In this document: positions 1 to 64,000 of the stretch, in pieces
Numbering within the stretch: position 1 is the stretch's first letter
Layout: every line of letters starts with the position of its first letter
Assembly: GCA_000585075.1 (NCBI GenBank)
Contig: JEMY01000001.1
Coordinates: 1-64,000 of the forward strand
Direction of reading: 5' to 3'
DNA from: Candidatus Accumulibacter regalis
GTDB taxonomy: Bacteria; Pseudomonadota; Gammaproteobacteria; Burkholderiales; Rhodocyclaceae
DNA length: 64,000 nt
Position numbers and translations under genes: made by a program
Notes under the pieces: model-generated
Seen by the model: the letters and a program-made list of their open reading frames with translations, nothing else
The model's database searches: none
Told to the model about the DNA's origin: nothing

Positions 1-286
1 GAGGGAGGTACGGAAATTTCCGCGCGTCTGAGAAGTGCGAATTCCCTGCGCTGTCTATGCCGCGATCGCTAATGCTCTTGCCACCTCGCCGCATCACGCG
101 CAGGGGCAGTTGGAGTGCCACAGTGATCGCCAACTCGGCAATCAATGGAGAGGCGTAGCGGTGCCTCACGGTATTAGCAATATTCGCTACTTGTCTTCGC
201 GGTTCCGGCTAGCTGCCGGCCGATTCGGCAAGGTCCTACCGGCGTTGCCGACCTGTCACCGACGGTATAACTGCTGTTTGGCGCAA

Positions 287-317
287 GAAAAAACCGAGAC
301 AGTCTTCCGTCTCGGTT
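287..317 (-). terminator. Rho-independent terminator of the left-edge minus-strand gene
   Basis: Perfect 9-bp inverted repeat aaccgagac (292-300) / gtctcggtt (309-317), with an A-run at 287-293 that is a T-tract on the minus strand, just downstream of the ORF ending at 334. Confidence 0.8.
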
Positions 318-333
318 CATCGCTGACTAGTAC

Positions 334-1098
334 TTACAGGTTACACGAGCGCCACCAACTGCTGTGATCCTGGCGCAGCTCTTCATGTGAAGGCATCTTA
401 TAGAAGACGAGATCAGAACCGTTACCAATATAGATACCATTCTTGATCATTCGATACGGGAACTCAAGCGAGTGCACGCGATGCACCAGCTTGCTTTGCT
501 TGCCGGCTGGATCAACTTCAAGCAAGGCCTCGCGGAGGTGGTGAACAAACGAGTACGGCAGATCGCCAACGGCCCCAGCTCCCGGATCCGTCGCCAGTGC
601 GCCTAGCTCCAGTTCAACAAAGCACAGGCCAGGGAAGCGAATGAACTTGTTGGGCTGACTGGTGACCTTTTCATAGTACGTCTTGGGGTCTTGCGCGCTG
701 ACCACCAGACTGTTGATCGGTGCGAGGTCCTGGTACATGTGCAAGCCCTTCCCCTTCGCCGGAAACGAATCGGCGCGGCTCAAGCCCAGTGTCTGCCCGT
801 ACGCGGTGCCCAGATACAGCTTGCCCAGAGCGCTCACCGGGATGTGCTCAAGCACCCGGTAAACAGAAATATAGACCGAGTTCTTGGGCGTGCCATCGGG
901 GTGCGCGACACAGCGTTCAAAACCCTCATCAATGTTGAAGAACTCATGACGGAATTTTGGATCGACCTCGAAGAAGATCGCTTGTCCCTTGGATTTGTAG
1001 CTATGGCCGGTTGCGTAGTATTGCCCGAACTGCTCAGGTTCCAGCATTGAGGCGATCAGGGCTTCGGGGACCAGCGAAAAGTAGAGATGTATCGTCAT
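334..1098 (-). CDS. Conserved-looking hypothetical protein, start taken at MTIHLYFSLVPEAL
   Basis: Open frame with credible amino-acid composition. A terminator follows it. No family recognised. Confidence 0.65.
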   Translation of the reverse strand: MTIHLYFSLVPEALIASMLEPEQFGQYYATGHSYKSKGQAIFFEVDPKFRHEFFNIDEGFERCVAHPDGTPKNSVYISVYRVLEHIPVSALGKLYLGTAYGQTLGLSRADSFPAKGKGLHMYQDLAPINSLVVSAQDPKTYYEKVTSQPNKFIRFPGLCFVELELGALATDPGAGAVGDLPYSFVHHLREALLEVDPAGKQSKLVHRVHSLEFPYRMIKNGIYIGNGSDLVFYKMPSHEELRQDHSSWWRSCNL

Positions 1099-1377
1099 GA
1101 TTGTGTACTTTCTCCAAGATGAGATTGTGTGGACCACGTGCCACCGACGGACAATGCCGATGGTTACACATAGACCGATGCGGTTTTCTTGTTGCGGCCA
1201 CGACTCTATTGTGCGAATTATACGAGCTGTGGCTGGCGGCGGCTAGCCGCTTGAACCGACTTCGTCCGTTCGCCTGCGCATTTATGTGTGAAGCATTTCC
1301 TGCCAAAAACCCGGCGCAGCGGTCATTCCTCCCCGTCGCCATGGGAAAGTCCGGATGTTTGCTCATCCGGCTATTAC

Positions 1378-3873
<2,496 letters not shown>

Positions 3874-3910
3874 TTAACCACTGCTGCTCCTCATGAGCCC
3901 TCGCGTCACC

Positions 3911-5041
3911 TCAAATGCGCATCGGCATGACCACGTAGCGAAACCGCTCGTTGCCCGGTATGGTCAGCAAGGCACTCGAATTTGCATCGTTGAAGCCCCA
4001 TTCGATGGCCTCGTCAGAGCGGTTGTTCAGCACGTCGAGCAGGTAAGCGACGTTGAAACCAACGTCCAGTGGTTCGCCGTCGTACTCCACCTCTATCTCT
4101 TCCAGCGCCTCTTCCTGCTCGGCGTTGGCGGCCATGATCTTGAGACTGCCTTCACCCAGCATCAGGCGAACGCCACGAAATTTCTCATTGGTCAGAATCG
4201 CCGCCCTGACCATGGATTGCAGCAACTGGGCACGGCTGACCGAAACCACGTTCCTCAGGCTGGCCGGAATGACGCGTTCGTAGTCGGGGAAGCGACCGTC
4301 GATAAGCTTGGAGACCAGAGTGATGTTCGCGAACTTGAAGCGAATCTGGCTGGGCAGCATTTCGATGACCAGCGGCTCGTCGCTATCGCTTAGCAGCCTG
4401 TTGAGTTCGATTACCGTCTTGCGTGGCAGGATCAATTCCTGGCGCGTTGCTCCGTCGGCGCGCAGGGCCTCGGGAGAATCTTCAAGTGGCATGCTGGCGT
4501 AGGCCAAGCGATGTCCGTCAGTGGCCACGGCGCGCAACTCGCGACCGTCGACGAGCAGCAGCAGACCGTTAAGGTAGTAGCGAACGTCCTGAGCCGCCAT
4601 CGCGTACTGAGTCTGCGCCAACAAGCTGCGAAACTCCTTCTGCGGAACACTGAAGCGCCGGACTTCACCCTCAGCCATCGCCAGGCATGGGAAGTCATCT
4701 GCCGGCAGGGTCTGCAGGCTGAAACGGCTCTTGCCAGCCTTTAGCTGCAAGCGCCGGTCGTCCAGCACCAGACTCACCTCGACGGATTCCGGCAGGGAAC
4801 GCAAAATTTCCTGTAGCTTCCTCGCACCGACGGTCACGGCGCCATCGCCATCGCCGGTTGCTCCGCTCGTCGAGCTGGTGATCTGAATTTCTATATCGGT
4901 TGCCAGAAGGGTCAGTACGTCGCCGCGCTTTTCGAGCAAAACGTTCGACAGAATGGGCAAGGTGTGACGCCTCTCAACTATCCCCGAAACCGCCTGCAAG
5001 GGTGCCAGCAGAGTGTCGCGTCTTGTTTTAATAAGAAGCAT
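3911..5041 (-). CDS. dnaN: DNA polymerase III beta sliding clamp
   Basis: Start MLLIKTRRDTLLAPLQAVSGIVERRHTLPILSNVLL and C-terminal VMPMRI, typical of DnaN; lies between dnaA and gyrB. Confidence 0.98.
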   Translation of the reverse strand: MLLIKTRRDTLLAPLQAVSGIVERRHTLPILSNVLLEKRGDVLTLLATDIEIQITSSTSGATGDGDGAVTVGARKLQEILRSLPESVEVSLVLDDRRLQLKAGKSRFSLQTLPADDFPCLAMAEGEVRRFSVPQKEFRSLLAQTQYAMAAQDVRYYLNGLLLLVDGRELRAVATDGHRLAYASMPLEDSPEALRADGATRQELILPRKTVIELNRLLSDSDEPLVIEMLPSQIRFKFANITLVSKLIDGRFPDYERVIPASLRNVVSVSRAQLLQSMVRAAILTNEKFRGVRLMLGEGSLKIMAANAEQEEALEEIEVEYDGEPLDVGFNVAYLLDVLNNRSDEAIEWGFNDANSSALLTIPGNERFRYVVMPMRI

Positions 5042-5252
5042 ATATATAAATCCTATAAAGACTATAGTCGGAACAAGTCTGTTGATACTTTGTAATTTAT
5101 GTTTTTATTCAATGCGTTGACCAGATTTTTCGAACTGAAAAAAGTCTGTTTTCTCCTGTGGACCAAATCGAACAATTTATCCACAGGGACCTTTTGCCCT
5201 CTTTTTCCACTTTTCCTTTGCACTTTTTCCACGGACTTCTACACGCGCCACC
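5042..5252. other. oriC: Candidate oriC (dnaA-dnaN spacer)
   Basis: AT-rich tract (about 5040-5120) next to a perfect DnaA box TTATCCACA (5177-5185) and degenerate boxes at 5157-5165 (reverse), 5203-5211 and 5225-5233. Confidence 0.65.
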
Positions 5253-6659
5253 CTAGCTCTTGAGGACCTGCTGCAGCACGTGCACGTCGTGGTTGAGTTC
5301 GTTCTCCTTGGTACGCAGGTCATCGATGGTGCGTACCGCGTGCAGCACCGTGGTATGGTCGCGCCCACCGAAGGCGCCGCCTATGGCCGGGTAGCTCAGC
5401 GTGGTCAGATTCTTGGTCAGCCACATGGCGATTTGCCGTGGCCGGACGATCACTCGCGTGCGCTTCTTCGAGAACAGGTCGGCCACCTTGATCTTGTAGT
5501 AGTCGGCAACCGTCTTCTGGATGTTGTCGACGGTGATTTGGCGGTTGACGGCGCCAATCACGTCCTTCAGCGCTTCCTTGGCCAGATCCAGCGATATCAG
5601 GCGACCGTGGAACGCCGAGTAGGCGAGTACCTTCTTGAGCGCACCTTCGAGTTCGCGCACATTGGAGCGCAGGTGTTTGGCGATGTAGAACGCCACTTCG
5701 TCGTCAAGCGCAACGCCATCGCCTTCGGCCTTCTTCTTGAGAATTGCCACCCGCATCTCCGTCTCCGGAGGTTCGATTTGTACGGTCAGTCCCCAATCAA
5801 AACGTGTAATCAGACGATCTTCAAGACCCGAGATGTTCTTCGGATAGGTGTCACAGCTGATCACGATCTGTTTGCGCGTTTCGCTCAGGGCGTTGTAAAC
5901 GTAGAAAAATTCCTCCTGGGTACGGTTCTTGCCGTTGAAGAACTGTACGTCGTCGAGCAGTAGAACGTCGAGCGAGCGGTAGTAGCGCTTGAAGACGTCG
6001 AAGGACTTCTGTTGGTAAGCGCGTACGACGTCCGAGTAGTAGTCTTCGGCATGGACGTAACGGACGACCCGGTCGGGATAGTTGTCGAGTATGTGATTGC
6101 CGATGGCGTGGATCAGGTGCGTCTTGCCGAGACCAGCGCCGCCATAGATGAAAAGCGGGTTGTAAGTGGTCTCCCCGGGGTTGATCGAGACCTGCCGCGA
6201 AGCGGCGCGCGCCAGATCGTTGGCTTTGCCGACGATCAGGTTGTCAAAGGTAAAGGTCTTGATCAAGCGGGTTTTTTCGTATGCGGTACGGTCTCTTTCG
6301 GCGAGTGAGTTGGCACTGACGGCAGCCGCCGCCAGCGCAGCAATCGGGCGGCCATCATTTCGCTGCGCAGGGTTATTTGTTCCGGGCGCCGGTGGATTTG
6401 GCGGTGTGACGCGTTCGCCGAGGCTCAAGACGACGTTGACCGGCATCGAAAAGTGCTCGCTCGCCAACTCTTCGATGCGTGCCAGGTAGCGTTCCTTGAC
6501 CCATTTCAGAATGAACCCATTGGGCGCCAGAAGCCGCAATCCGCGCGCGCAGTCCTCCTCTCCCTGCAGGACGAGGGGCCGAATCCAGGTGCTGAACTGC
6601 TGAGGCGGAAGTTCCTGCTCGAACTGGCTCAGACATGCGGACCAAAAGCTAGCCATCAA
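5253..6659 (-). CDS. dnaA: Chromosomal replication initiator protein DnaA
   Basis: NPLFIYGGAGLGKTHLIHAIGN (Walker A), LLLDDVQFF (Walker B), IGGAFGGRDHTTVLHA (domain IV). Confidence 0.98.
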   Translation of the reverse strand: MMASFWSACLSQFEQELPPQQFSTWIRPLVLQGEEDCARGLRLLAPNGFILKWVKERYLARIEELASEHFSMPVNVVLSLGERVTPPNPPAPGTNNPAQRNDGRPIAALAAAAVSANSLAERDRTAYEKTRLIKTFTFDNLIVGKANDLARAASRQVSINPGETTYNPLFIYGGAGLGKTHLIHAIGNHILDNYPDRVVRYVHAEDYYSDVVRAYQQKSFDVFKRYYRSLDVLLLDDVQFFNGKNRTQEEFFYVYNALSETRKQIVISCDTYPKNISGLEDRLITRFDWGLTVQIEPPETEMRVAILKKKAEGDGVALDDEVAFYIAKHLRSNVRELEGALKKVLAYSAFHGRLISLDLAKEALKDVIGAVNRQITVDNIQKTVADYYKIKVADLFSKKRTRVIVRPRQIAMWLTKNLTTLSYPAIGGAFGGRDHTTVLHAVRTIDDLRTKENELNHDVHVLQQVLKS

Positions 6660-6886
6660 TGATCATGGAGTAAAATCCCGAAATAGTGCGCCGATGCAAG
6701 AGCGCAACGGCAGCCGTTCGCCATGACAAGACAGCTTGAAAATCATTGAGATGGACCGCTATCGCCGTGTGGCGCAGGCTACCTGCACGAGGCTGATAGC
6801 GAAGACCTGCCGCTGACCCTCGGCGCTTCGCATTTGTTGTCTTGTCTGGAGCGCTCAAAGGTCAATTCTAACCCGTTGAACGAAAG

Positions 6887-6895
6887 TTATCCACA
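6887..6895 (+). promoter_or_regulatory. DnaA box TTATCCACA upstream of rpmH
   Basis: Exact 9-mer TTATCCACA in the dnaA-rpmH spacer. Confidence 0.7.
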
Positions 6896-6915
6896 GCTTC
6901 AGTCAAAATATGGTC

Positions 6916-6945
6916 TTGACAAGCTTTGCTCTAAAGCTGTCTAAT
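6916..6945 (+). promoter_or_regulatory. sigma70-type promoter for rpmH-rnpA
   Basis: TTGACA (6916-6921), 18 nt, TCTAAT (6940-6945), about 40 nt before the rpmH ATG. Confidence 0.65.
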
Positions 6946-6982
6946 TACGCGTTCACTTCGCAATGACTTCAAGGGTTTAACC

Positions 6983-7117
6983 ATGAAACGCACTTATCAA
7001 CCGTCGGTGGTTCGTCGCAAGCGCACCCACGGCTTCCTCGTCCGCATGTCTACTCGTGGCGGGCGTGCCGTCATCCGTGCTCGTCGAGCCAAAGGTCGTC
7101 ACCGCTTGGCGGTTTGA
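6983..7117 (+). CDS. rpmH: 50S ribosomal protein L34
   Basis: 44 codons: [44 protein letters not shown]. Missing from the ORF track because it is short. Confidence 0.97.
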
Positions 7118-7509
7118 GCGGCAGGACCTATCCCGTCAGCGATCTTTCGTTCGCCGCTGCCTCTTTCCCAAAGCGCTACCGCCTATTGAAAACGGATGAG
7201 TACTCATCCGTTTTTGGTTTCAGGAAGGCGCTAAAAAGCCGGCATTTCCTGCTACATTACCGCCCTCGCGACGCGGAGAACCTCCCCGATGCTCGGCTCG
7301 GCCTGGTTGTTGCCAAGCGCTTTCTGCGCCGGTCGGTCGATCGAAATCTGGTCAAGCGACTGGCAAGAGAGAATTTTCGCCTGCTGCGCGCCCGCCTTCG
7401 CTGCAATGATTTCGTGTTGCGTCTGGCGGTCAAGCCGAAAGCAATTGACCGGGAAGCTTTGGCGCTGGAGATCCAGCGTCTGCTGAGCAAGATGACCTCA
7501 CCACAATAA
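7114..7509 (+). CDS. rnpA: Ribonuclease P protein component (TTG start)
   Basis: [21 protein letters not shown] ... [29 protein letters not shown], the RnpA signature; located between rpmH and yidD. Confidence 0.95.
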
Positions 7510-7516
7510 TGGACTG

Positions 7517-7726
7517 ATGAAACCGTTGCTCCTCGCGCTGATAGGCTTTTACCGCTACGCGATAAGTCCCCTTCTTGGGCGTCGTTGCCGTTTCTTCCCC
7601 AGCTGTTCGGAGTACGCGGCGGAAGCCGTTGAAAAGTATGGCGCGGGCAAGGGAGGACGCCTTGCCCTGCAGCGGGTGTTCCGCTGTCATCCGTGGAATC
7701 CGGGTGGTTTTGATCCCGTACCCTGA
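7517..7726 (+). CDS. yidD: Membrane protein insertion efficiency factor YidD
   Basis: [62 protein letters not shown]. Confidence 0.97.
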
Positions 7727-7752
7727 ATATCAATTGAATCGTATAGGCTTTC

Positions 7753-9453
7753 ATGGATAACCGACGCCTGCTCCTGTTGCTGGTTTTCTCCTTCTCGCTG
7801 GTCATGCTCTGGGATGCCTGGCAGAAATACAATCAGCCGCCGCCAGTCGCCCCAATGGCGACAGCCGGGGCGGTGGCCCCCGGGTCGAGCGATGCCGCGG
7901 CGCCACAGCCGTCGGCAAGCCTGCATTCGCCGCTGCCGACGGTACCCGGCGAAGCAGCGGCACCGGTCGCGCCAGCGGGCGAGTCATTCACCATCAAGAC
8001 TGACCTTTTCGTTGCCGAGATTTCAGCGCAGGGTGGTGACATCGTCCGCCTGGTGTTGCACAACTACAAGGACACCGAGGCCAAAAGCAAGGATTTCGCG
8101 CTCTTCGAGCGTCGTCATCATTACGCCGCGCAAAGCGGCCTGATCGGCGACGGTCTGCCAAACCACAAAACGGTCTTCTCTGCTTTGCCCGGCCCCCGCG
8201 AGCTCGGCGGTGACGCCAAGACTCTGCAGTTTCGCCTCGAGGCGCCGCCTGTCAATGGCGTAAGGGTTTCCAAGATCTACACTTTCACGCGCGGAAGCTA
8301 CCTGATCGACATCACTCAGGAGATTGACAACGCTAGCGACAAGGAAGTGGCGCTTCATGCCTACTACCAGTTTCAACGCGATACCAAGGCTCCCGAGGGC
8401 GAGAGCCGGATGGTGTCGACCTTTACCGGTCCAGCCGTCTACACGGAGCAGGAAAAGTTTCAGAAGGTGCACTTCGCCGACATCGAAGCTGGCAAGGCCA
8501 AGTTCGTTACCCAGGCCGAGAATGGCTGGATCGCCATGGTTCAGCACTACTTCGTCGCCGCGTGGCTTCCTCCCGAGAAACTGCCACGCGAGTTCTATAT
8601 GCGCAAGCTGGATGGCAACGTAGACCAGTTGGTGGCAGCCGGCGTCATCTTGCCGGTGCCGCTTACGGCACCTGGCTCGAAGACCGCTTTTTCCGTTCCC
8701 CTCTATTCCGGCCCGCAGTTGCAAGGAACCCTCGATCGTCTGGCACTGCCGAAGGCCGAGGGCGGACTCGGCGCGCAAGGTTTACCATTGGTTGTCGACT
8801 ACGGCTGGTTGACGATCATCGCCGCGCCAATCTTCTGGTGTCTGCAGGCGATCCACAATGTCGTCGGCAACTGGGGATGGGCGATCGTCCTGCTCACCGT
8901 CGCCATCAAGTTGCTGTTCTTTCCGCTGTCGGCAGCCAGCTACAAGTCGATGGCCAAGATGCGTACCGTGACGCCACTTCTGGTCAAGCTCAAGGAGCGG
9001 CACGCCGGCGACCGCCAGAAGCTCAACCAGGAAATGATGGAGCTCTACAAGCGCGAAAAGATCAATCCGCTGGGCGGCTGCCTGCCCATCGCGGTGCAGA
9101 TTCCGGTCTTCATCGCCCTCTACTGGGCCCTGCTTGGTGCGGTCGAAATCCGTGATGCACCGTGGATACTTTGGATTACCGACCTCTCGGCGAGCGACCC
9201 CTACTACGTGCTGCCGGTGGTGATGGTGGTCACCATGCTCATCCAGACCAGGCTCAACCCGACGCCGCCGGATCCGATCCAGGCAAAGGTGATGATGATG
9301 ATGCCGTTCATCTTCGGCGCCATGTTCTTCTTCTTCCCCGCTGGCCTGGTGCTCTACTGGGTGGTCAACAACACCCTGTCGATTGCCCAGCAATGGCAGA
9401 TCACGCGGATGATGGAAGGTGGCGCGAAAGCCGCCAACGACCCAAAAGCCTGA
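7753..9453 (+). CDS. yidC: Membrane protein insertase YidC
   Basis: [75 protein letters not shown]. Confidence 0.98.
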
Positions 9454-10795
9454 GTCGGGCAGAACGGCAGCGACCATAGCCGCCATCGCGACCGCCCCCG
9501 GTCGTGGTGGCATCGGCATAGTCCGCGTCTCGGGAACGAAGCTTCTGGACTTCGCGACGGCGCTGAGTGGCAGGCAACCTGCTGCTCGCCTGGCGACGCT
9601 CGCCGAGTTCAAGGCCGCTGACGGTAGCGTCATCGACAGCGGTCTACTGCTCCACTTTCCCGCGCCGCAGTCGTTTACCGGCGAAGACGTCGTCGAGCTG
9701 CACGGCCACGGTGGACCGGTGGTCATGAAAATGCTCCTGGCGCGTTGTCTGGAGCTTGGTGCGACCCTGGCCGAGCCTGGCGAATTCACCCGCCGCGCCT
9801 ACCTCAACGGCAAGCTCGATCTGGCGCAGGCGGAGGCGGTCATCGACCTGATCGACGCGGCAACCGCAGCCGCAGCGCGTAGCGCCGTGCGCTCGCTGCA
9901 GGGCGAGTTTTCCCGCGCAGTGAATGGCTTGCTCGAACAGCTGATAGAGCTGCGCGCGCTGGTCGAGGCGACCCTGGATTTCCCGGAAGAGGAAGTCGAT
10001 TTTCTCGAAGCCGCCGACGCTGTCGGCCGTCTCGGTCGCCTGCAACAACGCCTGACACAGGTCTTTGACCGCGCTCAGCAGGGCCGCTTGCTGCACGGCG
10101 GTCTGCACGTCGTCCTCGCCGGCCAGCCAAATGTCGGCAAGTCCAGCTTGCTCAATCGTCTTGCCGGCGACGACCTGGCGATCGTTACGTCCCTGCCGGG
10201 AACCACTCGCGACGTTGTGCGCAGCACCCTTCAGCTCGAGGGCATTCCACTGCACGTGATTGATACCGCCGGCCTGCGCGAAACTGCCGATCCGATCGAG
10301 CAGATCGGCATCGAACGCAGCTGGCGCGAGATCGAGCGGGCAGACGTGGTCGTTCTGCTGGTCGATGCGTGCACCGGCGTTGGCGAAGCAGACCGTGCCA
10401 TTGTCGCGCAGTTGCCCCGTCATCTTGCCCGCGTGACGGTGCATAACAAGATCGATCTTGCCGGCCGCACCGCGACCAGCACCGATGACGCCGACGGCGT
10501 GACCATCGCCCTCTCGGCCAGATCGGGCGACGGCGTAGACCTCCTGCGCCAGGCCCTGTTGCGCATTGCTGGCTGGCATCCGGCCGAAGACGTGTTCATC
10601 GCCCGCGAACGCCATTTGCGTGCCCTGCAGCAGACCCGAGAGCGCATCGAGCAGGCGCAGGCACAACTGCCACGGCTGGAGCTGTTCGCGGAAGAGCTGC
10701 GTCTGGCGCAACTGGCGCTGGCGACGATCACCGGCGAGTTCACTGCTGACGACCTTCTCGGCGAGATTTTCGGACGCTTCTGCATCGGCAAGTAA
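9419..10795 (+). CDS. mnmE: tRNA uridine-5-carboxymethylaminomethyl(34) synthesis GTPase MnmE (exact start uncertain)
   Basis: [55 protein letters not shown]-terminal FGRFCIGK. Confidence 0.97.
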
Positions 10796-10854
10796 GGCCG
10801 CTGCTGACTTTCTGCCCGCTGTCCAGGGCGCGTCAAAACAAAGGATTATAGGGA

Positions 10855-11616
10855 ATGAGCTGGGACCCCGAGCAATACCTCAAGTTCGTCGAAGCCCGGC
10901 GGCGACCGGCGCTCGATCTGATCGCCCGTCTTGGCGGCAGCTGCCCCAGGAACGTGGTTGACCTTGGCTGTGGCGCCGGCAACATCACTCGACTGCTCGC
11001 CGAACATTGGCCGCAGGCCAGGATCATCGGCATTGACAGTGATGCGGCAATGCTCAGGAAAGCCTCATCGACGGCTTCACCGATCGATTGGCAGAAGGCC
11101 GACATCGCCGCCTGGCGGCCATCGGTGGCTCCTGATCTGATCTTTTCGAACGCCGCCCTGCACTGGCTCGACGATCACCCGCAGCTGTTGCCCGCGCTGA
11201 TCGCGCAACTCGCCGACGGTGGCGTGCTGGCCGTGCAGATGCCGTCGAACTTCACTTCTCCGTCGCATCAGATTCTGCGCAAGCTGACCGATGACTATCG
11301 CTGGCAACAGACGCTCGGCGGCATCGAGATGGGCAAGGTTCTCACGCCGGCCGAGTACCACCGTCTGCTGTCGCCACACTGTCGCCATCTGGACATATGG
11401 GAGACCACCTACTGGCAGGCACTCGGCGGTGACGACGCGATCATCGAATGGATGAAGGGAACGACGCTGGTGCCCTATCTGTCCCGTCTTGACGAGGTCG
11501 CCAGAGAGCAGTTTCTGGCCGCTTATCGCGCACCGCTGGCAATCGTCTATCCGCGCACCAGTGCCGGCCATACCTTGTTCCCGTTCAAGCGAGTCTTCTT
11601 CGTGGCACAGCGCTGA
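10855..11616 (+). CDS. tam: SAM-dependent methyltransferase, trans-aconitate 2-methyltransferase-like
   Basis: MSWDPEQYLKFVEARRRPALDLIARL ... VVDLGCGAGNITRLLAEHWP ... DLIFSNAALHWLDDH. Confidence 0.85.
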   Translation: MSWDPEQYLKFVEARRRPALDLIARLGGSCPRNVVDLGCGAGNITRLLAEHWPQARIIGIDSDAAMLRKASSTASPIDWQKADIAAWRPSVAPDLIFSNAALHWLDDHPQLLPALIAQLADGGVLAVQMPSNFTSPSHQILRKLTDDYRWQQTLGGIEMGKVLTPAEYHRLLSPHCRHLDIWETTYWQALGGDDAIIEWMKGTTLVPYLSRLDEVAREQFLAAYRAPLAIVYPRTSAGHTLFPFKRVFFVAQR

Positions 11617-12396
11617 ATGGAGTTTACGCCCGCCGAAGTGTCCGTTTTCTTCGCCCTGGGGATGGCCGCCTTGTTCGCCGGTTTCATCGACGCGGTCGTC
11701 GGCGGCGGCGGTCTGATTCAGATCCCGGCGCTGTTTACGACGCTGCCGAACGAAGTGCCAGCGACCCTCTTCGGCACCAACAAGTTCTCCAGTGTTTTCG
11801 GAACCAGCAACGCCGCCTGGCGCTATTCGCGTCGGGTCAACATGCCTTGGCGAACGACCTTGCCGGCGGCAATCGCGGCATTCGTCTTCTCCTATTTCGG
11901 AGCGGCGGCAGTTGCCTGGATGCCGCCAGAGCTGTTGCGCCCGCTGATCCTCCTGCTGCTTATCGGCGCGGCCATCTACACCTTCGCGCGCAGTGAATTC
12001 GGTGCCGTTCATCGGCCGCAGCACACGGGTCGCCGCGAGTTCGTCTATGCGCTGATCGTTGGCGGTGCAATTGGCTTCTACGACGGCTTCTTCGGGCCCG
12101 GTACCGGCAGTTTCCTGATCTTTCTCTTTATCCGTTTTTTCGGCTTCGATTTCCTGCACGCCTCGGCAGCGTCGAAAGTCGTGAACGTGGCCACCAACCT
12201 GGCGGCGATGGGCTATTTCCTCCCCAACGGTCACATCCTGCTCGGCGTTGCCGTGCTCATGGCCAGCTGCAATGTTCTTGGATCCCTGATCGGTACCCAT
12301 CTTGCACTGCGGCACGGCAGTGGCTTCGTCAGGAAGGTGTTCTTGTGCGTCGTCAGCGCTTTCATCATCAAGTTTGCGTACGATACCTTCGCTTGA
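11617..12396 (+). CDS. TauE/SafE-family membrane permease
   Basis: Multi-TM; GFIDAVVGGGGLIQIPAL and GFYDGFFGPGTGSFLIFLFIRFFGFDFLHASAASKVVN motifs. Confidence 0.9.
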   Translation: MEFTPAEVSVFFALGMAALFAGFIDAVVGGGGLIQIPALFTTLPNEVPATLFGTNKFSSVFGTSNAAWRYSRRVNMPWRTTLPAAIAAFVFSYFGAAAVAWMPPELLRPLILLLLIGAAIYTFARSEFGAVHRPQHTGRREFVYALIVGGAIGFYDGFFGPGTGSFLIFLFIRFFGFDFLHASAASKVVNVATNLAAMGYFLPNGHILLGVAVLMASCNVLGSLIGTHLALRHGSGFVRKVFLCVVSAFIIKFAYDTFA

Positions 12397-12414
12397 GTCT
12401 GTCTGCTTGGCGGC

Positions 12415-14172
12415 TCAGGCGTGCGGTTTGTCGCCCTGCTTGCGCGTCGCCGACAAGGGGATGACAGCAATCCCGTACTTGCGCGAGACGCGTTGGTACA
12501 TCTCGCGTGCGGCAATCACCTTGGGGTTGCGCAGGTCCCTTTCCTGAGCCATCTGCAGGTAGCCGAGACCGCGCTTGGCCAGCGCGGGATTCCATCCCTT
12601 GAGTTCGAGAAGGGTGAAAATGGCTTTGCTGGCGTTGACCAGGAACTGCAGGTTGGGTACCCGTTCGGCGGCTTCGATGAGCAGCTTCACCGAGCCATCG
12701 AGATCGCCACTGCGCGCGGCAAGCACGCCGCGGTTGTTGAGGTCGACAATTTCCTTGCCGACCTGCGCGAGTAGCGCCTGACCCGTTACTTCGTTTCCGG
12801 TCTTGGCGTAAATGCTTTCGATCTGGGCGATCATCGCGCGGTCCTGGTGGTTCTCGGCGGCGACCTTGCGGACCACTTCCTGGGCGCTGGCTTCGTTGCC
12901 CGTGGCCAGGCACGCGTGTGCCAGATCGAGCGCCTGCTTGCTCGAAACCAGGCCATCCTTGCCGTCAGCCTTCAAGCCATCGTGCAGGACGAGAGCTTTC
13001 TCGACGGCCAGCCTGGCTTTGGTCGGATCGCCCTCCTTGTTCGCGCATAAGCCATCGACGACCAGGGCTGCCAGTTCGCCCTGTTTGCTGCCGCGCCAGT
13101 CGCGGCGGAGTTCGCCGGCAATCCGCTTGGCACCTTCGACGTGTCCCAGATCGAGCATTGCGCGCGCGAGATTGGAATAGTCGTCGATGTTGTTCAGCGA
13201 AGATCCACGCCTGCGCTCGAGCACTTTTCCGTAGGCGCGTTCGGCGGTCTTGAAGTCCTGGTTTCGCGCCGCCACGTCGCCGACCATCCGTTGCCGGGCC
13301 GAGTTGTTGGGCGAGATCAGCGCTGCCGATTGCAAGGCTTCCTGGGCCTCGCGCAGCTTGCCCATCTCTTCACGTACTTCGGCGAGAAAATCGTAGGCGG
13401 CCATGAACTCCGGGAAATCGTCGATCAGCGCCTGGGCGACGATTTCGCCTTCGGCCAGACGCTGCTGGCTGCGCAGCGCGGTCGCCAGACCCATGCGTGC
13501 CCAGGGCACCACGCGCTGCTGCAGCACCTGTTCGAATACCGCCTGGGCTTCGGCTGGACGTCCGAGCACGTTGAGAATCTCGCCCTTGAAGCGCAGCAGG
13601 TCGAAAAGGAAGCCGCTCTCCTGCGCGAGCAGGCGTTGGCAGGCCTTCAGCGCGTCGCTGAAGGCGCCGTTGTCGAGATGTTCGTAGAGCGGCGCGAAGA
13701 ACTGCTTGCGGTACAGCGCACGTACCAGCCTGCCGTGCAGCTCGTCGGCGGTGAAGGGTTTGATCAGGTAGTCATCCGGGGCCAGTTCGGCGATCGAGAC
13801 GACATTGTGATAGGCGCGCTCGCTGGTAATCAGCATGAATACCGTCGATAACGCCACCAGGCGTTGCTGGCGCAGTTCTTCGAGCAGCTGCTGGCCGTCG
13901 CGTCCGTCCTCGAGCTGGTAGTCGGAGAGGATGATGTCGAAATGATGTATGCGCACTTGCCGGAGAACTTCGGCCGAGGTGCCGGCGTTATGCACCGAGG
14001 TGACACCCAGTGCCGAAAGCATGATGCGCAGCGAGCTGCGTGCGTTGGGATAGCGATCGATGAGCAAGGCCCGCTTGAGCGCCAGCTCCTTGCTCATCTT
14101 GTGGAGCAGATCGGCGGTCGTCTCGGGTGTCCTCATGACTGGCACATTACCTGACCGTGCCCTGGCGGGCAA
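12415..14172 (-). CDS. Response-regulator receiver domain fused to tetratricopeptide repeats
   Basis: N-terminal REC (ALLIDRYPNARSSLRIMLSALG ... DIILSDYQLEDGRDGQQLLEELR ... DDYLIKPFTADELHGRL), then TPR-like repeats. Confidence 0.85.
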   Translation of the reverse strand: MPARARSGNVPVMRTPETTADLLHKMSKELALKRALLIDRYPNARSSLRIMLSALGVTSVHNAGTSAEVLRQVRIHHFDIILSDYQLEDGRDGQQLLEELRQQRLVALSTVFMLITSERAYHNVVSIAELAPDDYLIKPFTADELHGRLVRALYRKQFFAPLYEHLDNGAFSDALKACQRLLAQESGFLFDLLRFKGEILNVLGRPAEAQAVFEQVLQQRVVPWARMGLATALRSQQRLAEGEIVAQALIDDFPEFMAAYDFLAEVREEMGKLREAQEALQSAALISPNNSARQRMVGDVAARNQDFKTAERAYGKVLERRRGSSLNNIDDYSNLARAMLDLGHVEGAKRIAGELRRDWRGSKQGELAALVVDGLCANKEGDPTKARLAVEKALVLHDGLKADGKDGLVSSKQALDLAHACLATGNEASAQEVVRKVAAENHQDRAMIAQIESIYAKTGNEVTGQALLAQVGKEIVDLNNRGVLAARSGDLDGSVKLLIEAAERVPNLQFLVNASKAIFTLLELKGWNPALAKRGLGYLQMAQERDLRNPKVIAAREMYQRVSRKYGIAVIPLSATRKQGDKPHA

Positions 14173-14267
14173 GCCAGGGAGTCAGCTCGCCGCGCGGGGT
14201 CAGCGCCCAGCAGCGTCGCTGACCGCTGGCGGTGCGAGCCGGGCGCCGACTTCGCTGCCCGTGCTGT

Positions 14268-15827
14268 TCAGCAGGGCTCGCTGCGGATGAGGTGATCGAA
14301 GGCGGTAAGCGCAGCTTTGGTGCCCTCGCCCATGGCGACGACGATCTGTTTGTAGGGGACGGTGGTCACGTCGCCGGCGGCGAAAACGCCCGGCAGTGAA
14401 GTGGCGCAGCGGGCGTCGATCTCGATCTCGCCGCGTGGCGACAACTCAAGCGTCCCCTTGAGCCACTCGCTGTTCGGCAACAGACCGATCTGCACGAAGA
14501 TACCGGCGAGGTCGATGCGCCGCTTTTCGCCGCTGGCGCGGTCGGTGTACAACAGGCCGTCGACCTTCTCGCCGTCGCCGCTCACTTGCGTGCTCAGCGC
14601 CTCGGTGATCACCTCGACGTTGCCCAGACTGAACAGCTTCTTCTGGAGCACCGCGTCGGCACGCAGGGTCGCCTCGAACTCGAGCAGCGTGACGTGGCCG
14701 ACAATGCCGGCAAGGTCGATTGCCGCTTCCACGCCCGAGTTGCCGCCACCGATCACCGCCACCCGCTTGCCTTTGAACAATGGTCCGTCGCAGTGCGGGC
14801 AGTAGGCGACGCCATGACCCCGGTACTCCTTTTCGCCGGGAACGTTCATTTCCCGCCAGCGCGCACCGGTAGCCAGGATCACCGTCTTGCTGCGCAGCGT
14901 TGCGCCGCTGGCCAGGCGAATCTCGGTCAGGCTGCCGGCGGCCTGTGGCAGCAGCGCTTCGGCGCGCTGCAGATCCATGATATCGACGTCGTACTCCCTG
15001 ACGTGCTCCTCGAGTCCGGCAGCGAGCTTCGGCCCGTCGGTGGCCTTGACGGAGATGAAGTTCTCGATCGCCAGGGTATCGAGTACCTGCCCGCCAAAAC
15101 GCTCACTGACCACGCCGGTGCGGATTCCCTTGCGTGCCGCGTAGATGGCGGCGGCTGCGCCCGCCGGGCCGCCGCCGACGATGAGGACGTCGAAAGGCTG
15201 GCGAGCGCTGATCTTCTCGGCTTCCCGCTGGGTGGCGCCGGAATCGATCCTGGCGACGATCTCCTCCAGGGCCAGGCGGCCCTGGCCGAAGGGCTCACCG
15301 TTGAGAAACACCGTCGGCACGCCCATGATCTGGCGCGCACTCACTTCGTCCTGGAACAACGCCCCGTCGATCATCTGGTGGCTGATGCCGGGGTTGGTGA
15401 CGGCCATCAGGTTCAGCGCCTGCACGACGTCCGGGCAATTGTGGCAGGAAAGCGAAATGAAGGTCTCGAAATGGAACTCGCCGGGAATGGCGCGAATTCC
15501 TTCGATCACGCTGGCGTCGACCTTCGCCGGGTGACCGCCGACCTGTAGAAGGGCGAGAATCAACGAGGTAAATTCGTGCCCCATGGGGATGCCGGCAAAA
15601 CTGATGCGCGCCGTTTCACCCGGCAGACCGACCGAAAACGACGGCTTGCGCGCAGCGTTGCCGTCTTCCCTGAGGGTTACTTTGTCGCTGAGCGCGGCAA
15701 TCTCCTGCAGTAGGGCGAGCATCTCGCGGGCGGCTTCGCTGCTATCCGGCGAAGCAACTATCTCGATCGTTCGCTGCAGTTTCTGCAGGTAGGCGACGAG
15801 TTGAGTCTTGATGTTGGCGTCGAGCAT
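14268..15827 (-). CDS. ahpF: Alkyl hydroperoxide reductase subunit F
   Basis: [74 protein letters not shown]. Start set after the hairpin. Confidence 0.95.
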
Positions 15828-15858
15828 GTCCTTGCGTCCTTGTCGAGTGGCATGGAAA

Positions 15859-15917
15859 GGGTCCCAACGCAAAGGGGCCGCCAAGCATCGCTTCGCGGCC
15901 CCTTTGCGTTGGGACCC
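15859..15917. repeat. Perfect 23-bp inverted repeat in the ahpC-ahpF spacer
   Basis: GGGTCCCAACGCAAAGGGGCCGC (15859-15881), 13-nt loop, GCGGCCCCTTTGCGTTGGGACCC (15895-15917). Confidence 0.95.
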
Positions 15918-15965
15918 GGTCTCACGCTGCGCGGAGCATCCGCCAGCGTGAGTGAGCGTTTGCTC

Positions 15966-16529
15966 CTAGATCTTGCCGACCAGGTCGAGTGACGGAGCGA
16001 GCGTCGCGTCGCCCGGAGTCCATTTGGCCGGGCAGACTTCACCCGGATGACTGGCGACGTATTGGGCAGCCTGCACCTTGCGCAGCAGCTCCTTGGCGTC
16101 ACGACCAATGCCCAGGTCGTGAATCTCGCACACCTTGATGACCCCTTCGGGGTTGATGACGAAGGTGCCGCGTAGTGCCAGACCTTCCTCTTCGATCATC
16201 ACCTCGAAGTTGCGGGTGATCGCGCCGGTCGGGTCGCCGAGCATCGGGTAGGTGATCTTCTTGATCGTCTCGGAAGTGTCGTGCCACGCCTTGTGGGTAA
16301 AGTGCGTATCGGTGGACACCGCGTAGATTTCGACGCCGAGCTTCTGGAACGAAGGGTATTCGTCGGCCAGGTCACCGAGTTCGGTCGGGCAGACGAAAGT
16401 GAAGTCGGCCGGGTAGAAGAAGACAATCGACCACTTGCCTTTCAGATCGGCGTCGGAGACGGGGCCAAACTTGCCGTTGTGAAAAGCGGTTGCTTTGAAC
16501 GGTTTGATTTCGGTATTGATCAAGGACAT
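15966..16529 (-). CDS. ahpC: Alkyl hydroperoxide reductase subunit C (peroxiredoxin)
   Basis: [54 protein letters not shown]. Confidence 0.97.
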
Positions 16530-16605
16530 CTTGAGCTCTCCTTCAGGTTGAGTGAATGAACTGAATCGACGAGTCGATGGTAGTGGATTCGACAGCATTG
16601 TTCCA

Positions 16606-16642
16606 ATTGATTCTCGCAATTCGAGTCATAGCCAAGCGCTAT
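16606..16642. promoter_or_regulatory. Putative OxyR binding site upstream of ahpC
   Basis: ATTG-N7-CAAT-N7-ATAG-N7-CTAT; 14 of 16 positions match the ATAG-N7-CTAT-N7-ATAG-N7-CTAT OxyR pattern with exact spacing, 77 bp upstream of the ahpC start. Confidence 0.7.
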
Positions 16643-16767
16643 ATGCACCAAGTTGAGAGGATCGGCGCCGCGCTCTCGCGCTCGCTGAAACCTGTTATTT
16701 TTCAGCGAACTGCCGTAGAATTCCGCTCTTTTGCGCAGCTCAGTGCGCGAGGAAGGCCGGACTGCCC

Positions 16768-18687
16768 ATGCTCTTTCCTGACCGTTTCGAGGTGATTGTC
16801 GTCGGTGGCGGCCATGCCGGCACCGAGGCGGCCCTGGCCGCGGCGCGCACGGGAATGAAGACCCTGCTGCTGACGCACAACCTCGACACCCTCGGTGCGA
16901 TGAGCTGCAATCCGTCGATCGGCGGCATTGGCAAGGGGCACCTGGTCAGAGAGGTCGATGCGCTCGGTGGAGCGATGGCCGAGGCGACCGACGAGGCGGG
17001 CATCCAGTTCCGCACCCTCAACTCCAGTAAGGGTCCGGCGGTGCGTGCGACGCGGGCGCAGGCCGACCGTGTCCTCTACCGGCAGGCGATTCGCCGTCGC
17101 CTGGAAAACGAGCCGAATCTGACCATTTTCGCGCAAGCCTGCGACGATCTGATCGTCGAAGCTGACCGGGTTGCCGGGGTGGTGACCCAGCTCGGCGTGC
17201 GTTTTTCGGCGCGAGCGGTGGTCTTGACCACCGGTACTTTTCTCAACGGACTGATCCACGTCGGCATGTCGAACATGGTTGGCGGACGCATGGGTGACCC
17301 GCCAGCGGTTTCGCTGGCGGCACGGCTGCGCGAGCTGCAATTGCCGGTCGGGAGGCTGAAGACCGGCACGCCGCCGCGGCTCGACGGGCGGAGCATCGAT
17401 TTTTCGCGGCTGGTCGAGCAACATTCGGATCAGCCGCGTCCCGTCTTCTCGTTTCTTGGCGACGCGGCGCGGCACCCGCAGCAGCTGCCGTGCTGGATTA
17501 CCAGTACCAATGCCGGCACGCACGACATCATCCGTGCCAACCTCGACCGCTCGCCGATGTACACCGGGGTCATCGAGGGCGTCGGCCCACGCTACTGTCC
17601 TTCCATCGAAGACAAGATTCACCGCTTCGCCGGCAAGGACAGCCACAACATCTTCCTCGAACCGGAAGGTCTGAACACGCACGAGATTTACCCCAACGGG
17701 ATCTCGACCAGCCTGCCGTTCGACGTCCAGCTGGCGATCGTGCGCTCGATCCGCGGCCTGGAGAACGCGCACATCCTGCGTCCGGGCTATGCCATCGAAT
17801 ACGATTACTTCGACCCGCGCGCGCTCAATGCGTCGCTGGAGACGAAGGCCATCGGCGGACTGTTCTTCGCCGGTCAGATCAACGGCACGACGGGTTACGA
17901 AGAAGCTGCCGCGCAAGGCTTGTTGGCCGGGGTCAACGCCGCCCTGCGGGCGCAGCAGAAAGAATCCTGGACACCGCGTCGTGACGAAGCCTACCTCGGC
18001 GTGCTGGTCGACGATCTGATTACCCGCGGCGTCGCGGAACCCTACCGCATGTTCACCAGCCGCGCCGAGTATCGCCTTTCGCTGCGCGAGGACAACGCCG
18101 ATATGCGCCTGACCGAGCATGGTCGCCGCCTCGGTCTGGTTGACGATCGACGCTGGGCGGCTTTCTGCACCAAGCGCGCAGCGATTGGCGCTGAGCAGGA
18201 GCGCCTGAAATCGACCTGGGTACAGCCGGGAAAGCTTGCCGACGGCGAGGCGCTGCGCGTCTTCGGCAGGGAACTGGAGCACGAGTACAGCCTGCACGAT
18301 CTTCTCCGCCGTCCGGATGTGAGTTACCCGGCATTGATGAGCCTGCGCTTTGGCGACGCGTCGGCTGGCGCTGGCTTGACGGATGCGCAGGTCATCGAGC
18401 AGGTTGAAATCCAGGCCAAGTATCAGGGTTACATCGAACGTCAGCAGGAAGAGGTGGCCAGGAGCCTGGCCAACGAGGAACGCTGTTTTCCGCCCGACTT
18501 CGATTTCGCTACTGTCGGCGGCCTGTCACGAGAGGTGCAGCAGAAGCTGTCGCTGCAGCGCCCGCAGACGCTCGGCCAGGCGTCGCGAATCCAGGGCATG
18601 ACGCCGGCGGCGATCTCGATCCTGACGGTCTGCCTGAAGCGTGGCGAGTCGGACGCTCAGCGCCTGCGCGCCGCTGGCAGCGCTTGA
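16768..18687 (+). CDS. mnmG: tRNA uridine-5-carboxymethylaminomethyl(34) synthesis enzyme MnmG
   Basis: [62 protein letters not shown]. Confidence 0.98.
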
Positions 18688-19322
18688 TGGCTGCGGCCGA
18701 GCAACTCGAACGGGGCTTGCAGGATCTGGGCATCGAGCTCACCGCGCGCGCGCAGAAAAAGTTGCTCGCCTACGCAACCCTGCTCGAGAAATGGAACCGG
18801 ACCTACCGCCTGACCGCGGTGCCGAATGCGGCCCAGACGGTCAGCCATCACCTGCTCGATTCACTGGCGGTGCTGCCCTTTCTGAGCGCCGAGAGCCTGC
18901 TCGATGTCGGTAGCGGCGGCGGCATGCCCGGGATCCCCCTGGCCATCGCCCGCCCCGAGCTGCGCGTCGTCCTGCTCGACAGCAATTCGAAGAAGAGCGC
19001 CTTCCTGCGGCAGGCGGCAATTGAGCTGGAACTGGCGAATATTGCCGTACACTGCGGGCGGGTCGAGGAGTATCGGCCAGCGTTTTCTTTCGCGGCGATC
19101 ACCGCGCGCGCTTTCGCCGATCTGGCCGAGCTGGTCAGGCTCTCGCGTCACCTGTTGCAAGTGGACGGCCACTGGCTGGCGATGAAGGGCATCTGCCCGC
19201 AGGCCGAGATTGCACGTTTGCCAGCAGACGTCGCGGTCGAGGCTCTACATCGTCTGGCAGTGCCGGGGGTTACCGGCGAGCGGCATCTGGTGTTGATCAG
19301 CAGCCGTGCCGTCGGGCATTGA
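18684..19322 (+). CDS. rsmG: 16S rRNA (guanine(527)-N(7))-methyltransferase RsmG
   Basis: [53 protein letters not shown] overlap with mnmG. Confidence 0.96.
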
Positions 19323-19334
19323 GGGGGAGTTGAT

Positions 19335-20144
19335 TTGGCAAGAATACTCGCGGTAACCAACCAGAAGGGCGGCGTCGGAAAGACGACGACCGCCGTCAAC
19401 CTCTCTGCCTGCCTGGCAGAATGCGGCCAGCGCGTATTGCTCATCGACCTTGACCCGCAGGGCAACGCGACCACCGGTTGCGGTGTTGTCAAGCGTGGCG
19501 CCATGCCGACCGTCTATCAGGTGCTGATCGGTCGGTCGACGGCCGCGCAGACTCGCCTGAGCAGTGACTTCGGCTTCGACGTGCTGCCGGCGAACCGCGA
19601 ACTGGCGGGAGCCGAGATCGACCTGATCGACCTCGGGCAGCGCGAATATCGTCTGCGTGACGCTCTTGGCAGCGTCCGCGAGGACTACGACTTCATCCTC
19701 ATGGATTGCCCACCGGCATTGAACATGCTGACCGTCAACGGTCTGGTGGCCGCGGATACGGTGATGATTCCGATGCAGTGCGAATACTATGCCCTGGAAG
19801 GCCTGACCGACCTCGTTGCGACGCTGAAGAAGATCCGCGCCAACCTCAACCCGAGGCTCGAGATCGAGGGGCTGCTGCGCACCATGTTCGACCCGCGATC
19901 GACCTTGACGCAACAGGTTTCGTGCGAACTCGAAGGACACTTCGGCGAGAAAGTCTATCGCACGATCATCCCGCGCAATGTTCGTCTCGCCGAAGCGCCG
20001 TCCTACGGCAAGCCGGTGATTGCCTTCGACCGTAGCTCCAAGGGGGCGCAAGCCTATCTTCTCCTGGCGCAGGAGATTCTCGACCGCCGCGCCGACAGGA
20101 AGCGCGCGGGCGCAACGACCGCCGGACTGGGAGTCGAGTCATGA
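19335..20144 (+). CDS. parA: Chromosome partitioning ATPase ParA/Soj
   Basis: MARILAVTNQKGGVGKTTTAVNLSACLAECGQRVLLIDLDPQGNATTG. Confidence 0.97.
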   Translation: MARILAVTNQKGGVGKTTTAVNLSACLAECGQRVLLIDLDPQGNATTGCGVVKRGAMPTVYQVLIGRSTAAQTRLSSDFGFDVLPANRELAGAEIDLIDLGQREYRLRDALGSVREDYDFILMDCPPALNMLTVNGLVAADTVMIPMQCEYYALEGLTDLVATLKKIRANLNPRLEIEGLLRTMFDPRSTLTQQVSCELEGHFGEKVYRTIIPRNVRLAEAPSYGKPVIAFDRSSKGAQAYLLLAQEILDRRADRKRAGATTAGLGVES

Positions 20145-20980
20145 AACTCAAGGGCTTGGGCCGCGGTCTCGACGCCTTGCTGGCCGGCAACGATGCGCAG
20201 AACAAGGAGCAGCTGCGCAGCGTGCCGCTGGCCGACATCCAGCCCGGCAAGTACCAGCCGCGCACGCACATGGACAGCGCGTCGCTCGAAGAACTGGCCG
20301 CGTCGATCAGGATGCAGGGCCTGATGCAACCGATTCTGGTTCGCCCGATCAGCGACGAGCGCTACGAGATCATCGCTGGCGAGCGACGCTGGCGGGCGGC
20401 CAAAATGGCCGGCTTGAGCGAGGTTTCGACCTTGATCCGGGAGATTCCCGACGAGGCGGCGTTGGCCATGGCGCTGATCGAGAACATCCAGCGCGAGAAC
20501 CTCAACCCGCTCGAGGAAGCGCTGGGCCTGCAGCGCCTGATCGACGAGTTCGCCATGACCCACCAGCAGGCAGCCGACGCCGTCGGTCGTTCGCGGCCGG
20601 CGGCGTCGAACCTGCTGCGCCTGCTGCAGCTGGCGCCAGCGGTCCAGGAGCTCCTGATGCGCGGCGACGTGGATATGGGCCATGCACGCGCACTCCTCCC
20701 TCTCGCCGGTGACCTGCAGGTTCAACTGGCGCAGCGCGTGGTGCAGAAGGGCTTGTCGGTGCGCGAAACCGAGCGCCTGGTCCAGTACGCGCTGCGCCCT
20801 CCGAAGGAGCTGCCGTCGCGAAAGCCGGATCGCGATGTCCTGCGTTTGCAGGAAGAATTGGCCGATCTGCTTGGGGCGCAAGTGGCCATCCGCGCCAACC
20901 AGCGCGGCGCCGGCAAGGTGCTGATCGAGTTTGGCGACCTTGATCAGCTCGAAGGAATCCTGCAGCGCCTGCGTCATTGA
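20141..20980 (+). CDS. parB: Chromosome partitioning protein ParB
   Basis: LGRGLDALLAG; IQPGKYQPRTHMDSASLEELAASIRMQGLMQPILVRP; YEIIAGERRWRAAKMAGL; ATGA overlap with parA. Confidence 0.97.
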   Translation: MKLKGLGRGLDALLAGNDAQNKEQLRSVPLADIQPGKYQPRTHMDSASLEELAASIRMQGLMQPILVRPISDERYEIIAGERRWRAAKMAGLSEVSTLIREIPDEAALAMALIENIQRENLNPLEEALGLQRLIDEFAMTHQQAADAVGRSRPAASNLLRLLQLAPAVQELLMRGDVDMGHARALLPLAGDLQVQLAQRVVQKGLSVRETERLVQYALRPPKELPSRKPDRDVLRLQEELADLLGAQVAIRANQRGAGKVLIEFGDLDQLEGILQRLRH

Positions 20981-21072
20981 TGCGGCGCAGCATTCAAGCG
21001 TTTTTGCAGCGCGCGGATACCGCCTGCAAGGCAGATTTTGCAAAGGAAAGGGAACTTTCTTGCACATGCGGT

Positions 21073-21101
21073 TTGATTCCTCTATAGGAGTCTGGTATCC
21101 T
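21073..21101 (+). promoter_or_regulatory. Putative sigma70-type promoter of the atp operon
   Basis: TTGATT (21073-21078), 17 nt, TATCCT (21096-21101), shortly before a GGAGG-type RBS and GTG start of atpI. Confidence 0.45.
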
Positions 21102-21125
21102 GCCCGTGTTTTGGAGGGGCTGGTC

Positions 21126-22276
<1,151 letters not shown>

Positions 22277-22339
22277 TCTGGATTGCCGGGTCCCCTGTTC
22301 ATCCGCTTAATTCACGTCGTTCCTGTTTAACCCATTTAG

Positions 22340-22633
<294 letters not shown>

Positions 22634-22673
22634 TCGCTTCTCCTTTCTGACTCACCCTTAAAAGGAGGTTAGC

Positions 22674-23144
22674 GTGAATATCAACGCAACTTTGTTTGGC
22701 CAAGCGGTCTGGTTCGGGGTCTTCATCTGGATCACCATGAAGTACGTCTGGCCACCCATACAGAAGGCCATTGCCGATCGCCAGGCGCTGATCGCCGATG
22801 GACTTGCCGCCGGCGAGCGCGGGAAGCATGAGCTTGAACTCGCCGGGAAGCGTTCCGCCGATTCTCTGCGCGAAGCCAAGGTGAAGTCGGCCGAGATTAT
22901 CGTCGCCGCCGAAAAGCGCGCCCTGCAGGTGATCGAAGAGGCCAAGCTGGCGGCGAAAGTCGAAGCCGACAAGGTCGTCGTCGCAGCGCAGGCCGAGATT
23001 GCCCAGGCAACCGAACACGCCAGAGCGGAGTTGCGCAGTCGCGTCGCCGAACTCGCGGTAGCCGGTGCCGAGCGCATCCTGAAGCGCGAGGTCGATGCCA
23101 AGGGGCATGCAGAAATCCTGGCCGCCCTCAAGCAGGAACTCTGA
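22674..23144 (+). CDS. atpF: F0F1 ATP synthase subunit B (GTG start)
   Basis: MNINATLFGQAVWFGVFIWITMKYVWPPIQKAIADRQ. Confidence 0.97.
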   Translation: MNINATLFGQAVWFGVFIWITMKYVWPPIQKAIADRQALIADGLAAGERGKHELELAGKRSADSLREAKVKSAEIIVAAEKRALQVIEEAKLAAKVEADKVVVAAQAEIAQATEHARAELRSRVAELAVAGAERILKREVDAKGHAEILAALKQEL

Positions 23145-23148
23145 GACC

Positions 23149-23685
23149 ATGGCCGAACTCGTAACCATCGCGCGTCCCTACGCTGAAGCGGTTTTCCGCA
23201 TCGCGCTGGAAAACAAGGCGCTGACGAGCTGGTCCGAGCGGCTGACGCTGCTTTCCGCAATTGCCGGGGATGGCCAGATGCGTTCATGCATTGGCAACCC
23301 CGAACTCTCTGCGGCCCAGAAGAGCGAGCTTTTCAAGTCGCTCGCCGGAGACGCGCTTGTGGGCAGCGAAGCCAATCTGATCGACGTTCTCGCCGCCAAC
23401 GAGCGGCTTTCCGCCCTGCCGGAAATTGCCGACCTCTTCGAAAAGCTCAAAGCCGGCCAGGAAGGCGTCAGGGAGGCAACCATCTACAGCGCCTTTCCGG
23501 TCGATGAAAAGCAGCTCAAAGCGCTGATCGCGGACCTCGAAACCCGCTTCAATACCCGGCTGACTGCCGAAGTGGTCGTCGATCAATCGTTGATCGGCGG
23601 CGTCAAGATTGTGGTTGGCGACCAGGTCCTCGACACTTCCGTACGCGGAAAATTGGAGAGCCTGCGGTTGGCGCTCAAGAACTAG
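23149..23685 (+). CDS. atpH: F0F1 ATP synthase subunit delta
   Basis: [21 protein letters not shown] ... [31 protein letters not shown]. Confidence 0.97.
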
Positions 23686-23695
23686 GAGAATTTTC

Positions 23696-25234
23696 ATGCA
23701 GTTGAATCCTTCAGAAATCAGCGAACTGATCAAAAGCAAGATCGAGAATCTTGCGATCAGCGCCGATCTGCGCACCCAGGGCACCGTCGTTTCGGTGACC
23801 GACGGTATCTGCCGCGTTTATGGGCTGACCGACGTCATGCAGGGCGAAATGCTCGAGTTTCCGGGCAACATCTTCGGCATGGCGCTGAACCTCGATCGCG
23901 ACTCGGTTGGCGCGGTGGTTCTCGGCGAGTACGATCAGATCAGCGAAGGCGACACGGTCAAGACGACCGGTCGCATCCTTGAAGTTCCGGTCGGTCCCGA
24001 GCTTCTCGGCCGCGTGGTCAACTCGCTTGGCCAACCGATCGACGGTAAAGGCCCGATCAACAACAAGCTGACCGACAAGATCGAGAAGGTGGCGCCGGGC
24101 GTGATCTGGCGCAAGTCGGTTTCGCAGCCGGTGCAGACCGGTCTGAAGTCGATCGACGCGATGGTGCCGATCGGGCGCGGCCAGCGCGAACTGATCATTG
24201 GCGACCGGCAGACCGGAAAGACCGCGGTGGCCATCGACACGATCATCAACCAGAAGGGGCAGGACCTGCTCTGTATCTACGTTGCCGTCGGTCAGAAGGC
24301 GTCGACCGTCGCCAACGTCGTGCGCAAGCTCGAAGAGAATGGCGCGATGGAGTACACCATCGTCGTGGCCGCCACAGCATCCGAATCTGCTGCCCTGCAA
24401 TACATCGCTCCCTACTCCGGGTGCACCATGGGCGAGTACTTCCGCGACCGTGGCCAGGATGCGCTGATCATCTATGACGACCTGACCAAGCAGGCCTGGG
24501 CGTATCGCCAGGTTTCGCTGCTTCTTCGCCGGCCTCCGGGGCGCGAAGCCTATCCAGGCGACGTCTTCTATCTGCACTCGCGTTTGCTCGAGCGTGCCGC
24601 GCGCGTCTCCGAAGAGTGGGTCGAGAAATTCACCAACGGTGAGGTCAAGGGCAAGACCGGATCGCTGACTGCCCTGCCGGTCATCGAAACCCAGGCGGGC
24701 GACGTCTCGGCCTTCGTTCCGACCAACGTGATCTCGATTACCGACGGCCAGATCTTCCTCGATACCGACTTGTTCAACGCCGGTGTGCGTCCCGCCATCG
24801 ACGCCGGTATCTCGGTGTCGCGCGTCGGTGGTGCTGCCCAGACCAAGGTGATCAAGAAGCTTGGTGGCGGTGTCCGCCTGGCGCTTGCCCAGTTCCGTGA
24901 GCTGGCGGCTTTTGCGCAGTTCGCGTCCGATCTCGACGAGGCAACGCGCAAGCAGCTCGACCGTGGTCGCCTGGTTACCGAACTGATGAAGCAGCCGCAG
25001 TACTCGCCGCTGTCGATCTCCGAGATGGCCATCACCCTGCACGCGGTGAACAAGGGCTATTTCGACGATGTCGAGGTGAAGACGGCGCTGGCGGTCGAGA
25101 AGCAGATGCAAAGCTTCATCAAGCAGAAATATGCCGATCTGGTCAGCAAGATTGAAACCAACAAAGATCTTGACGCCGACGCCGAGCAGACGCTCGGCAA
25201 GGCGATCGAGGAGTTCAAGGCCACGCTGGCCTGA
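23696..25234 (+). CDS. atpA: F0F1 ATP synthase subunit alpha
   Basis: [40 protein letters not shown]. Confidence 0.98.
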
Positions 25235-25252
25235 TCGATCGAGGAGTTTGCG

Positions 25253-27554
<2,302 letters not shown>

Positions 27555-27570
27555 AGCGGGATCAGCGAAC

Positions 27571-27605
27571 GTCGCTTTCGCCCCGCCTTCGGGCGCGAAA
27601 GCGAC
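27571..27605. repeat. Intercistronic hairpin between atpD and atpC
   Basis: Perfect 11-bp arms gtcgctttcgc (27571-27581) / gcgaaagcgac (27595-27605), with an inner cccg/cggg stem in the loop. Confidence 0.85.
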
Positions 27606-27623
27606 TTGCAAGGGAAGAAAACC

Positions 27624-28043
27624 ATGTCACTCAGAGTACACGTCGACGTTGTCAGCGCCGAGGAGTTGATCTTCTCCGGGCAGACCGACTTCGCGGTTTT
27701 TCCAGGCGAGGCTGGCGAGCTCGGCATCTATCCGCGTCACACGCCGCTCCTGACCCGCATCAGGCCGGGTACCGTGCGCCTCAAAGTGCCCGACCGCGAG
27801 GAGTACGAGCTGGTCTATGTGTCCGGCGGTATGCTCGAGGTGCAGCCGGCGTTGATTACGGTACTGGCCGATACGGCGGTGCGTGCGTCCGATCTGGACG
27901 AGGCGAAGGCGATCGAGGCCAAGCGTCATGCAGAGGAGATGCTTCGCGACCATACCTCCGATGTTGGTCTGGCTTCGGCGGAAGCCGAGCTGGCCCAGGC
28001 CGTGGCTCAATTGGCGGCAATCAAGAAACTTCGCACGCGCTGA
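27624..28043 (+). CDS. atpC: F0F1 ATP synthase subunit epsilon
   Basis: [49 protein letters not shown]. Confidence 0.97.
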
Positions 28044-28098
28044 AGAGCCGTCGAGGCCGGGGATGTAGACGCTCCCTCCGGCACAACGGCAGGAAAAT

Positions 28099-28121
28099 GG
28101 GCAGCCCAGGCTGCCCTTTTC
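28099..28121 (+). terminator. Terminator of the atp operon, possibly bidirectional
   Basis: gggcagcc (28099-28106) / ggctgccc (28109-28116) followed by ttttcttg; lies between convergent atpC and the ubiJ-like gene. Confidence 0.7.
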
Positions 28122-28158
28122 TTGTTCACCGTCGAGGAAGACGGGCTGGGTTTAGCGT

Positions 28159-28734
28159 CTAGCGAAGAAGCTCCATCCGCCCAAGCCGCTTTTCGACGCG
28201 TGCCAAGTCGTCGCGAAGCGCGTCGACCTCGGCGCAGAAAGCGTCGACATCGCGGCGCGGGGCAATGGCTTTCTCTTCTTCGGTCAGATATTCGACGATG
28301 CCAAATGCCAGATTGCGGGCGCTCCGCCCGTGCCATCGCGCCAATCCGCTTGCCAGACGCAGGGCCCGGCGGGCGACGATGTCGCCCAGCACTTGTGAAA
28401 GATCGTGCTCGGCATCCCAGCGCAGGTTGCGGAAGACAAATGCGAGTGCCTCTGCGAGATCCACCGAGCCCGCGATGGTCGCCGCGGAAAACAGCGACGA
28501 TCGGTTACTCAGCGCACGTACCGGCGCGTCGTCGGGCAGGCGGATACTGACCGCGACGGGCGAAGCTGCGTCCGCCGCGGCGAGCAGGCCGGACTCGAGT
28601 ATGGTGAACCGCAACTGCCCGCTGGAAAACTGGACCCGCGCTGTCTGCCCGGAAAAGGCGGCCAATCGAGCACGAGCCCAGTCTTCACCCGTCAGTACGT
28701 GATTGATGACCGCCAGCGGCGGCCCGCTCCACAT
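28159..28734 (-). CDS. ubiJ: SCP2-domain ubiquinone biosynthesis accessory factor, UbiJ-like
   Basis: PPLAVINHVLTGEDWARARLAAFSGQTARVQF...; C-terminal coiled coil FCAEVDALRDDLARVEKRLGRME; downstream of ubiE. Confidence 0.75.
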   Translation of the reverse strand: MWSGPPLAVINHVLTGEDWARARLAAFSGQTARVQFSSGQLRFTILESGLLAAADAASPVAVSIRLPDDAPVRALSNRSSLFSAATIAGSVDLAEALAFVFRNLRWDAEHDLSQVLGDIVARRALRLASGLARWHGRSARNLAFGIVEYLTEEEKAIAPRRDVDAFCAEVDALRDDLARVEKRLGRMELLR

Positions 28735-28739
28735 ACCCT

Positions 28740-29627
28740 TCAGGAAGCTTGCTGGATACCGGCAACCACCCAGCCGCTCGAACCGTCGACCGGCTTGGTC
28801 AAATTCCACACCTCGTCGAAGGCTACTGCGGGCGCGTCGGCCTGCTCACGAATCATGCCGTTCATGCGCACGCTGGCGACATGGCGGCTACCCTCGGTGA
28901 GCACTTCGAGAAGCTCGGCGTCTAGCGTCACCACGTCCGTTTGCTGACTTGCTCCGCTGCGCTCGCCCATCTGCAGCTTGATCTCGGCAAAAACCTCGGG
29001 GGTCACGAAGGAACGGATGTCTTCCATGTTGCCGGCGTCATTTGCCGCCTGTAGGCGGACGAAGTTCAACTTCGCGACACGGAGAAAGCCATCCACGTCG
29101 AAGTCGGCGGGAATGCCTGCCGGCTCCGGAGTGGCCATGTTCGCCGCTCCGCCTGGACGATGCTCTGGCTGGCTTCGGCCAGGAAGCTCCTGGGCGGCGT
29201 CGAAACGCGGCGGCGGGGCGGCCACTCCGCCGCCCACGCCGGCATAGCTCATAGGCTGGCCAGCCCCGGCCGTCGCCGCAGCCTTGCGCCGAAACAGCCA
29301 CTTGAAGACGAACACCGCGGCCATCGCCAAGAGCGCGATCATCACCAGATTGGCCATTCCCTCACCGAGACCAAAATGCGACAACAGCGCCGCAATTCCG
29401 AGCCCGGCCGCGAGTCCGGCCAGGGGGCCCATCCAGCTGCTCTTGGGTGCCGCTGCCGTCGGCGATGCAGCATTGGCCGGCGCCGGCGCGGCTTTCTGGG
29501 GTGCTGGCGTGGCCTGCCGCTGCATGCCCATCGAGCGACCACCGCCGAAGCGCTTGGCTTCGGCATCTGCGACCATGAGACCAAAGCTAAACGCGCACAC
29601 GGCCAACGCAACAAAGAATTTCTTCAC
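28740..29627 (-). CDS. Tim44-like domain membrane protein (start approximate)
   Basis: Signal/TM N-terminus, Gly/Ala/Pro-rich linker, C-terminal Tim44-like region (FDVDGFLRVAKLNFVRLQAANDAGNMEDIRSFVTPEVFAEIK). Confidence 0.8.
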   Translation of the reverse strand: MKKFFVALAVCAFSFGLMVADAEAKRFGGGRSMGMQRQATPAPQKAAPAPANAASPTAAAPKSSWMGPLAGLAAGLGIAALLSHFGLGEGMANLVMIALLAMAAVFVFKWLFRRKAAATAGAGQPMSYAGVGGGVAAPPPRFDAAQELPGRSQPEHRPGGAANMATPEPAGIPADFDVDGFLRVAKLNFVRLQAANDAGNMEDIRSFVTPEVFAEIKLQMGERSGASQQTDVVTLDAELLEVLTEGSRHVASVRMNGMIREQADAPAVAFDEVWNLTKPVDGSSGWVVAGIQQAS

Positions 29628-29640
29628 GACTCTCTCCTCT

Positions 29641-30381
29641 TCAGAACTTGAAACCACGGTGCAGGGCAACGACGCCCAGCGCCAGATTGAAATATTCGAC
29701 CCGCTCTAGCCCAGCCTGTTCCATCAAGCTCTTCAGGCCCTCCTGGTCCGGGTGTACACGAATCGATTCTGCGAGATAGCGATAACTTCCCTCGTCGCGA
29801 GTGATCAGCTGACCGAGGCGCGGAATCACCTTGAACGAGTAGAAGTCGTAAGCCGGTGCCAGAGGCTTCCACACCTGCGAAAACTCGAGGACCAGCAGGC
29901 GACCTCCCGGTCTAAGTACCCGGCGCATCTCGGCGAGTGCCGAGTTCTTGTGGGTCATGTTGCGCAGGCCGAAGGCGACCGTGACGCAGTCAAAGTAGTC
30001 GTCCGGAAACGGCAACTTCTCCGCGTCGCATTGCGCGACGCGGACCATCACGCCACGATCGCAGAGGCGGTCGCGGCCGCGCGTAAGCATGGCGTTGTTG
30101 ATATCGGTCAGCCAGACCTGACCGCCGCGGCCCAGCTTTCTGGCGAAGGCCAGAGCAAGGTCGCCCGTGCCGCCAGCGACGTCGAGGATCCGTGAATCCT
30201 CACGGACACCACTCTTGGCGATGGTAAACGCCTTCCACAAGCGGTGCAGACCGCCCGACATGAGATCGTTCATCAGGTCGTAACGTTGTGCCACCGAATC
30301 AAAAACATCTGCGACGCGCTGCGCCTTGTCGCTTTCCGCTACTTCCTCAAAACCAAAATGGGTGGTCCCTCTATCACTCAT
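29641..30381 (-). CDS. ubiE: Bifunctional demethylmenaquinone/ubiquinone methyltransferase UbiE
   Basis: [79 protein letters not shown]. Confidence 0.97.
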
Positions 30382-30413
30382 TGATCCCGCTCGCGCTCCT
30401 GAAGTTGTGCTGC

Positions 30414-30842
30414 TCAATGCTTGCCGCAGCCACCGTGGGCCTTGCTGACCGGCGGCGTGGGAACTTTCCCCGGGTCACGACTGGCACCCGCTGCCGCCAG
30501 TTTGGCCAGATAATCCTTCCACAGCTGCTGTTGATGGCTACCCAGGTTGTAGAGAACATCCCAGGAATAGAGACCACTGTCATGGCCATCGGAAAAGACC
30601 GGGCGGATGGCGTAGTTGCCGACGGCTTCGACGCGGTCGATGCCCACCCCGCGCTTGCCGACTTGCAGCACCTCCTGACCCGGGCCGTGGCCGCGCGCCT
30701 CAGCGGACGGCGTAAAGACGCGCAGGAATTCGTAGCTCAGTTCGAAACGCTCGCCGTCCGCAAAAACCAGCTCCAGGACGTGAGACTTCTGGTGCAGTTT
30801 GATCTCGGTCGGGATTTTCGTGGTCTCGTCCAGGCCTGCCAT
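30414..30842 (-). CDS. DUF971 (gamma-butyrobetaine hydroxylase-like N-terminal) protein
   Basis: [45 protein letters not shown] ... [28 protein letters not shown]; Cys/His tail GGCGKH. Confidence 0.85.
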
Positions 30843-30946
30843 GGATGCCTCTAAGCTCAATAGGGCCGACCATGATAGCGCAAAACGCATGCCGGCACGC
30901 CGCGACGATCCGCGGCGTACCGGCGATCGCCCGGCTCGGACGGCGA

Positions 30947-32554
30947 TCAGGTGACGGAAAAGCTCACCCGGTCGAAATCTGCCCCGGAGCCGATAACCCG
31001 GTCCAACTTCACCCGCCAGACGCCGTTGACGTAGATCTCCAGCAGCCGCCCGGAATAGAACCAACCCTGCGGGATGACCAGGCTCTGCTGGGCCCCGATC
31101 GCGGCAACCGCGGGCAGCATGAAGGCGCGGCTATAGGGCTCCGGTCGTCCCGCCTCGCGCGCCAGCGGCCGGGCGGCTACCGCCTGCGGCCTGCCCGGCA
31201 GGGCTGAGATGCCGGCGATCAGACCTCCGCCCTGTTCCTGCATCAACCAGACGACCTGGGCCAGAAGATGGGCGTTCCCGTCGTGTGGGCAGATGGACAG
31301 CAACTGCTCTGGAACCAAGCGCCGTCCGGCGGTCGAGCGCAGCAAACGGAAGCCGTTGGCACTCTCGTCGAGCACCTCCCAATCGTCGACTGCAAAGCCC
31401 AACTGAGTCTGGCGGACTTCAAGCTGCTGGGTTGGATCGAGCGTATAACGGAAGGTAAACAGGCTGTCGAATTCCTCACGCGAATAGATGCGTGCGCTCT
31501 CCGGCTGACTGAACTCCTTCCCCGAGATGATGTAGTGCACTCCGGTAAAGCCGGCGCACACTCTGGCCATTCCTGCACCCGGGTGACGGCGGAACTGGCG
31601 CGCCGCGCGCAGCAAGGACCACGGCCTGGCCAGCCGTTTGAGAAGCTGCTGGCACTGGCTGGCGGAGCAGTCCTCACCGAGACCGAGTTGTGACGGTGTG
31701 ATCTTCTGCTGCAACTGCCTGCGCGTCTGGTTGATTTGCATTGCCAGACGGGCGCTGTCGATGCGACGAATGTTCTCCGTCTGCAGGCACGCGGCGGCGG
31801 GACGCAGGCCTGCATCTTCCATCAGGTCGACGACCGTTGGTGGCAGGCTTTCGCCCGGGGCCACCGGATGGACGGTCAGCAGCGGCGCCCAGTTGCTCGC
31901 CCAGCGTCGCACCACGCCGAGCTGCTGCACGCTGAGGCTGTACGGACCGGCCAGCTCGGTCAGCAGCTGACTGGCGAAAGCCGCCGTGCAGTGGGTGCTC
32001 CGCCCAAGCGGGTCGAGAGAGTCGGGCACCGCCAGCGTGGCCACCCCCCACTCCTCGGCGCTGGCGTAGAAGCCGTGCAGATTCAGCCACATGCCGCGCG
32101 GCAGTTGCCGGCGAGCGCGATGATACTCGCTGATTGCCATCCCGGTGTAGTAGATGCAGCGATGCAGGATGAGCGCCAGCCGGTCGGCGGCGTCGTCGTC
32201 TTCATCGTCAGTCCGTTGCAACCGCGCGCAATGGGCGTAGGCTCGCGAGGCCTTGAGCCAGGTGGCGACCACCTGCTGAAAAGCGGCTTCCTCGGCGTCG
32301 CCCAGCGGCAGCGCCTTACTGGTGTATTCGCGAGCCAGCTGTTCCTCGATGAAGCACAGCGAAATTCGCGTCTGCTCAAGGAGTTGCAGGTAGACGTCGC
32401 CCGGTGGCGGCGACTGCAGCAGGCTATCCAGGAAATTGTTGATCTCGAACTGAGCCTGACGCGAGTTGGCCAACGGCAGGCGTGAGAGAATTCTGAAACC
32501 CGTTTGCAGGTCCGAAATTTTCATGGTGGCTGGGGCTGTGCTAAGGACTGCGCT
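30947..32554 (-). CDS. Large hypothetical protein, possibly PilZ-related at its C-terminal end (start approximate)
   Basis: About 535 aa. C-terminal VDDWEVLDESANGFRLLRSTAGRRLVPEQLLSI weakly resembles a PilZ-like segment; family not certain. Confidence 0.7.
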   Translation of the reverse strand, partial: SAVLSTAPATMKISDLQTGFRILSRLPLANSRQAQFEINNFLDSLLQSPPPGDVYLQLLEQTRISLCFIEEQLAREYTSKALPLGDAEEAAFQQVVATWLKASRAYAHCARLQRTDDEDDDAADRLALILHRCIYYTGMAISEYHRARRQLPRGMWLNLHGFYASAEEWGVATLAVPDSLDPLGRSTHCTAAFASQLLTELAGPYSLSVQQLGVVRRWASNWAPLLTVHPVAPGESLPPTVVDLMEDAGLRPAAACLQTENIRRIDSARLAMQINQTRRQLQQKITPSQLGLGEDCSASQCQQLLKRLARPWSLLRAARQFRRHPGAGMARVCAGFTGVHYIISGKEFSQPESARIYSREEFDSLFTFRYTLDPTQQLEVRQTQLGFAVDDWEVLDESANGFRLLRSTAGRRLVPEQLLSICPHDGNAHLLAQVVWLMQEQGGGLIAGISALPGRPQAVAARPLAREAGRPEPYSRAFMLPAVAAIGAQQSLVIPQGWFYSGRLLEIYVNGVWRVKLDRVIGSGADFDRVSFSVT

Positions 32555-32590
32555 CATGATTTTGCCTCCTGGCTGACCGCTGCCCACGGT

Positions 32591-33022
32591 CTAGGTGGTA
32601 CGCAGGGCGGCGATGATCTGGTCACCCAATTTCCGGCCATCAACCGGCTGGCGCCGTGTGGTACTGGCCCGTTTTGCGGCTGCCCAGACCGGCTGGGGGA
32701 AGTTTCTGTCGTCTCGCCAACGTGGAATCAGGTGCCAATGAACATGTGGCGTCAGGTTGCCCAGGCTCGCAAGATTGACCTTGTCCGGCTGGTAAAGGCT
32801 GCGTACGGCACTCTCGACAGCAAACACCACCGTCATCAGCTGCATTCTTTCCTTGTGCGGCAGGTCGGTCATTTCGCGGAGATGGCGGTGCAGGATCACG
32901 CGGCAGAAACCCGGATAATCCGGGTCCGCTACCATCACCACGCGGCAGATGCCGTTCTCCCAGATCACTTCTCCGCCTGGTGAGTCGCATAGCTCGCAAT
33001 TCTCCAAACCGCCTTCACTCAC
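32591..33022 (-). CDS. HIT-family hydrolase (start approximate)
   Basis: CELCDSPGGEVIWENGICRVVMV ... YPGFCRVILHRHLREMTDL ... LTPHVHWHLIPRW (HxHxH-type motif). Confidence 0.9.
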   Translation of the reverse strand: MSEGGLENCELCDSPGGEVIWENGICRVVMVADPDYPGFCRVILHRHLREMTDLPHKERMQLMTVVFAVESAVRSLYQPDKVNLASLGNLTPHVHWHLIPRWRDDRNFPQPVWAAAKRASTTRRQPVDGRKLGDQIIAALRTT

Positions 33023-33333
33023 TTCCTGACTCCTTGTCGACCGGCCGACGCCAATGCGCCGTGTTGACCGAGACGATAGGCCTGTGCGGCGAAACGCGAG
33101 AGGAAATAGGTCACGGAGCGAGAGACAAAAACCCGGGAAGGCCATCGCTTTCCAGGAGTCGCGCCGGCAGGCTCCGAACGGGGCGTTCGCGGCCGCCGCC
33201 GAGGCACTCCGCGCGGGCTTGTGGTGCGGTGCGCGATCGGCCATCCCGTGCGCGCTAGCTGACGAGCCCCTCACGACAGGGCGAAGGACGGGAAGCGGCG
33301 GCTGGCTGGACGACGTCGCAGGCCGCGCGGCAA

Positions 33334-33384
33334 GAGCCCGGAAAGCGAAGCGGCGCCACTCGAGCGGCGCCGCTTGCGCGGCTC
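33334..33384 (-). terminator. GC-rich hairpin downstream of the CorC-like gene
   Basis: aagcggcgcc (33348-33357) / ggcgccgctt (33366-33375), extended by gagcc (33334-33338) / ggctc (33380-33384); no long T-tract. Confidence 0.4.
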
Positions 33385-33409
33385 AAAAGCCGGCCGCTGA
33401 CGGCAGGCC

Positions 33410-34684
33410 TTACAAGCGTTCGACGCGCACCTTGGTGACGGAGCGCGCATCCGCTTCGATCACCGTGTAGCGAAAGCCGCGTTCTTCCACGCTATCGCCG
33501 ACGACCGGAATGTGGCGCAGGCGGTTGATCAGGAAGCCGGCGAGCGTGTGCGCTTCGCCGACCGGCAAATTCAGCCGCAGCGAATCGTTGAGTTCGGAGA
33601 TCGGCGCCCGCCCGCCGACCAGATGACGATCGTCGGTCTCCGACTCGATGACCACCCGGGGCGGCTTCATGTTGTCGAAATCGTAGCCCGAGTCCACCGT
33701 CCCGACGACCTCCTCGAAGATGTCTTCCATGGTCAGGATGCCGATCGCCGAGCCGAACTCGTCGACGACGATGGCCATGTGGTCGTTGCGCGCCCGCAGC
33801 ATCGGCAGGACCTGATCGATGGTCTGCTTCGGAGAAAGATAGAGTGCCGGGCGAATGAAGTCGCTCACCGAGCGCTTGCCAATGTCCGGCAGCAACAGGT
33901 CCCAGGTGGTCAGCGTCATCACACCGGTGACGTTGGTGATGTTACCGCGGAAGACGGGCAGGCGATTGAAACCGTGTTCCCAGACTCGCCGTACCGCCTC
34001 GTCCATGCCGCGACTCTCGCTGAAGCCAATGACTTCGGCCAGCGGCGTCATCACCTCGCCGACCGTTGTGTCGGCGAAGCGAAAGATGCGCCGAATGCGT
34101 TGTTTATTGGTGGCGCCGCCGCCGTCAGCGGGCGTTTCCGAGAGGTCGAGCAAAACGCGCAACTCATCCTTGGTGATAAAGCCGATCTGGCCCGACGACG
34201 CGCCGCCGAACAGGCGTGCGGCAAAGCGGGCAACGCGGCTGAAGACGAAAATCACCGGATAGAAAAGGTAGGAAAAGAAGCGTAGTCCGTAGATGATCTT
34301 GGTCACGATCCAGTCGGATTTCTGCTGGAAGATGCTCTTCGGAACGATCTCGCCGAAAATCAGCAGGAAAGGCGTGAACACCAGCACCGAAACCAGGTCA
34401 CCCGACTCTCCGAGCAGGTCGATGAACATCAGCGTGCCAATGGTGGTGATCGTCACCGTCGCGATGTTGGTCCCGACCAGGGTCGTCCCGAGCATGACGT
34501 CGGGCGTTCGAAAGAGCTCCAGCACCAGTTTCGCACCCGGGTCACCCAGGCGTGCCTGATGGCGAAGGTGAATCTTGTCGGCGTTGACCATCGCCAGCTC
34601 CGATCCCGAGAAGAAGCCCTTGAGTATCAGGAAGATGAAAATCACCACCAGGTGAAAGCCCCAATCGAACGGGATCCAGTCCAT
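33410..34684 (-). CDS. HlyC/CorC (CNNM)-family transporter, DUF21 + CBS + CorC_HlyC
   Basis: N-terminal TM DUF21 (FFSGSELAMVNADKIHLRHQARLGDPGAKLVLEL), CBS pair (VMTPLAEVIGF ...), C-terminal CorC-like domain. Confidence 0.93.
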   Translation of the reverse strand: MDWIPFDWGFHLVVIFIFLILKGFFSGSELAMVNADKIHLRHQARLGDPGAKLVLELFRTPDVMLGTTLVGTNIATVTITTIGTLMFIDLLGESGDLVSVLVFTPFLLIFGEIVPKSIFQQKSDWIVTKIIYGLRFFSYLFYPVIFVFSRVARFAARLFGGASSGQIGFITKDELRVLLDLSETPADGGGATNKQRIRRIFRFADTTVGEVMTPLAEVIGFSESRGMDEAVRRVWEHGFNRLPVFRGNITNVTGVMTLTTWDLLLPDIGKRSVSDFIRPALYLSPKQTIDQVLPMLRARNDHMAIVVDEFGSAIGILTMEDIFEEVVGTVDSGYDFDNMKPPRVVIESETDDRHLVGGRAPISELNDSLRLNLPVGEAHTLAGFLINRLRHIPVVGDSVEERGFRYTVIEADARSVTKVRVERL

Positions 34685-34686
34685 CG

Positions 34687-36228
34687 TTATCTCCTCGCCT
34701 GGTTATCAGCGGCAGCGGTTTTATCTACGCTCTGGTCGCCGTCGGTCGCCTGCGCGCCGCTGGACTCCGCTTCCTCTTCCCTCGCCTCGCGCAACAGCTC
34801 GTCCTCGTATTCGTCGAGTGACTCCTGTTCCTGATCTGCCGGTGATTCGTCGGACGTTGACTCGGCAAGGCTCTCCATGTCCAGCGGTTCCGCCGGAGCA
34901 GAGCTGCCATCCTCCTCCTGCGTTCGCCCAAACGAGACGCGAACCTTGGTGATGCGCATGCCGCTCACTTCTTTCACCGTGAGCTCGTAGTCGGCGCTGA
35001 AGATCTTCTCGCCAACCCGCGGCAGCCGGCCAAAAAGTACCAGCGCGACGCCACCGATGGTGTTCATCAACGGGTCGTCGATGTCGAAATTGGTGAGCGT
35101 GCGGAAATCCGCGAGGCGCATATAACCGGGGACGGTGAAGCTGTTGTTGTGTTCCTGCTGATAGTGCTCCTGTCCTCTCATCTTTCCGGAAATTTCGCCG
35201 AAGATGAACGTCATCACGTCCTTGATGGTGACGATTCCGAGGACTTCGCCGTATTCGCCGATGACCACCGCGGCGCGGGTGTTGAAACGCTGGAAATACT
35301 CCAGCATCTCGTCGACTTTCTTGGTTGGCGGAACGAAATGCGCCGGTTTCAGGATTTCCGATAACTCGATTTTCGAGATATCGCCATCAACGCGCACCCG
35401 GCGCAGCAGATCCTCGGCCTGCAGGAAGCCGATCACGTTGTCCCAGTGGCCCCGGTAAACCGGAACACGCGGATGGCGATAGCCGCGAAAGCGCTCGATC
35501 AGTTCCTCGATCGGCAGATCGGCGTCGAGGAAGCGGATGCGCGGCCCCGGCGTCATGATTCGTGCTACTTCGGTTTCCGCCGCCTCGAGCACCTTGTCGA
35601 TGAGCACCCGCTCCGACGCCTCGATGACCCCGGTCTCCTCGCTGTCGGCCATCAGCGTACGCAGCTCGTCCGGCTTGAGGATGTTCTCGCGGTCGACGTG
35701 TTCGCCAACGACGAAGGTCGTGACCCGGTCGGCAACCAGGCGCACGACGTCGCGCAGAGGGGTGACCAGGAAAATCCACTTCGGCAGAAAACGCGCTGAC
35801 AGTTTTGTGGCGAACTTTACCGGCGCGTTGACGGCGATCGTTTTCGGAGTGACTTCGCCAAAGAGCAGCAGTAGCGGCACCATGACGACGATATTGATCC
35901 ATCCGGCATCCTTTTCGCCAAACATGGTGACCAGAATCATGGTCATGTTGGCCGCCGCCGCGATGTTCACCAACTCGTTGCCGCAGAGCAACGAGACGAT
36001 CAGCCGCCGTGGCTCGTCGAGCATCGCGTGAATGCTTTCGGAATGAGGGTTGCGCGAGTTGCGCAATTTCTGCAGATCGATGCGACTAAGCGAGAAAAGT
36101 GCGGTTTCGGAGCCGGAGAAAAACGCTGAAAACGAGAACAGAATGCACTGAATCAGAATTCGAATGGTCAGTTCCCAATCGATCTCCGACAGATTGATCA
36201 AGTCGACGGTTTCCCTCAACCAGTCCAT
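34687..36228 (-). CDS. HlyC/CorC (CNNM)-family transporter, second copy
   Basis: FFSGSETALFSLSRIDLQKLRNSRNPHS; RIMTPGPRIRFLDADLPIEELIERFRGYRHPRVPVYRG; acidic C-terminal tail. Confidence 0.93.
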   Translation of the reverse strand: MDWLRETVDLINLSEIDWELTIRILIQCILFSFSAFFSGSETALFSLSRIDLQKLRNSRNPHSESIHAMLDEPRRLIVSLLCGNELVNIAAAANMTMILVTMFGEKDAGWINIVVMVPLLLLFGEVTPKTIAVNAPVKFATKLSARFLPKWIFLVTPLRDVVRLVADRVTTFVVGEHVDRENILKPDELRTLMADSEETGVIEASERVLIDKVLEAAETEVARIMTPGPRIRFLDADLPIEELIERFRGYRHPRVPVYRGHWDNVIGFLQAEDLLRRVRVDGDISKIELSEILKPAHFVPPTKKVDEMLEYFQRFNTRAAVVIGEYGEVLGIVTIKDVMTFIFGEISGKMRGQEHYQQEHNNSFTVPGYMRLADFRTLTNFDIDDPLMNTIGGVALVLFGRLPRVGEKIFSADYELTVKEVSGMRITKVRVSFGRTQEEDGSSAPAEPLDMESLAESTSDESPADQEQESLDEYEDELLREAREEEAESSGAQATDGDQSVDKTAAADNQARR

Positions 36229-36831
36229 GAAATGCCCCCGTCCCAGGAATTATTGGCCAGCACAGACCGCCATTTGGCGTGCCGGATCGCAGTGTGCACG
36301 GTCCTCTGATCAACCGGCCGGCAGCCGAACCGATGCGGGGACGCGCAAGCGGCAAGGATAGGCGCAATGTAGGCACGAAACAAGCCTTGGCGCGGGAAAA
36401 CGCCGACTTTTCCGGCTCTTGGCGGCCGCGGAGGCGTCGTTGGCAACTCCGTCCCGCGCATTCGTTGCGCGTCTTTGCCGAAACACGGTGCAGCTTTCCC
36501 TGGTCGCTGCCAAGGCAAGAGCCCTGCGTTGTTGGCCGCTAGACATGCGCGTTGGGCGCGTAATCTACGCACGAAAAACACGGGATAGAGACGGAATCTA
36601 TTGTATTCTTGCGTCTGCCCGTTTACAGGTTGCGATCGAGGAACAGCCCACGGCGGGTTCCCAATGAATTGTCCTGCGGGTATTCGCCGGTGACCGGGTT
36701 GGCTTGAGAAGCGGCCTCCAGGTGGCGGCGAAAGCGCCCGGAAGGTCGTGACCCGCCGCGGTCGGCGGCCTGGATTCCCATCCGGCGACGGCACAAGCCA
36801 GTTGCCATCAGAAGAGAGGAGCATTTGCCCC

Positions 36832-37332
36832 ATGGCTGACAAGAAACCAGATTCACCCTCGCACGAACCGCCCCGCGGCCCGATTCTCGTGCCGGTCGAT
36901 TTCTCGGCGCACTCGGAGGCCGCGCTGCTGCTCGCCAGTGACTTTGCCGACGGCCTGGGATGCAAACTCGCGGTCCTGCACGTGGTGCACGACCCACAGA
37001 ACATGCCTGGCTACTACGCGCGCATGGCCGGCAAGAAGACCCTGACGCGAATGGCGGATATTGCGGGCGAAATGCTCGACGAATTCATGGCCAAAGTTCA
37101 GAAGCGGCATCCCGAGCGGCACGCCTTGCACAAGGCCGAGGTGCTGCTGGTCAAGGGAATTCCGGTGACGCGAATTCTGCAGGTGGTCGAGAAAGAGAAG
37201 GCCAGCATGGTCGTCATGGGCAGCAAGGGTGCGACAGGACTGCGGCACCTGCTGCTCGGGTCCGTGGCCGAGCAGGTCCTTGGCCTCGCCAAGCTGCCGG
37301 TGACTATCGTCAAAGAACAACCAAAATACTGA
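36832..37332 (+). CDS. Universal stress protein (UspA family)
   Basis: PILVPVDFSAHSEAALLLASDFADGLGCKLAVLHVVHDP ... VMGSKGATGLRHLLLGSVAEQVLGLAKLPVTIVK. Confidence 0.93.
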   Translation: MADKKPDSPSHEPPRGPILVPVDFSAHSEAALLLASDFADGLGCKLAVLHVVHDPQNMPGYYARMAGKKTLTRMADIAGEMLDEFMAKVQKRHPERHALHKAEVLLVKGIPVTRILQVVEKEKASMVVMGSKGATGLRHLLLGSVAEQVLGLAKLPVTIVKEQPKY

Positions 37333-37360
37333 GTCGAAACGACCGGAGGAGACCTTACCT

Positions 37361-39160
37361 ATGCTCAACACCTATCTGAAACAATGCCAGACAACCAACG
37401 GTGCCCTGGTTGCCCTAGGCATCGTCGGCGCAGTTCTGGGCGTCATCGCCTGGCCCGCGCTGGCCGCCACCGGCAGCACCGCCCCCATGAACTGGGGTGG
37501 CATGACCATGGAGCTGCTCGGCGGCCTGGCCCTTTTCCTCTACGGCATGACGCAGATGGAAGTGGGGCTGAAGGCGGTCGCCGGCGAGCGCATGAAGAGC
37601 ATCCTCGCCAAGCTGACCGTCAACCGCTTCGCGGGCGTCGGAACCGGCGCCGTGGTGACCGCGGTGATCCAGTCGTCATCGGTGACCACCGTCCTCCTGG
37701 TAGGCTTCATTTCGGCCGGGCTGATGTCGCTGCCGCAATCGGTCGGCGTCATCATCGGTGCCAAGATCGGCACCACGATTACCGGCCAGATCGTCGCCTT
37801 CAAGATCACCAAGGCGGCGCTGGCGATGGTCGCCGGCGGCTTTGGCATGCTCTTTCTTTCCAAGAACGAGAAGATAAAGGCCTATGGCGGCATGCTGATG
37901 GGTCTGGGCCTGGTGTTCTTCGGCATGCACGTGATGGGTGAGGCTATGCACCCCTTGCGCAGCTACCAGCCCTTCCTCGACTTGATGCAGACGATGACCA
38001 ACCCGCTCCTCGCCGTGCTCGTCTCGGCAGTCTTTACCGGGATCATCCAGTCTTCCTCGGCCACCACCGCGATCATCATCGTCATGGCCTCGCAGGGTTT
38101 CATCAGCCTCGATGCCGGTGTCCCGTTGGTCATGGGTGCCAATATCGGCACCTGCGTGACGGCGCTGCTGGCCGCCATCGGCAAGCCGCGGGAAGCTGTG
38201 CGCTGCGCCGTCGTGCATACCGGGCTTGCTTGTACGGGCGTCCTTATGTGGCTGCCGTTTGTCAGCGTTATCAGGAGTGCGGCCGTCGCCATGTCGCCGG
38301 TCTATCCCGAACTCAGCGGTATGGATCTGCTCGCAGCGGAGACGCCGCGCCAGATCGCCAACGCGCACACCTTCTTCAACATTGCCAACGGCTGCATTTT
38401 CATCTGGTTTACCACCTACATCGCGCGCGCGGCGGAGTGGCTGGTGCCTGACAAGCCGCTCGAAGAGGACGCGATGATCGTGCGTACCAAGTTCCTGCAG
38501 GAGGAACTTCTGACCACGCCAACCCTGGCGCTGGACAGTGTGCGCATGGAAGTCATGCACATGGGCGAGACCGTCAACGCGATGCTGAAGGGGATCATGC
38601 CGGCGATCATCAAGGGCGATACCAAGGCGCTTGAGGAAATACGCCAGATGGACGACACGGTCGACATCCTGCATGCGGGAATTCTCGACTACATGGCCAA
38701 GATCAGCAAACAGCCGCTGCTTGAAGAACAGACCAGGGAGTTGATGCAGCTGATGGAGGCGGTGAGTAACCTGGAGAACATCGGCGACATCGTCGAAACG
38801 AATCTGGTGGTCCTCGGCCATGATCGCGTTCGCGACAAGATCGAGGTCAGCGAACAGACCCAGCAGGTGCTCAATGGCTTCCAGGTCGCGATCAGCAAGG
38901 CCGTAGCGGCGGCGGTGATGGCCGTCGCGCAGCGCAACGAGCGCTCGGCACAGGTGGTCACCGGGATGAAGGACGAGATCAACCGCATCGCCGATTCGGC
39001 AGCCATGCACGAGGCGCGCCGGCTGGTTGCCGAGGAGCCCAATCGCATCCTGGCCTACACGCTGGAAGTCGAGATCATCGAGAAGCAGAAGCGCATCTAC
39101 TACTTCGCCAAGCGCATGGCCAAGACCGTTTTGCCGACGGTTCTTCAACAGCGCGATTAA
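37361..39160 (+). CDS. Na/Pi cotransporter family protein with C-terminal PhoU-like domain
   Basis: Duplicated QSSSVTT / QSSSATT Na/Pi cotransporter motifs (TAVIQSSSVTTVLLVGF; TGIIQSSSATTAIIIVM) and helical PhoU-like C-terminus. Confidence 0.94.
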   Translation: MLNTYLKQCQTTNGALVALGIVGAVLGVIAWPALAATGSTAPMNWGGMTMELLGGLALFLYGMTQMEVGLKAVAGERMKSILAKLTVNRFAGVGTGAVVTAVIQSSSVTTVLLVGFISAGLMSLPQSVGVIIGAKIGTTITGQIVAFKITKAALAMVAGGFGMLFLSKNEKIKAYGGMLMGLGLVFFGMHVMGEAMHPLRSYQPFLDLMQTMTNPLLAVLVSAVFTGIIQSSSATTAIIIVMASQGFISLDAGVPLVMGANIGTCVTALLAAIGKPREAVRCAVVHTGLACTGVLMWLPFVSVIRSAAVAMSPVYPELSGMDLLAAETPRQIANAHTFFNIANGCIFIWFTTYIARAAEWLVPDKPLEEDAMIVRTKFLQEELLTTPTLALDSVRMEVMHMGETVNAMLKGIMPAIIKGDTKALEEIRQMDDTVDILHAGILDYMAKISKQPLLEEQTRELMQLMEAVSNLENIGDIVETNLVVLGHDRVRDKIEVSEQTQQVLNGFQVAISKAVAAAVMAVAQRNERSAQVVTGMKDEINRIADSAAMHEARRLVAEEPNRILAYTLEVEIIEKQKRIYYFAKRMAKTVLPTVLQQRD

Positions 39161-39180
39161 GTAGTCGTCGTTCGCAAGAG

Positions 39181-39210
39181 CCCTTGCCCGCTGCGGGCAA
39201 GGGTTTTTTT
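39181..39210 (+). terminator. Rho-independent terminator of the Na/Pi cotransporter gene
   Basis: cccttgcccg (39181-39190) ctg cgggcaaggg (39194-39203) followed by ttttttt (39204-39210). Confidence 0.95.
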
Positions 39211-39295
39211 CGTTTTGGCCTGGCGTGTGGCCCCGCGCCTGCCGGTCGCCGTCGCGAAAATCGTGTCGCCGGGCTGGCCGGGTTAGAATGGCGCG

Positions 39296-40327
39296 ATGCT
39301 GGTTCTCGGAATCGAATCCTCATGCGACGAAACGGGTATGGCGCTGTACAGCACGTCTGCTGGCGGCTCGCTGCTCGCGCACGCGCTGCACTCGCAGGTG
39401 GCCATGCACCAGGACTACGGCGGTGTCGTGCCGGAACTCGCCTCGCGCGATCATATCCGGCGCGTCGTACCGCTGTTGCGCAAGGTTCTTGCCGATAGCG
39501 GCCGTTCGCTGCCCGAGATCGACGCCGTTGCCTACACTCAGGGGCCGGGTCTGGCCGGTGCCTTGCTGGTTGGAGCGGCCTTTGCCGAGGCGCTGGCGAC
39601 CGCGCTCGAGCGGCCCAGCGTCCCCGTGCACCACCTCGAAGGTCACCTCCTGTCGCCATTGCTGTCGCGCACGCCACCGCGTTTCCCTTTTGTCGCCCTG
39701 CTCGTTTCCGGCGGCCATAGCCAGCTGATGCGCGTGACGGGCGTCGGCGAGTACGAGCTGCTCGGCGAAACGCTCGACGACGCGGCCGGCGAGGCCTTCG
39801 ACAAGACCGCCAAGCTGCTCGGCCTGGGCTACCCCGGCGGACCGGCGCTGGCCGAGCTGGCCGAACGTGGCCGCCCGGAGGTGGTGAAGCTGCCGCGCCC
39901 GATGCTCAAGTCCGGCGATCTCGATTTCAGTTTCAGCGGCCTGAAAACGGCAGTGTTGACCAAGGTCCGCGAGCTGCCGACGATCGATGAGCAACAGCGG
40001 GCGGACATTGCGCGCGGTTTCCAGGACGCGATCGTCGAGGTCCTGGTCAGCAAGGCCTTGCGCGCGGTGGCGACGAGTGGTCTCAAGCAGTTGGTCGTCG
40101 CCGGCGGCGTCGGCGCCAACCGTGAGCTGCGCCGCCAGCTCGACGCGCGCGCCGGCAAGGCGAGGATCGCCGTCTTTTATCCCGAACTCGAATTCTGTAC
40201 CGACAACGGCGCGATGATCGCCCTCGCCGGCGCCCTGCGCCTGCAGACCGCCGGCGATCGCGGAACGGCCGGCAAAGCGACCGGTGCTTTTCAGGTGCGG
40301 CCGCGCTGGCCGCTGCATTGCATTTAG
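39296..40327 (+). CDS. tsaD: tRNA N6-adenosine threonylcarbamoyltransferase TsaD
   Basis: [60 protein letters not shown]. Confidence 0.98.
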
Positions 40328-41022
40328 CGCGAGTCGGTCGACTTCGTAGCGTGCCCTGATTTGGTCGATCTCACCGGCCTCGGCGGCTTGGCGCCACTGG
40401 CCAGCGCCTCCTTCTTGCCGCCGATTTTCGGTTCGCTGCCGGCCATCAGCCGCTGCAGGTTCTGCCAGTGCTTGCCGATCAGCGCCATCGAAATGATCCC
40501 GATGGCCAGCACGATGCCGTCCTTGCCCCACGCCAGAACGGCGAAAACCGGCGCCGCTGCCGCCGCTACCAGCGCTGCCAGCGACGAATAGCGCAAGGTC
40601 AGGGCGATGAACAACCAGGTGCCCAGCGTCGCCAGTCCCAGCCAGACGTTGATCGCCAGCAATACGCCGGCCGCCGTGGCCACGCCCTTGCCGCCCTTGA
40701 AGCCCAGGAAAATCGGGTAGAGGTGGCCGAAGAAAACCGCCAGCGCGACCAGTCCTGGCGTGTAGTCGGGCAGGCCGTACTGGCGCGAATAGTGGCTGGC
40801 CAGAAAGACCGCCAGCCAGCCCTTGGCCGCGTCGCCGAGCAAGGTGAATATCGCGGCTCCCTTGTGACCGCTGCGCAGGACGTTGGTCGCGCCGGGATTC
40901 TTCGAGCCATAGCTGCGTGGGTCGGCAAGGCCGAAAAGGCGGCTGGCGACCAGCGCGAACGAAATCGATCCCAGCAGATAGGCAGCCAGGACGCCGAGGG
41001 CAGTGAGCAGGGAAGGCGGCAT
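40324..41022 (-). CDS. plsY: Glycerol-3-phosphate acyltransferase PlsY
   Basis: [66 protein letters not shown]. Confidence 0.96.
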
Positions 41023-41182
41023 GAGCGGTGATCCGGTCGGCGGACGGTGGAATGCCTGGCAGCTTGGCTGCACGGATGGGCAGATGGTCGATGTGGCTCT
41101 GGGTTAGAATGCGCACACTTGTCGTCGCGCAGCAGACTTCGCGACCAGCCCGGGATTTTACACCGACCTGACGCAACGCCGC

Positions 41183-41539
41183 ATGGACATCATTTTCATC
41201 GACGCGCTTCGCGCTTCCACGCTGATCGGCATCTACCCGCGCGAAAAAGCGATGCCCCAGACGATAGAAATCTCGTTGCAGATCGGCACGTCGACCGCCA
41301 GCGCCGGCGCCAGCGACGACATCGGTGACACCATCGATTACGCGACGGTCGCCGAACGCCTGCGCAGCGAGTTGGCGGCGCGCCACTTCAACCTCCTCGA
41401 ACGTCTTGCCGAATACGTGGCGACGCTGCTTCTCGAAGACTTCGGCGCCACCTGGGTTCGCGTCTCGATCGCCAAACTGGGAATGATGAGCGGCGTGCAG
41501 CGCGTCGGCGTGGTCATCGAGCGCGGCGCCGCCTCCTGA
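41183..41539 (+). CDS. folB: Dihydroneopterin aldolase
   Basis: MDIIFIDALRASTLIGIYPREKAMPQTIEISLQIG ... DTIDYATVAERLRSE. Confidence 0.93.
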   Translation: MDIIFIDALRASTLIGIYPREKAMPQTIEISLQIGTSTASAGASDDIGDTIDYATVAERLRSELAARHFNLLERLAEYVATLLLEDFGATWVRVSIAKLGMMSGVQRVGVVIERGAAS

Positions 41540-41601
41540 TCGCCGGCTCGCGGCCCCTGTCTGGCTGCCTGCCCACTGCGAGCCTTGTATTGCTCGAGCG
41601 C

Positions 41602-43872
41602 TCAGAAGCGCAGGTTCATCCCGGCGTAGAGCGAACGCCCCGTACCCGGCACCGCGGTTCCGTAGAGCATTGGCCGCTGACCAAGATAGGCGCCCCCGAG
41701 GGGCGACTCATAGAGCCTGTCGAAGAGGTTCTCGACGCCGATGTCGACGCGCAGCTGCTTCCATTCGTAGCTGCTGCGCAGGTTGAGCAAACCGTAGCCG
41801 CTCGTCCTTAGCTCATTGCGCGTCTGCGAAACCTGCGTCTTGGCGTCGACGAAGACGCCCTCGACGGTGTTGGTCCACGCTCCCGAGTTCTGCACCAGCG
41901 CCAGCTTCGCGTTCAGAGGCATGATGTGGTACAGATTGTCGTCACTCTGCGAGTTCCGCCCGCGCACGTAGCTCAACACCCCGGTCATCGTCAGCTTGCC
42001 GATTGCGCTCGCTTGCACCAGCGGCAAGCGGGCGCTGGCGTCGGCGCCGTACAGCCGCGCCGTCTGATTGGCAAACTGCAGGTAAACGAAGTTGTCGGTG
42101 CGTGTCAGGTTGCTCCCCTGGCACGGCGACATGCCGCTGCCACCCGAACAGCGAACGGCATCGACGTAATCCTGCACGTAGGTGTAGAAGGGGGTGACGC
42201 TGAGATTCCACTGCTCGCGCGCCGCGTCGTGCCAGCTCGCTGTTGCGCTGATGGTGTGCGCGACCTCCGGATCGAGGTCGACGTCGCCGACGTAACCGTT
42301 GCCGTCACCGAACCAGTTGACCATGTTCATGGCCATCGGGTTGTTGGTCGACCAGGCGTAGCGCTCGTAGAGGTTCGGCGAGCGCGTCTTGCGCGCGTAG
42401 CCTGCCTCGTAGGTCTGCTCGGCAGCTGCCGTGAAGCGCAGCAGGGCGGCGAGATCGATGTTGTGGTCGGTCTTCTGGCGATCGAGAGCGTTGAACGCGC
42501 CGGGAATCGACGCCGGATTTTGCGGGTCGCCGTAGAACGCTGTGTTGTAGCCCTGGACGTCGCCGCTATCCATCCTCACCGTGCTGCTGCGCAGTCCGAG
42601 CTGCGACAGCCATTGCCGACTCCAGCGCGCCTCCCACTCGCCATAGACGTCGAAGCGGTCGCGCTGGCCGTCGTTGATGTTCCAGAAAGTCGATCCCTTC
42701 ATTCCCGCCATCGGCATGGCCACCACCGGCGAGATCGGATCCCACCAGTCGTCCAGCCGGTATTTCTGGTATTCGCCGCCGACCCTGAACAGGTCGCGTT
42801 CCGAGGCGATGATCTCCGCCTTGAGCTGGACGCCGGTGGTCTTGCCGTGCGTATCCATCGGCATGCCGGCCAGGTTCTTCATCGGGCCAGTGGTCTGCAG
42901 CTTGTCGTCGAGGAAGTTCATCGTATGCCGCGTGTCTTCGTGATAGGCGCGCGCCTCCAGCGAACCCCAGGCATACTCGCCCAGATAACGGGCGTTGACC
43001 TGCTGGCTGGTGTTGTCGGTCAAGTCCATGCGTTGATTCGGGAAGCCCTGGTAGGGCATGTGCTGATAGCCGAACTTGAGCTCGAAGAGATGCTCGGCGT
43101 GGCGCAACGCGAGGCTCAGCAACTGGTTTTGCGACTTGTACAGCGACGAGCCCACCTCGTCGCCGTCGAGCCACTCGCTCGTACCCTCCGACAGCCCGGC
43201 GGCCTTGAAACTACCCCCGGCCCGATAGTTGTCCGCCTGCGCCGTCGAGCCCGCATAGTTGAGGCTGAGCATCTCGTTGGCAATCGTCGCCGAGAGATTG
43301 GCGCCGCGACCGTTGCCGTTGCTGCGGTAGAAGGCACCGGCCTGGCCCTTGAGCAGCTTGCCTTCGCCGGCCTTGGCGAACTCCGGAGGCGGCGAGTTGA
43401 CCTGGATCGTTCCGGCAATGCTGTCGCCGCCGGCGCTGACCGGAGTGACGCCGGCAAACAGGGCGACGCTGTCGACGTTGGTCGGGTCGATATACGACAG
43501 CGGCGGATTCATGTGGTTGGCGCACGAGGAAATCAGGTTCATGCCATCGACCTGGATACGGATGCGGTCGTCGGCAAGACCGCGGATCACCGGCAGGCTG
43601 GAAACGCCACCGGCGCCGTAGGTGCTGACACCGGGCAGTGCGTCGAGCAGCCTGGCGCTATCGCTGGTTGCAGCGCGGTAGGGCGCGATGCTCGCCGCGT
43701 CCAGGCGCCTGCTGTCGAGCGGATCGACGTCGTCGATCCGCGCTGCATTGACTACCACTTCCTTCATGACCGGTGTTGCCGAGCTCTCTTGTGCGTCGGC
43801 GTGCTGCCACCCACCGGCCAAGGCCAGCGCCACTGCGACGGCGATCGGTTTTCTCTCCCGCTCCATTGCCAA
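41602..43872 (-). CDS. TonB-dependent copper receptor, OprC/NosA-like
   Basis: TonB-dependent receptor architecture (plug RGLADDRIRIQVDGMNLISSCANHMNPP; C-terminal Phe). CxxxM (C117-M121) and HxM (H316-M318) motifs like those reported for OprC. Confidence 0.88.
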   Translation of the reverse strand: MAMERERKPIAVAVALALAGGWQHADAQESSATPVMKEVVVNAARIDDVDPLDSRRLDAASIAPYRAATSDSARLLDALPGVSTYGAGGVSSLPVIRGLADDRIRIQVDGMNLISSCANHMNPPLSYIDPTNVDSVALFAGVTPVSAGGDSIAGTIQVNSPPPEFAKAGEGKLLKGQAGAFYRSNGNGRGANLSATIANEMLSLNYAGSTAQADNYRAGGSFKAAGLSEGTSEWLDGDEVGSSLYKSQNQLLSLALRHAEHLFELKFGYQHMPYQGFPNQRMDLTDNTSQQVNARYLGEYAWGSLEARAYHEDTRHTMNFLDDKLQTTGPMKNLAGMPMDTHGKTTGVQLKAEIIASERDLFRVGGEYQKYRLDDWWDPISPVVAMPMAGMKGSTFWNINDGQRDRFDVYGEWEARWSRQWLSQLGLRSSTVRMDSGDVQGYNTAFYGDPQNPASIPGAFNALDRQKTDHNIDLAALLRFTAAAEQTYEAGYARKTRSPNLYERYAWSTNNPMAMNMVNWFGDGNGYVGDVDLDPEVAHTISATASWHDAAREQWNLSVTPFYTYVQDYVDAVRCSGGSGMSPCQGSNLTRTDNFVYLQFANQTARLYGADASARLPLVQASAIGKLTMTGVLSYVRGRNSQSDDNLYHIMPLNAKLALVQNSGAWTNTVEGVFVDAKTQVSQTRNELRTSGYGLLNLRSSYEWKQLRVDIGVENLFDRLYESPLGGAYLGQRPMLYGTAVPGTGRSLYAGMNLRF

Positions 43873-43961
43873 CTCTCCCTGAATGTCTTCTTGATGCCGG
43901 GCATTCTAGGGATTGATGCTGCAGTGCGGAATGTGGCAAATCGCCGCACAAGGCACTATTT

Positions 43962-43975
43962 TTGATGAAAATCAA
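43962..43975. promoter_or_regulatory. Perfect FNR/Anr-type box upstream of the copper receptor
   Basis: TTGAT-GAAA-ATCAA, exact match to the TTGAT-N4-ATCAA consensus, about 90 bp upstream of the receptor start. Confidence 0.75.
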
Positions 43976-44075
43976 AAGCTTGTGGCAGGGGACCTGCTGT
44001 CGGTGGGCCTGGTGGCAGCGCGGCCGACGCTTGCGTTACGGGTTCGGCCTGACGCCGCGGTCAGCCGAACGAAGC

Positions 44076-44636
44076 CTAGGGCAGGGTCATGCCGACGGTC
44101 CACATCATGCCTGCCGCGCCGAACAGCACCACCTCTGAACAGAAGCGGTTATAGCAGTAACCCATCGACGGTATGATGGCAGGGGCATACCCCGAGCCGT
44201 TCATCGGGATCTTGTCCTGATACTCACCCCGGTAGCCATGTATGACGCCGGCCGTGAGTTTCAGATAGAACGGTTGCACCGTCTCGACCGGCCGCCAGAG
44301 TAGGCCGCCGTAGGCGTACCAGGTCGCCTGACTATAGGAGTTGTCAAACGTCGCTGCGCCGACCAGCAGCTGACCCTTTAGCCACTGCTTGTCCAGTCGC
44401 CACTCGGGGTTGATCAGAACTTGCGAATTATCGTGCGCGTCATCGGGGTGGAAGTGCACCGAGGCGAGGCTGGTCTGGAGGTAGAAACGGTCGGTTCGCC
44501 ACGGCTCGGGAGCGCTCCAGGCGGCCTTGAAGTCTGCCTGTGGCGGGGTCTGGGGCAGTTGTTGCGCCATGGCGGCCGGAACGGCCAGTGTCGTCGCCGC
44601 CAGTGCGGCAATTGCTCGTTTCAGAAACGGCATCAT
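44076..44636 (-). CDS. Secreted small outer-membrane beta-barrel-like protein (PagP-like possible)
   Basis: Signal peptide ALAATTLAVPAAMAQQ; alternating aromatic/hydrophobic strands (WRTDRFYLQTSLASVHF, WYAYGGLLWRPVE, FYLKLTAGVIHGYRGEYQDK). Confidence 0.65.
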   Translation of the reverse strand: MMPFLKRAIAALAATTLAVPAAMAQQLPQTPPQADFKAAWSAPEPWRTDRFYLQTSLASVHFHPDDAHDNSQVLINPEWRLDKQWLKGQLLVGAATFDNSYSQATWYAYGGLLWRPVETVQPFYLKLTAGVIHGYRGEYQDKIPMNGSGYAPAIIPSMGYCYNRFCSEVVLFGAAGMMWTVGMTLP

Positions 44637-44821
44637 CAGTCTCCCTGCACGCGTCGCGCGGCGGCGTTAGTGGCTGGAACGGCGCGAATCGGTACGATCG
44701 CGAAGACGTCGTTGGCGAGGAAAAAACAGCTTGTTTTGCCCGGCCCGGGACGAAAAGCCGGAACGATAGCACGGCTCCCGCGGCCTTGTCAGGTTTTGCG
44801 CCGTCCGCGCCGCGCCGGCAT

Positions 44822-46903
44822 TCAGCGGCCGGCCTTTCGGCCAGGATCGCCGGCCGGCGGACGGCTCACCGGAACGGGTGGATCGACGAGCGGCCAGACG
44901 CCGCGGGCGAGCGCGCGACTGCCGTCGAAAACCAGCCAGCTCTGGCTGCCGTAGTGCGGCAGCGGGCGCAGCAGGGCGCTCAGCGCCGCAGCGTCGCGTG
45001 CCGAAACGACCGCTACCGGCACGTCCGTTTGGCCGACGATGGTCCACAGCTGGGCGCTTCCGCGCTGACCGGGAGTCGGCGGCCGCGGCGGCAGGCCGGT
45101 CGCCGCCAGCGCCGCGTCAACGTCGGCATGCAGGCCGATCAGCAATACCGGCGTCGTCGTCTTGCGCAGATCGTCGGGCGGGATTTCCCGCGGCGCGACT
45201 TCAAATAGCCGTGCCGCCAGGGCTGCACCCGCGTCGCGCACCTCGGAAAGCGCCGTGACCAGCAGCAGGCGTGGCTCGCGGGCGACGATCCACTGGCGCA
45301 GGATCGGCGGCAGTTGCGCCGCGTCGAGCAATCGCCAGAGGCGCAGCTGCGGGTCGAGAACGACGCCTTGCGGCGAGCCGGAAAGCGTCAGACTGACCGT
45401 CTGCTGCAGCCGGTCAATGTCGACGGAACGGCTTTCCGCGCGCCCGCCGTAGTTGATTTCGAGGGGCAGACGCAGAGCGTAGGCCGGCGCGTCTTGACTC
45501 ACTTCGAGTGTCAGGCGCGTGTCGCCGGCGACCGTGCTGGCGCTTGCGCTGTGGATGCGCAGTGTGGGCGCGCCGTCGCGCAGCAGCCACTGGCGGAAGA
45601 AAATCGTCAGCGACTGCCCCGACGCCTGCTCGAACGCTTGCTGCAAGTCGCCCCAGCTGGCGACACGAAAGCGCTGCTGTTGCCAGAATAGCCGCAGGCC
45701 GGCGCGAAAGTGCTCCTCACCAAGTCGGTCGCGCAACATCACGAAGAGCATCGCCGCCTTGCCGTAGCCGACGGCCGCCGCCGCGCCGTGCGTGCGCGAG
45801 CGGAACGACGCCAGCGTCTGCCTGCTCGCCGCCGGCAGCGCGGCGAAGTCGCGCAGCCAGCCGAGGCGCATGGCCTGCGCGGCGGCGGCCGATTCGCTCT
45901 CCTTGTACGCGTAGTCGGCCATGAAGGTGGTCAGGCCCTCGGCCCAGTTACCCGTCGCGTAATCGACGTAGACGCCGTTTCCCCACCAGTTGTGCAGGAT
46001 TTCGTGGCCCAGCGAAGTGGCGCGAATGAAGGGCAGCTTGAGCACCTCGGCACCGAGATAGGTCAGGGTCGGCATTCCGAAGCCGGTCGGCAGCGGACTG
46101 GCGACCACCGAAAAGCTGCTGAACGGGTAGGCGCCGATTTCCCGTGCATAGCGTTCGATGTGCGTACGCGTGTCGTCGAGGTAGGCGTCGGCCAGGCCGG
46201 CGATCTCGTCGAGCTCGCGCGTGAAGTAAGTGCGCAGGCGCAGCGGCCCGGCGTCGCCGGCCGGCATCGTTTTCTCGCGCACGATCCACGGGCCGGCCAT
46301 CAGGTCGATGCCGTCGGCCGGATCGGCGAACTCGAAGCTGGCGCGATAGCGATCGCCGGGTCCTGCCGGTAGCTCCTCGTCGAGCAGTCGGCCGGCGACC
46401 AGCGCCCGTTGTTCACCAGGGACGTTCACGCGCACGCGGTAGCTGAACAAAGCCGCCGGTTGCGGATACCAGCCGCCGCCGGAGGGCAGGAAACTGCCTT
46501 CGACAGCGGCCATCGGCGGCAACCCGCGCAGCACCTGACGATGGTCGAGGCGGGGATCGAGGGCCGGCAGCGTGCCCTGGTAGGCGATGCGCAGCGTCGC
46601 CTGCGCCGTCGGCAGGCGTGCCTGCCAGGTGCGCAGATTTCCCTGCTGCCCGGTCAGCCGGACGACGATCGGCTGACTGTCGGACGACGCGCTGTCGATG
46701 GTCAGCGAATCGTGCAGGGCGAAGCGAAAGCTCCGCTGACCGGGCCTGACCGCGGCGACGACGGCGAGGCGGCGACTGGCCGGGTCGAGCGTGACATCGA
46801 GTGCGAGATGCGCGGCAGGCGTGTCGACCGCCCACGCCGCAGCGCTGGCGACGGCCAGCAAGAGTAGCGCCGGCAGCGAGCGCAAGGCAGACCAGCTACT
46901 CAT
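44822..46903 (-). CDS. M1-family-like metallopeptidase
   Basis: Zinc motif HEILHNWWGNGVYVDYATGNWAEGLTTF (HExxH-18-E), secretion signal, M1-like N-terminal beta domain. Confidence 0.85.
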   Translation of the reverse strand: MSSWSALRSLPALLLLAVASAAAWAVDTPAAHLALDVTLDPASRRLAVVAAVRPGQRSFRFALHDSLTIDSASSDSQPIVVRLTGQQGNLRTWQARLPTAQATLRIAYQGTLPALDPRLDHRQVLRGLPPMAAVEGSFLPSGGGWYPQPAALFSYRVRVNVPGEQRALVAGRLLDEELPAGPGDRYRASFEFADPADGIDLMAGPWIVREKTMPAGDAGPLRLRTYFTRELDEIAGLADAYLDDTRTHIERYAREIGAYPFSSFSVVASPLPTGFGMPTLTYLGAEVLKLPFIRATSLGHEILHNWWGNGVYVDYATGNWAEGLTTFMADYAYKESESAAAAQAMRLGWLRDFAALPAASRQTLASFRSRTHGAAAAVGYGKAAMLFVMLRDRLGEEHFRAGLRLFWQQQRFRVASWGDLQQAFEQASGQSLTIFFRQWLLRDGAPTLRIHSASASTVAGDTRLTLEVSQDAPAYALRLPLEINYGGRAESRSVDIDRLQQTVSLTLSGSPQGVVLDPQLRLWRLLDAAQLPPILRQWIVAREPRLLLVTALSEVRDAGAALAARLFEVAPREIPPDDLRKTTTPVLLIGLHADVDAALAATGLPPRPPTPGQRGSAQLWTIVGQTDVPVAVVSARDAAALSALLRPLPHYGSQSWLVFDGSRALARGVWPLVDPPVPVSRPPAGDPGRKAGR

Positions 46904-48168
46904 TGCTGCGCCGGGAAGCGGACGATGATTTCAAGCTTCTCGCCGGCGCGCTCGATGTGCAGCGGCAACCAGGTTCCCGGCGGCTGCTGGCGTATCGAGT
47001 TCAACAGCGAAGTCAGACCGTTTAGCGGCTGGCTGGCCACGGCAAGAATCCGGTCGCCATCCTGCAGGCCGCTCTTCTCGGCCAGGCTGCCCTTACTCAC
47101 GCTGGCGATCAGCACTCGCCCGTCCTTGCTTTCGAGCGTCACGCCAAGGCGCGGCGGCTCGGTCGCCGTGCGCGGCGGTGTTGGCACGGCGAAGACGGCG
47201 TCGGCGAGCCCGGGGACAAGCTCGTCGCAAGGGCTTGCCGCGGCGAGCGGCAACAGGGTGCCGATCGAGCGCACGCCAAGGTCGCGCAACTGGTGCGGCA
47301 CGCCATGCCCGAAGCGCAGGTGACCGCTTCCCATGATGCCGACGATCAGCGGCTTGCCGCCGCTCGCCGTCGGCGCCACCTGGCCGGCCAGCACTTCGGC
47401 CATCGCCCGATCCCAGGCCAGTTGCGAGTCGACGAAGCGGGCAAAGGCGGCGTCGCCGCGTCTGGCCTTGGTCGACTTGCCGCGCATCGTCGCGTGCTGG
47501 CGATAGACCTCGAAGAGGAACTCGCGGTAGGCGTCCGACGGCGCGGCCGCCTGGCCGACGCCTTCACGCTCGGCAAGCGGTACCGCGTCCCAGCCGCGGT
47601 CGGCAATCTTGCGCGTCAGCTCCTGGTCGATATTCAGGGCCAGCATCGGGATTCGGTTCAGTCGCGCGAACTCGAAGAGCGGCAGATACAGTTCCGGCCG
47701 CGTGTTCCAGACCTTTTCCCATTCCGCTTGCGCGAGAAACTCCTTCACGCTCAGCTCGCCGGCGACCCAGCGATCGAGAATCGCTTGCACCCGGCGGGGA
47801 AACATTTCGAAGCCGATGACCATCTCCGGGCGCAGCGCGTGCAGTCCGGAGAGCACCTGCAATTGCCACTGGTGGTGGTCGGCGTCGTCATGCTCTTCGC
47901 CGAGCAGCAGTACGTCGCGTCCGCTCAGTTCAGCGAGAATCTTCTGCTTGCTGGCGGCTTGCGGCTGCCGCTCGGCGAAGACCGCCCAGCTTGCCGGCGC
48001 CAGACAGGCTTTGGTCGGCGCTTTCGTGCTGCCCGCTGCGCTGCCCATGGCGCTGCTGTTGGCGACCAGCGCGCCCAGAAGCGTGCTCCCGACTGCCGCG
48101 ACGAGCAGGGAGAAGATCGTTCGCGGAGCTGCTCGGGATCCGGGTCGGGGAGGGAGTGATGGCATCAT
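46900..48168 (-). CDS. ChaN-family (heme-binding-like) protein with C-terminal PDZ domain
   Basis: LLLGEEHDDADHHQWQLQVLSGLHALRPEMVIGFEMFPRRVQ ... MGSGHLRFGHGVPHQL; PDZ region VSKGSLAEKSGLQDGDRILAVASQPLNGLTSLLNSI. Confidence 0.85.
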   Translation of the reverse strand: MMPSLPPRPGSRAAPRTIFSLLVAAVGSTLLGALVANSSAMGSAAGSTKAPTKACLAPASWAVFAERQPQAASKQKILAELSGRDVLLLGEEHDDADHHQWQLQVLSGLHALRPEMVIGFEMFPRRVQAILDRWVAGELSVKEFLAQAEWEKVWNTRPELYLPLFEFARLNRIPMLALNIDQELTRKIADRGWDAVPLAEREGVGQAAAPSDAYREFLFEVYRQHATMRGKSTKARRGDAAFARFVDSQLAWDRAMAEVLAGQVAPTASGGKPLIVGIMGSGHLRFGHGVPHQLRDLGVRSIGTLLPLAAASPCDELVPGLADAVFAVPTPPRTATEPPRLGVTLESKDGRVLIASVSKGSLAEKSGLQDGDRILAVASQPLNGLTSLLNSIRQQPPGTWLPLHIERAGEKLEIIVRFPAQQ

Positions 48169-48362
48169 GGCTGGTGGCTCCGGGGTGGGGTGCTGGTCGG
48201 CGACCTGCCGCCCGCCGTGGGCGTCGCCAGGCAGGACTTTCCTTGCTCTTACCGACCTGCACAGACATCATAGGGCAGAAAATGTTCGCCTCGGCAGGCT
48301 GCCGGAAAGGACCGGAAGCTGCTATCTTCGCAGCATCGCAACCAGAGCACGGGTGACGCGCC

Positions 48363-50441
48363 ATGAGCACGCCCTCCTCCACCGCCGCCGGCAGGCACCG
48401 CGTACGCGGTGCCTGCCCGCACGATTGCCCGGACACCTGCGCGCTCGAAGTGAGCGTCTGCGACGGTCGCGTCGTCAAGGTCGCCGGCGCGGCCGATCAC
48501 GCGCCGACCGCCGGCGTGCTGTGCACCAAGGTGGCCTTCTACCCCGAGCGCATCTATCACCCGGACCGCCTGCTCCACCCCTTGCGCCGGGTCGGCGGCA
48601 AGGGCCCCGGGGCGAGCTTCGAACGCATTTCCTGGCCGCAGGCGCTGGCGACGATCGCCGATCGCTATCGCCAGATCATCGCCAGCGACGGCGCCGAGGC
48701 GATCGTTCCCTACAGCTACGCCGGCAATTCCGGCCTGCTCGGCTACGGCTCGATGGATCGCCGCTTCTTCCACCGTCTCGGTGCTGCGCAACTCGACCGC
48801 ACGATCTGCGCCAGCGCCGGCGCGATGGGCTACCGCGCGAGCATCGGTGCGAGCGTCGGTTTCGACGTCGAGAACGTCGTCGATGCGCGCCTGATCATCA
48901 TCTGGGGCAGCAACAGCGTCGTCTCGAACCTGCACTTCTGGCGGCTGGCGCAGGAAGCGAAACGACGCGGCGCCCGTCTGATCGCCATCGATCCCTGCCG
49001 CACGGCGACCGCCGACAAGTGCGACCAGCACATCGCGCTGCTGCCCGGAACCGACAGCGCGCTGGCCCTCGGGCTAATGCACGTGCTGATCCGCGACGAG
49101 CTTCTCGATCACGACTACATCGCCCGGCACACGCTCGGCTTCGACGCCCTCAAGGAACGCGCTCGGCAATACCCGCCGGCACGGGTAGCGGCGATCTGTG
49201 GCATCGAAGAAGCCGAGGTCGAGCAGCTCGCGCACGAATACGGCCGCACGACTCCGGCAGCGATCCGCACCAACTACGGCATCAACCGCACCGCCGGCGG
49301 CGGCATGGCGCTGCGCACGCTGGCCTGCCTGCCGGCGCTCACCGGCGCCTGGCGACACCCTGCCGGCGGCATCCTGCTCTCCAGCTCGGGCAACTACCCG
49401 GTGGACAGCGCCGCCCTCGAACGCCCTGATCTGATGCCCCGCCCGGCGCCGCGAACGATCAACATGAGTACCATCGGCCAGGATTTGTTGCGCGCGCGGC
49501 CACCGATCAAGGCGCTGTTCGTCTACAACAGCAATCCGGTGGCCATCGCGCCGCACTCGGCCGAGGTCGTGCGCGGCTTTGCCCGCGACGACCTATTCAC
49601 CGTCGTCCATGATCTGTTCCAGACCGACACCGCCGACTATGCCGACATCCTCCTGCCGGCGACCAGCCACATGGAGCAGCTCGACATCCACAAGTCCTAC
49701 GGGCACCTGCACGTCCAGGTCAATCAGCCGGCGATCCCGCCGCTGGGCGAGGCCCTGTCGAACACCGAGCTTTTCCGCCGCCTGGCGCAGGCGATGGGTT
49801 TCAGCGAGGCGTGCTTTGCCGATTCCGACGAAGACCTTTGCCGCCAGGCCTTCGACTGGAACGACCCGCGCCTGGCCGGGCTGTCGTGGGACAAGCTCAA
49901 GGCCGACGGGCACGCCCGGCTGAACCTGCCGCGCGGCGCAGCGCCCTTTGCCGACGGCGGCTTCCCGACGCCCTCCGGAAAGTGCGAGTTCCACAGCGCG
50001 AGCCTGGCCAGTGCCGGCGTCGACCCGCTGCCCGATTTCACCGCCCCGCGCGAGTGGCGGCAGAGCCCGCTGGCCAGCGAGTTTCCGCTCGCCCTGATCA
50101 CCCCGCCGGCGCGAAACTTTCTCAACACCAGCTTCGCCAACTCGGCGCGCTTCCTGGCGCAGGAAAGGTCGCCGGCCATCCATCTGCATCCGGCCGACGC
50201 GGCCACGCGCGCCATCACCGACCATAGCCTGGTGCGCATCTTCAACCGCCGCGGCGAGTTCCACGCCCGCGCCATCGTCAGCGACCGCGTCCGGCCCGGC
50301 GTGGCGATGGCCACGTCGATCTGGTGGCGCAAGCTTTCGCCCGACGGTCGCAACTGCAACGAAGTGACCAGCCAGGCGCTCACCGACATCGGTGGCGGCG
50401 CCACTTTCTACGATTGCCTGGTCGAGGTTGCCGCGCTTTGA
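48363..50441 (+). CDS. Molybdopterin-dependent oxidoreductase (single-subunit, Fe-S N-terminus)
   Basis: GACPHDCPDTCALEVSVCDGRVVKVAG...GVLCTKVAFYPERIYHPDRLLHPLRRVG; molydopterin-binding C-terminal DHSLVRIFNRRGEFHARAIVSDRVRPGVAM. Confidence 0.93.
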   Translation: MSTPSSTAAGRHRVRGACPHDCPDTCALEVSVCDGRVVKVAGAADHAPTAGVLCTKVAFYPERIYHPDRLLHPLRRVGGKGPGASFERISWPQALATIADRYRQIIASDGAEAIVPYSYAGNSGLLGYGSMDRRFFHRLGAAQLDRTICASAGAMGYRASIGASVGFDVENVVDARLIIIWGSNSVVSNLHFWRLAQEAKRRGARLIAIDPCRTATADKCDQHIALLPGTDSALALGLMHVLIRDELLDHDYIARHTLGFDALKERARQYPPARVAAICGIEEAEVEQLAHEYGRTTPAAIRTNYGINRTAGGGMALRTLACLPALTGAWRHPAGGILLSSSGNYPVDSAALERPDLMPRPAPRTINMSTIGQDLLRARPPIKALFVYNSNPVAIAPHSAEVVRGFARDDLFTVVHDLFQTDTADYADILLPATSHMEQLDIHKSYGHLHVQVNQPAIPPLGEALSNTELFRRLAQAMGFSEACFADSDEDLCRQAFDWNDPRLAGLSWDKLKADGHARLNLPRGAAPFADGGFPTPSGKCEFHSASLASAGVDPLPDFTAPREWRQSPLASEFPLALITPPARNFLNTSFANSARFLAQERSPAIHLHPADAATRAITDHSLVRIFNRRGEFHARAIVSDRVRPGVAMATSIWWRKLSPDGRNCNEVTSQALTDIGGGATFYDCLVEVAAL

Positions 50442-50472
50442 GCAGTTTGCGTCGCCGCCTGGTTTCCGGGCC

Positions 50473-52851
50473 ATGACCGTCGGCGCAAGGCACGCTTCTG
50501 GCGGCACCCCGCGCGCCTGGCTGTTTGCCCTGCTGGGCGCACTGCTGGTGCTGGCCGCCGGGCAGGTCGTCGCGTATTACGCGCAAGAGAGTGAGCTGGA
50601 GCAGGAAAGGAGCGACGTTCTCCATCGCCTGTCGACGGTGCGCGCCCGACTCGAAGGCCTGGTCAATGTCAACCTCTCGCTGGTGCATGGCCTGACGGCG
50701 GTCATCGAGTCCCGGCCGGACATCGATCAGGCCGGCTTCGCGGCCATCGCCGATGGCCTGGTGGACAAACGCTACGCCTTGCGCAACATTGGTGCCGCGC
50801 CGGATCTGGTGCTGTCCCTGATGTATCCGCTCAAAGGCAACGAGGCGGCGCTGGGCCTCGATTACCGCCAGCATCCGGTGCAACGCGAGGCGGCGTTGCG
50901 CGCGCGCGACAGCGGACGCACGGTGATCGCCGGGCCGCTGTCCCTGGAGCAAGGGGGAGTGGCCATCATCGCGCGCAAGCCGGTCTTCCTGCCGGCCGCC
51001 GAAGCCGGCGGAGAAAAGCGTTTCTGGGGCCTGGTGTCGGCGGCGATCGACGTCGAAACGCTCTACGAGCAGGCGGGTTTGCGCGACTCCGACCTCGGCC
51101 TGCGAGTGGCACTTCGGGGGCGCGACGGCAGCGGCGCGCGCGGTGCGGGATTCTTCGGCGACGCGGCACTCTTCGGCGACGATCCGGTGACCGTCGAAGT
51201 GACCCTGCCCGGCGGCGGATCGTGGCAAATGGCCGCCATTCCGGCCGATGGCTGGGGACGTGTCGACGCGGGTATCGTCCTGCTGCGCCTGGTGACTTTT
51301 CTGCTGGCCCTGGCGGCGGCGGTCATGGCCTATCGCCTGGTCCGTGGCGGCGAGCTTCTGGCCAGCCACAGCGCCAGACTCGACGCGCTGCTCAAGACGC
51401 TCCCGGATCTGGTCTGGCTGAAGGACGCCAACGGCGTTTATCTGAGCTGCAATCCTCGCTTCGAGTTGTTCTTCGGCGCGCCCGAGGCCGAGATAAGGGG
51501 CAAGACCGACCATGATTTCGTGCCTGCCGATCTGGCCGATTTCTTCCGCGAGAAGGACCGCGCCGCGATTGCCGCAGGCGGTCCGCGCGTCAACGAGGAA
51601 TGGGTGTCCTTTGCCAGCGATGGTCATCGCGAGCTGCTGGAAACGATCAAGACTCCCGTCTTCGACGGGCGCGGCCGTCTGCTCGGGGTGCTGGGTATCG
51701 CTCGTGACATCACCCAGCGCAAGCAGGCCGAGGCCAGTTTGCGCGAGCAGGAGGCGTTCTTCCGACTGATCGCCGAGAACATGGGCGACATGGTGACGGT
51801 GCTCGATGTGCAGGGGCGCCGTCTCTACGACAGTCCCGCGTACCGCGCCCTTTTCGGCAACCCGGAAGAAGTGCAGGAACCCGATCCCTTCGCCAGCGTC
51901 CATCCCGACGATCGCGAAGGTGTGCGCCGGGCCTTTGCGACGACCATCGCCACGGGCGTCGGGACGCGCGGAACTTTCCGCGTCGTGCTGCCCGGCGGCG
52001 GCTGGCGCGACATCGAATCGCAGGGCGGCGTGATTCGCAATATCGATGGCCGGGTCGAGCGGGTGGTGGTGGTCTCGCGCGATGTCAGCGAGCGCAAGCG
52101 CATGGAGGATCGGATCCACCAGCTCAACGCCGATCTCGAGGCGCGGGTAAGTCAGCGCACGGCCGAACTGGACGCTGTCAACAAGGAGTTGCAGACCTTC
52201 ACCTATTCGGTCTCGCACGATCTGAAGGCGCCGCTGCGCGGCATCGATGGCTACTGCCGTCTGCTGCTGGAGGATCACCGCGAGCAGTTGGGCGAAGAGG
52301 GCCGCGTGTTTCTCGACAATGTGCGTAATGGTGTCGCCCACATGGCGCGTCTGATCGAGGACCTGCTCGCCTATTCGCGCCTGGAAAGGCGCGGCCTGCA
52401 CGGGCAGACCCTTGATCTGTCGCGGCAGGCGGGCATGGTTCTGGACAGCCGCCGTGCAGAGATACAGGCGTTGGGGATGGTCGTCGACGTGCGTTTGCAC
52501 GGCCTGAGCGCCTGTGCCGATCCAGCGGCTCTGAATATCGTGCTGCGCAACCTGGTCGACAACGCGCTCAAGTTCGCGCGTCAAAGCCAGCCACCGAAAC
52601 TGGCCATCAGCGGCACCCAGAGCGAGAAATCGGTGACCGTGGCGATCAAGGACAACGGCATCGGCTTTGACATGCGCTTTCACGAGCGCATCTTCGAGAT
52701 CTTCCAACGCCTGCAGCGTGCCGAGGATTATCCCGGAACCGGCGTCGGCCTGGCCATTGTGCACAAGGCCGCACAGCGGATGGGGGGACGGGTCTGGGCC
52801 GAGAGCCAGCTCGGCCGCGGCGCCACCTTCTATCTGGAGTTGCCACGATGA
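50473..52851 (+). CDS. Sensor histidine kinase, CHASE-like sensor + PAS domains + HisKA/HATPase
   Basis: CHASE-like periplasmic region ([34 protein letters not shown]), PAS repeats, H-box [18 protein letters not shown]-box [18 protein letters not shown]. Confidence 0.93.
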
Positions 52852-55800
52852 TCGCCAGGGCGAAAGCAATTGCCGGTGCGCGTTCGCGGCGCCTTTACCG
52901 ACGCGTCGGCACGATCATGCCTGCGCCGGGCGATCGCCTCGGTCGGCGTCTGCGGCACGCGGCGGCGACCCTGCTGCGTACGGTCTGCGGGCGCTGCCAG
53001 GCCGCGTTGCTGGTGATCGCGCTGCTGTTGCCCGCTTTCTCCGCTTCCGTGCAGGCCGAGCAAAAAACGCTGCGCGTCGGCGTGGGCAGCAATCCCCCAA
53101 TCGCCTTCGACGATTCGTCCGGACAAATGGAGGGAATCGCCGTCGACGTCGTGAACTACGTTGCGCAGCAGGAAGGCTGGCGCGTGGAGTTCGTCCACGA
53201 CGAGTGGCAGGCGATCTTCGCCATGCTCGAGCGCGGCGAGATCGACCTCCTGACCGGTATCGCCTACACTCCTGAACGCGCCGAACGATTCCAGTTTACC
53301 GGGCAGACCCTGCTCGGCAACTGGGGCGTCGTCTACGCCAGGCCGGGGAGCAGGATCCAGTCGCTGCTCGCCCTGCGCGACAAGCGCGTCGCGCTGGTCG
53401 AAGGTGCGACTCACAGCGATGCGCTGCGTGAGCTGCTCGACGAGTTCGGTGTGCCTATCCTTGCGCTTCCTGCCGCCAACTACGAGCAGGTACTGGCCCT
53501 GGTCGCCGCCGGAGACGCCGACGCCGGGGTCGTCAGCCGCGTTTTCGGAACGCTGCATTCGGCCCGTTATCAGGTCGAGTCCACGGGCATCGTCTTCAAC
53601 CCGATCTCGGTCCGCTATGCCGCGCCGGCAGGCGCCGATCCGGCGATCATCGCGGCGCTCGACCGCCACCTCGCAACGCTGCTCGACGAACGCGACAGCG
53701 TCTATTACCAGTCGCTCGACCGCTGGCTGGGCGGGTCCGGAACGGACAAGTGGCCGCAGTGGGTGGCGTGGGCCTTGACCGCTGCGGCAGCTGCGCTGGT
53801 GCTGGCCGCATTCTTCGTCGTTCTGCTGCGTCGGCAGGTGAAGCGACGAACACTGGCCCTGCGCGAGAGCGAGGATTCCCTGCGTGCGACCTTTGATCAG
53901 GCGGCTGTCGGAATTGCCCAGGTCGCCCCGAACGGATCCTGGCTGGACGTCAATCAGCGCCTCTGCGACATCGTCGGCTACAGCCGTGACGAGATGCTGC
54001 AATTGAGCTTTCAGGCGATCACCCATCCCGACGACCTCGCCGCAGATCTCGAACTGGTCAATCAGGTCCTGGCCGGGAGCCGGGATACTTACAATCTTGA
54101 AAAGCGTTACCTGCACAAGTCCGGCGCGTCGGTGTGGATAAACCTGACGGTGAGTCTGGTGCGCCGCGATGACGGCACGCCGAAGTACTTCGTATCGGTC
54201 GTCGAGGACATCAACCGACGCAAGCTCGCCGAAGCGGCGTTGCGCGCGAGTGAAGCCCGACTACGCCTGTTCATCGAGCATGCGCCAGCCGCGCTGGCGA
54301 TGTTCGACCCCCGCATGCACTATCTGGCTGTCAGCCAGCGCTGGTTGAGCGACTATGGGCTGGAAGACTGCGACGTCCTTGGCCGCTCGCACTACGAGAT
54401 ATTCCCCGAGATCGTCGACGCCTGGAAGGAGGTCCATCGCCGGGCGCTGGCGGGCGAAGTGGTGCGCGCCGACGAGGAGCGTTTCGAGCGCTTCGATGGC
54501 CGCGTTCAGTGGCTGCGCTGGGAGGTGCGGCCGTGGCACACCGCCGAGGAAACGATTGGCGGCATCGTCATCTTTTCCGAGGATATCAGCGAACGCAAAC
54601 TGGCCGAGGCGCAAGCCCGACAGGGCGAACGGGTACTCGACTCCGTCTTCCAGGCCCTGCCCGATCTCTTCTTCCTGATGGATGCGGACGGCACCATCCG
54701 CGATTACCGTGCCCGGCAAAGTGCCGACCTCTACGTGCCGCCCGAAGCTTTTCTCGGCAAGCGCCTGCAGGACGTCTTGCCCGGCGAAGTGGGCGAGCTG
54801 TTTGCGTGCCGGATGGCGGAAGTCGGCGAACACGGCGGACTGGCGACCACCGAATACGACTTGCCGCTGTCGGGCTGCGTACGCCGCTTCGAGGCGCGAC
54901 TCACGCGCCTGCCCGGTGCCGGTCCGTTCATCGCCGTCGTGCGCGACATCAGCAGCGAACATCAGGCGCGTCTGGCGCTGGCGGCCAGCGAGGCGCGCTA
55001 TCGCACCCTCTTCGAGTATGCGCCGGACGGCATCCTCGTCGTCGACCAGGAGGGCTACTGTCGCGATGGCAATGCAGCCATCTGCCGGATGCTCGGGTAC
55101 CCGCGAGAGGATCTGCTCGGTCGGCATTCCGCGGACATTGTTGTGCCGGGCGAGCGCGCGCACATCGCCCCGGCGCTTGACGCCATCAAGGAAAAGGCCG
55201 ATCACCAGCGGGAATGGCAGTTCCAGCGCAAGGATGGCTCGACTTTCGTCGCCGACGTGATCGCCACGCGGATGCCCGACGGTGGTCCGCTGGCGGTGAT
55301 TCGCGACATCAGCGAGCGTCGACGCATGGAAGACGAGATCCGGCAACTGAACGCCGATCTCGAGGACCGCGTGCGTCGGCGCACCGCCGAACTGGACGCT
55401 GCCAACAAGGAATTGCAGACCTTCACCTATTCGGTCTCGCACGATCTGAAGGCGCCACTGCGCGGCATCGACGGCTACAGCCGCCTGTTGCTCGACGCCT
55501 ACCACGACCAGTTGGACGCGGAAGGACGCCTGTTCCTCGACAACGTACGCGACGGGGTCGCGCACATGGGCCGCCTGATTGAGGATCTGCTGGCCTATTC
55601 GCGTCTCGAACGGCGCAGTCTGCACAGCCAGACGCTGGTCCTGTCGGACGAGGTGAGCGCCTGCCTGGAGAACCGCCGTGCGGACATCGACGCCTGCGGC
55701 ATGGTCGTCGAAGTGGCGACGCTATCGGGGCTGAGCGTTCGCGCCGACCCGGACGGGCTGAGCATGGTGCTGCGCAATCTGCTCGACAACGCGCTCAAGT

Positions 55801-56141
55801 TCAGCCGCAAGAGTCGGCCGCCGACCCTGGCGATCAGCGCCAGCCAGACCGACGAGACCGTGATCCTGGCGTTCAAGGACAACGGTATCGGCTTCGACGT
55901 GCGCTTTCACGAGCGCATCTTCGAGATCTTCCAACGCCTGCAGCGCGCCGAGGACTATCCCGGCACCGGCGTCGGCCTGGCCATCGTACACAAGGCCGTG
56001 CAACGCATGGGCGGGCGGGTGTGGGCGGAAAGCGCGCCTGGTCGGGGGGCTTGTTTCCATCTCGAGTTGCCGCGCGGGTCCAATGCTGGCTGGCCACCGG
56101 CCGGCGACCCGGGAAAAAGGCCATCGCGAAGGGTGGCTTGA
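52848..56141 (+). CDS. Sensor histidine kinase, periplasmic substrate-binding (SBP_bac_3-like) sensor + PAS domains + HisKA/HATPase
   Basis: [44 protein letters not shown]..., PAS repeats, H-box [21 protein letters not shown] overlap with the preceding kinase. Confidence 0.93.
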
Positions 56142-56155
56142 CGGCTTGTTTCTAC

Positions 56156-56229
56156 TGGTGCCTCCGGTCGGAATCGAACCAACACCTGATGATTACAAAT
56201 CAACTGCACGACCTTCATGCTACGGAGGC
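56156..56229 (-). tRNA. tRNA-Thr (anticodon TGT), atypical D-arm
   Basis: Minus strand GCCTCCG TA GCATGAAGGTCGTGC A GTTGATTTGTAATCATC AGGT GTTGGTTCGAATCCGAC CGGAGGC A CCA; acceptor pairs perfectly, T-loop TTCGAAT, CCA encoded. Confidence 0.88.
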
Positions 56230-56488
56230 GGCGACGGCTGCCGAGGCCGTGATTATAGCCGAATCGGAATCGTCCGCCAGGCGGTGACGTGCTTGCGTCG
56301 TGCCTGGCGGGCGTGTCCGGGGGCTGGCTGGCTGGGCGCCAGGCGAGCCGCCGTTGCGGCCCGGGCGAAGCGCTGCGCTCCTCCCTCAGGTGTCTGATCT
56401 AGCGCAACTTCCACCGCCCGGCGTGCTTTCTCCGCAGCGGGCGCGCTGCTAAAATGCCGCGACCCGCAACTCTTGTTGATGGAAGCTC

Positions 56489-58303
56489 ATGCCAACGCCC
56501 ACGAATCCGTCGGAAATTGCCCGCGAAGCCTTTCGCCTGTTGGCCAGCCGGCGCTTGCCGCCGTCGCCCGAGAATTATCGCGCGCTGTACCACGAGATCG
56601 CCGGGACCCCGGCCGGCGCCGCGGCGCCGTTTCCGGAGCGTGAGCTGAAGGCGCTGCTAAGCGCCTTGCCGAAGGAAAAGCCGGCTCAGGAGAGGTTGCT
56701 GAAGCGCTTCGAGCAGGCGTTCAAGGGCAAGACCTGGGACGAGCTCAAACGCGGCTTGGGCGAGTTCTTCGCGCAGCTCGGCAAGGAACAGGATCTTCCC
56801 TGGAGTGAGCTGTTCGGCGACTTCCTGCGGCAGTGGGAGAGCAAGCAGGCGGGTCTGACCGTTGCCCGCAAGCGCGAGGCGGTGGAGCGGGTACTGGCCG
56901 GCGCTGCCGGCAACAGCGAGCTACTGTTCACGCGCCTGCAGGGGCTGGTCCGCTCGTGGTCGCTGAATGCGCCGATGGCCGAGGAAATCCCCCTCGTCGA
57001 GGACGACAAGGCGGTGACTGCGACGGCCGCCCCGTCGGCCAAGCCGTCGACGGCAGACCTTGCCGCGGCGGCAAAAGCGCAGCAGACCAGCGCGCAGGCT
57101 GCCGAATTGTCGGCCGAGCTGAGCGAGATCTTCGCGTACACGCTGGAAGTGCTCGTTCCGTCACAGCTTCATGACGAGCCGGAGCTGGTCGCCGACGCGA
57201 AAGCGTTGGCGCACAAGATTCGCACGGCCACCTCGCGCGCAGCGATGGACGGCTTGCAGGCGAGTATCAAGCGCTTTGCTTTTCGCCTCGAAATCCTCGC
57301 CGAAGACCGCGTCGAGCTGCGTGCGGGCCTGCTCAATCTGCTCCAGTTGTTGATCGAGAACGTTGGCGAGCTGGTCGTCGAGGACCGTTGGCTCGCCGGC
57401 CAGATCGAGATCGTTCGCGATATCGTCGCCGGCCCGTTGAGCATCCGCTCGATCGGCGATGCCGAAAATCGGCTCAAGGAAGTGATTTTCAAGCAGGGGC
57501 AGCTGAAGCACAGCCTCAACGAAGCGCGCGAAAGCCTCAAGCAGATGCTCGCCGGTTTCGTCGATCACCTGGCCGAGTTTGCCGATTCGACTTCGGACTA
57601 TCACGACAAGATCGAAATCTGCGCCGACCGCATCAGTAACGCCGAAGACATCTCCGAGCTGGAAGACGTGCTCGCCGAAGTGATCCGCGAGACGCAGATC
57701 ATCCAGCTCAACGCGCAGCGTTCGCGTGACGAGCTGCGCAATGCCAAACAGAGCGTCGAGGACGCGGAGAAGCGCATCGGAGAATTGCAGGCCGAGCTCG
57801 ACAAGGCCAGCACCCTGGTTCGTCACGACCAGCTTACCGGCGTCCTCAACCGGCGCGGTCTCGAAGAAGCGTTCGAGAAGGAGACGGCGCGCGCGCAGCG
57901 CCGCCAATCGACCCTCTGCGTCGCCTTGCTCGACATCGACAACTTCAAGAAGCTCAACGACAGCCTCGGACACGACGCCGGTGACGCGGCGCTGATCCAC
58001 CTGACGACGGTCATTCGCGAGACGATGCGTCCGCAGGATACGGTCGCCCGCTTCGGTGGCGAGGAGTTCATCATCCTGCTCCCCGATACGCCGCTCGAGG
58101 ACGCGCAGACGGCGCTGGTCCGCCTGCAACGCGAGCTGACCCGGCGTATTTTCCTGCACAACAACAACCGGCAGCTGATCACCTTCAGCGCGGGCCTGAC
58201 CGATCTGCGTGCCGGTGATACGCAGGCTTCGGTCAGCAAACGCGCCGACGAGGCGATGTTCGCCGCCAAGCAGGCCGGCAAGAATCGCGTCTTGCTGGGC
58301 TGA
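56489..58303 (+). CDS. Diguanylate cyclase (GGDEF domain)
   Basis: C-terminal RHDQLTGVLNRRGLEEAFEKE ... DIDNFKKLNDSLGHDAGD ... VARFGGEEFIILLP; long helical N-terminus. Confidence 0.93.
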   Translation: MPTPTNPSEIAREAFRLLASRRLPPSPENYRALYHEIAGTPAGAAAPFPERELKALLSALPKEKPAQERLLKRFEQAFKGKTWDELKRGLGEFFAQLGKEQDLPWSELFGDFLRQWESKQAGLTVARKREAVERVLAGAAGNSELLFTRLQGLVRSWSLNAPMAEEIPLVEDDKAVTATAAPSAKPSTADLAAAAKAQQTSAQAAELSAELSEIFAYTLEVLVPSQLHDEPELVADAKALAHKIRTATSRAAMDGLQASIKRFAFRLEILAEDRVELRAGLLNLLQLLIENVGELVVEDRWLAGQIEIVRDIVAGPLSIRSIGDAENRLKEVIFKQGQLKHSLNEARESLKQMLAGFVDHLAEFADSTSDYHDKIEICADRISNAEDISELEDVLAEVIRETQIIQLNAQRSRDELRNAKQSVEDAEKRIGELQAELDKASTLVRHDQLTGVLNRRGLEEAFEKETARAQRRQSTLCVALLDIDNFKKLNDSLGHDAGDAALIHLTTVIRETMRPQDTVARFGGEEFIILLPDTPLEDAQTALVRLQRELTRRIFLHNNNRQLITFSAGLTDLRAGDTQASVSKRADEAMFAAKQAGKNRVLLG

Positions 58304-58349
58304 GCAGCTGTCGCCGGCCAGGCGCGACCGGCGGACGCCGCTCGTGGCG

Positions 58350-59165
58350 CTACGCTTGCCCGCAGGCTTGCCCGGTCGCCGCGCGCGGCGCGCCGCTGGC
58401 CAGGACCCTGAGCACTTCGCCGGCAGCCAGCAGGCCGAAGGTGGCGGTGACGCAGACCGAAGAACCGTAACCGGCGCAGTTCAGTCCGCTGAGCGTCGGT
58501 GCTTGCCCGCCCGCCGTGGCGGCTTCGGGATAGCGAAGCGCTTCGCTCGAGAAGACCGCAGCAACGCCGAATTTCTTCTTTGGCTCGCGCGTGAAGCCAT
58601 GGTCCTTGCGCAGCACCGAGCGCAGCCTGGCGAGCAGGGGATCCTGGCTGCTCAAGGCCAGGTCGGCGATCTGAATGCGCGTCGCGTCGATCTGGCCGCC
58701 GGCGCCACCGGCAGTGATCAGCGGCAGCGCGCAACGTCGAGCGCAGGCGATCATCGCCGCCTTGGTACGCACCTGGTCGATGGCGTCGATCACATAGTCG
58801 AAAGGACCGGCGAAAAGCGCATCGACGTTCTCCGGGGTCACGAAATCCTCGACTTCGCTGACCGTGCAGGCTGGATTGATGGCCTGGATGCGCTGCGCCA
58901 TGGCGCTGACCTTGGCCTTGCCGAACTCGCCGTCGAGTGCGTGTACCTGGCGGTTGACGTTGGACTCGGCGACCATGTCCAGATCGATCAGCGTGATCCT
59001 GCCGATGGCCGACCGCGCCAGTGCTTCGGCAGCCCACGAACCGACGCCGCCGACGCCGACGACGGCGACATGAGCGCGCTGGAAGTGCTGCAGTGCGGCC
59101 GGACCGTACAGGCGCGCAATGCCCGCGAAGCGGCGCTCCAGATCGGCCGCCCCTTGATCAGTCAT
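58350..59165 (-). CDS. tcdA: tRNA threonylcarbamoyladenosine dehydratase (TcdA/CsdL, E1-like)
   Basis: DLERRFAGIARLYGPAALQHFQRAHVAVVGVGGVGSWAAEALARSAIGRITLIDLDMVAESNVNRQVHAL. Confidence 0.95.
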   Translation of the reverse strand: MTDQGAADLERRFAGIARLYGPAALQHFQRAHVAVVGVGGVGSWAAEALARSAIGRITLIDLDMVAESNVNRQVHALDGEFGKAKVSAMAQRIQAINPACTVSEVEDFVTPENVDALFAGPFDYVIDAIDQVRTKAAMIACARRCALPLITAGGAGGQIDATRIQIADLALSSQDPLLARLRSVLRKDHGFTREPKKKFGVAAVFSSEALRYPEAATAGGQAPTLSGLNCAGYGSSVCVTATFGLLAAGEVLRVLASGAPRAATGQACGQA

Positions 59166-60274
59166 CGGGTGTCAGCGGCGCGCCGTATCACCTGGTTGAA
59201 AGGCTCGATCCATTCCGGCGCGAACTGCTGGTCGCAGGCGTTGATCTCGGCGATGGCGCGCAGCAGGGAGCGTTTTCGACCACGCTCGGCGTGCTTCAAC
59301 ATCACCGCCTCGAAGGCATCGACGATGGCCAGCACCTTGGCACCGGGGCAGATCCCTGCCCCTTTCAGGCCGCCCGGGTAACCCTTGCCGTCAGGCATTT
59401 CATGGTGCTGCGCGACCATCTCGGCGGCGGCTGACCAGCCGCCCATGCGCGACAGCAGGCCGGCGGCGTGTCCCGGGTGCGCGCGCATGATGCGTTGCTC
59501 CGCGGCGGTCAGCGCACTGGCCCTGAGCCACACGGATTCGGGAAGAAACATCATGCCGATGTCGTGCATGTAGATGGCGGCTTCAAGTTGCACCGGGTCA
59601 ATCGGGTCGCCGGCCATCTGATTGGTTTCCAGTGCCAGACGCAGGATGCGCATGGTACGGCCCTCGAAACGCGGTGAGCGCATTTCGAACTGATTGGCGA
59701 GCGTCAGAAAGAAAAGCAGGTCGTCGGCGGCTTGCGACCTGGAGCCATCGCCCGGGCCGCGTTTCGTTTCGCCGACCATGACCGGGAGCGGGACAGCGAC
59801 CGGGCGGCTGCCGGTCACCGCTTCGATCACTTCGGCGACACACGCGTCGAGTCGGGATGGCTTCGCCGCGGCCAGCTTTTCCAGCCCTTCGATCAGGAGT
59901 TGAAGCTGCAGGCCGTCGAGTGTCTGCCCGGAGGACAGCCGTTCAACCGCCAGCTCGAGGCGATCGACCGTCAACAGGATGGTTTCGGCAATGGCATCGG
60001 TGAACGGGAGCTCGCCGTTGCGCACGCGCACGAGAACCGACTCCATCGGATGCACGATGGCCACGCCCACTTCGACCTTGCACAGTGCGGCGTCGCCCTT
60101 GATATTGTGCAGTGTGCGGAACAGATTGCCGACGACCGCGCGTTCAGTGGGATGGTTCCGGAGGTGCGCAACGTCGCGTTCGATCGTTGGTGCGTACTCC
60201 CACAGGATGTCGATGAACTCCTGCAGGGCTTCCTGGTCGGTGGCAACTGGCTCACTAAGCGTCGATGCGTCCAT
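59162..60274 (-). CDS. HPt-like domain fused to HD-GYP phosphodiesterase domain
   Basis: N-terminal HPt motif LFRTLHNIKGDAALC; C-terminal IYMHDIGMMFLP ... HHEMPDGKGYPGGLKG, the HD-GYP signature. Confidence 0.87.
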   Translation of the reverse strand: MDASTLSEPVATDQEALQEFIDILWEYAPTIERDVAHLRNHPTERAVVGNLFRTLHNIKGDAALCKVEVGVAIVHPMESVLVRVRNGELPFTDAIAETILLTVDRLELAVERLSSGQTLDGLQLQLLIEGLEKLAAAKPSRLDACVAEVIEAVTGSRPVAVPLPVMVGETKRGPGDGSRSQAADDLLFFLTLANQFEMRSPRFEGRTMRILRLALETNQMAGDPIDPVQLEAAIYMHDIGMMFLPESVWLRASALTAAEQRIMRAHPGHAAGLLSRMGGWSAAAEMVAQHHEMPDGKGYPGGLKGAGICPGAKVLAIVDAFEAVMLKHAERGRKRSLLRAIAEINACDQQFAPEWIEPFNQVIRRAADTR

Positions 60275-60503
60275 GGTTCGAATCCCTGGCTGATCTTTTC
60301 CTGCATTTTACCGGATCGCCTGCTCGGCGAAGGTATCCATATTATTAATGGGGCTTCACCGCCGTGCTCGAGCATCCGCCAACGAATATGTCGTAAGGAT
60401 GCGCTTGAAGGGGGTCGGAGGCACTTGGCATAATGCGCCGAAATGGCCCTTTTCGCGGGATGCTGGGCTACACTGCGCTTTTTTTCGTTTATGAGGATCT
60501 CCG

Positions 60504-60848
60504 ATGCCCATTGTCACCACCCCCAGCGGTCTCCAGATTGAGGACATTATCGCCGGTAGTGGACCGGTCGCCTGCTCTGGGCAGCACGTCATCGTGCATT
60601 ACACCGGCTGGCTTGCCGACGGCACGAAGTTTGACTCGAGCGTGGACCGCAACGAACCCTTCCGCTTTCCGCTGGACGGAAAACACGTGATCGCCGGCTG
60701 GGAGGAAGGTGTCCCGGGAATGTGCGTGGGCGGCATCCGCCGGCTGATCATTCCGGCCGATCTCGCCTACGGTGCGCGCGGTGCCGGCAGCCTGATTCCG
60801 CCCCACGCCAAGATCACCTTCGAAATCGAGTTGCTGGACATCGCCTGA
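60504..60848 (+). CDS. FKBP-type peptidyl-prolyl cis-trans isomerase
   Basis: [67 protein letters not shown]. Confidence 0.96.
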
Positions 60849-60860
60849 TTCATGGCCGAT

Positions 60861-60904
60861 CGGCCACGCAAGCCGCAGGGCGCGGCCACGCAAGCCGCAG
60901 GGCG
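60861..60904. repeat. Perfect 2 x 22-bp tandem duplication
   Basis: cggccacgcaagccgcagggcg repeated exactly at 60861-60882 and 60883-60904. Confidence 0.97.
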
Positions 60905-60972
60905 TAGCCCCGGGAACCGGGGCCGCGCCGGCTTCCCGCGCGCCGCCAGCGGCCGATGTCAAACCGGCAAGG

Positions 60973-61812
60973 GTGGTACGCCGGATTCCGGCAGGCTCGG
61001 TCTCGTCGGCTGCGTCGACACGCTCCGCGGCGGGTCCGTCGCCCGCGCCGGCCAGGCCCGCCGCCGCAAGCAGCGAGGCTCCGCAAGCGGGCGTTCGTAT
61101 TTCCAAGCTGATGGCCGAGCGCGGCCTGTGTTCGCGGCGCAACGCCGACGACTATATCGCGCGCGGCTGGGTTTTCGTCGATGGGCGGCGGGTGAGCGAA
61201 CTCGGCACCCGCGCCGACCCGTCGGCGGTGATCGTTCTCGACAAGCAGGCGCAGGCGTGCCAGCAAAGCCGCATGACGATCCTGCTGCACAAGCCGATGG
61301 GCTACGTTTCCGGGCAGCCGGAGCCCGGTTTCACGCCCGCGGTGACGCTGATTCAGCCCGAAAACCAGCTGTGCACGCCGGACACGCCCGCGTTTCATCC
61401 TTCATGCCTCAAGGGTCTGGCGCCTGCCGGCCGCCTCGATATCGATTCGACCGGCCTGCTCGTGCTGACCCAGGATGGTCGCGTCGCGCGCCACCTGATC
61501 GGCCAGGATAGCAGCGTCGACAAGGAGTATCTGGTTCGTGTCGAGGGCCAGCTTGACGGCAAGGGCCTGGCGCTGTTGAATCATGGCCTCAGCCTCGACG
61601 AGCGGCCACTGAAGCCGGCCAAGGTCGAGTGGCTGAACGACGATCAGCTGCGCTTCGTGCTCCGCGAGGGACGCAAGCGTCAGATCCGGCGCATGTGCGA
61701 GCTGGTCGGCTTGCGCGTCCGTGGCCTCAAGCGCGTGCGCATCGGCGCCGTCAGACTCGCCGACCTGCCGCTCGGCCAATGGCGATTCCTGCGCCCGGAC
61801 GAGGTATTTTGA
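60973..61812 (+). CDS. rluF: rRNA large-subunit pseudouridine synthase, RluF-like (start uncertain)
   Basis: S4 domain [74 protein letters not shown]. Confidence 0.9.
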
Positions 61813-61871
61813 GGCTTCGGCAGTTTGCCGCGATAGTCCTTGTCAACTTGGTCAGTAGGGAGCAATAACCC

Positions 61872-62351
61872 ATGTTTGATCTTTTCAAATCGGCGCCGTT
61901 TAGCGATCCGCAGCTTGGCGAGCTCGTGCGCTCGCGCGGCCACTGGCGCGGCTCGATCAGCCTTGGCGCCGACGAAAGCGTCCCGCTGGCGGTCTCCGGG
62001 ACGCGCAACGAGCCCGACGCACAGGCCTTGCAGGCGGCGCGAGAAGTCGCCACGCGCTTTGCCGGCTGGCGGCCAACCATCGAACAGGCGCTGCTCGAGC
62101 ATTACGGCCCGTATGCGGAATCTCTGGCGCGGGGCGAGCTGAGCGAAGCGAGTGCCGCTTTCCCCAGGCTGGCGGACGCCAGTCAGGTGTGGGGGGCGGT
62201 GTCGCTGGTCGCCGTTACGGTCTCGTCGCTGGATGGCAAGGCGAGCACCGAGTTGGCCTACAGCACGCTCTGGGATGAAGAGCACACCGTCGGCGCCTGC
62301 TTTGAGGGCGACGAGTTCATCGAACTTTGTGGCAGCGTCGTGCCGGTGTGA
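61872..62351 (+). CDS. Hypothetical protein (MFDLFKSAPFSDPQLGELVRSRGHWRG)
   Basis: Complete ORF in a gene-sized gap with coherent composition; family not recognised. Confidence 0.7.
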   Translation: MFDLFKSAPFSDPQLGELVRSRGHWRGSISLGADESVPLAVSGTRNEPDAQALQAAREVATRFAGWRPTIEQALLEHYGPYAESLARGELSEASAAFPRLADASQVWGAVSLVAVTVSSLDGKASTELAYSTLWDEEHTVGACFEGDEFIELCGSVVPV

Positions 62352-62405
62352 ACGCGGCGATCTCGACCGGCCGCCGGTGAACGCCGTCTGATCGGCAGGC
62401 AGCGC

Positions 62406-63455
62406 TCAGAGAAAGACCGGTTCCGGCACGAGTTCGACGGCGAAGCGTTCGCGTACGGCGGCCTGAACGGCCTGCGCCAACGCCAGCACGTCGGCGCCGC
62501 GTGCGCCGCCGTGATTGACCAGCACCAGCGCCTGCTTGGCGTACATCCCGGCGCGGCCCAGATCCCTGCCTTTCCAGCCGCTGTGCTCGATCAGCCAGCC
62601 GGCGGCGAGCTTGACCCGGCCGTCCTGCTGCGGGTAGCGCGGCAGATCGGGATGGGCAATGGCCAGGCTGGCGGCGACCGACGCGCTGACCACCGGGTTG
62701 TGGAAGAAGCTGCCGGCGTTCGGCAGCGTCGCCGGGTCGGGAAGCTTGCGGCTGCGGACGCGGATCACCGCCGCGGCGATTTGCCCGGGCGTACAGGCGG
62801 CGGGCGGGTTGCTGACCTGCTGGCGCTCGATTTCGGCGGCGAGGTCGCGGTAGGCGAGCAGCGGCTGCCAGGCTTTCGGCAGACGGAAGGTCACCCGGGT
62901 GATCACCCGCTGCCCGCTCAGGTGCCAACCTTCCTGCTTGAAAACGCTGTCACGGTAGGCCAGGCGGCAGTCGTCGCGATCGAGGCGCAGGGCTCGGCCG
63001 GTGACCATGTCGATGGCTTCGACGGCGTGCAGGCGCTCGCCGACTTCCAGCCCATAGGCGCCGATATTCTGGATCGGTGCAGCGCCGACCGTGCCGGGAA
63101 TGAGCGCCAGATTCTCCAGGCCGGGCCAGCCCCTGGCCAGCGTCCACAGTACCAGCTGGTGCCAGTTCTCGCCGGCGCCCACGCGCAGGTACCAGGCGTC
63201 GTCGTCTTCGCCGATCAGCTGGCGACCGCGAATCGCCATGTGCAGGAGCAGGCCGTCGAAGTCGCCGGTGAGCACCAGGTTGCTGCCCGCACCGAGGACG
63301 AAGCGGCGACGGCGGTGATTGCCGGCGAGCGCTGCCAGTTGCGCGCTGGCGTCGATTTCGGCGAAAAACGCCGCCCGCCCCGGCAAGCGCAGCGTGGTCC
63401 GTGCGCCGAGGTCGACGTCGCGCACGACGAAGTCGGGCAGATCGTGCGCGCTCAG
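62406..63455 (-). CDS. murB: UDP-N-acetylmuramate dehydrogenase (start approximate)
   Basis: FVLGAGSNLVLTGDFDGLLLHMAIRG; LIPGTVGAAPIQNIGAYGLEV; GSFFHNPVV; AGWLIEHSGWKGRDLGRAGMYAKQALVLVNHGGA. Confidence 0.95.
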   Translation of the reverse strand: MSAHDLPDFVVRDVDLGARTTLRLPGRAAFFAEIDASAQLAALAGNHRRRRFVLGAGSNLVLTGDFDGLLLHMAIRGRQLIGEDDDAWYLRVGAGENWHQLVLWTLARGWPGLENLALIPGTVGAAPIQNIGAYGLEVGERLHAVEAIDMVTGRALRLDRDDCRLAYRDSVFKQEGWHLSGQRVITRVTFRLPKAWQPLLAYRDLAAEIERQQVSNPPAACTPGQIAAAVIRVRSRKLPDPATLPNAGSFFHNPVVSASVAASLAIAHPDLPRYPQQDGRVKLAAGWLIEHSGWKGRDLGRAGMYAKQALVLVNHGGARGADVLALAQAVQAAVRERFAVELVPEPVFL

Positions 63456-63489
63456 CTTGCGGCCTCCCGTTCGGCGCCTGCCCGTTTGC

Positions 63490-64000
63490 CTAGAGCAGAG
63501 GGGCCAGCCAGCGTTCGGCTTCGGCGACGCTGAAGCCGGCGCGCGCCGCCCAGTCTTCGAGCTGGTCGCGCGCGATCTTGCCGACGGCAAAGTAGCGTGC
63601 CTGGGGGTGCGCCAGATAGAAGCCGGCCACCGCCGCCGCCGGCGTCATCGCGAAATTCTCGGTCAGCCCCATGCCGGCGTTGGCCGGCGCGTCGAGCACT
63701 GCGAAGAGCGCGCGCTTGGCAGTGTGGTCGGGGCACGCCGGGTAGCCGGGCGCTGGCCGAGTGCCGCGGTAGTCCTCGCGGATCAGCGCTTCGCAGTCGA
63801 GCGTCTCATCGCTCGCGTAGCCCCAGTAGTCGCGCCGCACCTGCGCGTGCAACCATTCGGCACAGGCCTCGGCGAGGCGGTCGGCAAGCGCTTTCAGGAT
63901 GATCGCGTGGTAGTCGTCGTGCGCCGCGGCGAATTCGGCGAGCTTGCCTTCGATGCCGAAGCCGGCGCCGACGGCAAACGCCCCCAGCCAGTCCGGCGTA
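63490..64000 (-). CDS. metH: Cobalamin-dependent methionine synthase, C-terminal activation domain (truncated by window edge)
   Basis: [51 protein letters not shown] ... [45 protein letters not shown]. Confidence 0.93.

Follow-up and report, generated by a model that had tools for sequence, protein, structure and literature searches.

Little is known of how bacterial copper importers are switched on, and the paper describing the structure of OprC states that nothing is known of the down-regulation of oprC under copper stress. A gene for a TonB-dependent receptor of 754 aa, OprC-like and a predicted copper importer (41602–43866, minus strand), is found in the window, the whole 64,000-nucleotide stretch of Candidatus Accumulibacter regalis DNA that was analysed, and a palindrome of the FNR/Anr type stands upstream of it. 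The locus raises the question of which regulators set the expression of this receptor, and what part the palindrome plays among them.

The receptor and its upstream region

The initial annotation had drawn on CxxxM and HxM motifs in predicting oxygen-dependent copper import, and all four copper ligands of OprC are indeed kept in the receptor. The pair C115-x3-M119 of the plug domain (codons at 43510–43524, minus strand) aligns with C143/M147 of OprC, and H314-x-M316 of the barrel (42919–42927, minus strand) aligns with H323/M325; both motifs are invariant in 12 homologs from several classes, as is MPM at residues 335–337. OprC was the best PDB match of the receptor both by sequence and by fold (model pLDDT 71.5, TM 0.70–0.85). 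Against TIGR01778, the TonB-copper equivalog model of OprC/NosA, the receptor scored 116.8 bits with a cut-off of 472.45 and is not a member of that family. As the ligands are kept yet the score is below the cut-off, the receptor is referred to here as OprC-like, and we infer that it transports copper. It is 89% identical to the receptor of Candidatus Accumulibacter appositus, and two receptor groups occur in Accumulibacter, the second sharing approximately 53% identity with the group of the window. A plasmid homolog lies in an operon with genes for DUF2946, MbnP copper-binding and MbnM proteins. Upstream of the receptor gene there is a gene for a secreted/barrel-like protein of 186 aa (44076–44636, minus strand), which some orthologs keep in this place and for which no Pfam or NCBIfam match was found.

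The palindrome, TTGATGAAAATCAA at 43962–43975, matches the FNR/Anr consensus TTGAT-N4-ATCAA with zero mismatches, exactly as the initial annotation had claimed. In the minus-strand reading it is TTGATTTTCATCAA, embedded in TTTTGATtttcATCAAAA, and it forms the core of an 18-bp palindrome (43960–43977, no strand assigned) with a predicted centre at -72.5. It lies 95 bp from the ATG of the receptor (43866), close to the 90 bp given earlier, and 100 bp beyond the stop codon of the gene for the 186-aa protein. Under a first-order Markov model, the expected number of exact sites is 0.024 for the window and 1.7 for 4.63 Mb, and that of the 18-bp palindrome is 0.004 per genome. Seven exact sites were observed in the genome (4.63 Mb, 85 contigs), and the reversed pattern, serving as a control, gave 0 matches across the same sequence. 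Three of the seven are situated inside genes; the four intergenic ones belong to the receptor promoter, the region before coxB, the nos cluster and the gap separating a hemerythrin-like gene from uspA. A box shared with nos, nir or fix genes had been proposed for a genome-wide scan, and this was borne out for the nos cluster, with coxB and uspA/hemerythrin also beside exact sites.

It had also been remarked that no -10 was apparent at class II spacing, and this holds: TTGCCA is found 22 nt past the FNR box, and a class II FNR promoter was ruled out for the receptor. Further on, the predicted -10 hexamer TAGAAT (43903–43908, minus strand) fits a class I arrangement, and a class I FNR site added to a RegA-type core whose -35 is weak would account for the lack of a -10 at class II spacing. 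From this hexamer the transcription start is predicted at about 43896 (minus strand), giving a predicted leader of 30 nt, and a ribosome-binding site, GGGAGAG, is present in the sequence at 43873–43879 (minus strand).

Conservation of the RegA-type dyad and of the FNR box

Downstream of the FNR box the order of elements is GCGGCGATTTGCCAC, then ATTCC, then TAGAAT 24 nt past the first of these. The first element (43933–43947, minus strand; predicted centre -44) is a dyad of the RegA/PrrA/RoxR type, fitting GCGNC-N5-GNCGC with a second half-site, GCCAC, that is one base off GNCGC. The regulon of RegB/RegA (PrrBA, RoxSR) shares such 15-bp sites at respiratory genes, among them the RegA ChIP sites GTGACAATTTGTCCC at cydAB and GCGACCGTTCGTCGC at ccoNOQP of Rhodobacter capsulatus (PMC5359404) and a RoxR site of the same form in Burkholderia (PMC9104464). 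The block from the dyad to TAGAAT is kept in 11 of 11 promoters of the window's group (group A) and in 10 of 10 of the other, and is widespread beyond the genus. A -10-like hexamer follows the dyad by 23–25 nt in all 43 dyad-bearing promoters (24 nt in 35 of them), and the consensus of the dyad is GCGACAATTTGTCGC, also described as GCGRC-N5-GYCRC. The regions upstream of three plasmid homologs of the receptor had no box.

The FNR box is kept in seven of the 11 orthologous promoters of the window's group within Candidatus Accumulibacter, five being exact, one having one mismatch and one being symmetric with two. It was not found in the remaining four, including that of UW-LDO-IC (L019), or in any of the 10 promoters of the second group, and no equivalent site was present in other genera. 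The FNR-like palindromes of four gammaproteobacterial homologs (L053, L054, L056, L057), which overlap the -10, were not taken as evidence that the site is conserved. The main conserved control element is not the FNR box, which is missing from these orthologs, from the second group and from other genera; on the comparison of promoter sequences, it is the RegA-type box that is the older and far more conserved core. In all seven orthologs that keep the FNR box it is spaced exactly 28 bp from the RegA-type box, and identity between orthologs is 97% in its half-sites, 42% in its spacer and 44% in its flanks. Conserved half-sites around a free spacer are the pattern expected of a bound dimer site. 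The box is thus a real feature which probably works, and FNR control of the receptor is likely but lineage-specific, given its loss from four orthologs and its absence outside the lineage. The fixed spacing in seven of 11 orthologs supports the initial annotation in its reading of the FNR box as a control site, but the conserved RegA-type core was missed there.

A RegB carrying the quinone motif GGSANPF is encoded beside a RegA with the family HTH in this genome, their scores (202 of 250 bits for RegA, 248 of 350 bits for RegB) being below the NCBIfam cut-offs, as was the case for the other beta/gamma RegA proteins examined. The presence of RegA and of the dyad was compared in 43 genomes with the receptor. 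Among beta- and gammaproteobacterial receptor genomes, the dyad was found in 17 of 17 that are RegA-positive vs. two of 18 that are RegA-negative, with a background of 2.6% of random windows from the same loci. Two MAGs (L048, L067) have the dyad without a RegA match. RegA occurs without the dyad in six receptor genomes of alphaproteobacteria and in one further genome, so that the link is confined to the beta/gamma lineages. In genomes of the family, RegA was present in 25 of 25 with the dyad vs. 11 of 20 without it. The denitrifier Thiobacillus denitrificans (L038) combines the receptor with RegA and the box. The Fisher p-values for this association overstate its significance, the genomes being related, and serve as a guide only.

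A small Crp-family protein (cNMP_binding and HTH_Crp domains) adjoins the receptor or itself follows a RegA-type box in many genomes (L066:6342–6989, L153, L155, L156, L139, L021). It was considered as the binder of the dyad and rejected, as it is not encoded in this genome or in others where the dyad persists, and is frequently a target in its own right. In one genus, a gene for a 341-aa outer-membrane-like protein (L139:3038–4063, L142) has a RegA-type box before it and a Crp-like gene after it. At L156 (G024 contig 41), a RegA-boxed Crp-like gene is divergent from a gene for a molybdopterin oxidoreductase like the one at 48363–50441 in the window.

The nosZ promoter and other genes preceded by the dyad

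The strict dyad pattern GCGRCRWWWTGYCRC occurs in five places in the genome, and its only intergenic occurrences are in the receptor promoter and the nosZ promoter; the three others are within ppk2, rpoB and a topoisomerase gene (names from reading frames). The nosZ gene encodes the Sec-dependent clade II form (924.5 bits). Its promoter (L098:8275–8333, contig 44 of G000) comprises an FNR-like TTGATN4CTCAA, an invariant (C/G)ACAAT 22 nt on, which would make this a class II site, and then the RegA-type GCGRCATATTGCCGC. This dyad is conserved in 18 of 19 matches within the genus, with the FNR-like site upstream. It falls near and after the predicted start of nosZ, vs. -44 at the receptor, and the idea that the receptor has the same promoter as nosZ was rejected: both hold an FNR-like and a RegA-type box, with a geometry that differs and a sign that perhaps does too. 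Given that the dyad follows the predicted start, RegA may repress nosZ; repression of nos by RegA has been reported in R. capsulatus (PMC5359404).

Within the genus, nosZ was found in 17 of 21 genomes with an intact receptor vs. none of seven in which the receptor is broken or absent, nosZ being scored by DNA similarity, by which divergent copies could be missed. Decayed receptor copies with stop codons are found in G005, G011 and G021 (L091, L095, L092), and G007 (L087, L093) has a frameshifted receptor in a genome with no nosZ match.

In genomes of the family, the dyad also stands ahead of a bona fide OprC receptor (L109; TIGR01778, 517.6 bits), another TonB receptor, a PCuAC copper chaperone (L132) and a thioredoxin-like gene, although single cases among these may be due to chance. 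Such a copper-acquisition set (the OprC receptor at L108/L109, the TonB-dependent receptor, PCuAC and the thioredoxin-like protein) would also be expected if the GCGRC-N5-GYCRC element were the site of a copper-specific regulator, with the receptor being copper-controlled and the correlation with RegA indirect. We consider this unlikely, as the element matches known RegA/RoxR site sequences, tracks RegA and occurs at nosZ too, and the small Crp-like neighbor of the receptor, being absent here, cannot be the binder.

FNR, RegA and the proposed control of copper import

The reading of the palindrome as an FNR box requires an FNR homolog, and one protein (L008) has the arrangement C31-x2-C34-x5-C40 together with C122 and the recognition motif ETVSR, and passes the Fnr model NF008365 (244.9 bits, cut-off 228); with these features, FNR itself is present in the genome. 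There are seven HTH_Crp_2 proteins above cut-off, of which this one alone combines the FNR cysteines with a score that passes the Fnr model. From an FNR box alone, FNR cannot be told apart from other members of the Crp/FNR family with the same recognition sequence, and FNR, DNR and NnrR have near-identical target sites, TTGAT-N4-ATCAA. Their near-identity and the presence of seven HTH_Crp_2 proteins would suit a reader of the nitric oxide-sensing DNR/NnrR type, for which the signal would be nitric oxide or denitrification and not oxygen itself. NnrR has moreover been predicted to act over nosA in Brucella (PMC1274295), where an outer-membrane copper receptor would likewise be under a factor of the Crp/FNR family, but in an alphaproteobacterium, with a nitric oxide-type regulator and with no RegA-type box reported. 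Against such a reader stand the single protein with the FNR cysteines and Fnr-model match, and the published FNR regulon of Accumulibacter, which has the same motif and follows oxygen (PMC6446978); we regard a reader of the DNR/NnrR type as quite unlikely. That regulon resembles the present case in motif, genus and target classes (nos, cox, uspA, hemerythrin), although copper and TonB are unmentioned in that paper and its strain, UW-LDO-IC, is among those without the box at the receptor promoter. Least probable of all is that the palindrome is a chance or relic sequence with no transcriptional effect, for while it is missing from four close orthologs and three of the seven exact genomic copies are intragenic, the spacing is constant and the half-sites are conserved around a free spacer in seven orthologs, and the 18-bp palindrome is far rarer by expectation than one per genome.

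With FNR as the reader, it is reasonably probable that a working FNR-type operator has been added onto an older, redox-controlled promoter of the OprC-like copper receptor. RNA polymerase would use TAGAAT with the poor -35 TTCCGC, and a RegA-family response regulator, as the ancestral controller, would bind GCGGCGATTTGCCAC beside this -35. Once oxygen is exhausted, [4Fe-4S]-FNR would bind TTGATtttcATCAA in the class I position of about -72.5 and raise transcription further. Anoxia most likely raises expression of the receptor in this way, via FNR and in addition to a redox control by RegA, which may itself activate or repress the receptor. No report was found in the literature of RegA acting on a copper receptor; an iron TonB receptor is a target of RegA in Methylomonas (PMC13274454).

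Anaerobic induction had been taken by the initial annotation as a known trait of OprC/NosA receptors. Anaerobic expression is indeed reported for NosA/OprC of Pseudomonas (PMC8610252), but the trait is not universal, as NosA of Burkholderia cenocepacia decreases at low oxygen. The Pseudomonas receptor shares the CxxxM-HxM ligands and the TonB-dependent receptor fold with that of the window, while differing in identity (approximately 18% in a structural alignment) and in its standing to the TIGR01778 cut-off; no promoter mechanism is known for oprC. The CrtA/BfrG copper receptor with CruR (PMC12914433) is also a respiration-linked copper TonB receptor, and DUF2946, possibly a CruR-type protein, adjoins some homologs of the window's receptor. 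CrtA/BfrG differs in belonging to another subfamily and in its post-transcriptional control by copper.

On a wider scale we propose, tentatively and as a view that could well prove wrong, that copper acquisition in beta- and gammaproteobacteria has RegB/RegA (RoxSR) as its ancestral transcriptional controller. The single operator GCGACAATTTGTCGC, 24 bp before the -10, would drive TonB copper receptors of several kinds along with a periplasmic copper chaperone. Copper import would be switched by the quinone pool through its redox state, and FNR would be a later addition in Accumulibacter. An operator this short could be put to the test as the control site of a copper-uptake regulon spanning two bacterial classes.

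N2O reductase requires many copper atoms, and denitrifiers that are short of copper release N2O, a strong greenhouse gas. Control by FNR and RegA would match copper import to the synthesis of the copper enzymes used for respiration at low oxygen, N2O reductase foremost among them. If this is true, copper import and nosZ would come under common oxygen and redox regulators, by which supply would keep pace with demand in the bacterium chiefly responsible for phosphate removal in wastewater plants.
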